Positions 1 through 64,000 of a stretch of 64,000 nt of DNA are shown here, piece after piece. Positions within the stretch are counted from its first letter, which is position 1, and every line of letters begins with the position of its first letter. The notes below the pieces were generated by a model. That model had not been told where the DNA came from and searched no databases. It was given only the letters and a program-made list of their open reading frames with translations. Made by a program: the position numbers and the translations under genes. The stretch spans positions 2,256,501 to 2,320,500 of the forward strand of contig NZ_AP019697.1 of the NCBI RefSeq assembly GCF_007164725.1, given 5' to 3'. Source of the DNA: Dialister hominis. Its GTDB lineage: Bacteria; Bacillota; Negativicutes; Veillonellales; Dialisteraceae.

Positions 1-231
1 ATCAAGAAAGTCATCGAATTGAATGAGGAAATCAGCCGGGATAAATCTCTTGGCAAAGGTTTCTGTATCGGGCACAGCTATTTCTGCGGCAGAACGAAGA
101 AAACCTGCACCGACGAATGGATGCAGTCAGTTGTGGATTATGACATTCTCCCGATGCTTCAGGAGTACTGGTTTGACGACGACAGCAAGGTGCAGCGGTG
201 GGATAACATCCTGCACGGAGTATTTCAATGA
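1..231 (+). CDS. mcrB: McrB-type AAA+ GTPase, C-terminal end only (partial)
   Basis: The reading frame is open from the first base to TGA at 229-231, giving the last 76 residues of a protein whose start lies outside the window. The stop overlaps the ATG of the next gene in an ATGA, the usual translational coupling of mcrB and mcrC. The visible tail contains GHSYF followed by Cys, then an acidic, aromatic end (ILPMLQEYWFDD), which is characteristic of the C-terminus of McrB-like NTPases. McrB is the GTP-driven translocase of the modified-cytosine-dependent restriction complex. The call rests on this tail and on the adjacent mcrC; the NTPase motifs themselves are not visible. Confidence 0.8.
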   Translation: MKKVIELNEEISRDKSLGKGFCIGHSYFCGRTKKTCTDEWMQSVVDYDILPMLQEYWFDDDSKVQRWDNILHGVFQ

Positions 232-1313
232 CAAAGGATAAAAGCATATTCATAAAAAACATCTACTATATGCTGTCCTATGCGTTTACTACGCTCAAAG
301 AGTCCGTCTACGACGATATTCAGAAAGAGTCATTCGAGAACATCCATAACCTGTTTGCGGCGATTCTGGCAAAAGGTATAGGCCTTCAGCTGAAGCAGGG
401 ACTTTATCGGGAATACATCAATCGGGTGGAGACACTTCCTGTTGTCCGCGGCAAAATTGATATGCCGGGTACAATCCGAAACCGGCTGGGACGCAGACAG
501 GTTGTAACCTGTGATTACGACGAGCTTTCCGAGAATAACCTGCTGAACCAGATTCTTAAATCCACGGTCTTCCTGCTGCTTCGACAGAGGGATGTAGACG
601 AGAAATACAAGGCGGAACTGAAAAAGGAGATGCTCTTTTTCTCGGAAGTGGATCAGATCGAGCTACAGCACATTCGCTGGTCGGATATCCGCTTTCAGAG
701 AAATAATCGGACGTACCAGCTGCTTCTTGTAATCTGCCAGCTGCTGATAGAAGGCTCGCTACTTACAACTGAAAGCGGCGAATACCGACTGGCGAGCTTT
801 GTGGATGAGCAGCGGATGAGCAGGTTGTATGAGAAGTTCATTCTGGAATACTATGCGCAGGAGTTCGGGCAGCGACTGAAGGGATTCTCTTCGAGGGCGT
901 TGCAGATCCCGTGGCAGCTTGACGACGGTTACGATGCTCTGCTTCCGGTGATGCAGACGGACATCACGCTGACATACGGGAATCAGACGCTCATCATCGA
1001 TGCAAAATATTATGAGCGGACGCTGCAGACGAACTTCGATGTGCAGACACTGCATTCGGGCAACATGTATCAGATCTTCACCTATGTGAAAAACAAGGAA
1101 GCGGAACTTGAAGGCACCGGGCATCAAGTGTCGGGGATGCTTCTGTACGCCAAGACTGATGAAGACCTTGTCCCAGACAATGTGTACCAGATGAGCGGGA
1201 ATCAGATCTCGGTGAAGACTCTGGATCTGAATCAGGAGTTTCCGGAGATTGCTGGGCAGCTGAATAAGATTGTAGAAGATCATTTCATGGTGATGCTTCC
1301 TGACGCAGTTTAG
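228..1313 (+). CDS. mcrC: McrC, nuclease subunit of McrBC restriction system
   Basis: This 361-residue protein matches the McrC family, which partners McrB to cleave DNA carrying modified cytosines. The nuclease fold is visible as a PD-(D/E)xK motif: Asp245 in MQTDI and Asp258-Ala-Lys260 in LIIDAKYY, followed by QIFTYV as in other McrC proteins. The length is normal. GGAG stands nine bases before the ATG, which overlaps the mcrB stop. It is the first gene of the defence island and looks intact, so with an intact McrB upstream the system could be functional. Confidence 0.88.
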   Translation: MTKDKSIFIKNIYYMLSYAFTTLKESVYDDIQKESFENIHNLFAAILAKGIGLQLKQGLYREYINRVETLPVVRGKIDMPGTIRNRLGRRQVVTCDYDELSENNLLNQILKSTVFLLLRQRDVDEKYKAELKKEMLFFSEVDQIELQHIRWSDIRFQRNNRTYQLLLVICQLLIEGSLLTTESGEYRLASFVDEQRMSRLYEKFILEYYAQEFGQRLKGFSSRALQIPWQLDDGYDALLPVMQTDITLTYGNQTLIIDAKYYERTLQTNFDVQTLHSGNMYQIFTYVKNKEAELEGTGHQVSGMLLYAKTDEDLVPDNVYQMSGNQISVKTLDLNQEFPEIAGQLNKIVEDHFMVMLPDAV

Positions 1314-1359
1314 CTGATTAAACCTTTCAACGATAGCCATACTTTTTAACGATTGCAGA

Positions 1360-3030
1360 TTGGGGGTGTCGCTTTTGACCACAACAACCACAGCAGCATA
1401 TGAATACAGGACCGGAAGTGAGCTCCCGCTCTATGCCCTGAAACGAAGAAAAGCCCAGAAACAGTGCGGTTTCCGGGCTAAAAGCACATACGGGCATTGT
1501 ATCAAAGATAAGGTCTTAATAGATCCTCCCTACAATACGGGCAACGACTTTATCTACAACGACGACTTCAAAGTATCCAGCGAAGAATATGCAGATGAGT
1601 CCGGCGAAGTGGATGAAGAAGGTAACCGAATGTTTAAAAACACAGACTCCAATGGGCGTTTTCACTCCGACTGGTGCTCGATGATCTATTCAAGACTTAT
1701 GCTGGCGAGGAATCTGCTGAGTGAGGATGGGTTAATTTTTATTTCGATTGACGAGCATGAATCCCATAATTTACGGAAAATATGCGATGAAGTGTTTGGA
1801 CTCGAAAACTTTATTTCCCAAATTGTATGGGAAAAACGTTATACGAGAAGCAATAATGCGAAACGATTCACTACATTGACTGAACCGGTTATTTGCTATG
1901 CAAAAAGTTTAGCAAAAGTGACCGACATTAAAGAAAAACGTAGTGAAAAGGCAGACTCCATTTATTCTAACCCAGATAATGATCCAAGAGGAGTATGGAC
2001 AAGTGTTTCTTACGTTAATCCTGCATCAAAAACTCAACGACCGAATCTCGTTTATAAGATTCACAACCCAGTAACAGGTGAGGATGTAGAGCATCCTACA
2101 AATGCATGGAAATATGAAAGGGCAACTTATGAGCAACACGTAAAAGAAAACCGATTGTATTGGGGCAAGAATGGGGAAAACACCTATCCAAGATTAAAGA
2201 AATTTTTATCAGAGATGGATGGTGGAATGGTTCCTGTGGACTTGTGGAGACATGAAGATACCGGGACTACAGATCAAGCAAGCAAAGAGTTAGAGAGTCT
2301 TCTTGGAAGAAACATATTTGATTTTCCAAAGCCCAAGGAACTAGTCATGCGGATTTTGTCCTTAATCATCAATGGCGATATAGGGCAGGATAATATCATC
2401 CTCGACTTCTTTTCCGGCTCCGCTACGACTGCCCACGCTGTCATGCAGCTGAACGCCGAGGACGGTGGACACCGCAAGTTCATCATGGTACAGCTTCCGG
2501 AAGAGACCGACGAAAAGAGCGAAGCATACAAAGCCGGTTACAAGAATATCTGTGAGATCGGCAAGGAGCGTATTCGCCGCGCTGCAAAGAAGATTCACGA
2601 GGACAATCCTGACGCAACGTTTGATGACGGTTTCCGTGTTTTAAAGCTCGACGATACAAACATGAAAGATGTTTACTATGCGGCAGGGGATTATACGCAA
2701 GATCTTGTTTCAATGCTTGAATCTAACGTGAAGCCTGACCGAACCGATCTTGATCTTTTATTTGGCTGCCTGATTGAATGGGGACTTCCACTGTCGCTTC
2801 CTTATACTTCGGAAACAATTGACGGCTGCAAGGTGCATACCTATAACGATGGGGATCTGATTGCATGCTTTGATGAAAACGTGCCGGAGTCGGTTATCAA
2901 GACCATTGCGAAGCGTCAGCCGCTTCGTGCCGTGTTCCGTGACTTCAGCTTCGCCAGCAGCCCGGAAAAGATCAATGTCGGCGAGATTTTCAAGCTGCTT
3001 GCGCCGGATACAAGAGTCAAGGTCATTTAA
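1360..3030 (+). pseudogene. mod: Type III DNA methyltransferase (Mod) with replaced 5' end
   Basis: From about 1498 on, the frame encodes a beta-class N6-adenine methyltransferase of the type III Mod family: motif IV DPPYNTGNDF at residues 55-58 onward, a variable target-recognition region, a motif-X-like KPKELVMRILSLI and motif I DFFSGSATT near residue 350. The order IV, then X and I, is right for this class. What is missing is the normal N-terminus, usually 80-150 residues before DPPY. In its place are about 47 unrelated residues whose DNA carries a hairpin (1451-1482) resembling a reverse-strand terminator, with no ribosome-binding site or credible start; the only upstream starts are TTG codons. 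I infer a recombination junction that removed the true start. Mod would supply both host protection and site specificity for Res. The TGA-free frame runs to TAA at 3028-3030, just before res. Confidence 0.78.
1451..1482 (-). terminator. Hairpin inside the mod 5' junction, reverse-strand terminator relic
   Basis: The arms AGCCCaGAAAC and GTTTCcGGGCT pair over 10 of 11 positions around a short loop. Read on the minus strand the hairpin runs into TTTTCTTC, the form of an intrinsic terminator. It sits within the frame joined to mod and serves no minus-strand gene now present, so it is probably left over from another locus. Confidence 0.4.
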
Positions 3031-3042
3031 GGAGGTGGCAGA

Positions 3043-6000
3043 ATGAAGCTGCAATTCAAGCATCAGAAGTTTCAGGCTGACGCCGCCAAAGCCGTCGTGG
3101 ATGTTTTTGCCGGGCAGCCATACCTCACGCCCACCTACATGATGGACAGAGGAACCGGAATCTATCAGCCCGGCATAAACGAGGACGATGACTTCACGGG
3201 CTGGTCGAACGCAAAGATCGTGCCAGAACTGTCCGACGGACAGATACTTGAGCATATCCGTAAGATTCAGCGTGACGGGCAGATCGAGCCGTCCCAGTCG
3301 CTCGAGGGCAAATACAACCTGACCATCGAGATGGAGACCGGCGTCGGAAAAACCTATACCTACATCAAGACCATGTACGAGCTGAACAAAGCATACGGTT
3401 GGACTAAGTTCATCGTGGTCGTGCCGTCTATCGCCATCCGCGAGGGCGTTTACAAGTCGTTTCAGGTGACGCAGGACCACTTTGCCGAGGAATACGGGAA
3501 GAAGATACGCTTTTTCATCTACAACTCCTCTCAGCTTACTGAGATAGACCGTTTTGCCTCTGATAGCTCCATCAATGTGATGATTATCAATTCGCAGGCG
3601 TTTAACGCCCGCGGAAAGGATGCGCGGCGCATTTACATGAAGCTCGACGAGTTCCGTTCCCGCCGACCGATCGATATCATCGCCAGGACGAATCCGATTT
3701 TGATTATCGACGAACCACAGTCTGTCGAAGGCAAGCAGACAAAGGAACGCCTGAAGGAATTCCATCCGCTTCTGACGCTGCGTTATTCTGCCACACCGAG
3801 GGAGTACTATAACTTGATTTATCGTCTTGATGCGATGGACGCCTACAACAAGAAGCTCGTCAAGAAGATCGCCGTCAAGGGTATTACGGAAAGCGGGACG
3901 ACAGCTACTGATGGCTTCGTTTATCTGGAAGGACTGAACCTTTCCAAATCAGCTCCGACGGCAACCATACAGTTTGACTGCAAGCGCGCATCCGGGATCA
4001 AGCCGATGAGCGCTACCGTGACGGAGGGCTACAACCTCTTTGACCATTCCGGCGAGCTGCCTGAGTACCGGGACGGCTTCGTGGTCAAGCGCATCGACGG
4101 CAGAGATGATTCCATCGAATTCATCAATGGCATCAAGCTTTACGCCGGAGACGTGATCGGCAAGGTGGACGAGAATCAGCTGCGCCGTATCCAGATACGA
4201 GAGACCATCCTCTCCCATATCGAGCGTGAGAGGGAACTGTTCAATAAGGGTATAAAGGTTCTGTCCCTGTTCTTCATCGACGAGGTAGATCACTATCGTG
4301 TATACGATAAGAACGGACAGCCTCAGAACGGTATCTTTGCCGACATGTTCGAGCAGGAATATGCCGACGTAGTCGGAAATCTGCAGCGGGAATTCGGCGA
4401 CGACGAGTACATGCAGTACCTTGCGTCCATCACGGTAGAGAAAACGCATGCTGGCTACTTCTCCATCGACAAGAAGGGCCGCATGATCAACAGCAAGGTC
4501 GGCAGGAAGGAAACGACCTCCGACGATATCGACGCATACGACCTGATCATGAAGAACAAGGAGCTGCTGCTTGACCGTGATCCGAAGCGTTCGCCCGTGC
4601 GGTTCATTTTCTCGCATTCCGCGCTGCGCGAAGGCTGGGACAATCCGAACGTGTTCCAGATCTGCACACTCAAATCATCATCAAGCGAGATACGCAAGCG
4701 GCAGGAAGTCGGGCGAGGCATGCGTCTTTGCGTCAACCAGGACGGCGAACGCATGGACGCGGGAGTTCTCGGAAACGATGTGCAGAACGTCAACGTGTTG
4801 ACCGTAATTGCGTCTGAAAGTTACGAGAGCTTCGCCAAGGGACTCCAGTCCGAGATTGCCGAGGATATCGCAGACCGTCCTCGTGCTGTTACGAGAGACC
4901 TGTTCCTGAACCGTGTTGTCACGGACGATCACGGCAACGAGATGGTTATCGATTCCGATACGGCGTCGGCAATCATGTACGAAATGACCGTGAACCGTTA
5001 TGTTGACCGCAAAGGCGTTCTCACAGACAAGTACTATGAGGACAAGGCAAACGGCGAGCTTAAGATGGCCGAGGAGGTCAAAGGTTTTGAAGCCGCCGTC
5101 GTGGACATCATCGATTCTATCTACGATCCAAAGGCAATGAAGCCTGAGAATGCCCGCAGCAACAACGTGGAACTGCAAGTTGACGAAGAGAAGCTTAACA
5201 GCAAGGAGTTCAAAGCACTCTGGTCGCGGATCAACGCAAAGTCCGTCTACGTGGTGGATTTCGATACGGACGAGCTTGTCCGCAAATCTATCGCAGCACT
5301 CGACAGCAGGCTGCGCGTGGCGAAGATCTACTTCAAAGTCGAATCCGGCTCGATGGTTGAAATACAGTCCAAGGAGCAGCTGCGGTCCGGCGCGGCGTTT
5401 GTCCGGGAATCGTCTTCTACATTCGGCATCAAGCAGGCCATAGTCGCCAGCAAGAGCGTCACATATGACCTTGTTGGAAGAATCGTTGAATCCACCGGGC
5501 TTACCCGGAAGGCTGTCATTCAGATCCTCATCGGCATTAATAAGGCTACGTTCGACCAGTTCAAATACAATCCGGAGGAGTTTATCCTCAAGGCGTCGCA
5601 ACTGATTAACGACGAGAAAGCTACGGCAATCATCGAGCACATCACCTACAGCGTGATGGACGACCACTACGGTACGGACGTCTTCACCGAGCCTACCATC
5701 AAGGGTAAGCTCGGCACGAACGTCATGAAGGCAAAGAAGCACCTGTACGACCACATTGTCTACGATTCGACGAACGAGCGCGACTTCGCCACCGAGCTTG
5801 ATACAAATACGGATGTGGCGGTTTACGTAAAGCTGCCGGACGGATTCTACATCTCCACTCCGGTCGGCCACTACAATCCTGACTGGGCGATTGCCTTCTA
5901 TGAAGGAAGCGTCAAGCACATCTACTTCGTTGCTGAGACGAAAGGCTCCATGTCCTCGATGCAGCTCCGGCTGATTGAGGAGTCGAAGATCCACTGCGCC

Positions 6001-6090
6001 CGAGAGCACTTCAAGGCAATCTCCAGCGGCAATGTTGTCTACGACGTAGTAGACAGTTATAAATCACTGATGGAAAAGGTAATGAAGTGA
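3043..6090 (+). CDS. res: Type III restriction endonuclease subunit Res (DEAD-box helicase/nuclease)
   Basis: This 1,015-residue protein has the full set of Res motifs: Walker A METGVGKTYTY (about 97-107), the DEPQ form of motif II (223-226) typical of type III enzymes, motif III RYSATPRE (about 247), REGWDNP (529) and the motif VI RQEVGRGMR (about 553). The C-terminus carries the PD-(D/E)xK nuclease as NPDWAIAF (about 945) and VAETKGS (about 964). Res uses ATP to travel or diffuse along DNA and cuts when complexed with Mod. A strong AGGAGGTG lies before the ATG, 12 bases after the mod stop, so the pair forms one operon. Res is intact while Mod is not, which raises the question of how the host avoids or tolerates the nuclease. 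Confidence 0.92.
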   Translation: MKLQFKHQKFQADAAKAVVDVFAGQPYLTPTYMMDRGTGIYQPGINEDDDFTGWSNAKIVPELSDGQILEHIRKIQRDGQIEPSQSLEGKYNLTIEMETGVGKTYTYIKTMYELNKAYGWTKFIVVVPSIAIREGVYKSFQVTQDHFAEEYGKKIRFFIYNSSQLTEIDRFASDSSINVMIINSQAFNARGKDARRIYMKLDEFRSRRPIDIIARTNPILIIDEPQSVEGKQTKERLKEFHPLLTLRYSATPREYYNLIYRLDAMDAYNKKLVKKIAVKGITESGTTATDGFVYLEGLNLSKSAPTATIQFDCKRASGIKPMSATVTEGYNLFDHSGELPEYRDGFVVKRIDGRDDSIEFINGIKLYAGDVIGKVDENQLRRIQIRETILSHIERERELFNKGIKVLSLFFIDEVDHYRVYDKNGQPQNGIFADMFEQEYADVVGNLQREFGDDEYMQYLASITVEKTHAGYFSIDKKGRMINSKVGRKETTSDDIDAYDLIMKNKELLLDRDPKRSPVRFIFSHSALREGWDNPNVFQICTLKSSSSEIRKRQEVGRGMRLCVNQDGERMDAGVLGNDVQNVNVLTVIASESYESFAKGLQSEIAEDIADRPRAVTRDLFLNRVVTDDHGNEMVIDSDTASAIMYEMTVNRYVDRKGVLTDKYYEDKANGELKMAEEVKGFEAAVVDIIDSIYDPKAMKPENARSNNVELQVDEEKLNSKEFKALWSRINAKSVYVVDFDTDELVRKSIAALDSRLRVAKIYFKVESGSMVEIQSKEQLRSGAAFVRESSSTFGIKQAIVASKSVTYDLVGRIVESTGLTRKAVIQILIGINKATFDQFKYNPEEFILKASQLINDEKATAIIEHITYSVMDDHYGTDVFTEPTIKGKLGTNVMKAKKHLYDHIVYDSTNERDFATELDTNTDVAVYVKLPDGFYISTPVGHYNPDWAIAFYEGSVKHIYFVAETKGSMSSMQLRLIEESKIHCAREHFKAISSGNVVYDVVDSYKSLMEKVMK

Positions 6091-6100
6091 GGGACTTGAT

Positions 6101-6334
6101 ATGGCAGCGCATGGAAAGAATATACAGTTGTATTTGATGGACGGAAAACCGCGAATTCTGGCAGAGAAAATTCGACCGGAATACATCAAGAGACAGGGAT
6201 GTACAGAATCAGCTGAAAGCTGACGGATGGAACGTGATAGTCGTATAGGAATGCGAACTTTCCAGAAAAGCTGACCGCGAGGAACGGCTGCGAAGGCTTG
6301 AACGGGAAATCAGGGAATCAAGGGGAAAGCAATG
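6101..6334 (+). pseudogene. Chimeric remnant: GIY-YIG start joined to Vsr endonuclease tail
   Basis: An ATG at 6101 opens MAAHGKNIQLYLMDGKPR, which resembles the first residues of GIY-YIG nuclease family proteins. From about 6150 a different frame reads EFWQRKFDRN, then RDRDVQNQLKADGWNVIVV and ECEL, the C-terminal half of a very-short-patch repair endonuclease (Vsr). In Vsr the last part should read VVWECEL; here the Trp codon is TAG. The tail continues to TGA at 6332-6334, overlapping the ATG of the next gene. The piece is thus a fusion of two broken nuclease genes with a frame change and a nonsense mutation, and cannot make either enzyme. Vsr normally repairs T:G mismatches near cytosine methylation sites, so a cytosine methyltransferase may once have lain here. 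Confidence 0.7.
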
Positions 6335-7225
6335 AATAACTACGTTAAAAAGATAGTGTCAGATTACTGCGTGCTTGACACGGAGACCACAGGTCTTTCC
6401 GCCTATTATGACGAGGTGATTGAGATTGGAATTCTGAAGGTGCGCAGTGGAGATGTGACCGACAGGTATGAACAGCTGATCAGACCGAAGTATGAAATAG
6501 ACGGATTCATCACCAGCCTGACTGGCATCACAAACGAAATGGTGGCGGACAAGCCGCCTATCGAAGATGTGAAGGGAGATGTCCTCGCGTTTTTGGAAAA
6601 CGACATCATCGTCGGTCATAACGCGTCCTTTGATGTCCGATTCCTCGCCGCGGGATTCCAAGAGAACATCAATAACGAGTACATGGATACGATGCAGTTT
6701 GCCAGAAAACTGTATCCTGATTTGCCTCATCACCGGCTTTCAGATTTGTCCGAGTATCTGAATCTGACGAACAATGAACATCGAGCCATCGCGGACTGTG
6801 TCACAACGATGGAGCTGTATGAGGCGATGAAAACTGAAATGGCTCAGAAAGGACTGGGCATCAGAGACCTGTGGCAGGTAAATTCAAGCGGACACAGTGG
6901 GATAAACATAGGCGCAATTACAGCGACAACGGATGACATTGATGAAGACGGGTTCTTCTACGGAAGGCATGTGGTGTTCACCGGAAAACTTGAACGAATG
7001 ACGCGCAAGGAAGCGATGCAGATTGTCGTCAATATGGGAGGCATTCTTGACAACAGCGTGAACAAGCACACGAACTATCTCATTCTTGGCAACAATGATT
7101 ACAACGCTGTGCTCCACGGAGAAAAATCCTCCAAGCACAAGAAAGCTGAGAAACTGAAGCTGGAGGGCCAGGATATAGACATCATTGATGAATTCACGTT
7201 CTATGACATCATCAATGGGAATTAG
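6332..7225 (+). CDS. DnaQ-like 3'-5' exonuclease with C-terminal BRCT domain
   Basis: The 297-residue protein begins with a DEDDh exonuclease domain (about 1-170): Exo I VLDTETTG with Asp16 and Glu18, Exo II GHNASFDVRF (about 95), and Exo III HRAIADC (about 150). Residues about 205-290 form a BRCT domain, with GRHVVFTGKLERMTRKEAMQ and the Gly-Gly turn of the family. Such fusions are known in Firmicutes as epsilon-like exonucleases. It is not dnaQ of the replicase by context: it sits between res and a Fic remnant. The start ATG overlaps the stop of the Vsr remnant and GGGG precedes it. A role in processing or degrading DNA ends during restriction is an inference from position only. Confidence 0.85.
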   Translation: MNNYVKKIVSDYCVLDTETTGLSAYYDEVIEIGILKVRSGDVTDRYEQLIRPKYEIDGFITSLTGITNEMVADKPPIEDVKGDVLAFLENDIIVGHNASFDVRFLAAGFQENINNEYMDTMQFARKLYPDLPHHRLSDLSEYLNLTNNEHRAIADCVTTMELYEAMKTEMAQKGLGIRDLWQVNSSGHSGINIGAITATTDDIDEDGFFYGRHVVFTGKLERMTRKEAMQIVVNMGGILDNSVNKHTNYLILGNNDYNAVLHGEKSSKHKKAEKLKLEGQDIDIIDEFTFYDIINGN

Positions 7226-7234
7226 GGCAGATGA

Positions 7235-7600
7235 ACAGAACCTTTCAAAGATACATCTGCACCTTTTAAGGATCGACCGAACATTTTAATTTCAGCCTTA
7301 GTTGCTGCTATCAGCGAGCAGATCGGCAGGATCAAAGTGCACTTGCATGGCAATCTGAATCTGCACCTGAGAAAAGGAGACAGAACACGAACAATTCATT
7401 CGTCGTTTGCCATTGAGCATAATTCCCTTTCGCTTGAACAAGTTACGGCCATCGTTGATGGAAAGCGTATCCTTGGAAATCTGAATGAAATTCGGGAAGT
7501 GAAGAATGCCTACGACACATACGAGATGATGCTTTCTCTTGATCCCTGTTCTGTGAAAAGTACAAGAGAAAGCAACTTGATCGGTGCCCGACCAAGATAA
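7235..7600 (+). pseudogene. Fic family protein, N-terminal fragment
   Basis: The frame is open from 7235 without a convincing start and reads ILISALVAAISEQIGRIKV, then RTIHSSFAIEHNSLSLEQV, VDGKRILG and EIREVKNAY. This is the N-terminal helical region of Fic/Fido proteins, with the (S/T)xxxE(G/N)-type inhibitory helix appearing as SSFAIEHN. The frame leaves the family after about residue 105 and ends at 7600; the catalytic HPFxxGNGR loop is absent. Fic enzymes add AMP or other nucleotide parts to proteins and often act as toxins. This copy cannot be active. Confidence 0.68.
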
Positions 7601-7850
7601 GCGACCAAGATACCGACCAGGTTAACGGCAGGCTGGGTTGAGACCTTGATCATAAACCGATTGAGCAGAGGAGAGCAGGTCGAGACGATGGCTTCCCTCC
7701 TGCCCGCCGTATTATAGGTAGAGAAAACACGTGGACCAGTTCCCGCAAACGGAGAGCACCTGTAAAAGCGCCGATTTTCGGCTTAGAGCAGTTCCCGCAA
7801 ACGAACGGAAATGTGTCCGGAATCCAGACATTCGGGTGCTTGTCTCATGC
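7601..7850. other. Non-coding junk between Fic fragment and cupin-start copy
   Basis: No gene is recognisable here. AGTTCCCGCAAACG occurs twice (about 7739 and 7792), 54 bases apart, the only clear structure seen. The stretch separates the Fic fragment from a duplicated gene start and probably holds fused ends of deleted genes. Confidence 0.4.
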
Positions 7851-7949
7851 CACATCGAAACCGTTTCCCTGCTGACGAGGGAATAAGAAATCTAAGAGGA
7901 GGCAGCCATGCTGATTAATTTCAATGAAATAAAAGAAGCCAAGCGTTAG
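7851..7949 (+). repeat. Left copy of 88-bp direct repeat: truncated cupin gene start
   Basis: The stretch 7851-7940 repeats 9863-9950 almost exactly, from CACATCGAAACCG through the ribosome-binding site to the codons MLINFNEIKEA of the cupin gene. Here the frame starting at 7908 runs only 13 codons (ending AKR, then TAG at 7947-7949) before diverging. It is therefore a broken duplicate of the cupin 5' end, 2,012 bp upstream of the intact one. Confidence 0.85.
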
Positions 7950-8127
7950 CGAAGGCTGATTACATGCAAGCTGTGCTGAGACATGTGTCCTCTTAACGAA
8001 GGCAAGTGTTTGCGAAACCTAAGCCTGAATTTTAGAGGCAGAACGTCCTTATAAAAATTGATGTCAGGAAATTGAACCCTGGTACCGTAAAAGCCTTGAA
8101 AACAAGGTATTTCTGTGCATTTATCTC

Positions 8128-8157
8128 TTCGCGTCCAGACAGCCGTCCGGACGCGAA
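8128..8157. other. Perfect 9-bp stem-loop next to recombinase remnant
   Basis: TTCGCGTCC and GGACGCGAA form a perfect inverted repeat with a 12-nt loop. No T-run follows on either strand, so it is not a clear terminator. It may be a recombination or regulatory site of a lost mobile element. Confidence 0.3.
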
Positions 8158-8163
8158 AATTCG

Positions 8164-8367
8164 TTATAGGGAACTTGTCCAAGGGAAATTGTGCCCACCT
8201 CGAGTTATGAGGTTGGATGTCAGAGGCTTGAGGTAGACCAGAATCTGATTGATGAGTTTTCGTACCAGCCCATCGTCAAACTCTACGATGGCGGTTTCCT
8301 GACCGGCGATAAAATCCTGAGGTTCAGTGATGCGCTTCAAGGTCAGGAAGTCTGTGGTATAAGTCAT
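8164..8367 (-). pseudogene. Possible serine recombinase C-terminal remnant
   Basis: On the minus strand this 67-residue frame contains VEFDDGLVRKLINQILVY, resembling the conserved EFDexLvrrLIekvtVY segment near the end of large serine recombinases from Firmicutes. Nothing of the catalytic resolvase domain is present nearby. If correct, a mobile element was once inserted here, which would fit the scarred state of the island. The match rests on one short motif, so the call is tentative. Confidence 0.35.
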
Positions 8368-8452
8368 TTGCAGCGAGGAGATAGATCAATGATTGATATG
8401 TTAAAAAAGTGCGGAATCCGCAATATTTATCTCGTGTGGAAAGGGGATACAT

Positions 8453-9736
8453 ATGGAGTTTCCAAGAGAATTATACTTACAGAAGCTGATCGGCAAGATG
8501 CACAATGGCCGCGTGAAGATCATTACAGGCATCCGTCGCTGTGGTAAGTCATATCTGCTCTTTCATCTGTTTACCCGCTATCTGCACGAGCAGGGAGTCA
8601 CAGATAATCAGATCATTGGGCTTTCACTGGAAGATCTGCCAAATGCCAGATATCGTAATCCGCTGGAGTTGGATCAATACGTGCGGAGTCGAATTGTGGA
8701 TCAGTCACGTCAATACTATGTGATGATTGATGAAATCCAGTTTGTGACGGCAATTCCTAACCCGTATCTCGATGATCCGAACGCGAAGTTAACATTTATC
8801 GATGTGATCTTGGGATTGATGAAGTTATGCAATGTCGATCTCTATATCACAGGCAGTAATTCGAAGATGTTGTCCAGTGATATCCTCACACAGTTTCGCG
8901 ATCGAGGGGATGAAATACGTATCTATCCGCTGTCATTTGCGGAATTTAGCGGGGCATATGAAGGTGACAGTCGAAGAGCATGGGCCGATTACTGTACATA
9001 TGGCGGTATGCCGACAGCGGTGGAACTTCAGACACATGAAGAGAAGAGCAGATACCTGCAGGATCTGTTTCAGAGGACGTACCTTAAGGATGTGATTGAG
9101 CGTCATAACATAAAAAATGACGTGTCAATATTAGATGATCTGCTAAATGTTGTCGCGTCGGCAATTGGATCACTTACGAATGCATCAAAGCTCTCCCGAA
9201 CATTTATGAGCGAAAAGCATGTTAGCATCAGCTCGACTACAATAGAACGCTATTTAGGATATTTTGAGGAGGCTTTTCTCATTAGTAAAGCCAATCGCTA
9301 TGATGTGAAGGGAAAGCGATATATGCAGACTCCCAGCAAATATTACTTCACAGATGTAGGTCTTCGAAATGCGAAATTGAATTTTCGACAGCAGGAGGAG
9401 ACGTATATCATGGAAAATATCCTCTATTGTGATCTTATACGACGTGGATATGATGTCGATGTGGGACTCGTGGAGCAGAATGCCGTAACTGCTGAGGGAA
9501 AGAAGATCAGGAAGCAGTTGGAGGTAGATTTTGCCGTTAATCGCGGAAGCAATCGTACATATATTCAATCAGCGCTTACGATTGCAGAGCCTGAGAAGCG
9601 GAAGCAGGAGATAGCATCTCTGATACATATTCCTGACTCATTCAACAAGATTGTGGTGGTGCGAGAGTATATCACATCATGGCGTGACGAGAATGGGATT
9701 CTTTATATTGGAATCGAGCAGTTCCTGCTGGACTAA
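8453..9736 (+). CDS. AAA-family ATPase with DUF4143 C-terminal domain
   Basis: The 427-residue protein has an AAA_14 ATPase domain with Walker A GIRRCGKS (26-33), Walker B VMIDEIQF (about 90) and the sensor-like ITGSNS (about 138). It is followed by a DUF4143 region that includes the YGGMP motif, EDxxLRNAK-like residues (TDVGLRNAK) and VDFAV near residue 358. These proteins are common in gut bacteria, often near toxin-antitoxin or defence genes, and their function is not established. AAAGGGG precedes the ATG. The gene lies alone between the two copies of the cupin-start repeat, so it was probably brought in, or the region rearranged, as a unit. Confidence 0.85.
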   Translation: MEFPRELYLQKLIGKMHNGRVKIITGIRRCGKSYLLFHLFTRYLHEQGVTDNQIIGLSLEDLPNARYRNPLELDQYVRSRIVDQSRQYYVMIDEIQFVTAIPNPYLDDPNAKLTFIDVILGLMKLCNVDLYITGSNSKMLSSDILTQFRDRGDEIRIYPLSFAEFSGAYEGDSRRAWADYCTYGGMPTAVELQTHEEKSRYLQDLFQRTYLKDVIERHNIKNDVSILDDLLNVVASAIGSLTNASKLSRTFMSEKHVSISSTTIERYLGYFEEAFLISKANRYDVKGKRYMQTPSKYYFTDVGLRNAKLNFRQQEETYIMENILYCDLIRRGYDVDVGLVEQNAVTAEGKKIRKQLEVDFAVNRGSNRTYIQSALTIAEPEKRKQEIASLIHIPDSFNKIVVVREYITSWRDENGILYIGIEQFLLD

Positions 9737-9862
9737 AAAGTGTTAGGTTATTAACTTCCAGTTTGTTGAGTTGGTTCGAAATCAGATGGATATGTTTTCG
9801 CATACCCTCGGATTTTGGATATATTCCCGCAGACACTCGACATTCATAATGGTGTCTCCGGG

Positions 9863-9950
9863 CACATCGAAACCGTTTCCCTGCTGACGAGGGAGTAAAA
9901 TAAAAAGGAGCCAGCCATGCTGATCAATTTCAATGAAATAAAAGAAGCTG
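9863..9950 (+). repeat. Right copy of 88-bp direct repeat (intact cupin start)
   Basis: This stretch holds the leader, ribosome-binding site and first codons of the intact cupin gene and matches 7851-7940 with few differences. The two copies bracket the AAA ATPase gene and mark the right edge of the defence island. Confidence 0.85.
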
Positions 9951-10246
9951 TCTTCTCCGGAATGAATGGCGGGGAAGGAACAATGGCTGTCCGGATGTTC
10001 AATGACAGCAAATACCGCATCATCCCGACGAAACTCCATCCGGGCGCATCGATCGGACTCCACAAGCAGGAATCCGGAGACGACATCAATTACATCCTTT
10101 CCGGCACCGGCAAGGCTATCTGCGACGGGAAAGAAGAAATCCTCACCGCCGGCTGCTGCCACATCTGCCCTAAAGGATCCTCCCATACCATCATTAATAC
10201 TGGAGAAGACGACCTTACGATGCTGACCCTCGTCGTTCATGGATAG
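9917..10246 (+). CDS. Cupin-domain protein
   Basis: The 109-residue protein is a single small cupin. It shows HPGASIGLHKQESGDDINYILSG, with the metal-binding His and acidic positions of cupin motif 1, and CPKGSSHTIINTG for motif 2. Cupins of this size bind a metal and act as small enzymes or sugar/metabolite sensors; the substrate cannot be told. AGGAG precedes the ATG. It is first in an operon with the VOC protein (9 bases later) and the YbaK-like protein. A second cupin at 15249-15605 is a distant relative, not a close copy. Confidence 0.82.
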   Translation: MLINFNEIKEAVFSGMNGGEGTMAVRMFNDSKYRIIPTKLHPGASIGLHKQESGDDINYILSGTGKAICDGKEEILTAGCCHICPKGSSHTIINTGEDDLTMLTLVVHG

Positions 10247-10255
10247 GAGGCAGCC

Positions 10256-10636
10256 ATGAAATACAAGACCATCGACCACATCGTGATCACTACGGAAAAT
10301 CTTGAGGCATGCCTTCATTTCTATGTCGATATCCTTGGCATGAGGGCCGAGGAGAAGAACGGGAGATACGCACTCTTCTTCGGGAATCAGAAATTCAACA
10401 TCCATACAAGAAAAGCCGAATTTCTTCCTGCTGCCGGGAATCCCGAATACGGCAGTCTCGATCTCTGTCTTGCCATTGAAGGCAGCATCGAAGATGCCGA
10501 AAAGGAAATCAAGGAAAAAGGCGGCGCCATCGAAGAAGGCCCTGTCACACGCCATGGGGCGCGGGGTGAAATGAAAAGCATCTACCTGAGAGACCCCGAC
10601 GGCAATCTTATCGAACTTGCCTCTTATGAAGGCTGA
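10256..10636 (+). CDS. VOC-family (glyoxalase-like) protein
   Basis: This 126-residue protein is a vicinal-oxygen-chelate domain: IDHIVITTENLEACLHFYVDILGM at the start, a central LCLAIEGSIEDA, and LRDPDGNLIELASY at the end, the family's metal-binding Glu segment. Proteins of this subfamily (sometimes annotated as virulence proteins) have unknown substrates. AGGAGG stands before the ATG, and the gene follows the cupin by nine bases, so it is cotranscribed. Confidence 0.85.
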   Translation: MKYKTIDHIVITTENLEACLHFYVDILGMRAEEKNGRYALFFGNQKFNIHTRKAEFLPAAGNPEYGSLDLCLAIEGSIEDAEKEIKEKGGAIEEGPVTRHGARGEMKSIYLRDPDGNLIELASYEG

Positions 10637-10662
10637 ATTGGACCATTTGGAAGGAGAAATCT

Positions 10663-11145
10663 ATGAATAAGGAAAAAACCTGCCAGTACCTCAAAGACCA
10701 CGGAATCACTTTTGAGACCACCGAGCATAAGGCTGTATTCAACATGGAAGAACTGGCAGAGGACAAGCTTCCTTATCCGGAATGGGACGCCAAGAACCTT
10801 TTCGTCAGGGATGACAAGAAAAGGAATTACTACCTCATCACCGTCAAGGGTGAAAAGCAGGTGAACCTCAAAGAATTCCGCAAGGCGCAGGGCCTGAGGG
10901 CCCTCTCCTTTGCCAGTCCCGATGATCTCTTGAAGTACCTCAAGCTCACCCCGGGCTCTGTCACTCCGCTCGGCCTTCTGAATGACGAAGAAAACGCGGT
11001 TCACTTCTACCTCGATGAGACATTTTTGAGCCATAAGATGGGTGTTCATCCCAATGATAACACAGCCACCATCTGGCTGGACACAGAAGACCTCATTCGC
11101 ATCCTCAAAGATCACGGAACCGAAGTCAACATCGTGGAAATATAA
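10663..11145 (+). CDS. YbaK/ProX-type aminoacyl-tRNA deacylase domain protein
   Basis: The 160-residue protein belongs to the prolyl-tRNA synthetase-associated (INS/ProX) family of stand-alone editing domains. Landmarks are AVFNMEEL near residue 27, KNLFVRDDKKRNYYLITVKGEKQVNLKEF in the middle, and SVTPLGLLNDE with the GVHPNDNTATIWL end. ProX proteins hydrolyse Ala wrongly attached to tRNA-Pro. The ribosome-binding site is GGAAGGAG. It is the last gene of the cupin-VOC operon and is followed by a terminator shared with the convergent antiporter gene. Confidence 0.85.
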   Translation: MNKEKTCQYLKDHGITFETTEHKAVFNMEELAEDKLPYPEWDAKNLFVRDDKKRNYYLITVKGEKQVNLKEFRKAQGLRALSFASPDDLLKYLKLTPGSVTPLGLLNDEENAVHFYLDETFLSHKMGVHPNDNTATIWLDTEDLIRILKDHGTEVNIVEI

Positions 11146-11155
11146 AAAGGAAATG

Positions 11156-11187
11156 AAAAAGCAGCCTTGCAAAAGGACTGCTTTTTT
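11156..11187. terminator. Bidirectional intrinsic terminator
   Basis: AAAAAGCAG(C/T)C and its complement flank a short A-rich loop, with A and T runs at both sides. It separates the convergent YbaK-like and antiporter genes. Confidence 0.85.
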
Positions 11188-11207
11188 AGTGCAAGAACCC
11201 GCCTTCC

Positions 11208-12818
11208 TCATTCCCTCTCGAGTTCCGGCGCTAAGACGAGTATATCGCCGTCTTTGATCACGGTGCTGCCGGAAGGAATGATGGTGTCTATGCCTCTCTT
11301 GATCAGGAGGACGCGGCGGGCGCTGGAGGAGGGGATGGCGGCAAGCGGACGATTGGCCGCTTCGCTTGCGCGGTCGACGACGACTTCTTCCAGAGCGTGA
11401 TGCTCTTCATCCTCGAAACTGTGAGCCGCAAAAACCAGAAGGTCATTTTCCTTCAGAACCGTACTCCCGTCAGGCACAAGGACTTCGCCATTTCTCATAA
11501 TCATCGCCACGAGAAGATCTTTCGGAAGCTGAAGCTCTGCCAGCGACTTGCCGCACCAGCTGCTCCCTTCCTTTAGGCGCAGCCGGACGAAGCTGATATC
11601 GCTGTCATCCTGGTAATCATTAAACGTCGTGCGGATATCCGCCGTAGGATCGATCATCGAAAGCTTCTTGGCCGCGAACGGAAGAAGCGTTCCCTGAATG
11701 GAAATCGAGAGAAGTACCATGCAAAACACAAGGTTATAAAGATTGTACGTAATGTCCAACTCGGCCAGCACAGCACCTATGGCAAATACAATCGAGGCCG
11801 CCCCGCGGAGGCCCGCCCAGGAAACCAGGGCAATCTGCTCCCGCTTGGCCCCGAAAGGCGCCAGGATCGCCGCGCTTACCAGAGGTCTTGCCACAAGCGT
11901 CAGGAACGTTGTCAGCACCAGAGCCGGCACAATCACAGACGGCAGTTCCACCGGCGTCACCAGAAGTCCCAGAAGGAAGAAAATCATCACCTGCGCCACA
12001 TTCGTCAGGACATCGAAGAAATGGACCAGGTACTTCTTCTGCGGAAGCTTCGAATTTCCGATATAAATCCCGCAGAGGTAGACACTCAGATATCCATTTC
12101 CATCAAACTCTGCCGGAATCGCATACGCCAGCACCATGATCGAAAACAGGAAAACCGTGTGACTCTGCTGTGAAGGAAGCAGCCGCGAATGCAGAAGCTT
12201 CAGCGCAAGCCAGCCGATTGCGAGCCCGAAAGAAGCTCCGATCAGAAGCTGCTTGGCCAGGAGCAGAGGGAAAGAAAACGCTGCCCCGCTCAAAAGCGCA
12301 ATCGCCGCCATCGTCAGCATATAACTCATCGGGTCATTCGAACCCGACTCCACCTCAAGGAGCGAGTCCGTATGATACTTCAAAGCCAGCTTCTGCGAAC
12401 GGAGAATGTTGAAAACTGAAGCCGCATCCGTCGAAGAAATCACGGCCCCGATCAGAAAACTCTCCAGCCACGAAAGCGACAGCGCGAAATGAGCGAATAC
12501 AGCCACAGCTCCCGCCGTCCCCGCAACTCCCAGCGAAGACATTAGAGCTGCCTCGCGCAGAACCGGCCGCGCTGCCCGCATATTCGTCCCGAAGCCGCCA
12601 TAAAACATAATGAAAATCAGGCACACTGAGCATACCAGGTTCACCAGAGCATAATGATCGAACTGAATCCGAAACGGCCCGTTCTCCCCGAAGAACATGC
12701 CCAGACCGATAAAAATGAGCAAAGAAGGAACAGGAATCTTCTCCAAAAACCGATTCAGCAAAATACAAATCAAAATCACAGCCCCCAATAAAAGCAAGGG
12801 TTGATTCAACCACACCAC
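11208..12818 (-). CDS. K+/H+ antiporter, NhaP2/CvrA type
   Basis: This 536-residue inner-membrane protein has about 12-13 hydrophobic segments typical of monovalent cation:proton antiporters of the CPA1 family, including GAVISSTDAASVFNILR and SGSNDPMSYML, which hold the acidic transport residues. Residues about 400-480 form a TrkA_C (RCK_C) domain (SLAELQLPKDLLVAMIMRNGEVLVPDGST), and a second such segment ends the protein (IPSGSTVIKDGDILVLAPE). The TrkA_C domains point to the NhaP2 branch that exchanges potassium for protons. It is a single-gene unit transcribed toward the shared terminator. Confidence 0.88.
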   Translation of the reverse strand: MVWLNQPLLLLGAVILICILLNRFLEKIPVPSLLIFIGLGMFFGENGPFRIQFDHYALVNLVCSVCLIFIMFYGGFGTNMRAARPVLREAALMSSLGVAGTAGAVAVFAHFALSLSWLESFLIGAVISSTDAASVFNILRSQKLALKYHTDSLLEVESGSNDPMSYMLTMAAIALLSGAAFSFPLLLAKQLLIGASFGLAIGWLALKLLHSRLLPSQQSHTVFLFSIMVLAYAIPAEFDGNGYLSVYLCGIYIGNSKLPQKKYLVHFFDVLTNVAQVMIFFLLGLLVTPVELPSVIVPALVLTTFLTLVARPLVSAAILAPFGAKREQIALVSWAGLRGAASIVFAIGAVLAELDITYNLYNLVFCMVLLSISIQGTLLPFAAKKLSMIDPTADIRTTFNDYQDDSDISFVRLRLKEGSSWCGKSLAELQLPKDLLVAMIMRNGEVLVPDGSTVLKENDLLVFAAHSFEDEEHHALEEVVVDRASEAANRPLAAIPSSSARRVLLIKRGIDTIIPSGSTVIKDGDILVLAPELERE

Positions 12819-12989
12819 ATCCTTCCCTAAGTAATAGAAAATACTCTATTTATAACTGTAACAGCTAGGACGCAATACTGTCAAATAATCAGAGCAAATC
12901 ATCGATAATAAAAAGAAATATATGAGAAATTGGGAAGAATGGCATGGAAATGAGGGGAATAAGGAAGAAATGAGTGAGATTAGATGTAT

Positions 12990-13168
12990 CGCTAACACTT
13001 GCCTTCCCAGACGGGGAAGTACGCCCTTGACCTTGCTCTGGAAGAGAAGGTCGGGATAAGATTATGAAAGGTTTCAAACAAATAAACAGAGCTCTTTCTT
13101 TTATTCCTCTTGAAGCTGCCCCCGACGGAGGGAAGAATGCCTTTTACCTTGCTCCGAAGGAGAAGACC
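12990..13168 (+). repeat. Dispersed repeat (gacgggg-ccttgctc family), two adjacent units
   Basis: CTTGCCTTCCCAGACGGGG followed by CCTTGACCTTGCTCTGG at 12990-13051 recurs almost unchanged at 19634-19690 and in part at 45323-45390. A second, weaker unit (CCCCCGACGGAGGG, ACCTTGCTCCG) lies at 13113-13168. The IS110 element starts a little further on. Confidence 0.75.
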
Positions 13169-13302
13169 TGCTACACAAGAACAAGCCCCAATTTTAATTT
13201 TTTGGTATTTTTTGAATTTCTTATAGAATTTCTTGTCGGATTTCCTGACTGATCCTAACTGATTAGATTTTGGAGTTTGGCCGACTAATTCATTGCACTA
13301 CG

Positions 13303-13331
13303 AAAAAGCCGATCTCACACTCGGCTTTTTT
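13303..13331 (-). terminator. Terminator downstream of IS110 transposase
   Basis: AAAAAGCCGA and TCGGCTTTTTT form a stem with a seven-base loop, T-rich on both strands, 27 bases beyond the transposase stop. Confidence 0.8.
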
Positions 13332-13357
13332 CGCTTTTCTTCACTTGTTTGCCTTAT

Positions 13358-14581
13358 TTACGCAGCAAGGCCTAAGTCGCGATACAAATGCATCACCCGG
13401 CCGTAGTATATTCGTAAAAACTTAGCCATTCCTGCTACTTTTGCTACTTTTTTATACTTTCCTTCTGCCTCTTTCTTCTTTATGAACCTATATACTGCAT
13501 CATCTTTGGGGATTTTATGCATAACTAACGACATCATTACTTGATACAATACCTTCCGCAGACGCGCAGGACCTTTCTTTACTATGTGATTCTGCGAGGC
13601 TCGGAATTTCCCTGATTCATGTATTGATGGGGTCAGGCCTGCAAAGCAGATCAGAGAATGCTTGTCTTTAAAGCGTCTCACATCTCCGATCTGGGCAATA
13701 AGCGCTACTCTGGTAACTCTTCCGACTCCGCCCATCTCGCCGACGAGTTCATATTCCGGCAGATCCTTGGCTATATCTTCCATTCGTGTTAAACTAGCCA
13801 TAAGAGCCTCGTCGGCTCTTCTCAGTAATCCGACATACCACATGATGGTTTCTCTAACAATTGGATTATTGGGGATGGAAGGGATACCATTCTTTGCTTG
13901 AGCGTAGATCGTCGCTGCTTTACTCTCATTGGAACGGTATCCTTTTTCTTTTGCCCATTCGCGATAAGATGCGACAAATTCTGCTTCCGATTTAGCAATA
14001 ATATCCTCAATGTGGCAATACCTTTTTAGGAAATCCAGCAGTTTGTCTTTACCGCTGTTTATGTCGAATCCTCCGAAAAGATCGAAGATTCCTGGCATGG
14101 TCTGCTCCAATTGACTTTGCAGCAGGAGAAGGATGCGGCTTCTTTCCTCCGAAAAGTTAAGATAAGCATCGCAGAGTCTCTTCAGGAGGAAATACTTATC
14201 TCCATTAAGATCGAATTGCGGTAACTTTGCCCAATAAGCGATTCCATATCTGGCAATATTCGTGGAGTCGATGGAGTCTGTCTTTGTGTGTCTGAAGTTC
14301 TCTGCCTTATTAAAATTAGCAACCTTCAGAGCGTTGACGACAGATACAAAAATCCCATTCTGCTGCAAGAAATAGGCTATCGACAGGTGATAGACGCCTG
14401 TTGATTCCATGACGACTTTTATCTCGTCATACTTTGCTTGTACCCGAATTTCATCGACCAGAGGCTGAAGTTCCTCTTTTGTGTGCTTAACATCAAAGGG
14501 CCTGCGGATGATCTTGTCGCCAGGCGCCATGAAACACACCGTACTTTTTCTCTTGGATACATCAATACCTACACAGATCAT
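13358..14581 (-). CDS. IS110-family transposase
   Basis: The 407-residue protein has the RuvC-like DEDD N-terminal domain: CVGIDVSKRKSTV with Asp7, VVMESTGVYH near residue 60, and NFRHTKTDSIDS near 97. The C-terminal Transposase_20 domain shows LVGEMGGVGRVTRVALIAQIGD and ICFAGLTPSIHESGKF. IS110 recombinases insert the element into a target chosen by a structured bridge RNA encoded beside the gene. AGGAGG stands upstream of the ATG. The gene is uninterrupted, so the element could be active. Confidence 0.93.
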   Translation of the reverse strand: MICVGIDVSKRKSTVCFMAPGDKIIRRPFDVKHTKEELQPLVDEIRVQAKYDEIKVVMESTGVYHLSIAYFLQQNGIFVSVVNALKVANFNKAENFRHTKTDSIDSTNIARYGIAYWAKLPQFDLNGDKYFLLKRLCDAYLNFSEERSRILLLLQSQLEQTMPGIFDLFGGFDINSGKDKLLDFLKRYCHIEDIIAKSEAEFVASYREWAKEKGYRSNESKAATIYAQAKNGIPSIPNNPIVRETIMWYVGLLRRADEALMASLTRMEDIAKDLPEYELVGEMGGVGRVTRVALIAQIGDVRRFKDKHSLICFAGLTPSIHESGKFRASQNHIVKKGPARLRKVLYQVMMSLVMHKIPKDDAVYRFIKKKEAEGKYKKVAKVAGMAKFLRIYYGRVMHLYRDLGLAA

Positions 14582-14830
14582 AAGTGACCTCCTATAAAAG
14601 ATATTTGTAGTTGGTAGACGCTAATCCTTCACACACTTATTACCACTCAAACTAGTTTTTTTACACGAACACGGAGATAAACCCGCCTAACGCGAGCACA
14701 CATAATAAGGGGAAGGCTGACCCTCTTCTCCACGTCCAGTAAACGGACCGGTGGTTCGCCGTCAAGCCATCTACTCCCCTAATTATATGCAATAAGCGCA
14801 GCGGATAGGAGCGACCTATCTACTACACTT
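14582..14830 (-). ncRNA. Candidate IS110 bridge RNA region
   Basis: This is the non-coding 5' region of the IS110 element, about 250 nt. On the minus strand it holds GATAGG-TCGCT-CCTATC, a perfect small hairpin, then a larger stem in which GGCTTGAC pairs with GTCAGCC around CCAC/GTGG and GTCC-GTTTACT-GGAC, that is, stems separated by internal loops. IS110-group elements are known to encode a bridge RNA with target- and donor-binding loops at exactly this place. The assignment is by position and fold only; the loops have not been matched to target and donor DNA. Confidence 0.5.
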
Positions 14831-14847
14831 CTATTGTACTAGGTGGC

Positions 14848-15105
14848 TCGTATACCGGTTGACAATAATGGCAATTGCACAAATGCCTAATAAGTTAGTG
14901 TACGAGACGGATGAGATGTAGTTCCTCAGCCGTAGGCTGGTTTTATGGTTTTTAAAGGTGCAGTAAATAGAAAAGGACATCAGCGGTAACAACACAAATG
15001 TCTCATAAGTTGGTGTACGGGGCGGAAACAGCATTTCTCTCAAGGCGTCAGCCTTGGTTTTATGGTTTTCAAAAGGGTTGATTACCACGCAGCAAAGCTG
15101 CGGCT
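14848..15105 (+). repeat. Dispersed repeat cluster beside IS110 (two related units)
   Basis: Two related units occur in tandem: 14858-14958 (GTTGACAATAATGG, ATAAGTTAGTGTACG, GGTTTTATGGTTTTT) and 14967-15070 (GACATCAGCGGTAACAACAC, ATAAGTTGGTGTACG, GGTTTTATGGTTTTC), then TTACCACGCAGCAAAGCTGC. The second unit's GACATCAGCGGTAACAACAC recurs at about 19709, where an ISL3 element cuts it. Confidence 0.75.
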
Positions 15106-15209
15106 GTATGACTTCCTCTGTTATCCTTTCCTGCCCGCAAAGCCATAAGATTTCATGATACGGGGGTAAAACTCCATTTTAAATTTGATGATTTCTGGTT
15201 CCGCCATCT

Positions 15210-15236
15210 AAAAAGCCCCGCATTTGCGGGGCTTTT
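15210..15236 (-). terminator. Terminator of the AmmeMemoRadiSam operon
   Basis: AAAAGCCCCGC and GCGGGGCTTTTC form a GC-rich stem with a short loop, directly after the minus-strand cupin gene. Confidence 0.9.
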
Positions 15237-15248
15237 CCTGTCTTACTT

Positions 15249-15605
15249 TTATTCTTCCTTCTTATCCAGATCGTACAGGATGAGTCCGATGAAGACGAGG
15301 TTTTCTTCTCCTATGTTTTCGATGCCGTGAGAGTTTCCGTTTTCACAGCAGGCGGAGTCGCCCGGGTTCATTTCGTAGGTCTTGTCGTTGTCGGTGTAGA
15401 GGGCTTTGCCGGAGAGGATGTGGTAGATCTCGCGGTCGCCCTTGTGTTTGTGGACGCCCATGGAGCAGCCCTTTTCGAGGGTGGCTTTGACGAAGAGGCG
15501 TGCGTTTTCGCGGAGGGTTTCCGGGCCTGCGATGTGTTCTAAGATGATGCGGCCTTTTCCGCCGTTGGCGTGGTCGATGATGGTTACGGGTGGTTTTTCG
15601 AGCAT
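15249..15605 (-). CDS. Cupin-domain protein of the AmmeMemoRadiSam operon
   Basis: The 118-residue single-domain cupin shows motif 1 as KGCSMGVHKHKGDREIYHILSG, with His-x-His, Glu and His metal ligands, and motif 2 as MNPGDSACCENGNSHGIENIG. It starts 12 bases after the end of the AmrS gene and ends at a strong terminator, so it is the last gene of that operon. Its function is unknown; a metal-binding small-molecule role is the usual expectation for this fold. Its constant place beside AmrS may be informative. Confidence 0.82.
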   Translation of the reverse strand: MLEKPPVTIIDHANGGKGRIILEHIAGPETLRENARLFVKATLEKGCSMGVHKHKGDREIYHILSGKALYTDNDKTYEMNPGDSACCENGNSHGIENIGEENLVFIGLILYDLDKKEE

Positions 15606-15617
15606 GATGGGTCTCCT

Positions 15618-16511
15618 TTACGATTCATTGGTCCAGCCGCGGCGGAGGAGTTTCAGGGTTTCTGTATTTCCTATGTTGACGTGGCGGAGAGATTTTCTGG
15701 CAATATTTCCGAGCCTGACGAGGGTGTCGACGGGTGTCGGCGGCAGGTCCTGCATGCGGAGGCGCGGGAAGAAACGGGTGATGTGGAGGGGAAGGTCCGG
15801 GCTGACGGAGGCGAGCCAGACGGAAAGGTCTTCGAAGGCTTCGGGGTCGTCGTTGACACCCGGGATGATGAGGCAGGTGATTTCGACGTGGGACACTTCA
15901 CTGGCGCGGACGATGGTGCGTTTCACGGTGGGAAGGTCGCCGCCCCAGGAGCGGTAGAGCTCTGGGTCCCATGTCTTGAGGTCGATGTTCCATGCATCGA
16001 TCAGGGGAAGAAGGGCAGTGAGCGGCTCTTCGTTCACGCAGCCGTTGGTGACCATGGCGTTCACCATGCCGGCCTCTTTGATGAGGGGCGCGGTGTCACG
16101 GATGAATTCGTAGGACAGAAGGGGCTCGTTGTACGTGTAGGCGACGCCGATATTTCCTTCTTTCCTTGTGGAAATGGCAAGGTCCAGGACGTCCTTGGGC
16201 GTCATGCGGCGGAAGGCCGGTTCTGCCTGGGAAATTTCCCAGTTCTGACAGAAGGGGCAGCACATGTTGCAGCCCATGCTCCCGATGGAGAGGATGCGCG
16301 AGCCCGGATGGAAGTGGGCGAAGGGCTTCTTCTCGATGGGGTCGAGCGCAGCGGACGTGCACATGCCGTATGTGACGGCGCGCAGCAGCCCGTGGTCGTT
16401 CAGTCGCGTGCGGCACCAGCCTCTGTGGTTCAGAGGGATCTGGCACTCGTGCGGGCAAAGATGACAGACGATGCTGCCATCGGTATTTCTTTCATAAAAT
16501 ACAGCTTCCAT
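15618..16511 (-). CDS. amrS: AmmeMemoRadiSam system radical SAM enzyme AmrS
   Basis: The 297-residue protein is a radical SAM enzyme with the cluster motif Cys81-x3-Cys85-x2-Cys88 in GSMGCNMCCPFCQNWEIS, which is characteristic of AmrS. The N-terminus carries CHLCPHECQI and GWC, the extra cysteines of this family. Downstream are GVAYTYNEPLLSYEF and the WNIDLKTW segment. AmrS occurs with Memo and AMMECR1 proteins in bacteria and archaea; the reaction is not established. Here it follows a Memo-AMMECR1 fusion gene by 23 bases. Confidence 0.9.
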   Translation of the reverse strand: MEAVFYERNTDGSIVCHLCPHECQIPLNHRGWCRTRLNDHGLLRAVTYGMCTSAALDPIEKKPFAHFHPGSRILSIGSMGCNMCCPFCQNWEISQAEPAFRRMTPKDVLDLAISTRKEGNIGVAYTYNEPLLSYEFIRDTAPLIKEAGMVNAMVTNGCVNEEPLTALLPLIDAWNIDLKTWDPELYRSWGGDLPTVKRTIVRASEVSHVEITCLIIPGVNDDPEAFEDLSVWLASVSPDLPLHITRFFPRLRMQDLPPTPVDTLVRLGNIARKSLRHVNIGNTETLKLLRRGWTNES

Positions 16512-16534
16512 GATGCCTCCGAAAGGCCGGAGGA

Positions 16535-17887
16535 TCAGTAGTACCTCCGGACGGTGAAACGATACATTTTGACGGGCTCATCGGCTCCGATGCCTGCTTT
16601 CCGGCGGGCGATTTCGACCTGCTCACGGGGATCGGTGATGCCCGGCAGGTCGGGGAGGAGAAGGCCTCTTCGGAATCCTCTTTCGACGATGACGCCGTAG
16701 ATTTTCGGGTCAAGGTCGCCTTCCGAGGAAATGGGCTCTGGTGCGGAAAGGACGTCGACGGAAATGTCGAGGTCGTCCAGCTCGTAGGGATTGACGGGCG
16801 GGAACCGCGGGTCTTCACTCGCCGCGGCTTTTGCGTTATGGATGATTTCCTCAGCCGCCGAATTTCGGACGGGAAGGATCGTCCCGATGCAGCCACGGAG
16901 GGCGCCGAATTCGTGAAGGGACACGAAGACGCCGGCTCTTTCCTTGAGCTCTTCGGGAATGTCCGCTGGCGGTTTGGGAAGTTTTCCCGTCTTCAGGTAC
17001 TCGGCAATCGAGTCCCTGGCCAGACGCACGCGGATATCATGGGCTTCTTTTCGCCCATCGGCTTCCTCGGGCAGGCAGAGGCAGACGCCGTAGCCGACGC
17101 CGAAGGGGCCTTCGTGCGAGAGGACGGGGATGGACCATTCCTTGCCGGAGAGCGCGCCGAAGAGGAAATAGACCGAGGGCAGGCCGCACATGCCGATGCG
17201 TTCGATGAAATCATCGGTCATCGTGAGGAGCGGTTCCATCGTTTTCCCTTCGAGCGCCTTCATGACGCCCCGGTCGAAGACGATGCCGTCAGGGCTGTAG
17301 CCGTTCGGCGAATCCTTCGTCAGACGGTGGGAGAGGTCGCCGGATGCGACGATGGCAATGCGCCGGCCCAGCTTTTCAGCGCAGTTCGTGACGATTTCTC
17401 CAAGCACCTTGTTCATGTCGTAATTCGTAAAGCAGGGCGAGAAGAGAAGGACATTTCCTTTGAAAGCGGCTTCCTTCAGGAAGTACATCGGGACGAACAT
17501 GCCCCAGTCGATTTCAATCTTCCGTCCGAATTTCTTCGCTGCCGCCTCATCCATGCGGAAAAGCGGGATGACCGGCTCGGCTTCCTTCATGACCGCCTCG
17601 GCGAGCTCCTGGTCGACGGAAAATTCCATCGAAACCTCGGGGTGCCCAAAATACATGAGATCACCTGCGAGGTTTTCCTTGATGAAAATGGCAGGCCCGC
17701 TCGGCAGGCAAAGATTATGCGGAGACATGACGACGACCGTCTCCGGATCCGTCTCCATGATGAGCTTCATGGATTTCCGGACCGCGTCCATCGTCTGCTG
17801 GATTTTCTTCGTTTCCTTCCCGCCGATTTCGGGAACCATGATAGGCGGATGCGGAAAAAGCCCCGCAGCCGTCAAAAGTCCTTTCAT
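16535..17887 (-). CDS. Memo-AMMECR1 fusion protein (AmrB-AmrA)
   Basis: From the ATG at 17887 this is a 450-residue fusion. Residues about 1-265 are a Memo/class III extradiol-dioxygenase-like domain (FPHPPIMVPEIGG, VVMSPHN, SGDLSHRL, the His/Asp residues of the putative metal site). Residues about 275-450 are an AMMECR1 domain, with the defining GCIGT in LRGCIGTILPV. The longer frame to 18016 adds 43 poor residues; AAAGGAGG seven bases before 17887 decides the start. The protein is first in an operon with AmrS and a cupin. Fusion of the two partners supports their acting as one complex. Confidence 0.9.
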   Translation of the reverse strand: MKGLLTAAGLFPHPPIMVPEIGGKETKKIQQTMDAVRKSMKLIMETDPETVVVMSPHNLCLPSGPAIFIKENLAGDLMYFGHPEVSMEFSVDQELAEAVMKEAEPVIPLFRMDEAAAKKFGRKIEIDWGMFVPMYFLKEAAFKGNVLLFSPCFTNYDMNKVLGEIVTNCAEKLGRRIAIVASGDLSHRLTKDSPNGYSPDGIVFDRGVMKALEGKTMEPLLTMTDDFIERIGMCGLPSVYFLFGALSGKEWSIPVLSHEGPFGVGYGVCLCLPEEADGRKEAHDIRVRLARDSIAEYLKTGKLPKPPADIPEELKERAGVFVSLHEFGALRGCIGTILPVRNSAAEEIIHNAKAAASEDPRFPPVNPYELDDLDISVDVLSAPEPISSEGDLDPKIYGVIVERGFRRGLLLPDLPGITDPREQVEIARRKAGIGADEPVKMYRFTVRRYY

Positions 17888-17985
17888 ACGACGCCTCCTT
17901 TCGGGGAATAAGAATCTTTCTGTTTTCTTCAGTGTAGCCCTAATGATGGGAAAAATCAAAGGGGAGGGGTGCGGATTTCCTGCAC

Positions 17986-18020
17986 AAAAAAGGATGATCC
18001 TCTTTGTGAGAATCATCCTT
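17986..18020 (-). terminator. Terminator of minus-strand nitroreductase
   Basis: AAGGATGAT and ATCATCCTT form the stem; on the minus strand TTTTTTG follows. It lies 24 bases past the nitroreductase stop and just upstream of the Memo-AMMECR1 gene. Confidence 0.85.
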
Positions 18021-18043
18021 CATAGGAGTTCGGCTATCGGTAT

Positions 18044-18694
18044 TTATTCTGCTTCAGCGGCTTCCTGGACTTCGTCCTTCGGCTGCGGGTATTCGCCGCG
18101 GTATTCTACGACTTCAGCCAACGGCTTTCTTGGCATGGCTTTGATTTCCTTGTCCGTGTAACCAAGAGCGATAGCTGCGACCATTTCGCCGTCAGCGTGG
18201 AGCCATTCCTTCAGTTCGTCATACGCGAAGAAAATGTTGCAAGTCCAGAGACTTCCGATGTTTCTGGCAGTTGCTTCGAGGCACATATTCTGGATGGCTG
18301 CACTGATGGACTGGATATCAGCCAGTTCCATCATGTACTTGTCAGACGGGTAGGACTGACGATAGTCCATGCCCTTGGTATTCACTACGAATACAATGAC
18401 CGGTGCCTGTTCCAGGACGCGTGCTGTATAGATGGCAGAAGGAATGAATTTGTCATATCCCTTGCTGAAAATGGCAGTCTCATCGCCTTTACGGTTGCGC
18501 ATGATGCCCTTCTTCAGGCACTTCACCATAGCTTTTCTTTCTTCACCACGGATGATGATGAACTTCCATGGCTGTTCATTCTTTTCTGACGGAGCCCACG
18601 TAGCTGCTGTCAGAATCTCGTCAAGATCTTCCTGTGCGATAGGCTTCTGCAGGAAATGACGGGTACTCCTTCTTTTGTAAATTTCCTCAATCAC
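18044..18694 (-). CDS. Nitroreductase family protein (FMN-dependent)
   Basis: The 216-residue protein starts with IYKRRSTRHFLQKPI and has ATWAPSEKNEQPWKFIIIRG, the FMN-binding and substrate loop of small nitroreductases, then IGSLWTCNIFFAYDELKEWL and AIALGYTD near the C-terminus. Such flavoproteins reduce nitro compounds, quinones or other acceptors with NAD(P)H. It is transcribed away from a second nitroreductase at 18952, with about 260 bp between them. The two share the same architecture, so they look like diverged duplicates. Confidence 0.88.
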   Translation of the reverse strand: MIEEIYKRRSTRHFLQKPIAQEDLDEILTAATWAPSEKNEQPWKFIIIRGEERKAMVKCLKKGIMRNRKGDETAIFSKGYDKFIPSAIYTARVLEQAPVIVFVVNTKGMDYRQSYPSDKYMMELADIQSISAAIQNMCLEATARNIGSLWTCNIFFAYDELKEWLHADGEMVAAIALGYTDKEIKAMPRKPLAEVVEYRGEYPQPKDEVQEAAEAE

Positions 18695-18881
18695 TCTTAA
18701 AATCCTCTTCTATCGGAAAAATTCCGGACTCCTCCATTAAATACAATATAAGGATTATTATATGTGTTTTTTACAAGAAAATCAAGTCTTTAGACTAATA
18801 GTCAATAAGATAAAATTCCGCCGGTATCGGACCCGGCTTGGAAGGGGAGCAGGAAATGACAGAGACTTTGCATATCGGGTT

Positions 18882-18910
18882 TTTTCATTTTTACAATCCG
18901 GGTGTATAAT
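18882..18910 (+). promoter_or_regulatory. Sigma-A type promoter of the plus-strand nitroreductase
   Basis: TTTTCA at 18882-18887 and a perfect TATAAT at 18905-18910 are separated by 17 bases. Transcription would start near 18917, 35 bases before the gene. Confidence 0.65.
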
Positions 18911-18951
18911 TAGGAAATATGAACCCGAGTCAGATGAAAGGTGGAAATAGT

Positions 18952-19542
18952 ATGTACAACGTGATCTTCAAGAGAAGAAGTGTCAGATTCTTCAAGAGCA
19001 ACCCGATCTCCAAAGTAGATATGAGAGAAATCCTCCGCGCAGGCATGTGGGCACCGTCCGCAAAGAACCGCCAGCCATGGAAATTCGTCGTCGTCAGAGG
19101 CAAGAGCAAGGATGAAATGCTCGCCCTCATGGAAAAAGGCATCGAACGCTCCGAAAAAGGCGAAGGCGTCCTCGCAGGAAGTTCGGACCTCTACACCAAC
19201 GCACGCTTCACCCTCAAATGCATGAAAGAAGCATACAATATCGTATTCATCGTCAACCCGAACGGCCGCGACATCGAAGAAGAATGGACACCGGCAGACA
19301 AGATCCATGAACTGAGCGACGTCCAGGCCATCGGCGCAGCAGCCCAGAACATGGCACTCCAGGCCACCTCCATGGGCATCGGCAGCCTCTGGATCGGAAA
19401 CATCTTCTTTGCCTACGAAGAACTCACCGAATGGCTCGGCAAAGGACAGATGGTCCTCGCCATGGCATTCGGCTACCCGAACCACAACCCCTGCCCGCTC
19501 GCCAGAAAGAGCGAAGACGAAGTCATCGAAGTTAGAGACTAA
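18952..19542 (+). CDS. Nitroreductase family protein (FMN-dependent)
   Basis: From the ATG at 18952 the protein has 196 residues; a longer frame from 18919 adds 11, but AAAGGTGG eight bases before 18952 favours the shorter start. It shows IFKRRSVRFFKSNPI, GMWAPSAKNRQPWKFVVVRG for FMN binding, and IGSLWIGNIFFAYEELTEWL with AMAFGYPN near the end. It mirrors the divergent neighbour at 18044-18694 closely in motif order. Its codon use is strongly biased to C-ending codons, suggesting high expression. A terminator follows. Confidence 0.88.
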   Translation: MYNVIFKRRSVRFFKSNPISKVDMREILRAGMWAPSAKNRQPWKFVVVRGKSKDEMLALMEKGIERSEKGEGVLAGSSDLYTNARFTLKCMKEAYNIVFIVNPNGRDIEEEWTPADKIHELSDVQAIGAAAQNMALQATSMGIGSLWIGNIFFAYEELTEWLGKGQMVLAMAFGYPNHNPCPLARKSEDEVIEVRD

Positions 19543-19564
19543 AAGAGACTACTATATAATGTAT

Positions 19565-19609
19565 AAAAAAGGACTGCGGCAAATGCGATCATTTGTTACA
19601 GTCCTTTTT
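19565..19609 (+). terminator. Terminator of nitroreductase gene
   Basis: AAAAAAGGACTG and CAGTCCTTTTT form the outer stem, with a second inner pairing GCAAATG/CATTTGT. Confidence 0.85.
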
Positions 19610-19633
19610 GCGTGGGAGGGCATATTCCTCGAG

Positions 19634-19751
19634 CGCCGCTAAACTCGCCTTTCCAGACGGGGAAGTACGCCCTTGACCTTGCTCTGGAAGAGAAGGTGCG
19701 CCGGATACCAGTTGACATCAGCGGTAACAACACAAATGTTTCATAAGTTGG
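19634..19751 (+). repeat. Dispersed repeat interrupted by ISL3 element
   Basis: It joins the CCAGACGGGGAAGTACGCCC unit seen at 12990 to the GACATCAGCGGTAACAACAC unit seen at 14967. The repeat stops at CATAAGTTGG, exactly where the ISL3 inverted repeat begins. Confidence 0.75.
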
Positions 19752-21212
19752 TTCTTCACGCTTTTTTGTGGGATAAAAATAATAACATATAAGATTGGCA
19801 TTGAAAAAGAGCATTATCTACTCCAAAATGTAAGTTGCCTAAAACTACGCACGGAGGTCGAATAATGCTCTTTTATTACCATAATGAAATCACTTTTAAT
19901 TGTCAATATTATCGCACAGAAAATATCACTAACCATCCAAATCCTCATTGCCATACCCGAGTTACCAGTCTACGGACTGCCAGAGATTTTTCCTGTCCGC
20001 ACTGTCACTCCCGTATGTATAGTTATGGGGCTTTTTCTGTACTCATCAAGGATTTTCCAGATTTTCCTAAGCAAAAGAAGTATATAGAGTTCTCGGGGCA
20101 CAGATTCCGCTGCACATCCTGCGGGGAGACCATAACGGAAGATATCCCCTGCCAATGCCCTTTCACACGCGTTACTTGGGATATGGCCTTGTGGATTATC
20201 CATCTGCTTAAGTGTCATACATCCATTTCTGCCATTTCGGCCATGCTCTCTGTACATTGGAGTGCCATACAGAAAATACAAAAGCATATCATGGATAAGG
20301 CGTTGGCTGCCTTTGAAACCTGCCTGAAGAAAAGTAACTATCGCCCACGGTATCTGGCCGTAGATGAGTTCGCTATCCATAAGGGCCATCGCTATGCCAC
20401 CTGCGTTATGGATTTGGAAACGGGATTCATCTTGTGGGCCGGCCTGGGCCGCTCCATGGCAGATTTTGAGCACTTTTTTAAGAGCATTGGCCTTTCGCTT
20501 CTTTCCAGGCTAAAAGCGGTGGCCATGGATATGAACGCATCCTTTAACAGGCTGTTTCAGAAATATTGTCCGAAGGCCCCCATCGTTTATGACCGGTACC
20601 ATATGCAGGCACAGTTTGGGCGTGATGTTATGGGAGCCGTGCGCCTGGAGGAAGCACAAAAGCATAGGCAGGAAGCAGAAGCATTAAAGAAATATACGAA
20701 AGAAACTAATAATCCAGAGCTCCAGAAGATGGCCAGGGAAAAGAGCCATGAAGAAAGGAAGCTTTATACCGAATTAAAGAAATCCCAATGGATACTGTTA
20801 AAGAAGGACGACCACCTGAATGAAAGGCAGAAAACTCATCTGTTGGATATCCTGAGCGAGCATAGGGATTTGGCGATTTGTTATGCCATGAAGCAGGAGA
20901 TGACTCGTCTGTTCACATTGACTGACTATGAAGAAGCTCTCGCCGGATGGACAAAATGGATTCAGGCTGGACTGGAGAGCGGGATTCCTGCCCTGGTAAA
21001 GTTTGCCCGGCAAAAGCAGAAGCGAATCAAGGGACTGGCTGCTCATGCCCTGTATCCTATCAATACGGGGAAGCTTGAAGGATTCAATAATAAGATCAAG
21101 GTACTAAAAAGAATCGGATATGGGTACCGAAACATGGATTATTTCTTTAACCTTATCCGATTCCATTCTTTACCTAAAAATTATTCATCCCCCAAATTTC
21201 CGTGAAGAGCCC
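19750..21212 (+). mobile_element. ISL3-family insertion sequence
   Basis: The left end GGTTCTTCACG (19750-19760) and the right end CGTGAAGAGCC (21201-21211) are inverted repeats matching at 10 of 11 bases. A full ISL3 transposase gene lies between, its TGA stop inside the right repeat. No 8-bp target duplication could be seen: the flanks differ (cataagtt and cttttttt), so one side may have been altered after insertion. Confidence 0.85.
19865..21205 (+). CDS. ISL3-family transposase
   Basis: From the ATG at 19865 (GGAGG eight bases upstream) the protein has 446 residues. The N-terminal zinc-finger region has two CxxC pairs, CPHC near residue 45 and CTSC near 78. The DDE domain includes YLAVDEFAIHKGHRYATCVMDLE (first Asp), VAMDMNASF (second Asp) and the GKLEGFNNKIKVLKRIGYGYRN end with the catalytic Glu. 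These are the landmarks of the DDE_Tnp_ISL3 family. The gene is complete, so the element may still move. Confidence 0.93.
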   Translation: MLFYYHNEITFNCQYYRTENITNHPNPHCHTRVTSLRTARDFSCPHCHSRMYSYGAFSVLIKDFPDFPKQKKYIEFSGHRFRCTSCGETITEDIPCQCPFTRVTWDMALWIIHLLKCHTSISAISAMLSVHWSAIQKIQKHIMDKALAAFETCLKKSNYRPRYLAVDEFAIHKGHRYATCVMDLETGFILWAGLGRSMADFEHFFKSIGLSLLSRLKAVAMDMNASFNRLFQKYCPKAPIVYDRYHMQAQFGRDVMGAVRLEEAQKHRQEAEALKKYTKETNNPELQKMAREKSHEERKLYTELKKSQWILLKKDDHLNERQKTHLLDILSEHRDLAICYAMKQEMTRLFTLTDYEEALAGWTKWIQAGLESGIPALVKFARQKQKRIKGLAAHALYPINTGKLEGFNNKIKVLKRIGYGYRNMDYFFNLIRFHSLPKNYSSPKFP

Positions 21213-21292
21213 TTTTTTTTCATTCCTCTGCTTTTAATCCCCTTTCTTTCCTCTCATCCATAAATCTAATCCTATAAATAATATAAATGGTG

Positions 21293-21298
21293 TATAAT
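21293..21298 (+). promoter_or_regulatory. Probable -10 box of first autotransporter gene
   Basis: A perfect TATAAT lies 157 bases before the gene and follows an AT-rich run; no clear -35 box is seen. The leader between it and the start is GC-rich and could fold (CCTTTCC/GGGAAGG). Confidence 0.45.
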
Positions 21299-21454
21299 GA
21301 GTAATAGAGACGATTGCCGATGAAGACGTAAGGCTTCCTTTCCTGTGCCGGGAAGTGCGGGAAGGGAACCGGGCTCTGGGGAAGAGGACCTGTCTTTTGA
21401 CGGCGGTTTATCTGTAGAATATTATTTCCAGTAATTCGAGGGAAGGAGACTTAT

Positions 21455-24400
21455 ATGAAAAAGAATTACAAACTTTTGGCGACCCTTGTATTGTCCGGTC
21501 TGGCGGGGGCCGCTTTTGGCGTGCTTCCAGCAGAGGCTGCCGTGACGGTCGGACCTGTGGACGGCACAGAGAAGCCTTTGACAAATACGGAGTTTACAAG
21601 TCTGTACGGAAATACGTACACGGGTTCTACCAGCGGCAATACCGTTTCCATCAGCGGAGAAGGGACTGTCACCCTTAATACATTAGCCGGCGCTTATACG
21701 TTAGAGAGCGGAGATGCATCGAACAACAAGCTTTCCGTAACGGATGGAGCATCTGTCAGCTTTAGCAATGCCACGGACAATTGGATCGCAGGCGGCAGGT
21801 CTATGAAGGGCGCTGCCTCGGGCAACCAGGTCACGCTGTCAGGGGTTTCTCTGAATTTGCCTGACGCCACCCCAAGCAGCTTGAAAATTGCAGGCGGGGA
21901 AACCGAGTCCGGCAATGCTGATGGCAATACGGTCACACTGGATACGATCACTTCCTCTGGCATCGTCTACGGCGGCCGTGTAGGGAATGGCAATAACGTT
22001 GTTGCAACTGTGAATATGAGCGTTCTGCCTGTCTCTGCAGAGGAAAGCACGGAAACGGATACCAGTACAGAAGCAGATCCCATATCCACCAGTGCCAGCA
22101 GCAACTCGGTAACGATTACGGGCAGCCAGGTCGAGGGTGTGTACGGCGGCTATATGCAATACTATGGCGATACTTCTGCTGAGGCTGATGCTGTTGCCGG
22201 GGTCAATCATAATACGGTCACGTTAACGAATACGTCCGCTTCCGGTACCAGTGTCTATGGCGGCTATGTGTTGAGCTCTGGTAGTGCACCGGCCCTTAAT
22301 GCCAGCAGCAATACCGTGGAGATTTCCAATACTGCGGAGAAGGAGTATGGCGTCTCTACTGTTACGGGCGGTTATACGGGGTACGGCGATGCCAATGACA
22401 ATACGGTGAAAATCACGGGGACAAAGGTTACAGACGATGATGAAATCTACCTGACCTCTGTGAGCAGCGATATTACCGGCGGGGAAACCGAGTCCGGCAA
22501 TGCTGATGGCAATACGGTCACACTGGATACGATCGCTTCCTCTGGCATCGTCTACGGCGGCCGTGCAGGGAATGGCAATAACGTTGCTGAAGCTGTGCTT
22601 ATGAGCGTTCTGGCTGTCTCTACAGAGGAAAGCACGGGAACGGATACCAGTACAGAAGCAGATCCCATATCCACCAGTGCCAGCAGCAACTCGGTAACGA
22701 TTACGGGCAGCCAGGTCAAGGGTGTGTACGGCGGCGTGGGCCAGATCGGCTCGGCCAAGGGAAATATCGTCACCATTACGGACAGCAGCGTGGAAATGGA
22801 AGCAGTCGGCGGAGAGACGGGTTACATGGTGGGCTGGATTACGCAGCCCGGGCAGCTGAAAGATGCTGAAAACAACCAGGTCATTGTCAATGGATCAAGC
22901 ACCATCGGCACCGTCGTCGGCGGCGAAGCGGCAGCAGCGAATACTTCTGATGAAAAAAATGGCGAAGTGCAGACAAGCGGCAAATCTTCCGGCAACACCG
23001 TCACCATCAATGACGGCACTGTAAAGAACAGCGTCCTTGGCGGCCACTCGGCCATGTCAGATGCCATAGGAAATACCGTCAACATCGCAGGCGGCATTAT
23101 CGGCACGGAATCATCAGGCACTGGTGAAGCCGATGACAACGCCATCGCCGGCGGTTTTGCCGAAGAAGGACAGGCGAACAATAACACCGTCAACATCACA
23201 GGCGGCACCCTGGGCGCCATGATGAGCCTCTACGGCGGTTACAGCGAAAAAGGAAGCAGCGGCAACACGCTGAACCTTCATACGAAAGGAAATACCGTGA
23301 AGAATCTCGGCTATTTCCAGAACCTGAACTTCTACGTCCCGGAAGGAACAGCGGCAGGAGAAACGATGGTGACCGTCACAGGAAACGCCGACGTTTCCAA
23401 AGCAGTCATCCAGGCGGGAATTGAGAAAACGACGAAACTCGCGCCCGGACAGGCCATCAACCTCATCTATGATGCAGGCGGCATCAAGACAGACGGCACA
23501 TCATACAGCATGATGAGCGGCAAAGACATCGTCAGCGACGCCGGCTTCGTCGACCGCAAGGCAGCCGTCAAAAAACAGGACGACAACACCATCGTCGTCT
23601 ATGTCCCGAAAGACGAAAAAGGCACCATCCATCCGGACACCAAGATCATTCCGGAAGACCGTGAGAACGGGATCAATACCATCAAGAACGCAGGCGATCT
23701 CGTTTCCAATGCAGCAGAAGGCGCATGGAAAGAAGACCATGACGTCGATGCGAAATTCGTGCCCTATGCCATCGTAGGCGGCTACGACCTCCACTACAAC
23801 ACGGGCTCTTACATCGACAGCAATGGCATGGCCGCCAACGTCGGCCTCATCCGGAGAATCCGCCGCGATGGAGCCATCGACACCGTCATGCCGTTCCTCG
23901 AATACGGCAGGAGCAACTACGCCAGCTTCCTTGACGACGGAGCCAGAGGCGACGGCCGCCAGCACTACACCGGCGGAGGCGTCCTCCTGAGACGCGACCT
24001 CGATGACGGCAAGTACTACGAAGGCGCTATCAGAGCCGGCCGCCTCAAAGGCGACTTCCACGGTATCATCGACAGCACCGCCCTCCGCTACGACAGCAGC
24101 GCGCCGTACGTCGCAGCCCAGGCAGGCGCAGGCAAAATCTACGCCAAAGACAGAGACACCTATGACCTCTACGGCAAATTCTTCTGGACTCACCTCGGAA
24201 GCGATACCGCCACCATCAGAAACAGCCGCGGCGAAGCGAAGTACGAATTCGACGACATCAACTCCTACCGGACAAGACTGGGCATGAGATGGACCAGAAA
24301 CTTCGACAAAGTCCGCTCCCTCTACGCAGGCATCGGCTGGGACTATGAATTTGACAGCAAAGCAAGAGCTTTCTATGATGCCTACAGAACCGACACCCCG

Positions 24401-24550
24401 ACTGTCAAAGGATCCAGCGAATTCCTCGAACTCGGCTGGAAGAGCAAAGTCACCAGCGACCACCCCTGGGGCGTAGACCTCAAAGCCACAGGCTGGACCG
24501 GAAAGCAGGAAGGCGGCACACTCTTCGCGACAGTTAGCAGAAGCTTTTAA
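21455..24550 (+). CDS. Autotransporter adhesin with C-terminal beta-barrel
   Basis: The 1,031-residue protein has a signal peptide (MKKNYKLLATLVLSGLAG, cleavage probably after AEA near residue 29) and a passenger of short repeated units of the form GGxxxxGxAxxNTVTI that should fold as a beta-helix. A segment of about 85 residues is duplicated: GGETESGNADGNTVTLDTI through TGSQVxGVYGG occurs at about residues 147-231 and again at 342-427. The last 260 or so residues form an outer-membrane beta-barrel that ends in Phe, as required for insertion. It is probably surface-exposed and used for attachment. GGAAGGAG precedes the start, and a terminator follows. Confidence 0.9.
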   Translation: MKKNYKLLATLVLSGLAGAAFGVLPAEAAVTVGPVDGTEKPLTNTEFTSLYGNTYTGSTSGNTVSISGEGTVTLNTLAGAYTLESGDASNNKLSVTDGASVSFSNATDNWIAGGRSMKGAASGNQVTLSGVSLNLPDATPSSLKIAGGETESGNADGNTVTLDTITSSGIVYGGRVGNGNNVVATVNMSVLPVSAEESTETDTSTEADPISTSASSNSVTITGSQVEGVYGGYMQYYGDTSAEADAVAGVNHNTVTLTNTSASGTSVYGGYVLSSGSAPALNASSNTVEISNTAEKEYGVSTVTGGYTGYGDANDNTVKITGTKVTDDDEIYLTSVSSDITGGETESGNADGNTVTLDTIASSGIVYGGRAGNGNNVAEAVLMSVLAVSTEESTGTDTSTEADPISTSASSNSVTITGSQVKGVYGGVGQIGSAKGNIVTITDSSVEMEAVGGETGYMVGWITQPGQLKDAENNQVIVNGSSTIGTVVGGEAAAANTSDEKNGEVQTSGKSSGNTVTINDGTVKNSVLGGHSAMSDAIGNTVNIAGGIIGTESSGTGEADDNAIAGGFAEEGQANNNTVNITGGTLGAMMSLYGGYSEKGSSGNTLNLHTKGNTVKNLGYFQNLNFYVPEGTAAGETMVTVTGNADVSKAVIQAGIEKTTKLAPGQAINLIYDAGGIKTDGTSYSMMSGKDIVSDAGFVDRKAAVKKQDDNTIVVYVPKDEKGTIHPDTKIIPEDRENGINTIKNAGDLVSNAAEGAWKEDHDVDAKFVPYAIVGGYDLHYNTGSYIDSNGMAANVGLIRRIRRDGAIDTVMPFLEYGRSNYASFLDDGARGDGRQHYTGGGVLLRRDLDDGKYYEGAIRAGRLKGDFHGIIDSTALRYDSSAPYVAAQAGAGKIYAKDRDTYDLYGKFFWTHLGSDTATIRNSRGEAKYEFDDINSYRTRLGMRWTRNFDKVRSLYAGIGWDYEFDSKARAFYDAYRTDTPTVKGSSEFLELGWKSKVTSDHPWGVDLKATGWTGKQEGGTLFATVSRSF
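21893..22147 (+). repeat. Intragenic direct repeat, copy 1 (about 255 bp)
   Basis: It matches 22478-22732 with scattered substitutions; both copies lie in frame in the autotransporter passenger. Confidence 0.85.
22478..22732 (+). repeat. Intragenic direct repeat, copy 2 (about 255 bp)
   Basis: Second copy of 21893-22147, starting 585 bp downstream and keeping the reading frame. It could recombine with copy 1 to delete 195 residues. Confidence 0.85.
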
Positions 24551-24570
24551 ATGAATTAACGCGTTTTACG

Positions 24571-24605
24571 AAAAAGGACCCGTTCTATGTGAATGAGTCC
24601 TTTTT
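24571..24605 (+). terminator. Terminator of first autotransporter gene
   Basis: AAAAAGGAC and GTCCTTTTT form the stem around a 17-base loop. Confidence 0.8.
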
Positions 24606-24619
24606 CCGTGTCTGCTTTC

Positions 24620-24720
24620 TCGAGCAAAGCGAGGCTTAGCTGTCCCCGTTAGGGGAAAGTGGCGCGCATGCGCTGAAAGGGGTTCATCTCCCCGGACATA
24701 GTCCGGTTGTCTGGTTTTAT
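24620..24720 (+). repeat. Dispersed repeat (TGTCCCCGTTAGGGG family), plus orientation
   Basis: AGCTGTCCCCGTTAGGGGAA, GTGGCGCGCATGCGC and GAAAGGGGTTCAT appear in order, followed by a CCGGACATAGTCCGG palindrome and TGTCTGGTTTT. Related copies occur near 32040 (inverted), 48010 and 60480. Confidence 0.8.
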
Positions 24721-24806
24721 CTTCTTCCGCTCAAATCTATCTTTCCGGAATTTATAACAAAACTATAAATAACTACACAAAAATGTTGTAAAATATAAAT
24801 AATAAC

Positions 24807-24822
24807 GGAATTATATAATTCC
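24807..24822. promoter_or_regulatory. 16-bp perfect palindrome upstream of giant adhesin
   Basis: GGAATTATATAATTCC is its own reverse complement and lies in the AT-rich promoter region 185 bases before the second autotransporter gene. It could be an operator, or overlap a -10 box (TATAAT is inside it). No factor can be named. Confidence 0.4.
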
Positions 24823-25007
24823 ATTCTTTATATAAAAAATAAGAAGAAGTATCCGGCGTATGAGAGGGATGCTTTAAGGAAAGGAGGCGCGGTTCCGCAA
24901 GGGTGCTGCTGCGGCAGGATCCACTCAGAAGATTCTGGGAGAGCGAGTTTGCGGATGGTGGTGGAAGGCCATCCCCGCTTGCGGTTTATAAAAGGGGAGG
25001 AATATTA

Positions 25008-25829
25008 ATGAAACAAGAACGCCGTAAAATTATGACGGCATTGATCATGTCCAGTCTCCTGAGTCTGGGCTTTTGTGGTGCGCCGGCTTATGCCGCGGTC
25101 ACTGCAGAATCCAGCTCCGGGACGGTGACCGGGAATGAAGATACCGGGACGGTCAATGGAAACACATTAAACATCGTATCAGGAACCACTGTGGGAAGCG
25201 CGGTGGCTGGAAGTACGATAACAACAGTAGAATCAGGTATGACAGACAGCATTTCCACAGACAGCGTATCAGGGAATACGATTGCCGTTACAGGCGGAAC
25301 AGTCAATTCTCTGGCTGCGGGCGGACTGTCGCTTAATGGGTCAGTAACCGGGAACAGCGCATCCATGGGAAATTCGGATACAGTGCAGTCCTCTGCCGCT
25401 GTCATTGCTGGCGGTATTTCCGGCGCCGGTGATGCCAATAGGAATACGCTTTCATTCAGTGGTGGCAGCGTATCAGAATTAGCCGTCGGCGGCTTTTCTG
25501 ACTATGGCGGGGCCTCGGACAACAGTGTCACGATGAGTGGAGGTTCCGTCTACAAACTGGCAGGCGGCGCTTCTGTGGGAGGTGTTGCTTCCCTTGGTCA
25601 AACCTTGATTAATGATTTTAGCTCCTTAGGTTCCGGATTGAGTTACAAAGGAACCACCGGCGGATCTACAGAAAATAATAGGGTAACCATGAGCGGCGGA
25701 TCGGCGACGTACGTCTGGGGTGCCTATAACTGGAATCTCACAGGAACAGAAGGAAATGTAGACGTCATCGGCAACCAGGTGACAATCAGCGATACAGCCG
25801 TGGTCAATGGGACAGGTTGTTGGAGGTGA
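25008..25829 (+). CDS. Giant autotransporter, N-terminal segment
   Basis: This segment carries the signal peptide and the first passenger repeats and ends at TGA 25827-25829 after the out-of-frame residues TGCWR. The shift is at GGG 25809-25811. Alone it would yield a secreted fragment of about 273 residues with no membrane anchor. Confidence 0.8.
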   Translation: MKQERRKIMTALIMSSLLSLGFCGAPAYAAVTAESSSGTVTGNEDTGTVNGNTLNIVSGTTVGSAVAGSTITTVESGMTDSISTDSVSGNTIAVTGGTVNSLAAGGLSLNGSVTGNSASMGNSDTVQSSAAVIAGGISGAGDANRNTLSFSGGSVSELAVGGFSDYGGASDNSVTMSGGSVYKLAGGASVGGVASLGQTLINDFSSLGSGLSYKGTTGGSTENNRVTMSGGSATYVWGAYNWNLTGTEGNVDVIGNQVTISDTAVVNGTGCWR

Positions 25830-28800
25830 AGCAGATGCAGGCAGTGCGGACAACAATGCGGTCATTATTAAAGGAGGCATCATTAATGGTGCTGCCTCTG
25901 GCAGTGGACCCAAAGGTATGTCTGTCATTGGTGCCAACACGAACGTGTCCGGCAGCGGTGGCGCGAATACAAATAACAGTGTAACGATTTCCGGCGGCAC
26001 GTTCGGGGAAACCGCGGTAGCAGCTGGCAACCGTATTATCGGGGCGTATTCCCAGAGCAGCGATGAAAATATTTCCGGTAACAGAGTGAAGATTTCCGGC
26101 GGTACTTTCGGCCAGGAGCAAGGCAGCGCTAACTTCGTCTATGGCGCTTACGATCTGGGGCATGGCAGTACGATTTCGAAGAACTCCGTTGCTATTTCCG
26201 GCGGCACGTTGGATGCGCAGGGAGGCTATGACATTCTGATCGGCGCTTATATAGATGTAGATGGTACGAGTGATACGGCTTCAGAAAACAGTGTCAGCCT
26301 GACAGGCGGTTCTATCGGTGCTTCCGGCAGTGCTGATACTTTGCAGATCAAAGGCGCACAAATCAATGAAAACGGCACTGCCAGCGGCAACAGCGTAGAA
26401 ATTAATGGAGCTGACATTGGTTCAACATCGGCCCAAGGCATCGAAGTGGAGGGCGGTATCGTAAAGACCGGTGCAGCTTCGGAGAATAAAGTGACGATTT
26501 CGTCGGGAACGTTGAATACATCATCGGCAGCAGCGTTGCAGCTCTTTGGTGGTTTTGTGCAAAGTTCCGGCGACGTGACAGGCAATGATATCAACGTTAC
26601 CGGCGGCACCATCGGCAAAGACAGCGGTGCACCCTATCTGTATGGTGGTTATACCGCTTCAGGTAATGCTGCAGAAAATAAGGTCGAAGTATCAGGAGCC
26701 GCCCTGAATCCTAATGCAGTCTTTGTCGGCGCCTTTACCGGATCTGGCGATGCGTCCGGCAATACAGTATCCCTTACTGGGCAGACGGGCGGTTATGCCA
26801 GCGCAGGACAGGCCGCAAGTGGATCTGTATCAGGAAATACAGCTGCATTGGATGGCAGCACAGCGACACTCGTCTATAACGGACGTATCCAGACGGCAGG
26901 CACATCTTCAGGCAATAAGGTTACGCTTTCGAATAACAGTGCTGCTGGCGCCGCTTATGGTGGATATTCGCCCAGCGGTGACGTGAGCGAAAATACGGTC
27001 GATGTAGAAAGCGGCAGTTTTGCCAATAATGCCATTGGCGGATGGACAAATTCTGGAAATGCCACGGGGAATAAAGCTATAGTCAATGATTCAAAAATCG
27101 GTTCTGATACATCAACTGCCTATGTCTTTGGCGGCTATTCGGCTTCCGGGGAAGCATCAGGCAGCAAAGTGACGGTCACGAACAGCATGCTTGGAAGCAA
27201 GACAGAAGTCTACGGCGGTTATGGCACGACAGGAAGCTCGGGCAGCAGCGTCACTTTCACGGGCAGTACGGGCGGATCGTTAATCACTGGCGGCTATACC
27301 AGAAGTGGCAGCGCCAGCAAAAATACACTCGGTGTCCAGGACGGCACAGTAAATGGAAGTATCACTGGCGGACAGACTGGTACAGGCGATGCTGCAAGTA
27401 ATACAGTGAACATGAGCGGTACAAATACAACGGGAAGTGTTTACGGCGGTCATGTAACGACATCTGGTAATGCCACGGGAAATACAGTCAATTTTACAGA
27501 AGGAAGCAGTAATACATCCTTGATTTATGGCGGTTATACCTCCAAAGGCATGGCCAAAGATAATCACGTCAATATTTCCGGAACGTCGCTGAATAAACTC
27601 AAGCTTATTTACGGTGGCTATTCCAATGCGGCCGGAACTGGGGAAGATGCCGGAGCAGCCTTGAACAATACAGTATCAATTACAGACAGTGAAGAGGCAG
27701 ACGGCTCTATCGCCTTGGTAAATTATACTTATCCACGCATATATGGCGGTTTCTCGAAGGCTGGCGACGCATCGGGAAATGAAGTGCTGTTCGACATGGA
27801 AGATGGGAATGTTTACCAAATATTCGGGGGCAGTACACAGTCAGCGTCAGCCAGTGCCAACAGCAATACTGTTACCATCAAATCTGGTACGATAACGGGT
27901 TTAGTGTTTGCTGGCCGTAATACAGCTGGCGGGCAGGCCAATGATAATCACCTGTATGTTCAGGGCGGTAGTCTGGAAGTCAATTCCCATATTGTGAGCG
28001 GCTATGGGACAACGGCAGGTAATAACACGTTAGAAATTTCCGGCGGCAGCTTGGGCTCTACGAAGGCTAACTATACCCTGAATATTGCTGCCGGTGAAAG
28101 TTATAAGCCCGGCGGTGTAACGGAAGGCAACCAGTTATCCATTACCGGCGGCAAGATCGGAATGGGCGAAAACGCAAAAATACATATTTTTGGTGGATAT
28201 AATCATAGGGATTATGCCAACAAGCTTGCAGCCTCGGCATCGGATAATCATATCAGCATGGAAAATGGTACAATCGATTCCCACGGTGGCTCCGTATCCA
28301 TGATTGCCGGCGATATGGAAAATGCAGGATCCGGCAGCAGTACTATGACAAACAATACCATCACCATTTCCGGAGGTTCCATCAATGCTGCAGAGGATGG
28401 CAGTACCGGAGGAGATATCAATATAGCAGGTGCTTATTCAGATAGTTCCGGGGCGTCCTCAAATGAAGTCAATATTTCCCGCGGCACAATCGGTACAGCC
28501 AGCGGCGTGATCTCCATTTCCGGGGCCGCTGCCTACCCGGGAGATGCATCTGGAAACAGTGTCACCATCACGGGCGGCACCATTGGCAGCACGGATGGCG
28601 TCGATCCTGAGAACCCTTCCAGTATCGTGGGCGCTTTATCCGTACCTGGCAAAGCAACGGATAATCATGTGTCCATTTCGGGCGCAAACCTGATAGGAGC
28701 TATAGAGATCTATGGCGGAGAGAGCGGCGCAGGCAGTACGGGCAACAGCGTCACCCTCGCAGGCGATGCATCAGGAAACATTTATGGCGGCCTCACAATG

Positions 28801-30897
28801 GGAAGCGGTGCAGCTTCAGGAAATACCATCAATCTGGAGAGCGGCCATATCAGCAGTTCACAAATTATTGCCGGTTATACGGTTAGCGGCGAAGCATCGG
28901 ACAATACAGTCAATATTACCGGCGGCGTGCTGAATGGCACCGCGGCTCTCTATGGCGGCTATGGCACGTCAAGTACAGGAAATACGCTCAATGTCTATTC
29001 GAAAGGAAATACCGTCGGCGAACTGGGATATTTCCAGAAGATTTATATCGCACCTGAGGCAGAACTCACCATCGGTTCAGCAGACGCAGAGGGAGCAGAA
29101 AACACAGGCAGTTTTGCTGTCGGAAATGGCACGACTGTTGATGCAGAAGGCGCTCTGACGATTGCCGGAGATCTCTCTTCCGATGCATCGACTGTCACGG
29201 CAGGAAATGCTGCTATCGGCGGCACGGTTTCCTCCACGAATGGATCGACCGTTTCCTTAGGCGGCAATGATCTCGCTCTGACGACGGCCAATGTGGACAA
29301 CACCAGTACTCTGACTCTGACGAGCGGCAAGCTGACGGCAGAAAAACTCTCCGATTCTATCACGGGCGGCGGCAAGCTTACTCTGGATGGTACGGCTACA
29401 CTTGCTACGACAGCAGGCCAGGTATTTACCGATGGGGATACCACAGAAACGACAGCCGGGGACAACGGTCTGACCGAGACCACGGCGGATTCCGTCAATT
29501 TCAAGGCAGGCACGCTCTCCCTCTCGGATGATTACAGCTATACATACCTTACAAATATCCAGAAGACCATGGATGCGCTGGAAGATTCCACGACCAGTAT
29601 CGTCATGACGGGCAACCTCGTGGATACCACGGGCATCAGCAACACGCTCACGACAGAAGGCAGCAACATTTCCATTGGCGCTCCTTCCTCGGAAGACAAC
29701 ACGACATCGCTGGACCGCGGATTCAATGTCGCCGCCCTTGATATGGGCGGTGCGGATACGGTATCCGTAGCCGGCGGTCAGAATCTGACACTGGGCGACA
29801 GTGAAACGACGGATGTCATTACAACCGACAGCGGCACGGCTTCAGTTAATCTGGCGGAAGGGTCTACCTTTACGATTGGCAACAGCGCTGTTGCAGAAAA
29901 TCAGACACTGAACGTCGCTGCTGATGTGACTGCGGAAAACAGTACTATCGCAGCGAATGGACAGACGACTGTCACGGGTGATGTCGCTTTGACCGACTCT
30001 GCCCTCACATCCCAGACCGGTACGCTGACTCTGGAGCAGAACCTGACGACAAGCGGAACATCCGTCGTCACTGGTGATGTTACTGTCGCCAAAGCCATCA
30101 CCGGTGATTCCAGCATCATACTGAAACTGGGAAATGAAGAGGAATCTGTTAATCTCAGCGCAAGAAGCATCAACCTGAATGGCGGTACGCTCTACCTCGA
30201 TCCGGTCTGGATAGGCGGGACGCAAGAGGACGGCGCAGAAGCCGCTGCAGGTTCTATTTCCGGATCCAAAGTCGTCATAGGAAACAACTCTACGCTGACG
30301 GTTGGCTCCACCGACAAGACCCTTGCTGAAAAGGCATTTACGGACAGCGGACTTACCTGGAGTGACACGGATATCCTCTCTGCCCTTTATGTTGCAACGA
30401 GCGCCAGCCTCTCCGATGGCAGCGTTGTCATCGACAGTTCGGCCAATGCGGACAGTGCGGCAGCGATTGGCACATTCAAGATGGGAAAGAATTCCCTCCT
30501 GATGATTGACGGAAATAAAGTATCCGGAAGCCAGGCGGCAGCCATTACGGATGTAAGCACTACCGATATTTCCCCTTCCGCAAAGATTTACATTTTAAAT
30601 GCCAAGGGCAATACCACATACAACATCCTCTCCGGCACGAACGACAAAGATGGAAACGGCCTCTTTGCAGAAGCCGGGGCAGCCGTAAACAGCAATGTCT
30701 TCTCGTACGGACATCTGCTTGAATTCGTTGGCGCTGAAGGAAATGGGGAAACACAGTTCTCCGTCACCGCTGAATCCCAGGACGCGCATGATGTATACGG
30801 CGATAAAGTCATTGTGCACCCAATACCATCAATGCTGCTATGGATAGCGGCGGTGCTGCATCTGCCTTTGCTCTCGCGGCTTCTGACGACAATTTGA
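25807..30897 (+). CDS. Giant autotransporter, passenger segment
   Basis: About 1,690 residues of beta-helix passenger follow, in a frame one base off its neighbours. Units such as VSGNDINVTGGTIGKDSG and ENKVEVSGAALN recur every 20-40 residues. From about residue 1,080 the sequence turns into Thr/Ser/Asp-rich linker repeats. The apparent ATG at 25807 has no ribosome-binding site, and the last 28 residues (SMLLWIAAVLHLPLL) are out of frame. Confidence 0.78.
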   Translation: MGQVVGGEADAGSADNNAVIIKGGIINGAASGSGPKGMSVIGANTNVSGSGGANTNNSVTISGGTFGETAVAAGNRIIGAYSQSSDENISGNRVKISGGTFGQEQGSANFVYGAYDLGHGSTISKNSVAISGGTLDAQGGYDILIGAYIDVDGTSDTASENSVSLTGGSIGASGSADTLQIKGAQINENGTASGNSVEINGADIGSTSAQGIEVEGGIVKTGAASENKVTISSGTLNTSSAAALQLFGGFVQSSGDVTGNDINVTGGTIGKDSGAPYLYGGYTASGNAAENKVEVSGAALNPNAVFVGAFTGSGDASGNTVSLTGQTGGYASAGQAASGSVSGNTAALDGSTATLVYNGRIQTAGTSSGNKVTLSNNSAAGAAYGGYSPSGDVSENTVDVESGSFANNAIGGWTNSGNATGNKAIVNDSKIGSDTSTAYVFGGYSASGEASGSKVTVTNSMLGSKTEVYGGYGTTGSSGSSVTFTGSTGGSLITGGYTRSGSASKNTLGVQDGTVNGSITGGQTGTGDAASNTVNMSGTNTTGSVYGGHVTTSGNATGNTVNFTEGSSNTSLIYGGYTSKGMAKDNHVNISGTSLNKLKLIYGGYSNAAGTGEDAGAALNNTVSITDSEEADGSIALVNYTYPRIYGGFSKAGDASGNEVLFDMEDGNVYQIFGGSTQSASASANSNTVTIKSGTITGLVFAGRNTAGGQANDNHLYVQGGSLEVNSHIVSGYGTTAGNNTLEISGGSLGSTKANYTLNIAAGESYKPGGVTEGNQLSITGGKIGMGENAKIHIFGGYNHRDYANKLAASASDNHISMENGTIDSHGGSVSMIAGDMENAGSGSSTMTNNTITISGGSINAAEDGSTGGDINIAGAYSDSSGASSNEVNISRGTIGTASGVISISGAAAYPGDASGNSVTITGGTIGSTDGVDPENPSSIVGALSVPGKATDNHVSISGANLIGAIEIYGGESGAGSTGNSVTLAGDASGNIYGGLTMGSGAASGNTINLESGHISSSQIIAGYTVSGEASDNTVNITGGVLNGTAALYGGYGTSSTGNTLNVYSKGNTVGELGYFQKIYIAPEAELTIGSADAEGAENTGSFAVGNGTTVDAEGALTIAGDLSSDASTVTAGNAAIGGTVSSTNGSTVSLGGNDLALTTANVDNTSTLTLTSGKLTAEKLSDSITGGGKLTLDGTATLATTAGQVFTDGDTTETTAGDNGLTETTADSVNFKAGTLSLSDDYSYTYLTNIQKTMDALEDSTTSIVMTGNLVDTTGISNTLTTEGSNISIGAPSSEDNTTSLDRGFNVAALDMGGADTVSVAGGQNLTLGDSETTDVITTDSGTASVNLAEGSTFTIGNSAVAENQTLNVAADVTAENSTIAANGQTTVTGDVALTDSALTSQTGTLTLEQNLTTSGTSVVTGDVTVAKAITGDSSIILKLGNEEESVNLSARSINLNGGTLYLDPVWIGGTQEDGAEAAAGSISGSKVVIGNNSTLTVGSTDKTLAEKAFTDSGLTWSDTDILSALYVATSASLSDGSVVIDSSANADSAAAIGTFKMGKNSLLMIDGNKVSGSQAAAITDVSTTDISPSAKIYILNAKGNTTYNILSGTNDKDGNGLFAEAGAAVNSNVFSYGHLLEFVGAEGNGETQFSVTAESQDAHDVYGDKVIVHPIPSMLLWIAAVLHLPLLSRLLTTI

Positions 30898-31850
30898 CCG
30901 AAGAAGCACAGGAAAGCGCATTTAACAGCGCATCAGCCCTGACTGAACTTGCCGGCGTACAGCATGGACTCTATGCGGCAAACAACCTCTTCGACAGCTC
31001 TCTCACATTCCACCTGACCGGCCTTTACACAGAAGATCAGGATAAGGATCTCTGGGCTCATTTCATCCACTCCAAGGAAAATGTCCGCGGTCTCGGCCTG
31101 GCCAATATGGGCGCTTCCTATGATGCACAGTTCAATGGCGTTGTCGTCGGCAGTGACTTCTACAAGAAGGGAAATGCGACAGTCGGCGCAGCCCTGACGT
31201 ACATGGATGGAAGCTTCTCTGGAAATACCGAAGCAGCGCACACCAAGAACGACGTCGACTACTACGGCCTTGCTCTCTATGGCAGAGTCGAACAGGGACC
31301 AATGACATACCTCGGCGACATCTCCTACCTCCATGGAAGCAACGACCTCAAGCAGCATAACAGCGGCAGCACCATCACTGGTTCCACTGACAGTGATGCA
31401 TACAGCATCGGCGTCAGAGCCGAAAGAGGCATCGGCCTTGGCATGGGCACTCTGACCCCGTTCGCAGGCCTCCGCTACGCACACCTTGGCACGGATGCCT
31501 ACACCGACAGTATCGGCGTCCGTCATGACAGCGATGATGCTAACGTCTGGATGTTCCCGCTCGGTCTCCGCTACAGCGCAGACATCAAGAACGGCATCTG
31601 GACCATCCGCCCGATGGCAGAAGCAGGCTACGTATGGACATTCGGCGACCGCGACGGCACTGACAAAGTAAGCTTGGGCGGTGCAAGCGACGCCTTCGGC
31701 TTCGACATCGCCGACGCAGGCAGCTGGTATGGCAGACTTGGCGTACAGGCAGCCAAAGGAAACTTCACCTACGGAGTCGCCTACCAGTACCAGCACGGCA
31801 CCAGCGTACAGAGCAACACCTGGACCGCAGCCGTCAGATACCACTTCTGA
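30840..31850 (+). CDS. Giant autotransporter, beta-barrel segment
   Basis: The 336-residue segment contains the end of the passenger and the outer-membrane beta-barrel: HFIHSKENVRGLGLANMGAS, then alternating amphipathic strands (SIGVRAERGIGLGMGTLTPF, VWMFPLGLRYSA) and a final Phe. No ribosome-binding site precedes the apparent start at 30840, so it is unlikely to be made on its own. Confidence 0.82.
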   Translation: MDSGGAASAFALAASDDNLTEEAQESAFNSASALTELAGVQHGLYAANNLFDSSLTFHLTGLYTEDQDKDLWAHFIHSKENVRGLGLANMGASYDAQFNGVVVGSDFYKKGNATVGAALTYMDGSFSGNTEAAHTKNDVDYYGLALYGRVEQGPMTYLGDISYLHGSNDLKQHNSGSTITGSTDSDAYSIGVRAERGIGLGMGTLTPFAGLRYAHLGTDAYTDSIGVRHDSDDANVWMFPLGLRYSADIKNGIWTIRPMAEAGYVWTFGDRDGTDKVSLGGASDAFGFDIADAGSWYGRLGVQAAKGNFTYGVAYQYQHGTSVQSNTWTAAVRYHF

Positions 31851-31875
31851 TAGGGAAATTATGTAGGAAATAGGG

Positions 31876-31913
31876 AAAACTCCACTCACCATTTTCTGAT
31901 GAGTGGAGTTTTT
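31876..31913 (+). terminator. Terminator of giant autotransporter
   Basis: AAAACTCCACTC and GAGTGGAGTTTTT form a 12-bp stem. Confidence 0.9.
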
Positions 31914-31929
31914 GCGTGGGATAGGAGAG

Positions 31930-32131
31930 GAGGGCCGTAGGCCGGTCTTGACCTTGCTCCGGGAGGAGAAGGTGGGAAATTTTTGCTTTCTAAAATTTCT
32001 CGGATGAGTTGAATTTCCCAGCCTGCAAGGCGGCTGTATGGTTTTAAAACCACAAAACCAGCCTTCGGCTGAAGGAGATGAACCCCTTTCGTCGCCTGAC
32101 GGCGCCACTTTCCCCTGACGGGGACAGCTAA
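31930..32131. repeat. Dispersed repeats: GGCCGTAGGCCGG unit plus inverted TGTCCCCGT unit
   Basis: 31930-32048 is a GGCCGTAGGCCGGTCTTGAC unit with AATTTTTGCTTTCTAAAATT inside; copies occur at 58388, 58508 and, cut short, 62902. 32050-32131 is the TGTCCCCGTTAGGGG family in minus orientation, with GCCTTCGGC at its start. Confidence 0.8.
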
Positions 32132-32427
32132 CCACACTTCTTTCCTAATATCCCTCAGCTCTCCTCCTATAGAAATCCGTCCATATTTATTACGAGAAAA
32201 ATCATACTTAGTTTATTTTTGAATTTTTATTGTTGCAGGCGTTATCATAAGATTTTATTATAAAAGCTTCGCATATCAATTATTTTTATACCGGTCAATT
32301 TCGACGCGGTCTGGTTCGGCCAAATTTCTTCGCCCGGGACGCATTTATTTTTTAAAATGTGAAATTTTCCGATATATTGCTGAATAGCTTCCCTTTTGGG
32401 CCTTTGGCGATTTCCATCCTAACAAAA

Positions 32428-32443
32428 TGAGTTTATAAACTCA
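32428..32443. promoter_or_regulatory. 16-bp perfect palindrome, possible operator
   Basis: TGAGTTTATAAACTCA is identical to its reverse complement. It lies about 55 bases upstream of the promoter of the decarboxylase gene, a position suited to an activator or repressor dimer. No regulator gene is adjacent. Confidence 0.45.
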
Positions 32444-32496
32444 CCAAAAGATAGATATGAGGCATGCCTGCGTTTATAGTTTCGTGTGATTTGATT

Positions 32497-32524
32497 TTTA
32501 GAAAAACGTTTTCCATGGTACAAT
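32497..32524 (+). promoter_or_regulatory. Probable promoter of the decarboxylase gene
   Basis: TTTAGA and TACAAT are spaced by 16 bases, and the predicted start is about 24 bases before the gene. Confidence 0.4.
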
Positions 32525-32554
32525 CAAGAAAAATCCGCTTTCTGGCGGGGAAGG

Positions 32555-33793
32555 ATGTGGAGCATGGAAGGAATGAATGAGCGTTTGAAGGCTGCGGCAG
32601 CAAAGCTTCTCTTGACGGAGGATTGTTTTTACTTGTATGACGAAGCAGGGATCCGGTCCCGCGCTAGGGCTCTTACGAGGTCTTTTCCTTCGGCGAAAAT
32701 CCTGTATTCTCTAAAGGCGAATCCTTTCCTTCCTGTGGCACGTGTGATGAAAGAAGAAGGTTTCGGCGCGGATGCGGCAAGCGCAGCCGAGGTGCGCCTG
32801 GCAGTTTCTCTTGGGATGATGAAAGAGGAGATCCAGTACTCGGCGCCGGGAAAGCGTGCAAAGGACATCCGGGAGACGCTGGAGCTCGCGACGCTTGTCG
32901 CTGACAGCGCGGGCGAGATTGCGCGGATCGAAGAAGCGGCTAAGGAAAAGGGGATCCATGTTTCGATCGGCCTCCGCATTCATCCTTCCTTCGGTTTTGC
33001 AGGAGGCAGGGGCGAGCCGTCGAAGTTCGGAATCGATGAGGAAGAGGCGATTACCCTCTTGAATGACTGGCATTTTCCCCATTTGTCCCCGGCGGGCATC
33101 CACGTCCATCTGAAGAGCCAGGAGCTCTCCGAAGAAGCACTGGCGCTCTATTATGAGAACGTCCTTCTCATGGCGGAACGTCTTGGACGGACGGAGGCGA
33201 TGGAGCTTTCGTTCGTGAACCTGGGCTCGGGGATCGGGATTCCGATGGATCCGGAGGACGAGGAAATGGACCTGGCGCTTCTTGAGAAAGCCTTCGCTGC
33301 GCTTGCCGGGCCCTTCCATGACCGTTTCCCGAAGGCGCGCCTGTTCCTTGAGAGCGGCCGGTATGCGCCCGGGCCTTCGGGTTTCTATGTGACGAAGGCG
33401 CTCGACAGGAAGGTGTCGGAGGGGAAAGTCTTCCTCATCACGGCGGGTACGATGCATGGTTTCCTTCGCCCGGCACTGGCGCGTCTTGTCGAAAAGTACG
33501 ATGAGACCGGCCATCCGGCGCTCTGCGAGCCGCTTTTCTCGGGCGCGCGGGCATTTCCCATTTCCACTTTGAGGGAAGGAAATCCGGAGACGGTCACGAT
33601 CACGGGCAACCTCTGCACGGCGGCGGACATCATCGCAGAAGACATCACGCTCCCGCGCCTTGCCGAAGGGGACGGCATCGTCATCGGCAATGCGGGCGCG
33701 TATGCGGCGACGCTTTCGCCCTTTGCCTTCTCCTCACTGGAGCGGCCGAAGGAATTTCTTCTGAAGGAAACGGGAGACCTAGAGGGAGTATAA
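32555..33793 (+). CDS. PLP-dependent decarboxylase, LysA/ornithine-decarboxylase fold
   Basis: About 410 residues form an alanine-racemase-type barrel with a C-terminal beta domain. The PLP lysine is in ILYSLKANPF near residue 54, the glycine loop is NLGSGIGIPM, and the C-terminal site is GNLCTAADIIAED with Cys, followed by GDGIVIGNAGAYAATLSPFAFSS. This pattern fits diaminopimelate decarboxylase-like enzymes that act on diamino or related acids; the exact substrate is unclear, and the gene is not next to other lysine genes. The true start may be the ATG at 32564, as GGAG lies four bases before it. Confidence 0.8.
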   Translation: MWSMEGMNERLKAAAAKLLLTEDCFYLYDEAGIRSRARALTRSFPSAKILYSLKANPFLPVARVMKEEGFGADAASAAEVRLAVSLGMMKEEIQYSAPGKRAKDIRETLELATLVADSAGEIARIEEAAKEKGIHVSIGLRIHPSFGFAGGRGEPSKFGIDEEEAITLLNDWHFPHLSPAGIHVHLKSQELSEEALALYYENVLLMAERLGRTEAMELSFVNLGSGIGIPMDPEDEEMDLALLEKAFAALAGPFHDRFPKARLFLESGRYAPGPSGFYVTKALDRKVSEGKVFLITAGTMHGFLRPALARLVEKYDETGHPALCEPLFSGARAFPISTLREGNPETVTITGNLCTAADIIAEDITLPRLAEGDGIVIGNAGAYAATLSPFAFSSLERPKEFLLKETGDLEGV

Positions 33794-33976
33794 ATTTCTT
33801 GAATGGAAGGGCGGAGAAATCCGCTCTTTTTCAATGGCCAGACAGGCCTTTTCGTGCCAAATCTTCCTTTATGGCGGACTTTTTACGGTATATAATAAAG
33901 AAAAAATTTCCCATGGTAAACGTCCCCGATGGAGACCGGCAGGCTTTTCGCCGGGAGGGGAGCGGGAGGGATGAAA

Positions 33977-34624
33977 ATGAGCGAAGATGAACAGATAGAA
34001 ATCAAGGTGAGAGAGCCGGATTTCCGGGAAATGATTTATCGTACTTGTTTCATGACGATCAATGGCGCTGTCTTCTCTGCGCTGATGGAAGCGGGCCTGC
34101 GGGGGCTCTTTCCGGGCGAAGATGAGAATGGCGTCATCGTTTACGGCTACATCGACCCGGTGAAGGGCATCTGTTTTGAAATTCTGGGCGGAGGGCGCGA
34201 GCAGAACGGCATGGTCTCCGTCCTTTCCGCGCTGCAGGAAACGTCGGCTTCCGTGACGAAGGAAAGCGTCAATGACTGCCGGATCATCCCCTTTGCCGGA
34301 GAGAAGATTCCTGCCTTCCAGAAGAAAATGGAAACGATCCGCGCCATGTACGCCTGCCCGCGGGACCTCGCGAAGGTCCGTGAAATGGACATCATCGACG
34401 AATGGCGCCATGCGGACATTCCCGACCGCGTCCTCGTCTACCTCATGAGAGACGGCGAGCTGCCCGAACCCTGCTGGGTTCTGACGACAGGCCTGAACGG
34501 CCGCAAGATCAAAGGCCGCCTTCTTCGCGACCCCAGAGGCGACTTCGGCGTCCGCGGCGGCGATGATATTGAATTTTCCATCCATAGGGAGGACGGAGAC
34601 GTCATCTGTGTGGCACAGTTTTAG
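33977..34624 (+). CDS. Protein of unknown function
   Basis: I do not recognise this 215-residue soluble protein. GGAGG seven bases upstream favours the ATG at 33977; an ATG at 33971 and a longer frame from 33929 are possible. No signal peptide or membrane segment is seen. The middle has ENGVIVYGYIDPVKG and RIIPFAGEKIPAFQKKM, and the end is rich in charged residues with a beta-rich look. It is followed within 10 bases by an aldo/keto reductase with a strong ribosome-binding site, so the two are probably cotranscribed. Confidence 0.7.
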   Translation: MSEDEQIEIKVREPDFREMIYRTCFMTINGAVFSALMEAGLRGLFPGEDENGVIVYGYIDPVKGICFEILGGGREQNGMVSVLSALQETSASVTKESVNDCRIIPFAGEKIPAFQKKMETIRAMYACPRDLAKVREMDIIDEWRHADIPDRVLVYLMRDGELPEPCWVLTTGLNGRKIKGRLLRDPRGDFGVRGGDDIEFSIHREDGDVICVAQF

Positions 34625-34632
34625 GAGGAAAC

Positions 34633-35640
34633 ATGAAGAAAAGAAAAATCGGAAATCTGACCGTCTCGGAAATAGGGATGGGGTGCATGGGATTCTCCCA
34701 CGGCTATGGGAAAGTGCCGGAAACATCGTACAGCATCGCTGCCATCCGCGCAGCACATGACTACGGCTGTACCTTCTTCGATACCGCTGAAACGTATGGC
34801 AGGGAACAGTTCTACCGGGGCCACAACGAAGAAATCGTCGGCCGCGCTGTCGAAGGATTCAGGAAGGACATCGTCCTTGCGACGAAGCTCCATATTTCCA
34901 CAGAGGAATACGATCCAGAAGGGGACATCTACAACGTCCTTCTCCGCCACCTGACCGCATCCATGAGACGCCTCCGCACCGATTACGTCGACCTCTACTA
35001 TCTACATCGCTTCAACGAAGCCATTCCGATCGAGAAAATCGCAGAAAGCATGGGCCGTCTGATCAGGGAAGGAAAAATCCGCGGCTGGGGCCTCTCCCAG
35101 GTCGATGTTTCCATCCTTTCCAAAGCCCATGAAATCACGCCCGTCACCGCCGTGCAGAACCTGTACTCCATGGTCGAAAGAGACTGCGAAAAGGAAATCT
35201 TCCCGTATTGCATCGAGCATCACATCGGCGTCGTGCCCTTCTCGCCCCTCGCCAGCGGCCTCCTCTCCGGCAAAGTCACCGCCGAAACCAAATTCGGCAC
35301 TGACGACGTCAGAAAATTCGTCCCGCAGCTCTCCAAAGAAAACCTCGAAGGCAACCGCCCGATCGTAGAACTCCTCGAAGAATTCGCCAAAGTGAAAAAA
35401 GCCACGCCCGCGCAGATTTCCCTCGCATGGATGCTCTATAAATACCCCAACGTCGTCCCGATCCCGGGATCCAAGAACAAAGAAAGAATCCTCGAAAACC
35501 TCAAAGCCTCCGAAGTCACCCTCACCAAGACCGAATTCGCCCGCCTTGAAGAAGCCCTTGGCACCATGGAAATCCACGGCCACAGAGGCATCAACGAATC
35601 CCAGCAGCACTCCTTCTCCAGCCACTGGATGAAGAAATAG
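34633..35640 (+). CDS. Aldo/keto reductase
   Basis: The 335-residue protein has the (beta/alpha)8 aldo/keto reductase motifs: KIGNLTVSEIGMGCMGFSHGYG, the catalytic Asp/Tyr in FFDTAETYG, Lys in LATKLHI, His in YYLHRF, and the NADPH-binding end VVPIPGSKNKERILENLKA. It is closest in pattern to the YajO/general stress type that reduces aldehydes or sugars with NADPH. AGGAGG precedes the start. It is the second gene after the unknown protein. Confidence 0.9.
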   Translation: MKKRKIGNLTVSEIGMGCMGFSHGYGKVPETSYSIAAIRAAHDYGCTFFDTAETYGREQFYRGHNEEIVGRAVEGFRKDIVLATKLHISTEEYDPEGDIYNVLLRHLTASMRRLRTDYVDLYYLHRFNEAIPIEKIAESMGRLIREGKIRGWGLSQVDVSILSKAHEITPVTAVQNLYSMVERDCEKEIFPYCIEHHIGVVPFSPLASGLLSGKVTAETKFGTDDVRKFVPQLSKENLEGNRPIVELLEEFAKVKKATPAQISLAWMLYKYPNVVPIPGSKNKERILENLKASEVTLTKTEFARLEEALGTMEIHGHRGINESQQHSFSSHWMKK

Positions 35641-35972
35641 GGGCTTGATCTCGCTGCGTTCGAGGAACCTTTTATAAAAACCAATGAATACTGCACCCCT
35701 TTCTCCGGCAACTTTAGAAAATGCATTTTATAAAAAACCATAAAACCAGCCTAGAGGCTGAAGAAATGCAACTCATCCGCCCGACATCAGAATTTAAGGT
35801 CGGGCACCTTCCCTTCCAGGGCAAGGTCAAAGGCATTCTTCCCCGCTGGGGCAGGTCAAAACCTTCCGTATCGTCGCGAACGGCTATGTAACTGCGATGT
35901 ACTGAGTCTTGATTTTTCCGAGTATTTCGCCCTCGCTAGAGAGAAATCAGCAAATTTCTCTCCATCCAACAC
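35641..35972. repeat. Dispersed repeat cluster downstream of aldo/keto reductase
   Basis: 35735-35850 is an inverted unit of the ccttgccctgg type (CCATAAAACCAGCC, CCTTCCAGGGCAAGGTCAAA). 35838-35917 (CCCCGCTGGGGCAGGTCAAA, CTGCGATGTACTGAGTC) recurs at 58303-58382. No gene is seen. Confidence 0.75.
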
Positions 35973-36016
35973 AAAAACGCCTTGAAAATGACTGATCATT
36001 TTCAAGGCGTTTCTTT
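35973..36016 (-). terminator. Terminator of proA
   Basis: AAAACGCCTTGAAAATG and CATTTTCAAGGCGTTTC form a 16-bp stem, T-rich on both sides. Confidence 0.9.
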
Positions 36017-36026
36017 ATTCGCTTAA

Positions 36027-37307
36027 TTATAAATCCTTATGGATGAAGTGTTTCTTTCCGCTGGCGTAGTCGCCTACGATGTCTCCGTGGCCGAAGAGTT
36101 TGTACTTGTAGGAGAGGAGGCCTTCGAGGCCTACGGGGCCTCTGGCGTGGATTTTGGAGGTGGAGATGCCTACTTCGGCGCCGAAGCCGTAGCGGAAGCC
36201 GTCGGCGAAGCGGGTGCTTGCGTTCTGGTAGACGTTGGCGCTGTCGACCAGGGTCATGAATTTCTCGGCTGTTTCTGCGTTCTGGGTGAGGATGCAGTCG
36301 GTGTGGTGGGAGCCGTAGGTATTGATGTGATTGATGGCTTCATCGACACCGCCTACGATCTTCAGGGCGATGATGAGGTCGACGTATTCATGATGGAAGG
36401 ATTCGCTTTCCGGGATGATCTCCACGGGAGTGATTTCGTTGACTTCTTCTGTGCCCCTCAGTTTCACGCCGGCGTCCCTCAGCGCTTTGGCAAGGCCCGG
36501 AAGGAAATCTTTGGCGACGTCCCTGTGGATCAGGACGGTCTCGACGGCGTTGCAGGCTGCCGGGTACTGTGTCTTGGCATCGACGATGAGGGGAATCGCA
36601 GTTTCCTTGTCATATTCCTTATCGACGTAGATGTGGCAGACGCCGTCGGCATGGCCGAGGACGGGGATGTTCGTATGGTTCATGATGTACTGGACGAATG
36701 CGTTCGAGCCTCTTGGAATCAGGAGGTCGACGGTGTCGTGGCATTCGAGGAGTTCGTCGATTTCATTGTGCTGCTCTGCCTGGAGGAGGCAGTTTTCCGG
36801 AAGGCCTGCGTCGATGGCTGCCTGATGGATGAGGGAGAAAAGGACGCGGTTCGTCCACGTCGTTTCCTTGCCGCCTTTCAGGATGGCGCAGTTGCCGCTC
36901 TTCAGGCACAGGGAGGAAATCTGGACGAGGGCATCGGGGCGTGCTTCGAAGATGACGCCGATGACGCCGATCGGGCAGGTGACGCGGTAGAGCGTGAGGC
37001 CCTGGTCGAGTTCGCGGGCAAGGGTGATATTGCGGAGCGGATCCGGAAGCGCCATGAGGCCTGTGAGTTCTTCGGTGACGTCAGAAAGCTTCGCTTCGTC
37101 GAATTTGAGGCGTTTCTTGACCGGAGCCGGGACGCCTGTTTCCTCGGCAAGGGCCAGGTCTTTTCTATTGGCTTCGAAGATTTCTTCTTTATGCGCATTC
37201 AAAGATTCGCGGATGAGGGCGAGCGCCTTGTTTCTCGTTTCAAGAGATGAAGCGGAGAGAAGGGGCGATGCGAGTTTCATTTTCAGTGTTTCGTCATGGA
37301 TATTCAT
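36027..37307 (-). CDS. proA: Glutamate-5-semialdehyde dehydrogenase (gamma-glutamyl phosphate reductase)
   Basis: From the ATG at 37307 the enzyme has 426 residues, the usual length for ProA. It reduces gamma-glutamyl phosphate with NADPH in proline synthesis. Visible landmarks are RVTCPIGVIGVIFEARPDALVQI, LKGGKETTWTN, LLIPRGSNAFVQYI and the catalytic Cys in YPAACNAVETVLIH, then TGLGA-like GFGAEVGISTSKIHARGPVGLEGL. AAAGGAGG eight bases before the start rules out the longer frame. proB is not adjacent. Confidence 0.95.
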   Translation of the reverse strand: MNIHDETLKMKLASPLLSASSLETRNKALALIRESLNAHKEEIFEANRKDLALAEETGVPAPVKKRLKFDEAKLSDVTEELTGLMALPDPLRNITLARELDQGLTLYRVTCPIGVIGVIFEARPDALVQISSLCLKSGNCAILKGGKETTWTNRVLFSLIHQAAIDAGLPENCLLQAEQHNEIDELLECHDTVDLLIPRGSNAFVQYIMNHTNIPVLGHADGVCHIYVDKEYDKETAIPLIVDAKTQYPAACNAVETVLIHRDVAKDFLPGLAKALRDAGVKLRGTEEVNEITPVEIIPESESFHHEYVDLIIALKIVGGVDEAINHINTYGSHHTDCILTQNAETAEKFMTLVDSANVYQNASTRFADGFRYGFGAEVGISTSKIHARGPVGLEGLLSYKYKLFGHGDIVGDYASGKKHFIHKDL

Positions 37308-37425
37308 AGCGGGCCTCCTTTGGCAGGAATGTACCCTCATTGTAGTCGGACAGGGCGGGGCGCGTCAAGGCAATCCTTATCAGGCGGGGCGGATTGTGCT
37401 ATGATGAAGCAAAGGAGGGGAGCCT

Positions 37426-38859
37426 ATGTTCAGGAAATTGAAGCAGTACCGGAAAGAACGGAAATGGGCGATGTACGCCGCCGTTCTTTTCAGTGTGCTC
37501 GTTTCACTCTTCCTCGTCGTGCTGCTCCTCTTCAAAATGGCGAGCCTCGGCGCGGCCGGAATCTTCAATTATGCCGTATCGAAGCAGAAAATGCTGCGCG
37601 GGACGATCACGGTCGAGGAAATCACAGCGAATATCCATGGCGGCGTGACGTTCACGAACCTTGCCTGGGATGATCCGCAGGGAAATCCGATCCTCCGTGT
37701 GCCGACAGGGACGCTGAAGGTCAATCCATGGGACATCGTGACCCGGAGAATGAAATCGACCACGCTGGAAGGCATCACGCTGAACGATCCGGTCTTCGCC
37801 GTCCGCTACGATGAGAATATGCAGGGCGACTTCGTCAATCCAAAGGAAATCGAAGATAATTCCGAAGACGGCAAGGCGAACTTCAACAGGAACGGCAAGC
37901 GCCTCAAAATGAATTTCGTCCTGAACAATGCAAAGATTCAGACCTTCTACCTGGAACGCCATCATATTTTCAATCACGTGAATATGGAAATGGACCTCGA
38001 CACGAAGGGCATGACATACATTTCCCTGACGACCGGACCCTTCGGAGGCACGGCTGTCGGCGACGGCGTAAAACTCTACGGAACCGTGGACTTTTCGAAA
38101 CCCGATCAGGAATGCCACTTCGATGCAGAATTCGACGGCATCGATCCTTCCTCCCTGGGCCTTGGGACAAGCATCCGCGACCGCCTGACTCTGAAAGCCC
38201 ATGCCGACGGACCCTTTGCAGGGCCAATAGCAGACGGGACACTGGAAATGAAACGCCTCCGCATCCCTGCGCTGTGCTTCCATGACGTGCACGGCGACAT
38301 CCACTACGAAGGCGGACTTCTGACCTTCTCCAACGTCAAAGCAGGCGTCTACGGAGGAAGACTCCTCGCCCGCGGCGACTACGACATCGATTCCCGTGCC
38401 TACAATATCTACATCAATGCCTGGGACATGGACACCAGGTACCCGCTGAAGAGTGATAAATTCTACTGCCTCGTCGACCTCGTCGGTGAAATGCACTGCG
38501 ACGGCAACCCGGCAGACCTCGACTCCTTCGGCACCTTCCAGTCCGGAAGCGGCTTCTACATGCTCGCTCCCTTCGAAAAGATCACAGGCCGCTTCGATAA
38601 CAAGGGCCACACCCTTGCCTTCTATGACGTTAAACTGTACACGAAACTGGGCATCGCAGAAACCGACGCCTTCAGCATCGTCAAAGGCCGCCTCCACCTG
38701 GGCGAAATCCGCCTCGTCGACCCCGACACCGGAGAAGCCATGCGCATCACCGACGCCGTAGGAGAGCAGGAAGCCGTCAAAACCTTCAGGGGCATCCAGC
38801 AAAACATGAAAGAAATCAAAGAACAAGTCGACGACTTCAAAGATGCGCTGAAGAAATAG
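37426..38859 (+). CDS. AsmA-like envelope protein
   Basis: The 477-residue protein has an N-terminal membrane anchor (about 14-42, MYAAVLFSVLVSLFLVVLLLF), then a long beta-rich periplasmic part. Passages such as GTITVEEITANIHGGVTFTNLAW, GTLKVNPWDIVTRRMKSTTLEGI and GPIADGTLEMKRLRIPALCFHDVHGDIHYEGGLLTFSNVKAGVYGGRL look like the repeating DUF/AsmA-TamB groove structure used in lipid transport across the periplasm. A coiled end closes the protein. Such proteins occur in diderm Firmicutes. Its start is preceded by AAAGGAGGGG. It is convergent with none of its neighbours and stands alone. Confidence 0.72.
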   Translation: MFRKLKQYRKERKWAMYAAVLFSVLVSLFLVVLLLFKMASLGAAGIFNYAVSKQKMLRGTITVEEITANIHGGVTFTNLAWDDPQGNPILRVPTGTLKVNPWDIVTRRMKSTTLEGITLNDPVFAVRYDENMQGDFVNPKEIEDNSEDGKANFNRNGKRLKMNFVLNNAKIQTFYLERHHIFNHVNMEMDLDTKGMTYISLTTGPFGGTAVGDGVKLYGTVDFSKPDQECHFDAEFDGIDPSSLGLGTSIRDRLTLKAHADGPFAGPIADGTLEMKRLRIPALCFHDVHGDIHYEGGLLTFSNVKAGVYGGRLLARGDYDIDSRAYNIYINAWDMDTRYPLKSDKFYCLVDLVGEMHCDGNPADLDSFGTFQSGSGFYMLAPFEKITGRFDNKGHTLAFYDVKLYTKLGIAETDAFSIVKGRLHLGEIRLVDPDTGEAMRITDAVGEQEAVKTFRGIQQNMKEIKEQVDDFKDALKK

Positions 38860-38861
38860 GG

Positions 38862-39200
38862 GGCCGGTTTTGACCTTGCCCTGGAAGGGAAGGTGGCAGC
38901 GGAGCTGACGGATGAGTTGCATTTCCTAGCCTGTAAGGCGGCTGTATGGTTTTAAAACCATACGACCTCGCTATGCTAGAGAAAATAAGCAGTGAACCCC
39001 TTTCGACCATTATGAAAATTCTACAATCATTTCTGTGATTTCACGTGCAATCATTTGTATAATGGCCACTTCCCCCCGAAGGAGACAGCTTCCTGAGGAA
39101 TAAAAGAAAGAGCGCAACTCTTATTTGTTTGAAACCTTATGTAACCCCATCCCTGCCATACTCCTTCCCCTAACGGGGACAGCTAAGCCACGCCCCGCCC
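38862..39200. repeat. Dispersed repeat cluster with nested insertion
   Basis: 38862-38985 is a plus-strand GGCCGG-TTTTGACCTTGCC unit. 38990-39095 is a minus-strand TGTCCCCGT-family unit in which the variable loop is replaced by about 60 bp bounded by CCATTAT and ATAATGG (39007-39065). A third fragment, CCCCTAACGGGGACAGCTAA, lies at 39166-39185. No gene is seen. Confidence 0.7.
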
Positions 39201-39212
39201 CAACTCCCCACG

Positions 39213-39249
39213 CAAAAAAGGACATCCCATTTCCGGAGATGTCCTTTTT
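39213..39249 (-). terminator. Terminator of ABC transporter operon
   Basis: AAAAAAGGACAT and ATGTCCTTTTT form the stem. Confidence 0.88.
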
Positions 39250-39265
39250 CTTATCCTTTTCCTTA

Positions 39266-39967
39266 TTAAAATCCTTTGGAGCGGAGTCTCTTTTCCCACC
39301 AGTTGAAGAAGAGGGTGAGGAGGATGGCTACGGCCCAGTAGGCTATGGCGTCGGCGATGTAGGGTTCGGTTCTTCTGTTGTAGAGAGCAGAGAAGATGTC
39401 GGCTTTGGCGAACATGTCGACGACTTTGACGGTGAATACCAGGGCGAGGAGTTTGATGGTCTTCAGGTAGTAGGTGAAGAAGGCCGGCATGGCTACGACG
39501 AAGGCCTGGGGGAGGACGATGCGGGTGAAGGCGCAAAATGGGGTCATGCCCATGGCGACGGCTGCTTCGTACTGCCCGTGGTCGACGGAGCGGAGCGCTC
39601 CTCTGAGGTTTTCAGACTGGTAGACGGTGTTGTAAAGGATGAATGTGGTGTAAACGGTCCAGTAGGGGCTGACGTCGAAGGGTTTCACGGTGTGGCCCAG
39701 GATAGACGTGAAGAGGGGCGCGAGGAGGTAGGGCAGCGAGTAGTAGACGATGAAAAGCTGCACGATGCTCGGTACGCCTCTGAAGAAGGAAATGAAAACG
39801 GTGATGAAACCGTTCACGATGACGTTCTTGCTGCGGATGCGGATGAGTGCAATCACGGAGCCCAGAAGGATGCCGAAGAAAAGGCTGACGAATGCCATGA
39901 AGAGGGTATTCGGGATGGCTTCGGCGATGAAGAGGAGGGCGGTCGGTATGACAGCAAAGTCTATCAT
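39266..39967 (-). CDS. Amino-acid ABC transporter permease
   Basis: The 233-residue membrane protein has about five hydrophobic segments and the HisM/GlnP-type signature: FLALISAIP-like start, FFRGVPSIVQLFIVYYSLP, and the EAA loop SVDHGQYEAAVAMGMTPFCAFTRIVLPQA, which contacts the ATPase. It is the last of three genes; its start overlaps the stop of the other permease. Such permeases import polar amino acids. No substrate-binding protein is in the operon. Confidence 0.9.
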   Translation of the reverse strand: MIDFAVIPTALLFIAEAIPNTLFMAFVSLFFGILLGSVIALIRIRSKNVIVNGFITVFISFFRGVPSIVQLFIVYYSLPYLLAPLFTSILGHTVKPFDVSPYWTVYTTFILYNTVYQSENLRGALRSVDHGQYEAAVAMGMTPFCAFTRIVLPQAFVVAMPAFFTYYLKTIKLLALVFTVKVVDMFAKADIFSALYNRRTEPYIADAIAYWAVAILLTLFFNWWEKRLRSKGF

Positions 39968-40662
39968 TATGTGGTCCTCCTTCCTTTATCGGTCATGCGC
40001 TGTGTCGCATGGAATACCATTTCCACGAAGATGACGAGCACCCAGTAGATGAGGGCGACGGCGCAGTAGGTTTCAAGTTTTCCCTGGCCATAGTTGGCGT
40101 TGATGATGTTGCCGGCGCGGCCCATGAGGTCGATGACGCCGATGAAGTACATGACGGAGGTATCCTTCATGATGTTGATGGCTTCACTGACGAGGTTCGG
40201 AAGGGCTACAGGAAATGCCTGCGGCGCTACGATGCGGAAGACTCTGTGGAAGGGCGAAAGGCCGAATACGACGGCAACTTCGCTCTGCCCCTTGTCTACG
40301 GAAAGGTAGGCAGGACGGATGATTTCCGAAATAACCGGTGAATAGTGGAATGTCAGCGCGATGAGGACGTACGCTGTCAGAGGCCAGCCGTCAGGGCTGA
40401 TGCCAAGTCCGCGGACGATGACCGGCAGGACGAAGTAGACGAGGTAGAGGTCCAGGATGAATGGCATGCTTCTGTTGTAGGAGAGCCAGATTTCGCAGAA
40501 CTGATGAAGGACGGGAATCCTTGCGATGCGGATGACGGCGATGATCATCCCTACGATAAGGCAGAGGAGGATCGAGCCGACGATGACTTCCGCCGTGTAG
40601 GGGATGGCCGTCGCGAGCCTCGGGAAAAGTCCGAGGAAGTAATCAAAATTAAAAGTTAACAT
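39967..40662 (-). CDS. Amino-acid ABC transporter permease
   Basis: The 231-residue protein is a second HisM/GlnP-family permease, with SYNRSMPFILDLYLVYFVLPV and the EAA loop SVDKGQSEVAVVFGLSPFHRVFRIVAPQA. Together with the adjacent permease it would form the membrane channel as a heterodimer. It lies between the ATPase gene and the other permease, all on the minus strand downstream of a T-box leader. Confidence 0.9.
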   Translation of the reverse strand: MLTFNFDYFLGLFPRLATAIPYTAEVIVGSILLCLIVGMIIAVIRIARIPVLHQFCEIWLSYNRSMPFILDLYLVYFVLPVIVRGLGISPDGWPLTAYVLIALTFHYSPVISEIIRPAYLSVDKGQSEVAVVFGLSPFHRVFRIVAPQAFPVALPNLVSEAINIMKDTSVMYFIGVIDLMGRAGNIINANYGQGKLETYCAVALIYWVLVIFVEMVFHATQRMTDKGRRTT

Positions 40663-40702
40663 AGAGAAGACCTCTTTCTAACGAATGAGCGGGAAACGAA
40701 AA

Positions 40703-41458
40703 TCAGTGTTCGTCTCTCTTGAGCATTCGCTGGAGGAACTGCTGGGTCTTTTCTTCCTTCGGGTGGGTGAAGAGGTCTTCCGGGGTGCCTTCTTCGACGA
40801 CGAGGCCGTCGGACATGAAGACGACTTTGGAGGAGACTTCGCGCGCGAAGTGCATTTCGTGGGTGACGATGATCATCGTGATGCCAAGGGTAGCAACTTC
40901 AGCGATGGTGTCGAGGACTTCGCCGACGAGTTCCGGATCGAGGGCTGATGTCGGTTCGTCGAAGAGGATGACGTCAGGACGCGGAGCGAGGGCGCGAGCG
41001 ATGCCGACGCGCTGCTGCATGCCGCCGGAGAGTTCAGACGGATACATCTTGGCGTAGTCTTCCATGTGGACGCGCTTCAGTTCTTCCATGGCGATGTCCT
41101 TCGCTTCGGAAGCGGACTTGCCGTAGCCGTAGATGAGGCCTTCGGTGATATTTTCCAGGACGTTCTTATTTCTGAAAAGGTTGAACTGCTGGAAGACCAT
41201 CGTGGATTTCCTTCTGAGGCGTTTGACTTCATCTTTGGAAATTTTGGAGAAATCGACAGATACGTCGTCAATCGTGAGTTTGCCGGAGTCTGGCTGTTCG
41301 AGATAGTTCAGGCAGCGGAGGAAGGTAGTTTTCCCCGTGCCGGACGGGCCGAGGATCGATACTACATCACCTTTTTCAACGTTCAGGTTGATGTCTTTCA
41401 GGACTGTATGATTGCCGAAAGATTTGCGAATATGTTCTGCAGTCAATATGCGGGACAT
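40703..41458 (-). CDS. Amino-acid ABC transporter ATP-binding protein
   Basis: The 251-residue ATPase has Walker [10 protein letters not shown] (37-45), the Q-loop, the signature [19 protein letters not shown], Walker [15 protein letters not shown] and the switch His in IIVTHEM. It belongs to the GlnQ/HisP branch. As the first gene of the operon it follows a T-box terminator, so the whole transporter is expected to be made when its cognate tRNA is uncharged, which implies uptake of that same amino acid. Confidence 0.93.
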
Positions 41459-41524
41459 GATGAGGACCTTCTTTCCTAGAATGTGTTAGTTTTTAGTTTT
41501 TTGGTTGTATGGTTTGCGATGCAA

Positions 41525-41770
41525 TAAAAAAAGCCCCGCCGCAAAGGGACGGGATTTTCCGTGTTCCACCCAATTTCGCCCCTGCGTTGCCGCAAAAGCC
41601 TTGGTAAGTCAAAAAGACTCAGCCACTGTAACGGGTGATCCCGGGCCGCTTACTTGGGTTCAGCTGGCCGGCTCGAAGAGGCACTTCCATGGAATTCCCA
41701 CGCCCGTTTCCACCATCGGGGCTCTCTTTGGAGGTTCCATCCATGTACTTTCTCTTGTCATCGCTCATAT
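41525..41770 (-). promoter_or_regulatory. T-box riboswitch leader of the ABC transporter
   Basis: On the minus strand the leader contains the Stem I start AGAGAGCCC with the GGTGGAAA loop, then CTGAACCCAAGTAAGC, a CCCGTTA segment, the T-box-like GGGTGGAACACGG (41560-41572) and a terminator hairpin with T7 (41525-41553). These are the hallmarks, in order, of T-box leaders that sense uncharged tRNA. The TGGA bulge would pair with a tRNA ending UCCA. The specifier is probably ACC (Thr) or CCC (Pro); I cannot fix its register. Confidence 0.8.
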
Positions 41771-41788
41771 AAAAGATTAATTATCATC

Positions 41789-41818
41789 AATATAACATAG
41801 AACGGAAAAGAAAATCAA
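41789..41818 (-). promoter_or_regulatory. Promoter of the T-box/ABC transporter transcript
   Basis: On the minus strand TTGATT and TATATT are separated by 18 bases, just upstream of the T-box leader. Confidence 0.6.
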
Positions 41819-41942
41819 GGGTTTACAAATCTTTTACCACGGGGTTCCTGCACTTTCCGTTTTCCTGTTGCCTTGCGCGGCTTGCCAAATATATAATAAG
41901 GAGACAGGCGCGCTGTAAGAGGCGCGTATCCAGGGAGGTAAA

Positions 41943-42971
41943 ATGAGAGTTTCAATCATCGGAGCCGGCGCGATGGCGCTTGCGGCGGCTTCTTATTTAA
42001 AATTAAGGGACGTTTCGTCCCTTGTCTACGTCAGAAGCGAGAAGAAACTTGCTGCATGGTCGACGAAACCGGTCCGCGTGACGGGCGTGATGGAGAGCTC
42101 CTTCTACGTGCCGATGGCCAAGACGATGAAGGAAGCGGTGAACTATTCCGATACCGTCATCATCTGCACCCGCGCAGGCGACTATGAAGACGTCATCAAT
42201 GAGCTTCTGCCCTGTCTTCGTAAGGGGCAGTGCATCCTTTTCCTGAACGGCTGCTGGGGCGCTGTGAAGACGTACCGCCTGCTGAAAGAAGATGCGAAGT
42301 ACCTGACCATCGCAGAGACAGCCGGGTCTCCTTTCGTTGCCAGCCTTTCGGAAGATTTCCTGACACTGGAAATGAAGGGCATCCGTACGGAAATCGGGTA
42401 CTCGGCGCTGGGAACGAGCAAGGATCCGGGCGAGCTTCTCCATACGATTGCACCGCGCGTTTCCCGTATTTCCTCACCGGTCTCCACATCCCTTTCGCAG
42501 GCGATGCCGATCGTGAATGCGGCCAGTGCCTTCTTCAATATCTCGCGCATCGAGAACGGGGAAGACTTCGAACTCTTCGGACCATCGTTCACCAGCCGCG
42601 CAGCCGACTACATGGAGCACTGCGACAAGGAACGCCTCGCCGTGGGAAAGGCTCTGGGGCTTGAACTTTACAGCCTCCTTGAGACCGTGAATTCCCAACG
42701 ATCTGAGAAGAAAGCGACCCTTTACGAGGCGTTTAAGAATAATGCACTCTACGACGGGCTCAAAGGCCCCGTTTCCTTATCCGACAGAAGCCTTTCCGAA
42801 GACCTTCCCTGCGGACTGGGAAGCCTCCTCGATCTGGCGGACATGATGCATGTCCCCGCGCCGTATATCACGGCGATGGTGGACACCGCCTCACTCTACA
42901 TGGGGAAACCTTACGAGCCGTTTCTGACAGTACAGGACCTCAGGGCGATCAAAGCGCTCCGGGGCAAGTAA
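41943..42971 (+). CDS. Opine dehydrogenase-like NAD(P)-dependent oxidoreductase
   Basis: The 342-residue protein begins with a Rossmann fold, VSIIGAGAMALAAASYL, and continues with VIICTRAGDYEDVINELLPCLRKGQCILFLNG. The C-terminal helical domain includes SPVSTSLSQAMPIVNAASAFFNIS and a region resembling the octopine/nopaline dehydrogenase family. These enzymes reductively join amino acids with keto acids; the substrate here is unknown. GGGAGG precedes the start. Fourteen bases separate it from the first of two secreted paralogues, so the genes may be in one operon. Confidence 0.72.
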   Translation: MRVSIIGAGAMALAAASYLKLRDVSSLVYVRSEKKLAAWSTKPVRVTGVMESSFYVPMAKTMKEAVNYSDTVIICTRAGDYEDVINELLPCLRKGQCILFLNGCWGAVKTYRLLKEDAKYLTIAETAGSPFVASLSEDFLTLEMKGIRTEIGYSALGTSKDPGELLHTIAPRVSRISSPVSTSLSQAMPIVNAASAFFNISRIENGEDFELFGPSFTSRAADYMEHCDKERLAVGKALGLELYSLLETVNSQRSEKKATLYEAFKNNALYDGLKGPVSLSDRSLSEDLPCGLGSLLDLADMMHVPAPYITAMVDTASLYMGKPYEPFLTVQDLRAIKALRGK

Positions 42972-42985
42972 ATCAGGAGGGATTT

Positions 42986-43732
42986 ATGAAGAAATTATTT
43001 ACCGCCATACTCGCGTGCGCCATGATGGCAGGCGCATCCGCCAGCGCTCTCGCAGAAAACTGGGTAGCGCTCCCGGGCACGAGCGGCGTCAAAGTCGATA
43101 CAGATTCCTACGTGGACGGCGGAATCCTGGCGCAGATGACACTCGAGCTGCCAGCCGGCGGAAAGAACGTCATTTCCTCGATGGCCTTCAACCGCGAGGA
43201 CAATACCTACCGCATCGCGACACTCCAGATGCCTTCCAAAGACGGGAAGATGGAAACGAAAGTCTATCCGGACAATCCGGAAAACTGGTCCAAGATCCTT
43301 CCGAACACACTGGGAAAGACCATCTACACCCACTACGTCGAAAATCCGCTTCCGCGCTTCACCAACCCGGACTGGGTCACGCTCTATAAAGAACAGGGCG
43401 TCCGTTTCCATGGAAGCGAATACCAGATCGAAAAGAACACGATGAGCTACCGCGACGGCTATGCGACATTCTGGATGCGTATCACCTACCCGTGGAAGGA
43501 CCAGAACTTCTCCGCTGCCGTGTACCAGGTGAAGATGGACGTGCCGAACAAGAAAGTGCAGACACTCTCCATGACAGAATATGATTACGACGGCAAAGTC
43601 CGCTCCCATGGCGCAGGCTCCAGAGACCGCGGCAATATCGAGCCGGACACACCGATGTACAAAGTATATGAATACGTGAACCATGCCCTCCGCACCGGAC
43701 AGCTTAAGATGGTCACGACAAGACATGGATAA
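42986..43732 (+). CDS. Secreted protein, paralogue of the next gene (adhesin-E-like fold?)
   Basis: The 248-residue protein has a signal peptide (MKKLFTAILACAMMAGASAS, cleavage before AENWVALPG). The mature part repeats a pattern in which NWV is followed by VDTDS and later by ATFWMRITYPW; the same layout is in the neighbour at 43802 (ENWVEV, IDTDS, AVFWLKNDY). The pattern is reminiscent of the surface-adhesin protein E domain, but that is an inference. It is likely periplasmic or surface-associated. GGAGG precedes the start. Confidence 0.72.
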   Translation: MKKLFTAILACAMMAGASASALAENWVALPGTSGVKVDTDSYVDGGILAQMTLELPAGGKNVISSMAFNREDNTYRIATLQMPSKDGKMETKVYPDNPENWSKILPNTLGKTIYTHYVENPLPRFTNPDWVTLYKEQGVRFHGSEYQIEKNTMSYRDGYATFWMRITYPWKDQNFSAAVYQVKMDVPNKKVQTLSMTEYDYDGKVRSHGAGSRDRGNIEPDTPMYKVYEYVNHALRTGQLKMVTTRHG

Positions 43733-43801
43733 TAAGACAGACGCTTTTCTGATGGAAGGCGTCTTTTCCATCCCTTATATAAGGTATAGAAAGGAAAACA
43801 T

Positions 43802-44521
43802 ATGAAGAAATTACTGACCGCTGCAGCGCTCGCCTCTGCGCTCCTCCTCTCCGCACCCGCCGCCTTTGCTGAAAACTGGGTCGAAGTCGCAGGCTACCAG
43901 GGCCGCATGATCGACACTGACTCCTGCAAGGTACAAGGAAATACGCCCGTCCTCACCGTAAGGCCGACAGACGGCACCGAAATGACGATCCAGTTCAATA
44001 AGAAAGACATGACATACCAGTTCCTTTCTCTGAAACGCCTTGATGGAAATGGGAAAGTCATCGACGAAGTCCCGGCAGACAAACTCGCCGGCCACTTCCT
44101 CCCGCTCAAGGAAGGATCCCTCATCTCCAGTCTCTACATGCAGTACGTCGCTTACCCGATCCCGCAGCTCGCCAACGCTGAATGGGTCACTATCTATCGC
44201 ACCGGCATGGGTGCGAACGCCGGCAGCCGCGTCTCCATCGACAAGAACCACATTTCCTATGACGGAGACTACGCCGTATTCTGGCTGAAAAACGACTACG
44301 TCCCGGCAGAAAAAGGCATCGCCTCCCAAATCAGCCAGGTCAAGGCAAACATGGCAAACAATCAGGCGAAGATCCTGTCCCTTACACTCTACGATGAAAA
44401 CGGAAAAATCCTCCAGCACGACGCCAGAGGCGAAGCCGCAGAAGTCCGTGACGCCAGACAGGGCATCATGAACGAAGCCGTCACCTTTGCCAGGGAACAC
44501 ATCCTGCAAGGCACCAGGTAA
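43802..44521 (+). CDS. Secreted protein, paralogue of the preceding gene
   Basis: The 239-residue protein has a signal peptide (MKKLLTAAALASALLLSAP, cleavage before ENWVEV). It shares architecture with the preceding gene: ENWV, a DTDS motif about 14 residues on, WVTIYRT after the midpoint and a FWLKNDY strand. It arose by tandem duplication followed by strong divergence. AAAGGAAAA precedes the start and the DNA-binding-like gene at 44531 follows within ten bases. Function unknown. Confidence 0.72.
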   Translation: MKKLLTAAALASALLLSAPAAFAENWVEVAGYQGRMIDTDSCKVQGNTPVLTVRPTDGTEMTIQFNKKDMTYQFLSLKRLDGNGKVIDEVPADKLAGHFLPLKEGSLISSLYMQYVAYPIPQLANAEWVTIYRTGMGANAGSRVSIDKNHISYDGDYAVFWLKNDYVPAEKGIASQISQVKANMANNQAKILSLTLYDENGKILQHDARGEAAEVRDARQGIMNEAVTFAREHILQGTR

Positions 44522-44530
44522 GGAGGCATC

Positions 44531-45310
44531 ATGGCAGACATCCGAGTAAGAAACCTCTCGCAGGAAGCGGCTGAATCCTGCTATGAAGCCTACCTCAAAG
44601 GCGAAAGACCAAAAGAAGGCACCATTCTCGTCTCCGGCCCCGTCGTCGTCTTCACCAGCGACACCTTCGAAATGAAAGGTGAAACACTGGAAGACGGCGA
44701 GGAGAAATTCGTCTCCATCCTGGACAACGAAGCCAAGAGCAGGGCGGCCCTTTGCGAATACAAAAACGGCCGCCGCCTCCCCGCAGGCGCAGCCCTTGCT
44801 GCCATGAAAGAAGGATACTTTGCGTTCCAGAGCGAATACATGAACGAAGAAGGCACGCCATTTACACTCTCCTTCGACCCTTTGGAAGAAGTCATGACAG
44901 CCCAGGAAGCAGGGAAACTCTACGGAATCCCTGCCAAGAACATAGAAAAAGACTGCGAAAGCGCAGGCCTTGAAAGCCCCCTGAAACAAGGCGAAACCAG
45001 ACACTCCGGCAACGTCTGGCTCCTCCAGAAATCCGCAGCAGAACGCGCCTATGCAGATAAAGAAGGCAAAACCTACGCCGTGAACCCGCTCCTCCTCGTC
45101 TTCTCCACTGTAGAAGGCGCCGACATCTGGAACAGAGACAGCGGAGTCGTCAGAAGCGCCGCAGGCGGCGCCGGCCACATGAACGCCAGAATGCACGAAG
45201 AAGAAAGAAAAAAATCCGGCCGCGTATGGCTCGTCACCCGAAGCGCCATGGAAAGACTCTTCGGCCAGGCCCTCCCGAACAAGATGAAAGAAGCCATGAA
45301 GGGGATATAA
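44531..45310 (+). CDS. Double helix-turn-helix protein of unknown role
   Basis: The 259-residue protein carries two similar units. One is near residues 117-165: MTAQEAGKLYGIPAKNIEKD, then GETRHSGNVWLLQKSAAERAY. The other is near 188-250: STVEGADIWNRDSGVVRSA, then ERKKSGRVWLVTRSAMERLFG. This is the pattern of small HTH proteins (EAaelWgv...EsRKSGrtWlVtraamerlyG) found in Firmicutes. The N-terminal 110 residues are unlike anything I recognise. AAGGAGG precedes the start, and the gene follows the secreted paralogues by nine bases. A regulatory role is inferred. Confidence 0.65.
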   Translation: MADIRVRNLSQEAAESCYEAYLKGERPKEGTILVSGPVVVFTSDTFEMKGETLEDGEEKFVSILDNEAKSRAALCEYKNGRRLPAGAALAAMKEGYFAFQSEYMNEEGTPFTLSFDPLEEVMTAQEAGKLYGIPAKNIEKDCESAGLESPLKQGETRHSGNVWLLQKSAAERAYADKEGKTYAVNPLLLVFSTVEGADIWNRDSGVVRSAAGGAGHMNARMHEEERKKSGRVWLVTRSAMERLFGQALPNKMKEAMKGI

Positions 45311-45322
45311 AGGAAATCCCCA

Positions 45323-45390
45323 AGCGCCGCTAACACTTGCCTTCCCAGACGGGGAAGGAGGGCCACGTAGTGGCGGTTAGGGTTCATTTA
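45323..45390 (+). repeat. Dispersed repeat (CCAGACGGGG unit)
   Basis: CGCCGCTAACACTTGCCTTC and CCAGACGGGGAAGG match the starts of the units at 12990 and 19634; GGCCACGTAGTGGC follows. Confidence 0.7.
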
Positions 45391-45423
45391 TCCCCAAATC
45401 CCCATTACCATAAAGGAGTCCTT

Positions 45424-46134
45424 ATGAAGAAAGCGATTTCTGATTTTGCTGATCAGCAGGGAATTTTAATAGAAGATAATTTCACCTTTGGCGAATGGGA
45501 AGCGCTCCGGATCCGCAGGGGAAGAGACCTTCGCGGATTCATGAAAGCAGCCGACCTCGTCGGCGCTAAAATAGAAGCGATTGCCGCCCCTGATGATTAC
45601 CTGCACCGGTTCGGCAAGCCCCTTACGTGGGAAGCGGAAGAGCTCTATTCCGATGGAGACGAAGCGCATGAGGCGCTCATCAGGTCGTACCTGAATAATC
45701 CCGACTGCATCATGGGACTCGGTTCTTATGAGCTCTATGAAAGAATACTCGTCGTGACGGACAAGGGGACACTCGAAGTCTATTTCGAGGACGAAGATCT
45801 CTATATCACCGTCGATTCCGCTGACCGTTCCGTCTATGCGAAAAACCACGACAGATATGCAAGCTTTGACGTCCGCAAACTTTTTGGCAGCGTCAAAGGC
45901 GATACGATCACAGGATACTGGGTCATGGACAGGGAAGGGAAAGATGAGGACGACGATGACTTCGACATATTCAAGGACCAGAAGCCGTGCATCACAAAAC
46001 TCAGCCTTGCCCTCGAAAGCGGACGGCGTCTGAATTTCTCCCCGTACATGGACGTCTTCGACTTTGAATTAGTGAATCCGGACGGTAACGTCGCAGAGAT
46101 TTCCTTTGCCGAAGTACTCCGGTGCCTGAAATAA
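45424..46134 (+). CDS. Protein of unknown function
   Basis: This 236-residue protein is not recognised. The start at 45424 is set by AAAGGAG six bases upstream; the longer frame from 45337 runs through repeat DNA. It has no signal peptide or membrane segment. The sequence is acidic, with a DEDDDDFDIF stretch near residue 180 and beta-rich regions, for example ERILVVTDKGTLEVYFEDEDLYI. The gene stands alone between a repeat and the promoter of the T-box transcript. Confidence 0.65.
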   Translation: MKKAISDFADQQGILIEDNFTFGEWEALRIRRGRDLRGFMKAADLVGAKIEAIAAPDDYLHRFGKPLTWEAEELYSDGDEAHEALIRSYLNNPDCIMGLGSYELYERILVVTDKGTLEVYFEDEDLYITVDSADRSVYAKNHDRYASFDVRKLFGSVKGDTITGYWVMDREGKDEDDDDFDIFKDQKPCITKLSLALESGRRLNFSPYMDVFDFELVNPDGNVAEISFAEVLRCLK

Positions 46135-46166
46135 ATCCCGCGATCGGGAAATGCACATAGATTTCC

Positions 46167-46196
46167 TTGACAAGGACGGCCGCACCGGTCTATAAT
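46167..46196 (+). promoter_or_regulatory. Consensus promoter of the T-box transcript
   Basis: A perfect TTGACA (46167-46172) and a perfect TATAAT (46191-46196) are spaced by 18 bases, immediately upstream of the T-box leader. Confidence 0.88.
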
Positions 46197-46204
46197 AACG
46201 CCAA

Positions 46205-46412
46205 TATAAGCGATGACTGGGAATAAGTTTCTTTCCGAAATCACAGAGAGCCGGGCAGGTGGGAACCGGTATGGAAGAGGAAGCGTGTCGCCCATGAGCT
46301 CAGAGCCGAATGAAGTAGGCGAAGCGTCGATCCGCGTTAAGGATAACCAAGCTACAAAGCAGGGTGGTACCGCGCATAAGCGCCCTTGTCCGATGGGACA
46401 GGGGCTTTTTTG
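46205..46412 (+). promoter_or_regulatory. T-box riboswitch leader of the PEP-mutase family gene
   Basis: The leader shows AGAGAGCCGG with GGTGGGAACCGG (Stem I tip), GCCGAATGAAGTAGGCG near the specifier, the exact T-box core AGGGTGGTACCGCG at 46361-46374 and a terminator GCCCTTGTCC-gatg-GGACAGGGGC plus T6. TGGT would pair with a tRNA ending ACCA. The triplet before AAGTAGG is ATG, so methionine is one possible specifier, but the register is not certain. Confidence 0.88.
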
Positions 46413-46445
46413 TTAGGCATCCGCTTTAGCAGGTGAGAAATAAGT

Positions 46446-46507
46446 GAGAGTGGTACCGCGCACATGCGCCTCCCGTGCAGGATTTTTTCTGCGCGGGAGT
46501 TTTTTAT
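46446..46507 (+). promoter_or_regulatory. Second T-box antiterminator/terminator without its own Stem I
   Basis: GAGTGGTACCGCG (46448-46460) repeats the T-box core, followed by a second terminator CTCCCG(T/C)GCAG and CTGCGCGGGAG plus T6 (46469-46507). No Stem I lies between it and the first terminator, which ends 35 bases earlier. Confidence 0.78.
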
Positions 46508-46616
46508 TAGGAGGCAGGGCATGACAGGCAGAAGGAACCAAGTCCCCTCGGGGACATATGATTTGATAGTCCAAGTCCATTAACCATTTTGTCTTTTCCC
46601 TGAGGAGGATCTTACT

Positions 46617-47513
46617 ATGAAAACAGCTACAGAAAAAAGAATCGCATTCAGAAACATGCTTAAATCCGGAGAAATCATCGTTGCACCGGGCATCGGCGAC
46701 GCACTGTCCGCCAAGATCGCAGCCTATGCAGGCATCAAAGCCCTCACCATGGGCGGCTACTCCGTTTCCGCATCCCGCCTGGGACAGCCGGATGTCGGCT
46801 TCCTTTCCTGCACGGAAATGGCTGAACAGCTGACCGGCATCTGCAACGCCACCGACCTTCCCGTCGTTGCCGACGGCGACACCGGCTACGGCAATGCACT
46901 GAACGTCATCCGCACAGAGCAGATGTTTGAACAGGCCGGCGCTGCCTGCATCTTCTTCGAAGACCAGGCATGGCCGAAACGCTGCGGCCACATGGACGGC
47001 AAGCAGGTTATCTCCGCCGAAGAACACGCACAGAAAATCCGCGCCGCCGTCGACGCACGCCTCGATAAAGAAACCATGATCATGTCCCGCACCGACAGCC
47101 GCGCCGTCTACGGCATCGACGACGCCATCGAAAGAACAAAACGTTACATCGACGCAGGCGCAGAAATCTGCTTCGCCGACGGCATCGGCACCAGAGAAGA
47201 ACTCGAAAAATTCGCCAAAGAACTCTCCGGCAGCGGCGCCTACCTCGTAGCCAACATGATCGAAGGCGGCAAGACACCCCTCATCCCGGCCAAAGAACTT
47301 GAGCAGATGGGCTTCTCCCTCGTATTCTGGGCCTGCAGCGCCGTCTACACCATCTCCAAAGCCCTCTACGACCTCTTTGGAAACCTCGCCCAGGACGGCA
47401 CCACAGAAAAGAGCCTGGACCGCATGATCGAATTCTCCCAGTTCAACAGCATGATCGGCCTCGACACCTACAAAGAATACGAAAGAAAATACAAAGTAGA
47501 CAGAGACGACTGA
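46617..47513 (+). CDS. Isocitrate lyase/PEP mutase family enzyme
   Basis: The 298-residue protein is of the PEP mutase/2-methylisocitrate lyase superfamily: PGIGDALSAKIAAYAGIKAL, the metal-binding VVADGDTGYGN, EDQAWPKRCGHMDGK (a KKCGH-type catalytic loop), MSRTDSRAVYG and FADGI. Members are lyases, mutases or oxaloacetate decarboxylases acting on C4-C7 acids; which reaction applies is not clear. GAGGAGG precedes the start. The gene is behind two T-box terminators, an unusual control for this family that suggests a link with amino-acid supply. Confidence 0.85.
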   Translation: MKTATEKRIAFRNMLKSGEIIVAPGIGDALSAKIAAYAGIKALTMGGYSVSASRLGQPDVGFLSCTEMAEQLTGICNATDLPVVADGDTGYGNALNVIRTEQMFEQAGAACIFFEDQAWPKRCGHMDGKQVISAEEHAQKIRAAVDARLDKETMIMSRTDSRAVYGIDDAIERTKRYIDAGAEICFADGIGTREELEKFAKELSGSGAYLVANMIEGGKTPLIPAKELEQMGFSLVFWACSAVYTISKALYDLFGNLAQDGTTEKSLDRMIEFSQFNSMIGLDTYKEYERKYKVDRDD

Positions 47514-47548
47514 GGATATATAAGGAAAAGGAAATAGAAGATAAATGC

Positions 47549-47580
47549 AAAAATGGAGCCCATCGAGGACTCCATTTTTG
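47549..47580 (+). terminator. Terminator of PEP-mutase family gene
   Basis: AAAAATGGAG and CTCCATTTTTG form the stem. Confidence 0.88.
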
Positions 47581-47737
47581 CGTGGGAATATTTCCCGAAT
47601 TAAAACGTAAGCCTGCTTCAGCTCTTTGCTGGGCCTTTCACTTCACGACTTTTCTTGCCCCAAAACCGCCATTTCAAGACGGGGAAACGGAAATGCCAAT
47701 GATTCCCTTTATAATAGGAACAGAGAGGACGGAGGAT

Positions 47738-47857
47738 ATGATGAAAGTCTCCAGCGGCATCCTAAACTCCGGCTGGGGCAGCAAACAAAGACACGTTATC
47801 TATACAATGGGTCTGCCAAGAGCATTCAGCCCCGCGGCAATCCGCCGCATCTATTAA
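47738..47857 (+). CDS. Candidate small protein, 39 residues
   Basis: ATGATG at 47738 follows GGACGGAGG, and a TATAAT box lies at 47710-47715. The 39-residue frame ends at TAA 47855-47857, 38 bases before a perfect 19-bp terminator stem. The product (MKVSSGILNSGWG, ending AIRRIY) is basic and has no known motif. Promoter, ribosome-binding site and terminator around so short a frame suggest a real gene, but a non-coding RNA is equally possible. Confidence 0.4.
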   Translation: MMKVSSGILNSGWGSKQRHVIYTMGLPRAFSPAAIRRIY

Positions 47858-47894
47858 CCAGTTCTCCCTTATCCACTCCAAGGAGATAAAGCAG

Positions 47895-47944
47895 CAAATG
47901 AAAATCAGGTATTTCACTTCCCGGGAATACCTGATTTTCATTTG
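47895..47944. terminator. Perfect 19-bp inverted repeat, terminator-like
   Basis: CAAATGAAAATCAGGTATT and its exact complement flank a 12-base loop. T-rich sequence follows on the plus strand. Confidence 0.75.
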
Positions 47945-48000
47945 TGTAGGATTAAAACTGGAACAATGTCCGAAGTGCTGATAGGGTTGATCACCATGAT

Positions 48001-48090
48001 CGAAGCGAGGTTTAGCTGTCCCCGTTAGGGGAAAGTGGCGCCGGAGGCGACGAAAGGGGTTCATTGCTTATTTTCTCGAGCCTCAGCTCG
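48001..48090 (+). repeat. Dispersed repeat (TGTCCCCGTTAGGGG family), plus orientation
   Basis: AGCTGTCCCCGTTAGGGGAA, GGCGCCGGAGGCG and GAAAGGGGTTCATTG are in the same order as at 24630. The end is the variant CTCGAGCCTCAGCTCG. Confidence 0.78.
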
Positions 48091-48195
48091 TTTGTCCATT
48101 TTTATCACCATCCTCCCATCTTTTTCCAATGTTTTATTCATTATTTCTTAGCTTATGCATATTTCGCATGATTATTACGTGAGTTTTATTTTTCA

Positions 48196-48204
48196 TGATA
48201 TAAT
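48196..48204 (+). promoter_or_regulatory. Extended -10 promoter of the phosphoethanolamine transferase
   Basis: TGATATAAT (TGnTATAAT type) lies 63 bases before the gene in AT-rich sequence. Confidence 0.6.
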
Positions 48205-48266
48205 AAGGAAGTTTTACGAAAACAGGAACATTTCTTGAATTCACGAAATATATTGCGAGGTATTGT

Positions 48267-50084
48267 ATGAAAAAAGTCATTCTTCCGTCATTAGCCTGGA
48301 CGGCGGGACTGTCGCTCTTGATTGCGCTGATCCTTCATCTGGGCGGGGATTTCCCGGACCTTCGAAGCTATGTCCAGCCGCGTCTGGGCGTGGGGGTTCT
48401 GGTTTTCCTCATTGTTTCCCTGGGACTTTTCTCTGTCTTTGACAAAGCGTTCCTGAAGAAATTCTTCCCATGGGCGGCGGTGCTGCCGATCCTCTGGATG
48501 GCGACCTTCACCTGGGCGTACGGTTTCGCGTCGCTTCCTGAAAAGAAGCACCTCGGCGATTACTATGTCCTGGGCGGCGTTGCTTTCGGGCTTCCTTACG
48601 TCTACCTGACAATTACGGAGGAAATCAATCAGCGCCTGCCGAAGCTCCGTTTCCTCTGGGAACTCATTGCGGGCCTTTTCGCCTTCTTCATGACAATCTG
48701 CCCCTTCATCTATATCGGCTACTACATCCTCTTTGGCGGGGAAATGGACATGTTCGCCATGATGGCCGTCCGTTCCACCCATATGAAGGAAATCCATGAT
48801 TTCCTGGCCACGATGGGATCGCCTGTCAGAATCATCGGCGCCGTCTTTGCCTTCCTCTTTGTTCTTGCCGTTTCCTTCACCTTTGTCCATTCGATGGTAA
48901 AGGCAGCGCGCGGCATGAAATCTCCGCTCCGCGGCACGTCCAAAGGATACCTCATCGGACTTGGCGTCCTCTTCGTCCTTTTCTTCGGCGGCTTCTACCG
49001 TCAGATCATCCACGTCTTCCCGATCACTATCGTCCGTACGATGGACAGCAAGGGAAGCGAATTCCAGCTCCTCCAGAAACTCACGGACAACCTGGATAAG
49101 AACGTGAAGAAGATGACCTTCGTCGATCCCGGCGCAGGCATCACAGAAGGTACGCACATCGTCATCATCGGCGAAAGCGCGAACCGCGACCACATGAAAG
49201 TATTCAACCCGTCCTATCCGGAAAACACGACGCCATGGCTCTCTTTCGTCGCCAATACACCGGACTTCGCACTGGGCTACATGGCATACTCGAACTTCCC
49301 GAATACGCTGATGTCCCTTTCCTATGCCATGACATCGGCCAACCAGTACAATGACAAATCCTTCGCTGACGTCGTAAGCATGGTCGACGTAGCCAAAGCA
49401 GCCGGCTACCGCACGGACTGGATTTCCTTCCACAACAGAAGCTCCCTCTCCAGCGCCGGCGTCACCATGATCGCCGAACGCTCCGACGGCTCCTACTGGG
49501 AAAAGAACTACGACGGCTACACCTTGGAAGTCCTGAAGAAACTCCCGCCGGCCAAGAAACGCGTCATCTTCATCAACATCGACGGCAGCCACTACACCTA
49601 CCTCGCCCGCGTTCCGATCGACAAGAGAGACGAACTCGGCATCCCGTCCAGCGACCCGTACCATGACTATGACCTGACCATTGCCTATGACGACGAAGTC
49701 ATCCGCGACATCTTCGAATACGCGAAGAAGAACCTGAACCTCCAGACCATGGTCTACTTCTCCGACCACGGCGAGAACATGGAACACTACCACACAGCGT
49801 CCCCGTTCTACTACGACATGGTCCACATCCCGTTCTTCGTCTACCTCTCGCCATCCTACCAGGCAGCCCACCCGGGCCTCATGCCAGCCCTGAAGTCCCA
49901 TGAACACCAGGTCTTCACCAACGACCTCGCCTTTGACACCGTCACCGGCATCTGGGATGCAAAGACGAACTACTACAACCCTGAATACGACTTCTCCTCG
50001 CCGAAGTACAGCCTCAACATGGACAACGCAAGAACCATGGAAGGTAAACACAAGATCTCCGACGATCCATTTTTGAAGAAATAG
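48267..50084 (+). CDS. Phosphoethanolamine transferase-like sulfatase-fold membrane protein
   Basis: The 605-residue protein has five or six membrane segments in the first 270 residues and a periplasmic alkaline-phosphatase-fold domain after. Visible are the nucleophile region VIIGESANRDHMKVFNP, TTPWLS, the metal-binding INIDGSHY and VYFSDHGENMEHYH. This pattern fits EptA/CptA-type enzymes that transfer phosphoethanolamine to lipid A or surface glycans, and agrees with an outer membrane. LTA synthases share the fold but not the RDH motif. The gene stands alone between an extended -10 promoter and a terminator. Confidence 0.85.
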   Translation: MKKVILPSLAWTAGLSLLIALILHLGGDFPDLRSYVQPRLGVGVLVFLIVSLGLFSVFDKAFLKKFFPWAAVLPILWMATFTWAYGFASLPEKKHLGDYYVLGGVAFGLPYVYLTITEEINQRLPKLRFLWELIAGLFAFFMTICPFIYIGYYILFGGEMDMFAMMAVRSTHMKEIHDFLATMGSPVRIIGAVFAFLFVLAVSFTFVHSMVKAARGMKSPLRGTSKGYLIGLGVLFVLFFGGFYRQIIHVFPITIVRTMDSKGSEFQLLQKLTDNLDKNVKKMTFVDPGAGITEGTHIVIIGESANRDHMKVFNPSYPENTTPWLSFVANTPDFALGYMAYSNFPNTLMSLSYAMTSANQYNDKSFADVVSMVDVAKAAGYRTDWISFHNRSSLSSAGVTMIAERSDGSYWEKNYDGYTLEVLKKLPPAKKRVIFINIDGSHYTYLARVPIDKRDELGIPSSDPYHDYDLTIAYDDEVIRDIFEYAKKNLNLQTMVYFSDHGENMEHYHTASPFYYDMVHIPFFVYLSPSYQAAHPGLMPALKSHEHQVFTNDLAFDTVTGIWDAKTNYYNPEYDFSSPKYSLNMDNARTMEGKHKISDDPFLKK

Positions 50085-50104
50085 AAATAGGAAATAAGAA
50101 ATAA

Positions 50105-50150
50105 GAAAAGGCTGTGACGAAATGAGCAATCATCTTGCCACAGCCTTTTT
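50105..50150 (+). terminator. Terminator after phosphoethanolamine transferase
   Basis: AAAAGGCTGTG and CACAGCCTTTTT form the stem. Confidence 0.85.
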
Positions 50151-50477
50151 GCATCACTCTTCATTCTCAAAATCAATCATATTTCACTCTTCTGTATGAC
50201 ACTGATAACAAAAAGATAACGAGATAAAGCAAAAAATAGAAACGTTTGTCATATTTGGAATATAGTTCGAGTCTATGGTTAATTTCGGCGTTTTGTATTC
50301 TTTCGAATATGCGGAAATAGCAAATAAAATATAACTAAAAAATAAATAATGCATCCTAGTGAAATTGAGAATGTTTTGTGCTATATTAAGGCTAATAAGG
50401 CGCATATGCGCGAAGGTGGATATTCTTAATTCCCGGGAAAGCCCCTAGTTAAGAAACACTTTTTTATGGGATGAAAA
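50151..50477. other. AT-rich leader upstream of the GGDEF-EAL gene
   Basis: No gene is seen. A perfect 12-bp palindrome GCGCATATGCGC lies at 50400-50411, followed by a GATATTCTTAATTCCCGGG stretch. It is a likely regulatory region; it does not show the conserved bases of the known c-di-GMP riboswitches. Confidence 0.45.
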
Positions 50478-50642
50478 ATGATGAATGAGATAGATTTGAC
50501 TAAGGTCGATTTTGAGAAGCCTTTCATGGCCGGTCTAATGGACGGGATGCCTGGAGGCTTTTTTGTGTACCGCGGGGATGAGACCAAGAAGATTATTTAT
50601 GCCAATCAGAAGCTTCTGGATATTTTCGACTGCGATACATAG
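50478..50642 (+). pseudogene. N-terminal PAS-like part of the GGDEF-EAL gene, ending at an amber codon
   Basis: ATGATG at 50478 opens a frame in phase with the large frame downstream: MNEIDLTKVDFEKPF, GMPGGFFVYRGDETKKIIYAN and QKLLDIFDCDT, a PAS-domain pattern. TAG at 50640-50642 stops it; the next codon continues DEFVELTGGTF. CAG to TAG is the simplest explanation. Confidence 0.72.
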
Positions 50643-50681
50643 GATGAATTCGTCGAGCTGACGGGAGGGACATTCATCGGG

Positions 50682-52160
50682 ATGGTCTATGCAAGAGACC
50701 GGATGATCGTCCATGATTACGTCCGCCGCGCCAGGGAATCAAGAAGGACGTCCGGCGTGACGAATTACAGGATCCACACGAAGAAGGGCGTCTTCAAGTA
50801 CGTGCAGAATTACGCCAATTTCGTCAATGATTACGTGGAAGGAAGACTTGTCTACGTATTCATCGCAGCGGCAAGATCCACGCATGACCGTCTGACAGGT
50901 CTTCCCAGCATGCTGAATTTCCTTGACTACGCCAATTCGCCGAAGAATGAAATCTTCAGGAGCGGGAAGATTCCTGCCATGGTCGCTTTCGATTTCTTCG
51001 GCTTCAAAGTCTACAATACACGCTACGGCATACAGGAAGGGAACAAGCTCCTCGTCGAGTTCTCCATTATCCTGAAAGATATTTTCGGAAAGAACAGCGT
51101 CTCCCGCTTCGGCGAAGACCATTTTTATGTCCTCACCTGCGCCGGCGGGATCAGGGAGCGCCTCGATGAAGTCTTCGAACGCCTCTCAAAAGCCAATCAT
51201 GGCCGCACCGTCCCCGTCCGTTCCGGCGTCTATATTTATGACATGGATGATGCCGTCAGCGCCTCGGAAGCCTGCGACCGCGCGAAGATGGCCTGTGACG
51301 TGGACCGCCATTCGTACATGTCCTTCTACAACATCTTCGACAAAAACCTCCTTGAGAAGGAAAGGACGAGAAGCTTCGTCCTCCTGAATATCGGGGATGC
51401 GCTCAAGAACCATGAAATAGAAGTCTACTACCAGCCACAGGTCGATGCCCGGACAGGGAAACTCTGCGGCGCCGAGGGACTTGCCAGATGGAATTCGCCG
51501 AAAGCAGGCTTCATGATGCCGGGCAAATTCATCCCCGTCCTCGAAGCAGCGAACCTCACCTACAAGCTCGACATTTACATCATCTGTCAGATTGCCAGAG
51601 ACTTCAGGAAATGCATCGAAAAAGGCACACCAATCGTGCCCGTTTCCTTCAACTTCTCCAGAACCGACTTCGAGACCTGCAATCCGTACGAAGAACTCCA
51701 GAAAGCCGTTAAGGAATACAACCTCGAGCCGAAAATGTTCCGCGTGGAAATCACCGAGTCCACCCTGATGTCCGATCCGGCCAAGATCAAAGAACAGATG
51801 ACACTCTTCTGCAAAGCCGGCTATGAAGTCCTGATGGACGACTTCGGCAGCGCCTATTCCTCTCTCGCTACCCTGCGTGACTTCGACTTCGACGAAATCA
51901 AGATCGACATGGGCTTCATGAGGAACTTCAGCGACAAATCCAAGAAAATCATCAGACCCATGATCATGCTCGCCCAGTCCCTCGACGTACACACCCTGAC
52001 CGAAGGCGTGGAAACCGCCGAGCAGCTCAGCTTCCTCCAGCAGGCTGGCTGCGAAAGGATCCAGGGCTACTACTTCAGCAAACCCATTCCCTACAGCGAA
52101 TTCGTCCAGAAACTGAAAACCATGGACTGCTGTGATGATCTCAAAGACTGCGAAAAATAA
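50682..52160 (+). CDS. GGDEF-EAL domain protein, degenerate GGDEF
   Basis: The 492 residues include the end of a PAS domain, a GGDEF domain and an EAL domain. The GGDEF site reads RFGEDHF instead of GGDEF, so diguanylate cyclase activity is unlikely. The EAL domain begins with CGAEGLARW (Ala to Gly in EAL) and keeps the other catalytic residues: NFS with Asn, EITES, DDFGSAYSSL, IKID and EGVET. It could therefore hydrolyse c-di-GMP. The apparent start at 50682 is not preceded by a clear ribosome-binding site; the true gene probably began at 50478, upstream of the TAG at 50640. ahpC follows after 29 bases. Confidence 0.82.
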   Translation: MVYARDRMIVHDYVRRARESRRTSGVTNYRIHTKKGVFKYVQNYANFVNDYVEGRLVYVFIAAARSTHDRLTGLPSMLNFLDYANSPKNEIFRSGKIPAMVAFDFFGFKVYNTRYGIQEGNKLLVEFSIILKDIFGKNSVSRFGEDHFYVLTCAGGIRERLDEVFERLSKANHGRTVPVRSGVYIYDMDDAVSASEACDRAKMACDVDRHSYMSFYNIFDKNLLEKERTRSFVLLNIGDALKNHEIEVYYQPQVDARTGKLCGAEGLARWNSPKAGFMMPGKFIPVLEAANLTYKLDIYIICQIARDFRKCIEKGTPIVPVSFNFSRTDFETCNPYEELQKAVKEYNLEPKMFRVEITESTLMSDPAKIKEQMTLFCKAGYEVLMDDFGSAYSSLATLRDFDFDEIKIDMGFMRNFSDKSKKIIRPMIMLAQSLDVHTLTEGVETAEQLSFLQQAGCERIQGYYFSKPIPYSEFVQKLKTMDCCDDLKDCEK

Positions 52161-52189
52161 TAATAACAATAACAAAGAGGAGAAAAACT

Positions 52190-52762
52190 ATGTCAATGAT
52201 CGATTCAGAAGCACAGGACTTCACCGTCAGAGCCTACCAGGACTACGAATTCCGCCCCGTTACCAAAGAAGACCTGAAAGGGAAATGGAGCGTATTCTTC
52301 TTCTATCCGGCTGACTTCACCTTCGTCTGCCCGACCGAACTCCAGGACCTCCAGAACCACTACGAAGCATTCAAGAAGATCAGCTGTGAAATCTACTCCA
52401 TCTCCTGCGACTCCGTCTACGTCCACAAAGCATGGCACGACCACTCCCAGGCCATCGGAAAAGTAGAATTCCCCATGATTGGCGACCCCGGCCAGGTCCT
52501 CACCCGCGCCTTTGACGTCCTCGCCAAGAACGGAGAAGAATCCCAGAGAGCTACCTTCATCATCGATCCCAAGTGCCAGGTCGTAGGCTACGAAATCATC
52601 TCCTCCAACGTAGGAAGAGATGCCGAAGAACTCCTCAGAAAAGTAGAAGCCTGCCAGTTCGTCTACGAACACGGCGACATGATGTGCCCCGCAGCCTGGC
52701 ACCCCGGTGACACCCCGCTCGTACCGGGAAATGACTTGATTAGTGATATTAAAAAAAAATAA
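52190..52762 (+). CDS. ahpC: Peroxiredoxin AhpC
   Basis: The 190-residue protein is a typical 2-Cys peroxiredoxin. The peroxidatic Cys47 is in FYPADFTFVCPTEL and the resolving Cys166 in GDMMCPAAWHPGD. It reduces hydrogen peroxide and organic peroxides; the usual reductase AhpF is not adjacent, so thioredoxin-like partners may serve. Codon use is highly biased, which suggests strong expression. AGAGGAG precedes the start, and a terminator follows. Confidence 0.95.
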   Translation: MSMIDSEAQDFTVRAYQDYEFRPVTKEDLKGKWSVFFFYPADFTFVCPTELQDLQNHYEAFKKISCEIYSISCDSVYVHKAWHDHSQAIGKVEFPMIGDPGQVLTRAFDVLAKNGEESQRATFIIDPKCQVVGYEIISSNVGRDAEELLRKVEACQFVYEHGDMMCPAAWHPGDTPLVPGNDLISDIKKK

Positions 52763-52768
52763 GGAAAT

Positions 52769-52819
52769 AAAAAAGGAGCTGTAGCAAAATGATTGCACAT
52801 TTTGCCACAGCTCCTTTTT
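52769..52819. terminator. Terminator between ahpC and the convergent gene
   Basis: AAAAAGGAGCTGTaGCAAAATG and CATTTTGCcACAGCTCCTTTTT-type arms form a stem of about 18 bp with T runs on both strands. Confidence 0.85.
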
Positions 52820-52838
52820 CGCTTTTTCTTTCCTTATA

Positions 52839-53360
52839 TTATCTCTTCTTCAGTGACGGATTTCTTGTTTCAGCGATCCAGGACTTGAAGGTCTCTTCGC
52901 TGATGCCGAATTCCTGCTGGACGTAGGGAGCCCATTTCATGGACTTGCTGCGTGCTTTGACGATGTTTTCCATCAGGCTGCCTGTGTGCTGTTCGATGAG
53001 GTAGGCGAGGCGGAGCCAGTGGTTCGGGTAGCCTTCGGAAAGGAGTGTCTCTGCTCTCTTGGCATCCATGCCGTAGAAACGGTGGAGACGGTCGGCTCTG
53101 TGGGCGATGTAGCGTTTGCTGTAGATCTCCGGGGTCAGGCCGAGTTTCTTTTCGATGCGGCCCCATGGGTCGTCTTTTCTCATGTCGAGGATTTCGCCGG
53201 CTGTCTTGCCTGAGAGGCAGGAGAGGAGGGCGGCTTTGTCGACGTCGTTGAAGCGGAAGCCTCTGGAAAGGATTTCCTTCGCTTCGTCTTCAGGAATCTG
53301 GTATTTATGATGGATGCTGCGGATCTGGTCATCCATGGACATTTCGGTACTTCTCATCAT
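52839..53360 (-). CDS. Protein of unknown function
   Basis: The 173-residue protein is not recognised. It is helical and charged, without signal peptide or membrane segment. Residues such as IRSIHHKYQIPEDEAKEILSRGFRFNDVDKAAL and RLHRFYGMDAKRAETLLSEGYPNHW repeat a helix-turn pattern that could be two related units. TGGGCGGAGG-type ribosome-binding sequence (GGAGG) lies 11 bases before the first ATG; a second ATG follows six codons later. The gene is alone between ahpC and the acyl-CoA ligase, facing away from the latter. Confidence 0.65.
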   Translation of the reverse strand: MMRSTEMSMDDQIRSIHHKYQIPEDEAKEILSRGFRFNDVDKAALLSCLSGKTAGEILDMRKDDPWGRIEKKLGLTPEIYSKRYIAHRADRLHRFYGMDAKRAETLLSEGYPNHWLRLAYLIEQHTGSLMENIVKARSKSMKWAPYVQQEFGISEETFKSWIAETRNPSLKKR

Positions 53361-53542
53361 GGAAAGTGCCTCCTTTATAAAAATTTTATGATACTTTCTA
53401 ATTATATCATAAGAATTGAATAAGAAATTTCATAGGATGATAGAAAATAGAGATACAAAGTGACGGGTTCCGCATGAAATTTGAAACAAAACGTGTTTTT
53501 TGTTAAAATAACAACGTTATTCTATTTTTCCCCGAGAGGTGA

Positions 53543-54985
53543 ATGATGTTTTTACATGAGATTATAAAGGGTGCCGATCCGGCGCATCTGGTGTTCGAAG
53601 GCGATGCCGTCGTCACCTATGGCGAGCTGGAAAAAACAGTCGCCCGCTACAGAAATACGCTGTATGAAATGGGAGTCCGCCAAGGGGAACGTGTAGGCCT
53701 CTATACCGCCAACCGCGCAGAATTCGTCTACGTATTCATGGCAGTGGTCAGCCTTGGCGCTATTATCATCCCGATCAACAATTCGCTCGTCGACCGCGAA
53801 GTGGATTACATCCTCCGCGATTCCGGTTCCATGCTGCTCATCACGGACACTGTGCTGGAAGTTTCCTGCCCGTCCATCGGCATCCATGACCTGGACTACA
53901 AGACAAAGAAGGAAATCGCACCGGCTGCCCCGGATTTCCCGGAAGATGTTACCGAAGATGACGTCTGCGCGCTGGTTTATACGTCCGGCACGACAGGAAG
54001 CCCGAAGGGTGCTATGCTGACGCACAGGAACCTCGTGTCGAATGTGGAGCAGTACCTGCAGCGCATCACTTTCGTACCGGAAGACAAGGTCCTCTGCGTC
54101 CTGCCGATGTTCCACGCTTATGGCCTCACGACCGTCGTCAATGCCGGCCTCTACGCGCATGCGACCATCGTCATCCTGCGCTCGAAGAGCCCGTCTGAAA
54201 TCACGAACACGATCGTGGAACATTCCGTGACAATTGCCATCATGGTACCGCCGATGTACAACCTCCTGGCCCGCCGCGGCGAGCCGGAAGTCATGAAATC
54301 CGTGCATACCTTCATTTCCGGAGGCGCATCGATTCCGCAGCCTGTATCCCAGGCATTCCACAACCGCTACCACCATCCGGTTCAGGAAGGCTACGGTCTG
54401 ACCGAAGCATCTCCGGTCGTCTGCATGATGCCGGCCGGAAAACCTAAGTACCTGACAAGCGGCCCCGTCCTTCCGGGCGTCGAAGCCTATGTCAGGACAG
54501 AATCCGGCGGCCCGTACGTGCCGGGCACCGTGGGCGAGCTCATGGTCCGCGGCAGCAACGTCATGAAAGGCTACTGGGAAAAGCCCGAGGAGACCAGGAA
54601 AGTCCTCACCGAGAACGGATGGCTCCATACGGGCGATCTGGCGTACATGGATGACGAACAGTACATCTATATCGTCGATCGTATCAAAGATTTGATCATA
54701 ATGAACGGGGAAAACATTTACCCCGGTGAAGTCGAAGACTGCATCTACGAAGTGGAAGGCGTCGGCGAATGCGCCGTCGTCGGTCATCCGGACCCGCTCC
54801 GCGGCCAGGCCGTGTGGGCATACGTCGTCATGAAGGACGGCTATGAGTTCGATGAAATGAAGATCAGAAGGCACATGTCCAAGAACATCGCCAGCTACAA
54901 GATCCCGCGCCGCTTCATCCCAATGGATGCCCTCCCGAAGAACGCGACAGGAAAGATCCTGAAACGCGCCCTCCAGGACAACTAA
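53543..54985 (+). CDS. AMP-forming acyl-CoA ligase (long-chain fatty acid type)
   Basis: The 480-residue enzyme has the adenylate-forming motifs: the P-loop YTSGTTGSPKG (about 147), YGLTEASPVV, the GWLHTGDLAYMDD segment, DRIKDLIIMNGENIYPGEVE and the catalytic Lys in PKNATGKILKRAL. This pattern fits FadD-like ligases that activate fatty acids, though medium-chain or aryl acids are possible. AGAGGTGA precedes the start. TTGTT-aaaat-AACAA lies just before the gene. It is followed by a terminator and by purA with its own promoter. Confidence 0.88.
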   Translation: MMFLHEIIKGADPAHLVFEGDAVVTYGELEKTVARYRNTLYEMGVRQGERVGLYTANRAEFVYVFMAVVSLGAIIIPINNSLVDREVDYILRDSGSMLLITDTVLEVSCPSIGIHDLDYKTKKEIAPAAPDFPEDVTEDDVCALVYTSGTTGSPKGAMLTHRNLVSNVEQYLQRITFVPEDKVLCVLPMFHAYGLTTVVNAGLYAHATIVILRSKSPSEITNTIVEHSVTIAIMVPPMYNLLARRGEPEVMKSVHTFISGGASIPQPVSQAFHNRYHHPVQEGYGLTEASPVVCMMPAGKPKYLTSGPVLPGVEAYVRTESGGPYVPGTVGELMVRGSNVMKGYWEKPEETRKVLTENGWLHTGDLAYMDDEQYIYIVDRIKDLIIMNGENIYPGEVEDCIYEVEGVGECAVVGHPDPLRGQAVWAYVVMKDGYEFDEMKIRRHMSKNIASYKIPRRFIPMDALPKNATGKILKRALQDN

Positions 54986-55003
54986 GACTGACCGGAAATC
55001 CCC

Positions 55004-55056
55004 GAAAAAAGGGGAGCTGCGACAAAATCCGCAATCGTTTTGTCGCAGCTCCTTTC
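55004..55056 (+). terminator. Terminator of acyl-CoA ligase gene
   Basis: GGAGCTGCGACAAAA and TTTTGTCGCAGCTCC form a 15-bp stem. Confidence 0.88.
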
Positions 55057-55120
55057 ATGTCTTTATTGGACAAACGGCCGTTTTTGATTCGAAGGAAATC
55101 ACGCCCATCGGGCGGGTTTA

Positions 55121-55129
55121 TGCTATAAT
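55121..55129 (+). promoter_or_regulatory. Extended -10 promoter of purA
   Basis: TGCTATAAT (TGnTATAAT) lies 100 bases before purA and just after a GCCC-atc-GGGC inverted repeat. Confidence 0.6.
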
Positions 55130-55228
55130 AATTTTGTATGGAGTCTTGAAAGACTAATATTTTTTGACTCCGCAGTTTCGCATGCAAGGAAACCGCGGGC
55201 ATTCCTCAACAGGAAGGAAGAAGGACAC

Positions 55229-56512
55229 ATGGCAACAGCAATGGTAATCGGCGCCCAGTGGGGCGATGAAGGCAAAGGCAAGATCGTTGATTATCTCGCC
55301 GCGAAGGCAGACGTCGTAGTACGTTCTCAGGGAGGAAACAACGCAGGCCATACAGTCGTAACGGGAGGCAAAGCATATCCGCTGCGCCTGATGCCAAGCG
55401 GCATCATGTACCCGGGAACGATCTGCATCGTCGGCACAGGCGTCGTCGTCGATCCAAAGAGTCTTCTCGAAGAAATGGAAAACCTTGAAAAACAGGGCAT
55501 CGACGCAAAACACCTTCAGATCTCCACGAGAGCACAGGTCGTATTCCCATACCACATCCGTCTCGATGAAGCCGAAGAATCCCGCAAGGGCAGCCGCAAG
55601 ATCGGCACAACAAAGAACGGCATCGGACCGTGCTACGCAGACAAGATCAACCGTATCGGCATCCGCATCTGCGACCTCATGGACGAGGAAACTTTTGCTG
55701 AAAAACTGAAATACAACGTAGAACAGAAAAACCTGCTCCTCGAAAAACTCTACGGCATGGAAGGCTTCGACTACGAAACCATGCTCAATGACTACCTCGG
55801 ATACGCAGAAAAACTCCGTCCGTACGTCAAAGACACCAACTACACCGTCCAGCAGCTCGTCAAAGAAGGCAAGAACGTCCTCTTCGAAGGCGCTCAGGCA
55901 TCTATGCTCGACTGCGACAACGGCACCTATCCGTACGTCACCTCTTCCCATCCGACCGCCGGCGGCGCATGCATCGGCGCAGGCATCGGACCGCACATGA
56001 TGCAGAACATCTTCGGCGTCGTCAAAGCATACAGCACCCGCGTAGGCGAAGGCCCGTTCCCTACAGAACTCCATGACGAAACCGGCGAATACCTGAGAAA
56101 CACCGCTCACGAATTCGGCACCGTCACAGGCCGCCCGCGCCGCATCGGCTGGCTCGACACCCGCGCCGTCCGCTACGCAGCAGCCCTGAACTCCTTCGAT
56201 TACCTCGCCATCACCCGCCTCGACATCTTAGACGGCATGGAAGAAATCAAAGTCTGCACAGGCTATGAATACGAAGGCAAAGAAGTAGAAGAATACCCGG
56301 CTGACCTGAAATTCCTGGGCAAGATCACCCCGGTCTATAAGACATTCAAAGGCTGGAAAGAAAAAATCAGCGACATCCGCGATTACAATGAACTCCCGGC
56401 CCTCTGCCGCGAATACCTCGAAGGCATCTCCAAACTCATCGGAGTACCGATCGGCATCGTATCCGTAGGCCCAAGCCGCGAACAGACCATTGTCCTCAAA
56501 GACGTATTCTAA
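55229..56512 (+). CDS. purA: Adenylosuccinate synthetase
   Basis: The 427-residue enzyme joins IMP and aspartate with GTP hydrolysis in AMP synthesis. The GTP-binding loop is GDEGKGK (12-18), followed by VRSQGGNNAGHTVV, IGTTKNGIGPCYADK, the switch LFEGAQASMLD, TGRPRRIGWLD and GVPIGIVSVGPSREQT at the end. Length and motifs are standard. AGGAAGGAAG precedes the ATG, and a strong terminator follows. Confidence 0.97.
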   Translation: MATAMVIGAQWGDEGKGKIVDYLAAKADVVVRSQGGNNAGHTVVTGGKAYPLRLMPSGIMYPGTICIVGTGVVVDPKSLLEEMENLEKQGIDAKHLQISTRAQVVFPYHIRLDEAEESRKGSRKIGTTKNGIGPCYADKINRIGIRICDLMDEETFAEKLKYNVEQKNLLLEKLYGMEGFDYETMLNDYLGYAEKLRPYVKDTNYTVQQLVKEGKNVLFEGAQASMLDCDNGTYPYVTSSHPTAGGACIGAGIGPHMMQNIFGVVKAYSTRVGEGPFPTELHDETGEYLRNTAHEFGTVTGRPRRIGWLDTRAVRYAAALNSFDYLAITRLDILDGMEEIKVCTGYEYEGKEVEEYPADLKFLGKITPVYKTFKGWKEKISDIRDYNELPALCREYLEGISKLIGVPIGIVSVGPSREQTIVLKDVF

Positions 56513-56531
56513 GATTAGAATAAGAATAGGG

Positions 56532-56563
56532 AACCCCCCGAAGCCAAGCTTCGGGGGGTTTTG
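56532..56563 (+). terminator. Terminator of purA
   Basis: AACCCCCCGAAGC and GCTTCGGGGGGTTTT form a 13-bp stem. Confidence 0.92.
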
Positions 56564-56839
56564 TCGTGGGGGGAAAAGGGGAGAGAAAACAGGAAAACCG
56601 CCCAGGGGCGAGGGAAAAGAGAAAACCGGACAACCGCTGCGCGGGAAAAACCGCAGAAAAGCAAAGGTACGCTTTCCGTTTAGAAAAGATGGGAAAGGAA
56701 GCTCTTTCTTATCAAACCTTCACAACCGCCCCAAGGTGCGAATGGGAACACCATACGACCAAGGCTTCGCCTTGTGGAGATGAACCTCCTCAGGCGCAAT
56801 GCGCGCCAGCTCCCCCTACGGGGCGTCGAGTGCTATGCT
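56564..56839. repeat. Degenerate repeat sequence between purA and IS3 element
   Basis: 56745-56830 is a minus-strand variant of the TGTCCCCGT family (AGGCTTCGCCT, GATGAACCTCCTC, GCTCCCCCTACGGGG). 56564-56744 is purine-rich and shows no gene. Confidence 0.6.
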
Positions 56840-56947
56840 AAAACTGGACAGGGGTGGGATAAGAATTTAGACAGCCTTTGTAGTATATTGGAATCAGAAT
56901 TAAAAACATTGGACGCCACATTCAGATTTCATACAGGAGGCAGTCTT

Positions 56948-57319
56948 ATGAAGTACACAAAGAAAGAGCGTATGAACATTGGTCGCCAGATTTATGAGGA
57001 TCAAATCAATAAATACGAAGCTGCAGGCAAATACGGCATCAGTGCTCAAACTGCTAGAGAATATATGAGGATGTATAGGAACACAAACCATCTTCCACCT
57101 AAAACATCCAAGCCCCGTGATTACGGTCTTGCCAAAGCAAAAGTTATTCCTGAAGCGGCCAAACTCGATGAATACCAGAAAATGTCCAAGGAAGATCTCA
57201 TCAGCGCCTTGATTGATGCCAGGATAAGAGAAGAGCGGCTGAAGCTTGGTTACGAAGTAGTAGAAGAAGATGATTCAAAAAAAAAGCTCATTACTTACGT
57301 CAAAAAGACTGCGAAGTAA
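56948..57319 (+). CDS. IS3-family transposase OrfA
   Basis: The 123-residue protein contains an HTH (IGRQIYEDQINKYEAAGKYGISAQTAREYMRMY) and a helical end SKEDLISALIDARIREERLKLGYEVVEE, the leucine-zipper-like region of OrfA. CAGGAGG precedes the start at 56948. Within its last codons a run of nine A (57277-57285) before G is the signal for -1 frameshifting into OrfB. Confidence 0.88.
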   Translation: MKYTKKERMNIGRQIYEDQINKYEAAGKYGISAQTAREYMRMYRNTNHLPPKTSKPRDYGLAKAKVIPEAAKLDEYQKMSKEDLISALIDARIREERLKLGYEVVEEDDSKKKLITYVKKTAK

Positions 57320-58167
57320 TCGTCGCGCTTTCCGGCTCCTTCCCTGTCGAATTGCTTTGTGAAAGGCTGGGTATTCCGCGTAGCAGCTTCTACTATTGGC
57401 TGTATCATACCAGGCATCCTTCTGAACAAAAGAATCGTCTTTTGGATACCATAGAACTGCTCAAGGAATGGCATAAGAAGTATCCATCCCACGGATACCG
57501 CTGGCTAAGGGCCAAGCTTCTGCTTGACACAGGCCTCTTCATGTCTGAATCATACGCCTATAAATGCTGTCGTTTGGCCGGGATCAAGAGTGTTTCCAAA
57601 CACTATAAGTACAAAAAGCCTGGTGAATCCAGGACTTATCCAAATCTGCTGCTTGCAGGGATTAACATAGATGGGCCCTCGCAATGTATTGTGTCTGACA
57701 TGACTGCATTCTACGTAAAGAACACATACTATGAGCTGACGATATATATGGATCTTTGGAATAACGAGATTGTCGCCCACGCACTTTCCTCAAGGCGTGG
57801 AGACCGTATGACATATATTAACGGACTGCACGACTACCTTGAATTTACGAAGAAATTCCCCGGCGTTAAGCATATTCTTCATTCTGATCAGGGATCAGTA
57901 TATGCATCAAAGGATTTCAACCAGCTGCTCCCGGCGTATAACATCACACGATCCATGTCCAGAGCAGGAACGCCAACGGATAATGCAGCCATGGAATCCA
58001 TTAATGGATGGATGAAAGCCGAGCTGTTTTCAGATTTTCATATTACTTCAACAGAGGGCGTAGCGGGTCAGATTGATGAATACGTCAAGTTCTTTAATGA
58101 AGAGCGCCCGGCATATGCACTGGAGTACCTTACACCAAAGCAGTACAGAGAAAAATATGGTTTTTAA
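57274..58167 (+). CDS. IS3-family transposase OrfB
   Basis: The frame is open from 57274 and is reached by a -1 slip on A9 at 57277-57285. It reads VALSGSFPVELLCERLGIPRSSFYYW, then the rve integrase domain: SDMTAFYVKN (first Asp), HSDQGSVYAS (second Asp) and NAAMESINGWMK with the catalytic Glu, ending YLTPKQYREKY. All three catalytic residues are present, so the element may be active. Confidence 0.9.
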   Translation, partial: FKKKAHYLRQKDCEVIVALSGSFPVELLCERLGIPRSSFYYWLYHTRHPSEQKNRLLDTIELLKEWHKKYPSHGYRWLRAKLLLDTGLFMSESYAYKCCRLAGIKSVSKHYKYKKPGESRTYPNLLLAGINIDGPSQCIVSDMTAFYVKNTYYELTIYMDLWNNEIVAHALSSRRGDRMTYINGLHDYLEFTKKFPGVKHILHSDQGSVYASKDFNQLLPAYNITRSMSRAGTPTDNAAMESINGWMKAELFSDFHITSTEGVAGQIDEYVKFFNEERPAYALEYLTPKQYREKYGF

Positions 58168-58199
58168 GCAGGTTAATGCCTTTTGTCCAAATTAAGAGT

Positions 58200-58731
58200 T
58201 ACACAATTTCATTTAATTTCACTTATTTAATTTTTTGACATCTAATTTTTGAGATTTTGTGTCCAAAATACGTTGACCAGTGCAAATGATTGGCTGACCG
58301 CTCCTTCCCCGCTGGGGCAGGTCAAAACCTTCCGCATCGACGCGAATCACCTTTATCAACTGCGATGTACTGAGTCCTGATTTTCAGGGCCGTAGGCCGG
58401 TCTTAACCTTGCTCCGGGAGGAGAAGGTGGCGGCGGAGCCGACGGATGAGTTGTATTTCCTCAAGGCGTCAGCCTTGGTTGTAAGGTTTTTATCGAGCAA
58501 CGCGAGGTTTAAGGGAGTTAACCTTGCTCCGGGAGGAGAAGGTGGGAAATTTTTGCTTTTTAAAAATTTCTCGGATGAGATGTAGTTTCTAGGACATGGG
58601 CCGGCTGTATGGTTTTATCATCATTCCTCCGCTCCCGCCATCGCCGCTAAAAATCCAAGGTACGCCTCACACTCAATAGACTCTTTCCTATTACACCTTC
58701 ACAATAGCGATGTACTGAATCCGGAGGGGAC
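58200..58731. repeat. Dispersed repeat cluster between two IS3 elements
   Basis: 58303-58382 matches 35838-35917 (CCCCGCTGGGGCAGGTCAAA). 58386-58495 and 58505-58618 are two GGCCGTAGG/GACCTTGCTCC units in tandem, the second with AATTTTTGCTTTTTAAAAAT. No gene is seen. Confidence 0.75.
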
Positions 58732-60452
58732 GCGGACAAAAAGTTGGACCAATTGACAGAGGTGTCAGGAGGTCAATTTATGTATTCGCATGAAGAACGC
58801 TTAAAGGCAGTCAAACTGCACGTCGATTCGGGCATGGGGCTCAAAGGCATTATGAGAACGCTCGGCTATCCTCACGACATAAAAGTGTTGCGTCAATGGT
58901 GCCGGGAATTCAAGTTCTCCAGAGAGATTCACGAAGTAGACGGATTTGATGACGGATATTCTCTCAAACAAAAAACATTAGCCGTCAAATACTTCGTAAA
59001 TTGCGGCGATCTGCGGCGCACCATCAGGGAAATAGGCTATCCCAGCAGCACGCAGAGATTGAAAATATGGGTTGAGAAATACAACCTTAACGAAAACGAT
59101 CATTGGCAAGCTGACCAGAACCCTGTAAAATGGGGGCAAGATCGACAGACGGGAAGCAGTCCACTGATTCAGGAGAATCCATTCGAAGAAATTGAGATAG
59201 CCTCTAACGCTATCTACAAGGACTTAGGCTTCCTCGAGGAATTGTTCCAAAGGAGGCTGGCAACAATGTCTAAAAAGGACTCGGAAGTAACGATTGAATC
59301 TTTAAAAGAAGAAATGCAAGTACTGCTTAGAAATATGGAAAACCTCCGCAAAGAGAATAAAGCATTGCTGAAAGCCAATCAGTCACTGGGAGAGAAGACG
59401 AAGTCTCTTGATGAAAAGTGCCAGACACTTGCGAAAGAGTATAAGGAGCTTGGCGAGCAGACTCTTATTAAACGGATCGAGTACGAAGCCCTCGAGATAG
59501 CTGCAGAAACAATAAAAAAAGAAGAGGGCATCAGTCTAAAAACACTGACCAATCGGGAAAAAGCCATCGTGATTGATGCCCTTCTGAGCCGCAGCAAGTA
59601 TCCCCTGAAGAAACTGCTGACGGTGCTAAATATGGCTAAAGCCTCATATTTCTACCAGAAATCCGCTATGAAGGCGGGAGATAAATATGCGGAAATACGC
59701 GAAACCATCAAAGACAAATTTAAGAAGAACCGGTCGGTTTATGGTTACCGGAGAATCTGGTTAGCGCTCAGAAAAGATGGAAAAATTCTTTCTGAGAAGC
59801 TCGTCCGCCGCTTTATGAAAGAGGATCATCTGGTTCCATACCGCAAAAAAGCTAAAAAGTATAACTCCTACAAAGGAGAAATTTCACCTGCCCCTAATCT
59901 CGTTAACAGGAATTTTCATGCCGACGAATTAGGAAAGCTGCTTCTCACAGATATTACGGAATTCCACATATCTGCAGGGAAAGTATACCTGTCAGCTATA
60001 ACTGACGTCTTTGACGGCAAGATTGTCGCATGGACGATCGGCACGTCGCCGAATGCCAAACTGGTCAATACCATGCTGGTAAAAGCGAGAGAGGCCCTGG
60101 GCGATGACAAGCATCCTATCGTTCATTCAGACCGCGGTATACATTACCAATGGCCTGGATGGATCGCCTTGATGAAGAAATTCGGCTGGACAAGATCCAT
60201 GTCGAAAAAAGGGTGCTCGCCGGATAATGCTGCTTGTGAAGGTGTCTTTGGAAGAGTAAAAAACGAAATGTTCTATAATAGAAGCTGGATAGGTGTATCC
60301 ATTAAAGAATTCATAGCTTACCTAGACGATTATCTTCATTGGTATAATGAAGACCGAATTAAAATTACCTTGGGCGGCATGAGTCCAGTAGAATACAGAG
60401 AAAGCTTAGGGATAATGTAAGTACTACCAGAATGGTCCAAAAAAATATCCGC
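58732..60452 (+). mobile_element. IS3-family insertion sequence with a single long ORF
   Basis: The left end GCGGACAAAAAGTTGGACCA (58732) and the inverted right end GCGGATATTTTTTTGGACCA (60452) share GCGGA and TTGGACCA. A single transposase gene fills the element. No target duplication was evident. Confidence 0.82.
58780..60420 (+). CDS. IS3-family transposase, single-frame
   Basis: From the ATG at 58780 (AGGAGG nine bases upstream) the protein has 546 residues. Two HTH segments come first (HEERLKAVKLHVDSGMGLKGIMRTLGYP and SLKQKTLAVKYFVNCGDLRRTIREIGYP), then a long coiled coil (about 180-245, LRNMENLRKENKALLKAN). The rve domain follows: TDITEFHIS (Asp), HSDRGIHYQ (Asp) and NAACEGVFGRVKNE (Glu). 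Most IS3 elements make this product by frameshifting between two frames; here one frame encodes it all. Confidence 0.9.
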   Translation: MYSHEERLKAVKLHVDSGMGLKGIMRTLGYPHDIKVLRQWCREFKFSREIHEVDGFDDGYSLKQKTLAVKYFVNCGDLRRTIREIGYPSSTQRLKIWVEKYNLNENDHWQADQNPVKWGQDRQTGSSPLIQENPFEEIEIASNAIYKDLGFLEELFQRRLATMSKKDSEVTIESLKEEMQVLLRNMENLRKENKALLKANQSLGEKTKSLDEKCQTLAKEYKELGEQTLIKRIEYEALEIAAETIKKEEGISLKTLTNREKAIVIDALLSRSKYPLKKLLTVLNMAKASYFYQKSAMKAGDKYAEIRETIKDKFKKNRSVYGYRRIWLALRKDGKILSEKLVRRFMKEDHLVPYRKKAKKYNSYKGEISPAPNLVNRNFHADELGKLLLTDITEFHISAGKVYLSAITDVFDGKIVAWTIGTSPNAKLVNTMLVKAREALGDDKHPIVHSDRGIHYQWPGWIALMKKFGWTRSMSKKGCSPDNAACEGVFGRVKNEMFYNRSWIGVSIKEFIAYLDDYLHWYNEDRIKITLGGMSPVEYRESLGIM

Positions 60453-60469
60453 ACCCCCGGATCTCCTAG

Positions 60470-60560
60470 ACGAGAAAGCTGTCCCCGTTAGGGGAAAGTG
60501 GCGCGCATGCGCCGAAAGGGGTTCATTACCACGCAGGAAAGCTGCGGTTGTCTGGTTTTC
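60470..60560 (+). repeat. Dispersed repeat (TGTCCCCGTTAGGGG family), plus orientation
   Basis: AGCTGTCCCCGTTAGGGGAA, GTGGCGCGCATGCGC, GAAAGGGGTTCATTACCACG and GCTGCGGTTGTCTGG occur in order. It begins about 18 bases after the end of the IS3 element. Confidence 0.8.
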
Positions 60561-60653
60561 TTGTCAATATTTCCCCACATCCACTCCATTTTCACAAATA
60601 TCCCCCTCCCTCATCCTCCCATTTCCTCTGATTTTCTTCTGATTGTGGGATTG

Positions 60654-60662
60654 TGATATAAT
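60654..60662 (+). promoter_or_regulatory. Extended -10 promoter of the PBP gene
   Basis: TGATATAAT (TGnTATAAT) lies about 87 bases before the gene; a -35 box is not obvious. Confidence 0.55.
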
Positions 60663-60748
60663 ATGAATGATTATTGTTTTTTTATCAAAAGTCAGCTATC
60701 CGTTTTGACGGGGCTCTCACAATTTGCATAGGAGTGCGCGTTTAGTTT

Positions 60749-62833
60749 ATGAAGAACTCTGACATTCGCCGAGAACGGCCCAAGAAAAAATCTTCCATGT
60801 TCAAGAAGATTATCATATTTCTTGTCGTGATTTTCTTTATCGCAGGAGCAGGCGCTGCTGCGGGATTTTTTGTGTCCGTTTCCGGAAAGCTTCCGGATGT
60901 GACGGCTAATATTACGCCGAATGCGTCTTCGCGTATTTATGATACGAAGGGCCGCCTGATTACGACGGTGCATGCGGAGGAAAACCGTATCCCCGTACCG
61001 ATCAGCGAAGTGCCGAAGAATTTGCAGAATGCATTCGTGGCAGCGGAAGATGTCCGTTTCTATGAACACCATGGCGTCGATCCGCGCGGTATTCTCCGTG
61101 CCATCTGGGCGAACGTGGTTTCCGGCAATGCGACGGGACAGGGCGGTTCTACCATCACCCAGCAGCTCGCAAGAAATGCATTCCTGACACAGGAACAGAC
61201 ACTGAAGAGAAAGCTCCTTGAAGTCGTCCTCGCTTTTGAAATCGAAAGCAAGTACACCAAGCAGCAGATTCTTGAAATGTACATGAACCAGATCTACTTC
61301 GGCCAGGGCTGCTACGGCATCCAGACCGCATCCCGCGTCTACTTCGGCAAGGACGTGAAGGATCTGTCGCTCGCGCAGTGCGCTCTGCTGGCAGGACTTC
61401 CGAACAGCCCGAACTACTACTCGCCATTCAGAAGCGTAGAAGCAGCGAAGTACCGCCAGGCGATCGTCCTCGATCAGATGGCTAAGTACGGCTACATTTC
61501 CGAAGCCGATGCTGCCGCTGCCAAGAAGGCCGACCTGCACCTTGCCAAACCGCAGTCTGCCAAGACGACAGAAAACACAGCTTCCTACTTCGTCAGCTAC
61601 ATCATTCAGACCATCAGCGACAAGTATGGCTCTGATACCATTTACAAAGAAGGACTCCAGATTTACACCACACTCGATCTGGATATGCAGAAAGACGCTG
61701 AAAATGCGCTGAAGAACGACCTCCCGGCAGGTTCCAAAGACTCCAAGGGCCTGACACAGCCGCAGGGCGCTCTCATGTCCATCGAAGTCGGCACAGGCCA
61801 GATCAAAGCCATGGTCGGCGGCCGCGGCGAAGACCACTTCAACCGCGCTGTCCAGATGGTCCGTCAGCCTGGCTCCGCATTCAAGCCATTCGTCTATGTC
61901 ACCGCCTTTGAAAACAAATTCGAACCATCCGATCTTCTGAGCAATGAAAAGAAGACCTATGCAGGTGGCTGGACACCGAAGAACTATGAAGACGAAAGCG
62001 GCGGCAAAGTCACCCTCGAACAGGCCCTGATCGATTCCATGAACATCCCGACCATCGACCTCGCCAACCGCGTAGGCATGTCCAAGATCCTGAAAACCGC
62101 ACAGGACGCAGGCATTTCCACCCTCGTCATGAGCGGTAAGCAGAACGATGACAACCTCGCAGCAGCCATCGGCGGTCTCACTAACGGCGTCTCCGTCTAC
62201 GACATGGCAGAAGCATACTCCGTCTTTGCCAACGACGGCAAACTTATCAAACCAATCGCCGTCCTCAAAGTCGTCGACAGGAACGGCAGCGTCCTCGAAG
62301 ACCACACCGGCACACCGGAATCCACACAGGTCATCAATGAAAACGCAGTCTACAAACTGACCTGCATCCTCCAGGAAGTCATTTCCAGAGGCACCGGCGG
62401 AAACGCATACATCGGCCGCCCGGCAGCAGGCAAGACAGGCACCACCGACGGTGAACACGACGCATGGTTCGTCGGCTACACCCCGCAGCTCGTCACAGCC
62501 GTCTGGATCGGCGACGACACCTCCAGCAACGCAGGCTACACCGGCGGCACCATCCCGGCAGCCATCTGGAGAGACTACATGAAAGCAGCCCTCTCCGGCT
62601 ACTCCGTCAAGAACTTCTACATCCCGGAATCCATCCGCCAGCAAATCGAACAGCAGCGCGCAGCCAAAGCAGCCGCTGATGCAGAAGCCAAGAAGAAAGC
62701 CGAAGAAGCCAAGAAAGCAGCTGACGCCAAAGCCAAGGACGACAAATCCGCAGGCAGCAAACTCCTCGACCGCATCACAGGCAAGGACGCCAAGACGGAT
62801 AATACAGCTGATGCAGCAAAAGATACAAAATAA
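60749..62833 (+). CDS. Penicillin-binding protein 1A (bifunctional transglycosylase/transpeptidase)
   Basis: The 694-residue protein builds peptidoglycan. A membrane anchor lies at about 18-46. The glycosyltransferase domain has AAEDVRFYEHHGVD with its catalytic Glu, GGSTITQQLARN, and ILEMYMNQIYFGQGCYGIQTAS. The transpeptidase domain has SAFK (Ser376-Lys379), SMN (430-432) and KTGT (562-565). The last 60 residues are a Lys/Ala-rich tail (AKKKAEEAKKAADAKAK) that is likely unstructured. The assigned start follows a weak ribosome-binding site; ATG at 60749. A terminator follows. Confidence 0.94.
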   Translation: MKNSDIRRERPKKKSSMFKKIIIFLVVIFFIAGAGAAAGFFVSVSGKLPDVTANITPNASSRIYDTKGRLITTVHAEENRIPVPISEVPKNLQNAFVAAEDVRFYEHHGVDPRGILRAIWANVVSGNATGQGGSTITQQLARNAFLTQEQTLKRKLLEVVLAFEIESKYTKQQILEMYMNQIYFGQGCYGIQTASRVYFGKDVKDLSLAQCALLAGLPNSPNYYSPFRSVEAAKYRQAIVLDQMAKYGYISEADAAAAKKADLHLAKPQSAKTTENTASYFVSYIIQTISDKYGSDTIYKEGLQIYTTLDLDMQKDAENALKNDLPAGSKDSKGLTQPQGALMSIEVGTGQIKAMVGGRGEDHFNRAVQMVRQPGSAFKPFVYVTAFENKFEPSDLLSNEKKTYAGGWTPKNYEDESGGKVTLEQALIDSMNIPTIDLANRVGMSKILKTAQDAGISTLVMSGKQNDDNLAAAIGGLTNGVSVYDMAEAYSVFANDGKLIKPIAVLKVVDRNGSVLEDHTGTPESTQVINENAVYKLTCILQEVISRGTGGNAYIGRPAAGKTGTTDGEHDAWFVGYTPQLVTAVWIGDDTSSNAGYTGGTIPAAIWRDYMKAALSGYSVKNFYIPESIRQQIEQQRAAKAAADAEAKKKAEEAKKAADAKAKDDKSAGSKLLDRITGKDAKTDNTADAAKDTK

Positions 62834-62840
62834 GGAAATA

Positions 62841-62873
62841 AAAAAGGACCGCATGAACTTCGCGGTCCTTTTT
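62841..62873 (+). terminator. Terminator of the PBP1A gene
   Basis: AAAAAAGGACCGC and GCGGTCCTTTTTA form the stem. Confidence 0.9.
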
Positions 62874-62901
62874 ACGTGGAGTGGGGAGGAGGAGGGAAAA
62901 G

Positions 62902-62941
62902 GGGCCGTAGGCCGGTCTTGACCTTGCTCCGGGAGGAGAAG
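62902..62941 (+). repeat. Dispersed repeat (GGCCGTAGGCCGG unit), truncated
   Basis: GGGCCGTAGGCCGGTCTTGA and CCTTGCTCCGGGAGGAGAAG match 31930 and 58388, but the unit is cut after GAGAAG, at or near the edge of the following IS3 element. Confidence 0.7.
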
Positions 62942-63006
62942 TGGTGCGGATTTGTTAATACAGACAAATAAATATCATAAAAAATCTAATCGTACCTTAA
63001 TCTTAA

Positions 63007-63960
63007 TCATGCAGCCATTGGAGCTGCGTTGAATACTTCCATTGGGGCTAAAAGATGTAATTTGCGCTGAATGCGTTTGTTGTTGTAGAAGTAGATGTAG
63101 CCGTTGATCATGCTTACCACTGCTTTGCGGCTGGTGAATTTACGTGTGTAGTAACGTTCGCGCTTCAGCATTCCCCAGAACCCTTCCATCAGACCGTTGT
63201 CTGCACAGCAGCCTACGCGGGACATGCTGTGAACCAGTCCTGCTTTTTCAACGATCTTATGGAATCCGTTGCTTGTATACTGGAATCCGCGGTCAGTATG
63301 AATCATTGGATGTGCTCCTGGATTCTCTTTAAGCGCCTTTTCCATTGTCTCAAAAGCCAGTGCAGTATTGTTTCTGTCGCCGATGACATAAGAGACAATC
63401 CGACGGTCATGGCCATCAATAATGGCGCTTAAATATAACTTATGCAAAACTCCATCAGCCGTTGTGTATTTGAATTCGGTGACATCCGTCATCCATCTTG
63501 CATTGGATACGCCTGCATCGAAATCACGGTTCAGCAGGTTTTCAAAAATGTACTTTGGATCCTTTGCGTTACGAGTGCAGCCATCGGTCTTGTATTTGAT
63601 CACGGACTTAATATTAAGTATCCGCCTGACACGAAGAACCAGACTGTCACTTACCATAAGGTGGCTCTCGCTATACTTCTTGATCCAATCGTTCATCCGG
63701 CGGTATCCCATATCCGGATATTCCTGATGGATTTTCACGACCTCCTGTGCGACCTTTTCTCTCAGCAGTTCACGGCCGCTCTTAATATGATTCAGCCAGC
63801 CGTAATAAGCTGCCCTGGAGACCTTTGAGAGTCGGCAGAGACTTTCTATGGAGATGTTGGTTTCTTCATGGACTTCTTTTATGGCTTTAAAATCTCTGAG
63901 AAGGTGAGTAAGGCTGAATCCTTCGAGGAACGCAACCTTTCCTCTATCTCCATCTTTTTT
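63007..63960 (-). CDS. IS3-family transposase OrfB
   Basis: On the minus strand the frame runs from the slippery run near 63955-63963 to the stop at 63007. It starts GKVAFLEGFSLTHLLRDFKAIKEVHEE, continues with CRLSKVSRAAYYGWLNHI and KIHQEYPDMGYRRMNDWI, and has the rve catalytic residues in MTDVTEFKY (Asp), HTDRGFQYTS (Asp) and NGLMEGFWGMLKRE (Glu). An ATG inside it (63738) is not the likely start. The enzyme is complete in the visible part. Confidence 0.9.
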   Translation of the reverse strand, partial: KKDGDRGKVAFLEGFSLTHLLRDFKAIKEVHEETNISIESLCRLSKVSRAAYYGWLNHIKSGRELLREKVAQEVVKIHQEYPDMGYRRMNDWIKKYSESHLMVSDSLVLRVRRILNIKSVIKYKTDGCTRNAKDPKYIFENLLNRDFDAGVSNARWMTDVTEFKYTTADGVLHKLYLSAIIDGHDRRIVSYVIGDRNNTALAFETMEKALKENPGAHPMIHTDRGFQYTSNGFHKIVEKAGLVHSMSRVGCCADNGLMEGFWGMLKRERYYTRKFTSRKAVVSMINGYIYFYNNKRIQRKLHLLAPMEVFNAAPMAA

Positions 63961-64000
63961 TTTAGCAGGGCAATCTCTGCTATAAGATCCTTCTTCTCTT
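63879..64000 (-). CDS. IS3-family transposase OrfA, C-terminal end (partial)
   Basis: On the minus strand the window begins within OrfA: EKKDLIAEIALLKKKMEIEE, ending EILKP at TAA 63881-63879. The helical, Leu/Lys-rich pattern is the leucine-zipper end of OrfA. The nine T at 63955-63963 (A9 on the coding strand) is the -1 slippage site into OrfB. Confidence 0.75.
   Translation of the reverse strand, partial: EKKDLIAEIALLKKKMEIEERLRSSKDSALLTFSEILKP

Follow-up and report, generated by a model that had tools for sequence, protein, structure and literature searches.

The gene for a PEP-mutase/isocitrate-lyase family protein in Dialister hominis was found to be preceded by a T-box leader with one Stem I and two antiterminator/terminator modules in series. 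Judging from folding and comparison, it is fairly probable that this leader works as a serial two-checkpoint valine T-box served by one tRNA, and that it controls a lyase which would act on a 2-alkylmalate in place of LeuA. The source genome is closed and 2.41 Mb in size, and positions are those of the 64,000-nt window, the whole stretch of DNA that was analysed; the promoter, leader and lyase gene all lie on its forward strand.

The leader is preceded by a consensus promoter (46167-46196), with TTGACA at 46167-46172 and TATAAT at 46191-46196 separated by an 18-nt spacer, as the sequence-only reading had noticed, and both boxes were also present upstream in loci L031-L033. The full T-box leader proposed in that reading was borne out by the sensitive scan, in which Rfam RF00230 matched 46204-46390 over the full model length (1-219) with 77.6 bits and an E value of 3.4e-17. 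The default Rfam scan of the window did not report the focal T-box, because the gathering score of 93 exceeds its 77.6 bits; among the 33 strong T-boxes found in the same genome, 16 were also under this score, those of ileS, serS and glyQ included. Weak matches to SMCR2_1, SNORD98, anti-hemB and PhotoRC-I in the sensitive scan were below threshold and were dismissed. Stem I, for which a covariance-model search had been suggested, was located at 46204-46299 (model positions 1-104 of the RF00230 alignment), and the Stem II/IIA-B region with the motifs AGUAGG and CGUUA (F-box) at 46300-46345 according to the Rfam alignment and the four-species alignment.

The core of module 1, AGGGTGGTACCGCGC, starts at 46361, and antiterminator 1 (46360-46388) is composed of A1 (CAGGG/CCUUG), A2 (GCGC/GCGC) and the T-box bulge UGGUACC at 46365-46371. 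Terminator 1 (46382-46411) is a 10-bp hairpin at 46382-46405 followed by U6 at 46406-46411. The second core, GAGTGGTACCGCGC, starts at 46448 after a gap of 35-36 nt from the U-run of terminator 1, and no Stem I was found between the two modules, in agreement with the earlier claim of a second antiterminator/terminator 35 nt downstream that lacks Stem I. Antiterminator 2 (46448-46472, with the bulge UGGUACC at 46451-46457 and a core identical in four species) has the same A2 (GCGC/GCGC) and an A1 (GAG/CUC) of only 3 bp, compared with 5 bp in relatives. It is preceded by the purine-rich string GAGAAAUAAGUGA with AUAA (46435-46447), in which RRR..AUAA is kept in four species, and followed by terminator 2 (46470-46505), a 13-bp hairpin at 46470-46499 with U6 at 46500-46505. 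Structural folding of both modules gave -24.5 kcal/mol (z -2.7) for terminator 1 and -30.6 kcal/mol (z -5.1) for terminator 2, and in each module the antiterminator and the terminator were mutually exclusive. The UGGN bulge was complementary to the NCCA end of tRNA in both modules (UGGU with ACCA of tRNA-Val).

T-boxes with duplicated terminator-antiterminator elements were reportedly described by Vitreschak et al. 2008 (RNA). The focal leader has the same architecture and belongs to this known class of partially tandem T-boxes. According to a 2020 review (PMC7583486), how they act is not known. With the transcriptional T-box of RF00230 the focal leader shares Stem I with a specifier, the UGGU bulge and the exclusive antiterminator and terminator, but two such modules stand behind its one Stem I. 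Serial terminators are also shared with the full tandem T-boxes of the same genome (the Cys pairs L006/L014 and L021/L010), in which, however, each module has a Stem I of its own. An apparent mirror case was observed at locus L004 (contig C1 of the same genome, 1486269-1486622, reverse strand), where two successive Stem I regions are followed by only one antiterminator/terminator, upstream of a gene for a LivH-type permease; the specifier resembles CTC (Leu) in the first Stem I and is ATC (Ile) in the second.

The specifier was read as the codon that precedes the NGAG motif by five bases. This register decoded known genes of the same genome (valS GTC, ileS ATC, serS TCC, cysS TGC, glyQ GGC and leuC CTC), and the specifier of the thrS leader was not decoded by it. 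The focal leader and its three Dialister orthologues all read GTC, and a tRNA-Val(GAC) with discriminator A and an ACCA end is encoded in the genome. As read from this register, the specifier of the focal T-box is GUC (46287-46289), for valine. Methionine, which had been suggested with reservation from the ATG before AAGTAGG, was rejected, as this ATG falls in the Stem II region. The window contains one more T-box (41542-41770, reverse strand), whose specifier region includes the codon TGC (Cys); it precedes an amino-acid ABC transporter ATPase gene with TcyN as its best NCBIfam match.

Both modules were found in four Dialister species, the focal one and three others. The second core AGAGTGGTACCGCGC, the A2 helix, the purine string with AUAA and the following terminator were conserved among them, while the downstream part of the leader had diverged. 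In the same genome, other two-core leaders were detected before serC, a LivJ-type binding protein gene, a pheC-like gene and a sodium:solute symporter gene. A pattern of two cores that lie within about 50-115 nt and are separated by a T-run was found in 33 of the 61 Veillonellales genomes, which represent 11 of 13 genera, against a handful of matches to reversed-pattern controls. With this spread and the recurrence in three other Dialister species, module 2 is not a chance terminator, as the sequence-only reading had allowed it might be. About 50 two-module leaders were collected from the 33 genomes, and 11 more from unrelated Bacillota; about half of the phylum-wide pattern matches were chance matches in coding sequences and were removed by core sequence. 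The class-level survey around G333 added one further leader, which lies outside the analysed sets. The targets of the collected leaders were biosynthetic and transport genes, and no aminoacyl-tRNA synthetase gene was seen among them. Three two-module Leu T-boxes of leuC (L185, L186 and L187), with the cores GTGGTAACGCG and GTGGTACCGCG, were missed by the two-core pattern.

A helix that may join the two modules was predicted in the focal leader. When antiterminator 2 was constrained to form, the best fold (-46.9 kcal/mol) placed the hairpin of terminator 1 inside a helix between 46346-46366 (ACC, GCUA, AAGC and GGGUG of the first T-box core) and 46418-46434 (CAUCC, GCUU, UAGC and GGU, directly 5' of module 2), and keeping both antiterminators gave only -28.7 kcal/mol. 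The 5' strand was also seen in the free fold, the taking up of GGGUG in the MFE fold, and the 3' strand is backed by the folds and by permutation at the group level. Taken alone, the focal helix was bulged and not better than shuffles (p about 0.4), so its support comes from the group of related leaders, and its presence in the focal leader is proposed by analogy with that group.

In nearly all of these leaders, a linker 5' of module 1 appears to pair with the spacer 5' of module 2 and thereby to enclose module 1. Since shuffle tests on individual leaders were mostly unimpressive (median p 0.12-0.14), real linker/spacer pairs were compared with spacers permuted among leaders, and covariation was scored. 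In the BCAA/Ser group of 17 non-redundant leaders, the duplex energy was -11.8 kcal/mol against -7.2 kcal/mol for permuted pairs (sd 0.62, 0/5000), and the signal held under a stricter redundancy filter (n=10, at most 18/5000). The Phe/Trp group (n=15) gave -9.1 against -6.3 kcal/mol (sd 0.57, 0/5000), which became only suggestive under the strictest filter (n=6, p about 0.02-0.06). Out of sample, 11 leaders of other Bacillota outside Veillonellales showed -18.9 against -10.6 for permuted pairs (sd 1.3, 0/5000). In the Phe/Trp group the helix register was fixed, and 97% of cells were paired in 18 distinct leaders, compared with 84% when shuffled and 25-46% when slid. Four of the six pairs had changed on both sides in these 18 leaders, and pair 4 occurred as five types (UA, CG, GC, UG and AU). 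In locus L063 (1501-1780), three antiterminator/terminator modules follow one Stem I, and the linker can pair with both spacers.

The relation of this helix to Stem III differed among the groups. In other Bacillota every first module has a local Stem III-like hairpin, whereas in the Veillonellales BCAA leaders this hairpin is mostly absent and the helix simply encloses module 1. In L118, L122, L123 and L126 the 5' strand of Stem III and 2-5 bases of its loop are taken up by the spacer. This second pairing thus exceeds the first in length and does more than repeat the local 3' strand; the helices of L123 and L126 have 11-14 bp. In L114-L117 the spacer paired best with the AT1-side strand, not with the shared 5' strand, and in the leuC leaders of the sister genus each module apparently has its own Stem III hairpin, which is a counter-case. 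If module 2 had arisen by copying the 3' half of Stem III together with module 1, part of the complementarity would come by descent; the compensatory changes and the pairing into the loop argue against descent as its whole cause. No earlier description of a linker-spacer helix or of strand exchange with Stem III was found, Vitreschak et al. 2008 being outside that check, and the joining of modules by such a helix is new as far as could be checked.

Such a helix might serve merely as an anti-antiterminator that resets module 1 after passage and takes no part in placing module 2. This reading draws on the BCAA group, where the spacers complemented the T-box core above shuffles (14.0 vs 12.1, sd 0.51, 0/400), and on the Phe group (loci L003, L052, L056 and others), where terminator 1 itself is formed by pairing of the T-box core with the downstream anti-T-box GGUACCACCC. 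The reset alone is nevertheless considered unlikely: in other Bacillota, where the linker helix was strongest, no anti-T-box signal was detected in the spacers (137/400 shuffles were as good), and the 3' strand of the helix ends beside the AA or AUAA that precedes antiterminator 2. A general anti-T-box role of the spacers, which holds in the BCAA group and fails in other Bacillota, was rejected. As the core of the Phe group pairs with the anti-T-box, the OFF state hides the UGGN bulge itself, in contrast to the usual T-box terminator.

Of the three options raised in the sequence-only reading for module 2 (one tRNA used twice, a decayed tandem T-box or an independent switch), the action of one tRNA twice fits best on grounds of structure and comparison, and the decayed tandem T-box lost ground. 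Module 2 is unlikely to be a decay product because both modules were kept in four Dialister species. It is very improbable, specifically, that a decaying remnant of a full tandem T-box here adds a constitutive, partly leaky terminator. The missing Stem I of module 2 and the short A1 of antiterminator 2 in the focal leader would suit such a remnant, but its core, purine string and A2 were kept in the four species, the class occurs in 11 of the 13 genera of the order, the helix covaries, and the triple-module leader L063 exists.

In the mechanism proposed for one tRNA acting twice, uncharged tRNA-Val(GAC) would pair at two sites, by its anticodon with the GUC of Stem I and by its 3' end with the first T-box bulge, and the tRNA on module 1 would allow RNA polymerase to get past terminator 1. 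The spacer is transcribed next and would pair with the linker before module 1 and with GGGUG of the first core. The resulting helix would dismantle antiterminator 1, leave terminator 1 as a harmless hairpin in the helix loop, and seat antiterminator 2 where antiterminator 1 had been. The same tRNA, still held by Stem I, could then shift its 3' end to the second bulge; the hand-over and its timing are deduced from the predicted structures. As expression would need uncharged tRNA at both checkpoints, leak would be multiplied down and the response would become steeper. The sensor includes Stem III and the purines beside it, and when Stem III is missing an antiterminator scarcely binds tRNA (PMC7583486). 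Where only one Stem I is present, the second antiterminator must therefore have a Stem III or something equivalent to it, which the linker-spacer helix would supply for module 2. The conserved helix between the modules thus offers a concrete and easily tested model of sequential decisions by one tRNA, which would explain how the second antiterminator works without a tRNA-binding arm of its own.

The two checkpoints might instead be served by a tRNA each, the first remaining bound to Stem I and module 1, and another uncharged tRNA binding module 2 without Stem I. Antiterminator 2 does keep an intact UGGUACC bulge and the A2 helix, as this would demand. Only one specifier exists, however, so that the second tRNA would be bound without specificity; in the discriminator described in the literature, tRNA binding itself already requires Stem III (PMC7583486), and the spacer helix predicts that antiterminator 1 is taken apart. 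The use of two tRNAs was judged quite improbable.

Downstream of a ribosome-binding site (AGGAGG, 46603-46608), the leader is followed by the gene for a C-C lyase of 298 aa (46617-47513) with the motif KRCGH. The PEP-mutase/isocitrate-lyase family named in the sequence-only reading was confirmed by Pfam PF13714 PEP_mutase (1.3e-40). Against NCBIfam prpB (TIGR02317) the protein scored 279.1 bits, under the cut-off of 354.4, and its best PDB match was the petal death protein 1zlp (233 bits). The nearest named relatives were found in Dialister. The petal death protein and 2,3-dimethylmalate lyase (3fa3), both among the best PDB matches, are of the same family and of K[KR]CGH type; in contrast to these, the focal lyase is controlled by a valine T-box and associated with leuCDB in the absence of LeuA. 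It belongs to a family other than that of LeuA (TIGR00973, HMGL-like domain).

In the same genome, leuC-leuD-leuB are under a Leu T-box. No LeuA/CimA-type protein was found there apart from a partial HMGL domain within a frame of 1174 aa, probably pyruvate carboxylase, and neither IlvC nor IlvD was found. The distribution of leuC, lyase and LeuA was scored across the 61 Veillonellales genomes. All seven genomes with leuC in the family of the focal species (G000, G003, G004, G005, G008, G009 and G010) contained the lyase and no LeuA. Four others (G001, G002, G006 and G007) lacked leuC, lyase and LeuA, and G011, which is 75% complete, has a LeuA-like gene and neither leuC nor lyase. In the other families leuC was accompanied by LeuA or a LeuA-like gene without the lyase, except in G027, which has both. 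The lyase gene of the sister genus follows a T-box that has one module and the specifier CTC (Leu), so that Val or Leu T-boxes precede the lyase in two genera.

The cleavage of 2-alkylmalates by lyases of this family yields a 2-keto acid plus a carboxylate, which in the case of 2-isopropylmalate would be 2-ketoisovalerate and acetate. The focal enzyme is proposed to be a 2-alkylmalate lyase that cleaves, or in reverse forms, most likely 2-isopropylmalate, and in this genome without LeuA it would join 2-ketoisovalerate and acetate to the LeuCDB steps. From this family chemistry, the lyase and LeuCDB are proposed to interconvert the keto acids of valine and leucine, and on gene content the lyase likely replaces LeuA. 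The earlier suggestion of a role with an amino-acid precursor was thus strengthened and narrowed to the leucine/valine branch by the absence of LeuA, the co-occurrence with leuC and the Val/Leu T-boxes. It is somewhat unlikely that the protein is an ordinary methylisocitrate or citramalate lyase or an oxaloacetate decarboxylase from central metabolism that came under T-box control and has no link to leucine and valine. The closest NCBIfam model is indeed prpB, albeit under its cut-off, and the substrates of the family are broad; the strict co-occurrence with leuC in genomes of the family without LeuA and the Val or Leu T-boxes over the gene in two genera speak against it. In the literature searched, neither a 2-isopropylmalate lyase of the PEP-mutase/isocitrate-lyase family nor a paper on leucine synthesis in Dialister was found, and the replacement of LeuA by the lyase is new as far as could be checked.

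The gene context points to an unrecognised leucine/valine enzyme in gut Dialister, where leuCDB occur without LeuA and a petal-death-type lyase is present instead, and a lyase in place of LeuA would correct auxotrophy predictions that rest on LeuA. A wider reading, to which we give somewhat less than even weight, is that in the partial-tandem T-boxes of Bacillota the spacer strand-exchanges into the Stem III region, erases antiterminator 1 and passes the same tRNA on once, or twice where one leader has three modules, as a kinetic double check made of RNA only. In Dialister this check would control a LeuA-replacing lyase that connects the leucine and valine skeletons via free acetate.

Some further genes related to this branch were observed. 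A second LeuC/aconitase-like protein, 39% identical to LeuC, is encoded in the focal genome (contig C1, 1582320-1583561, reverse strand). A lyase paralogue with 61-62% identity and no T-box core upstream is present at locus L188 (G004, contig 53). At locus L023, a TRAP-transporter binding protein gene is under a T-box with the valine specifier GTC, which suggests uptake of valine or its keto acid.
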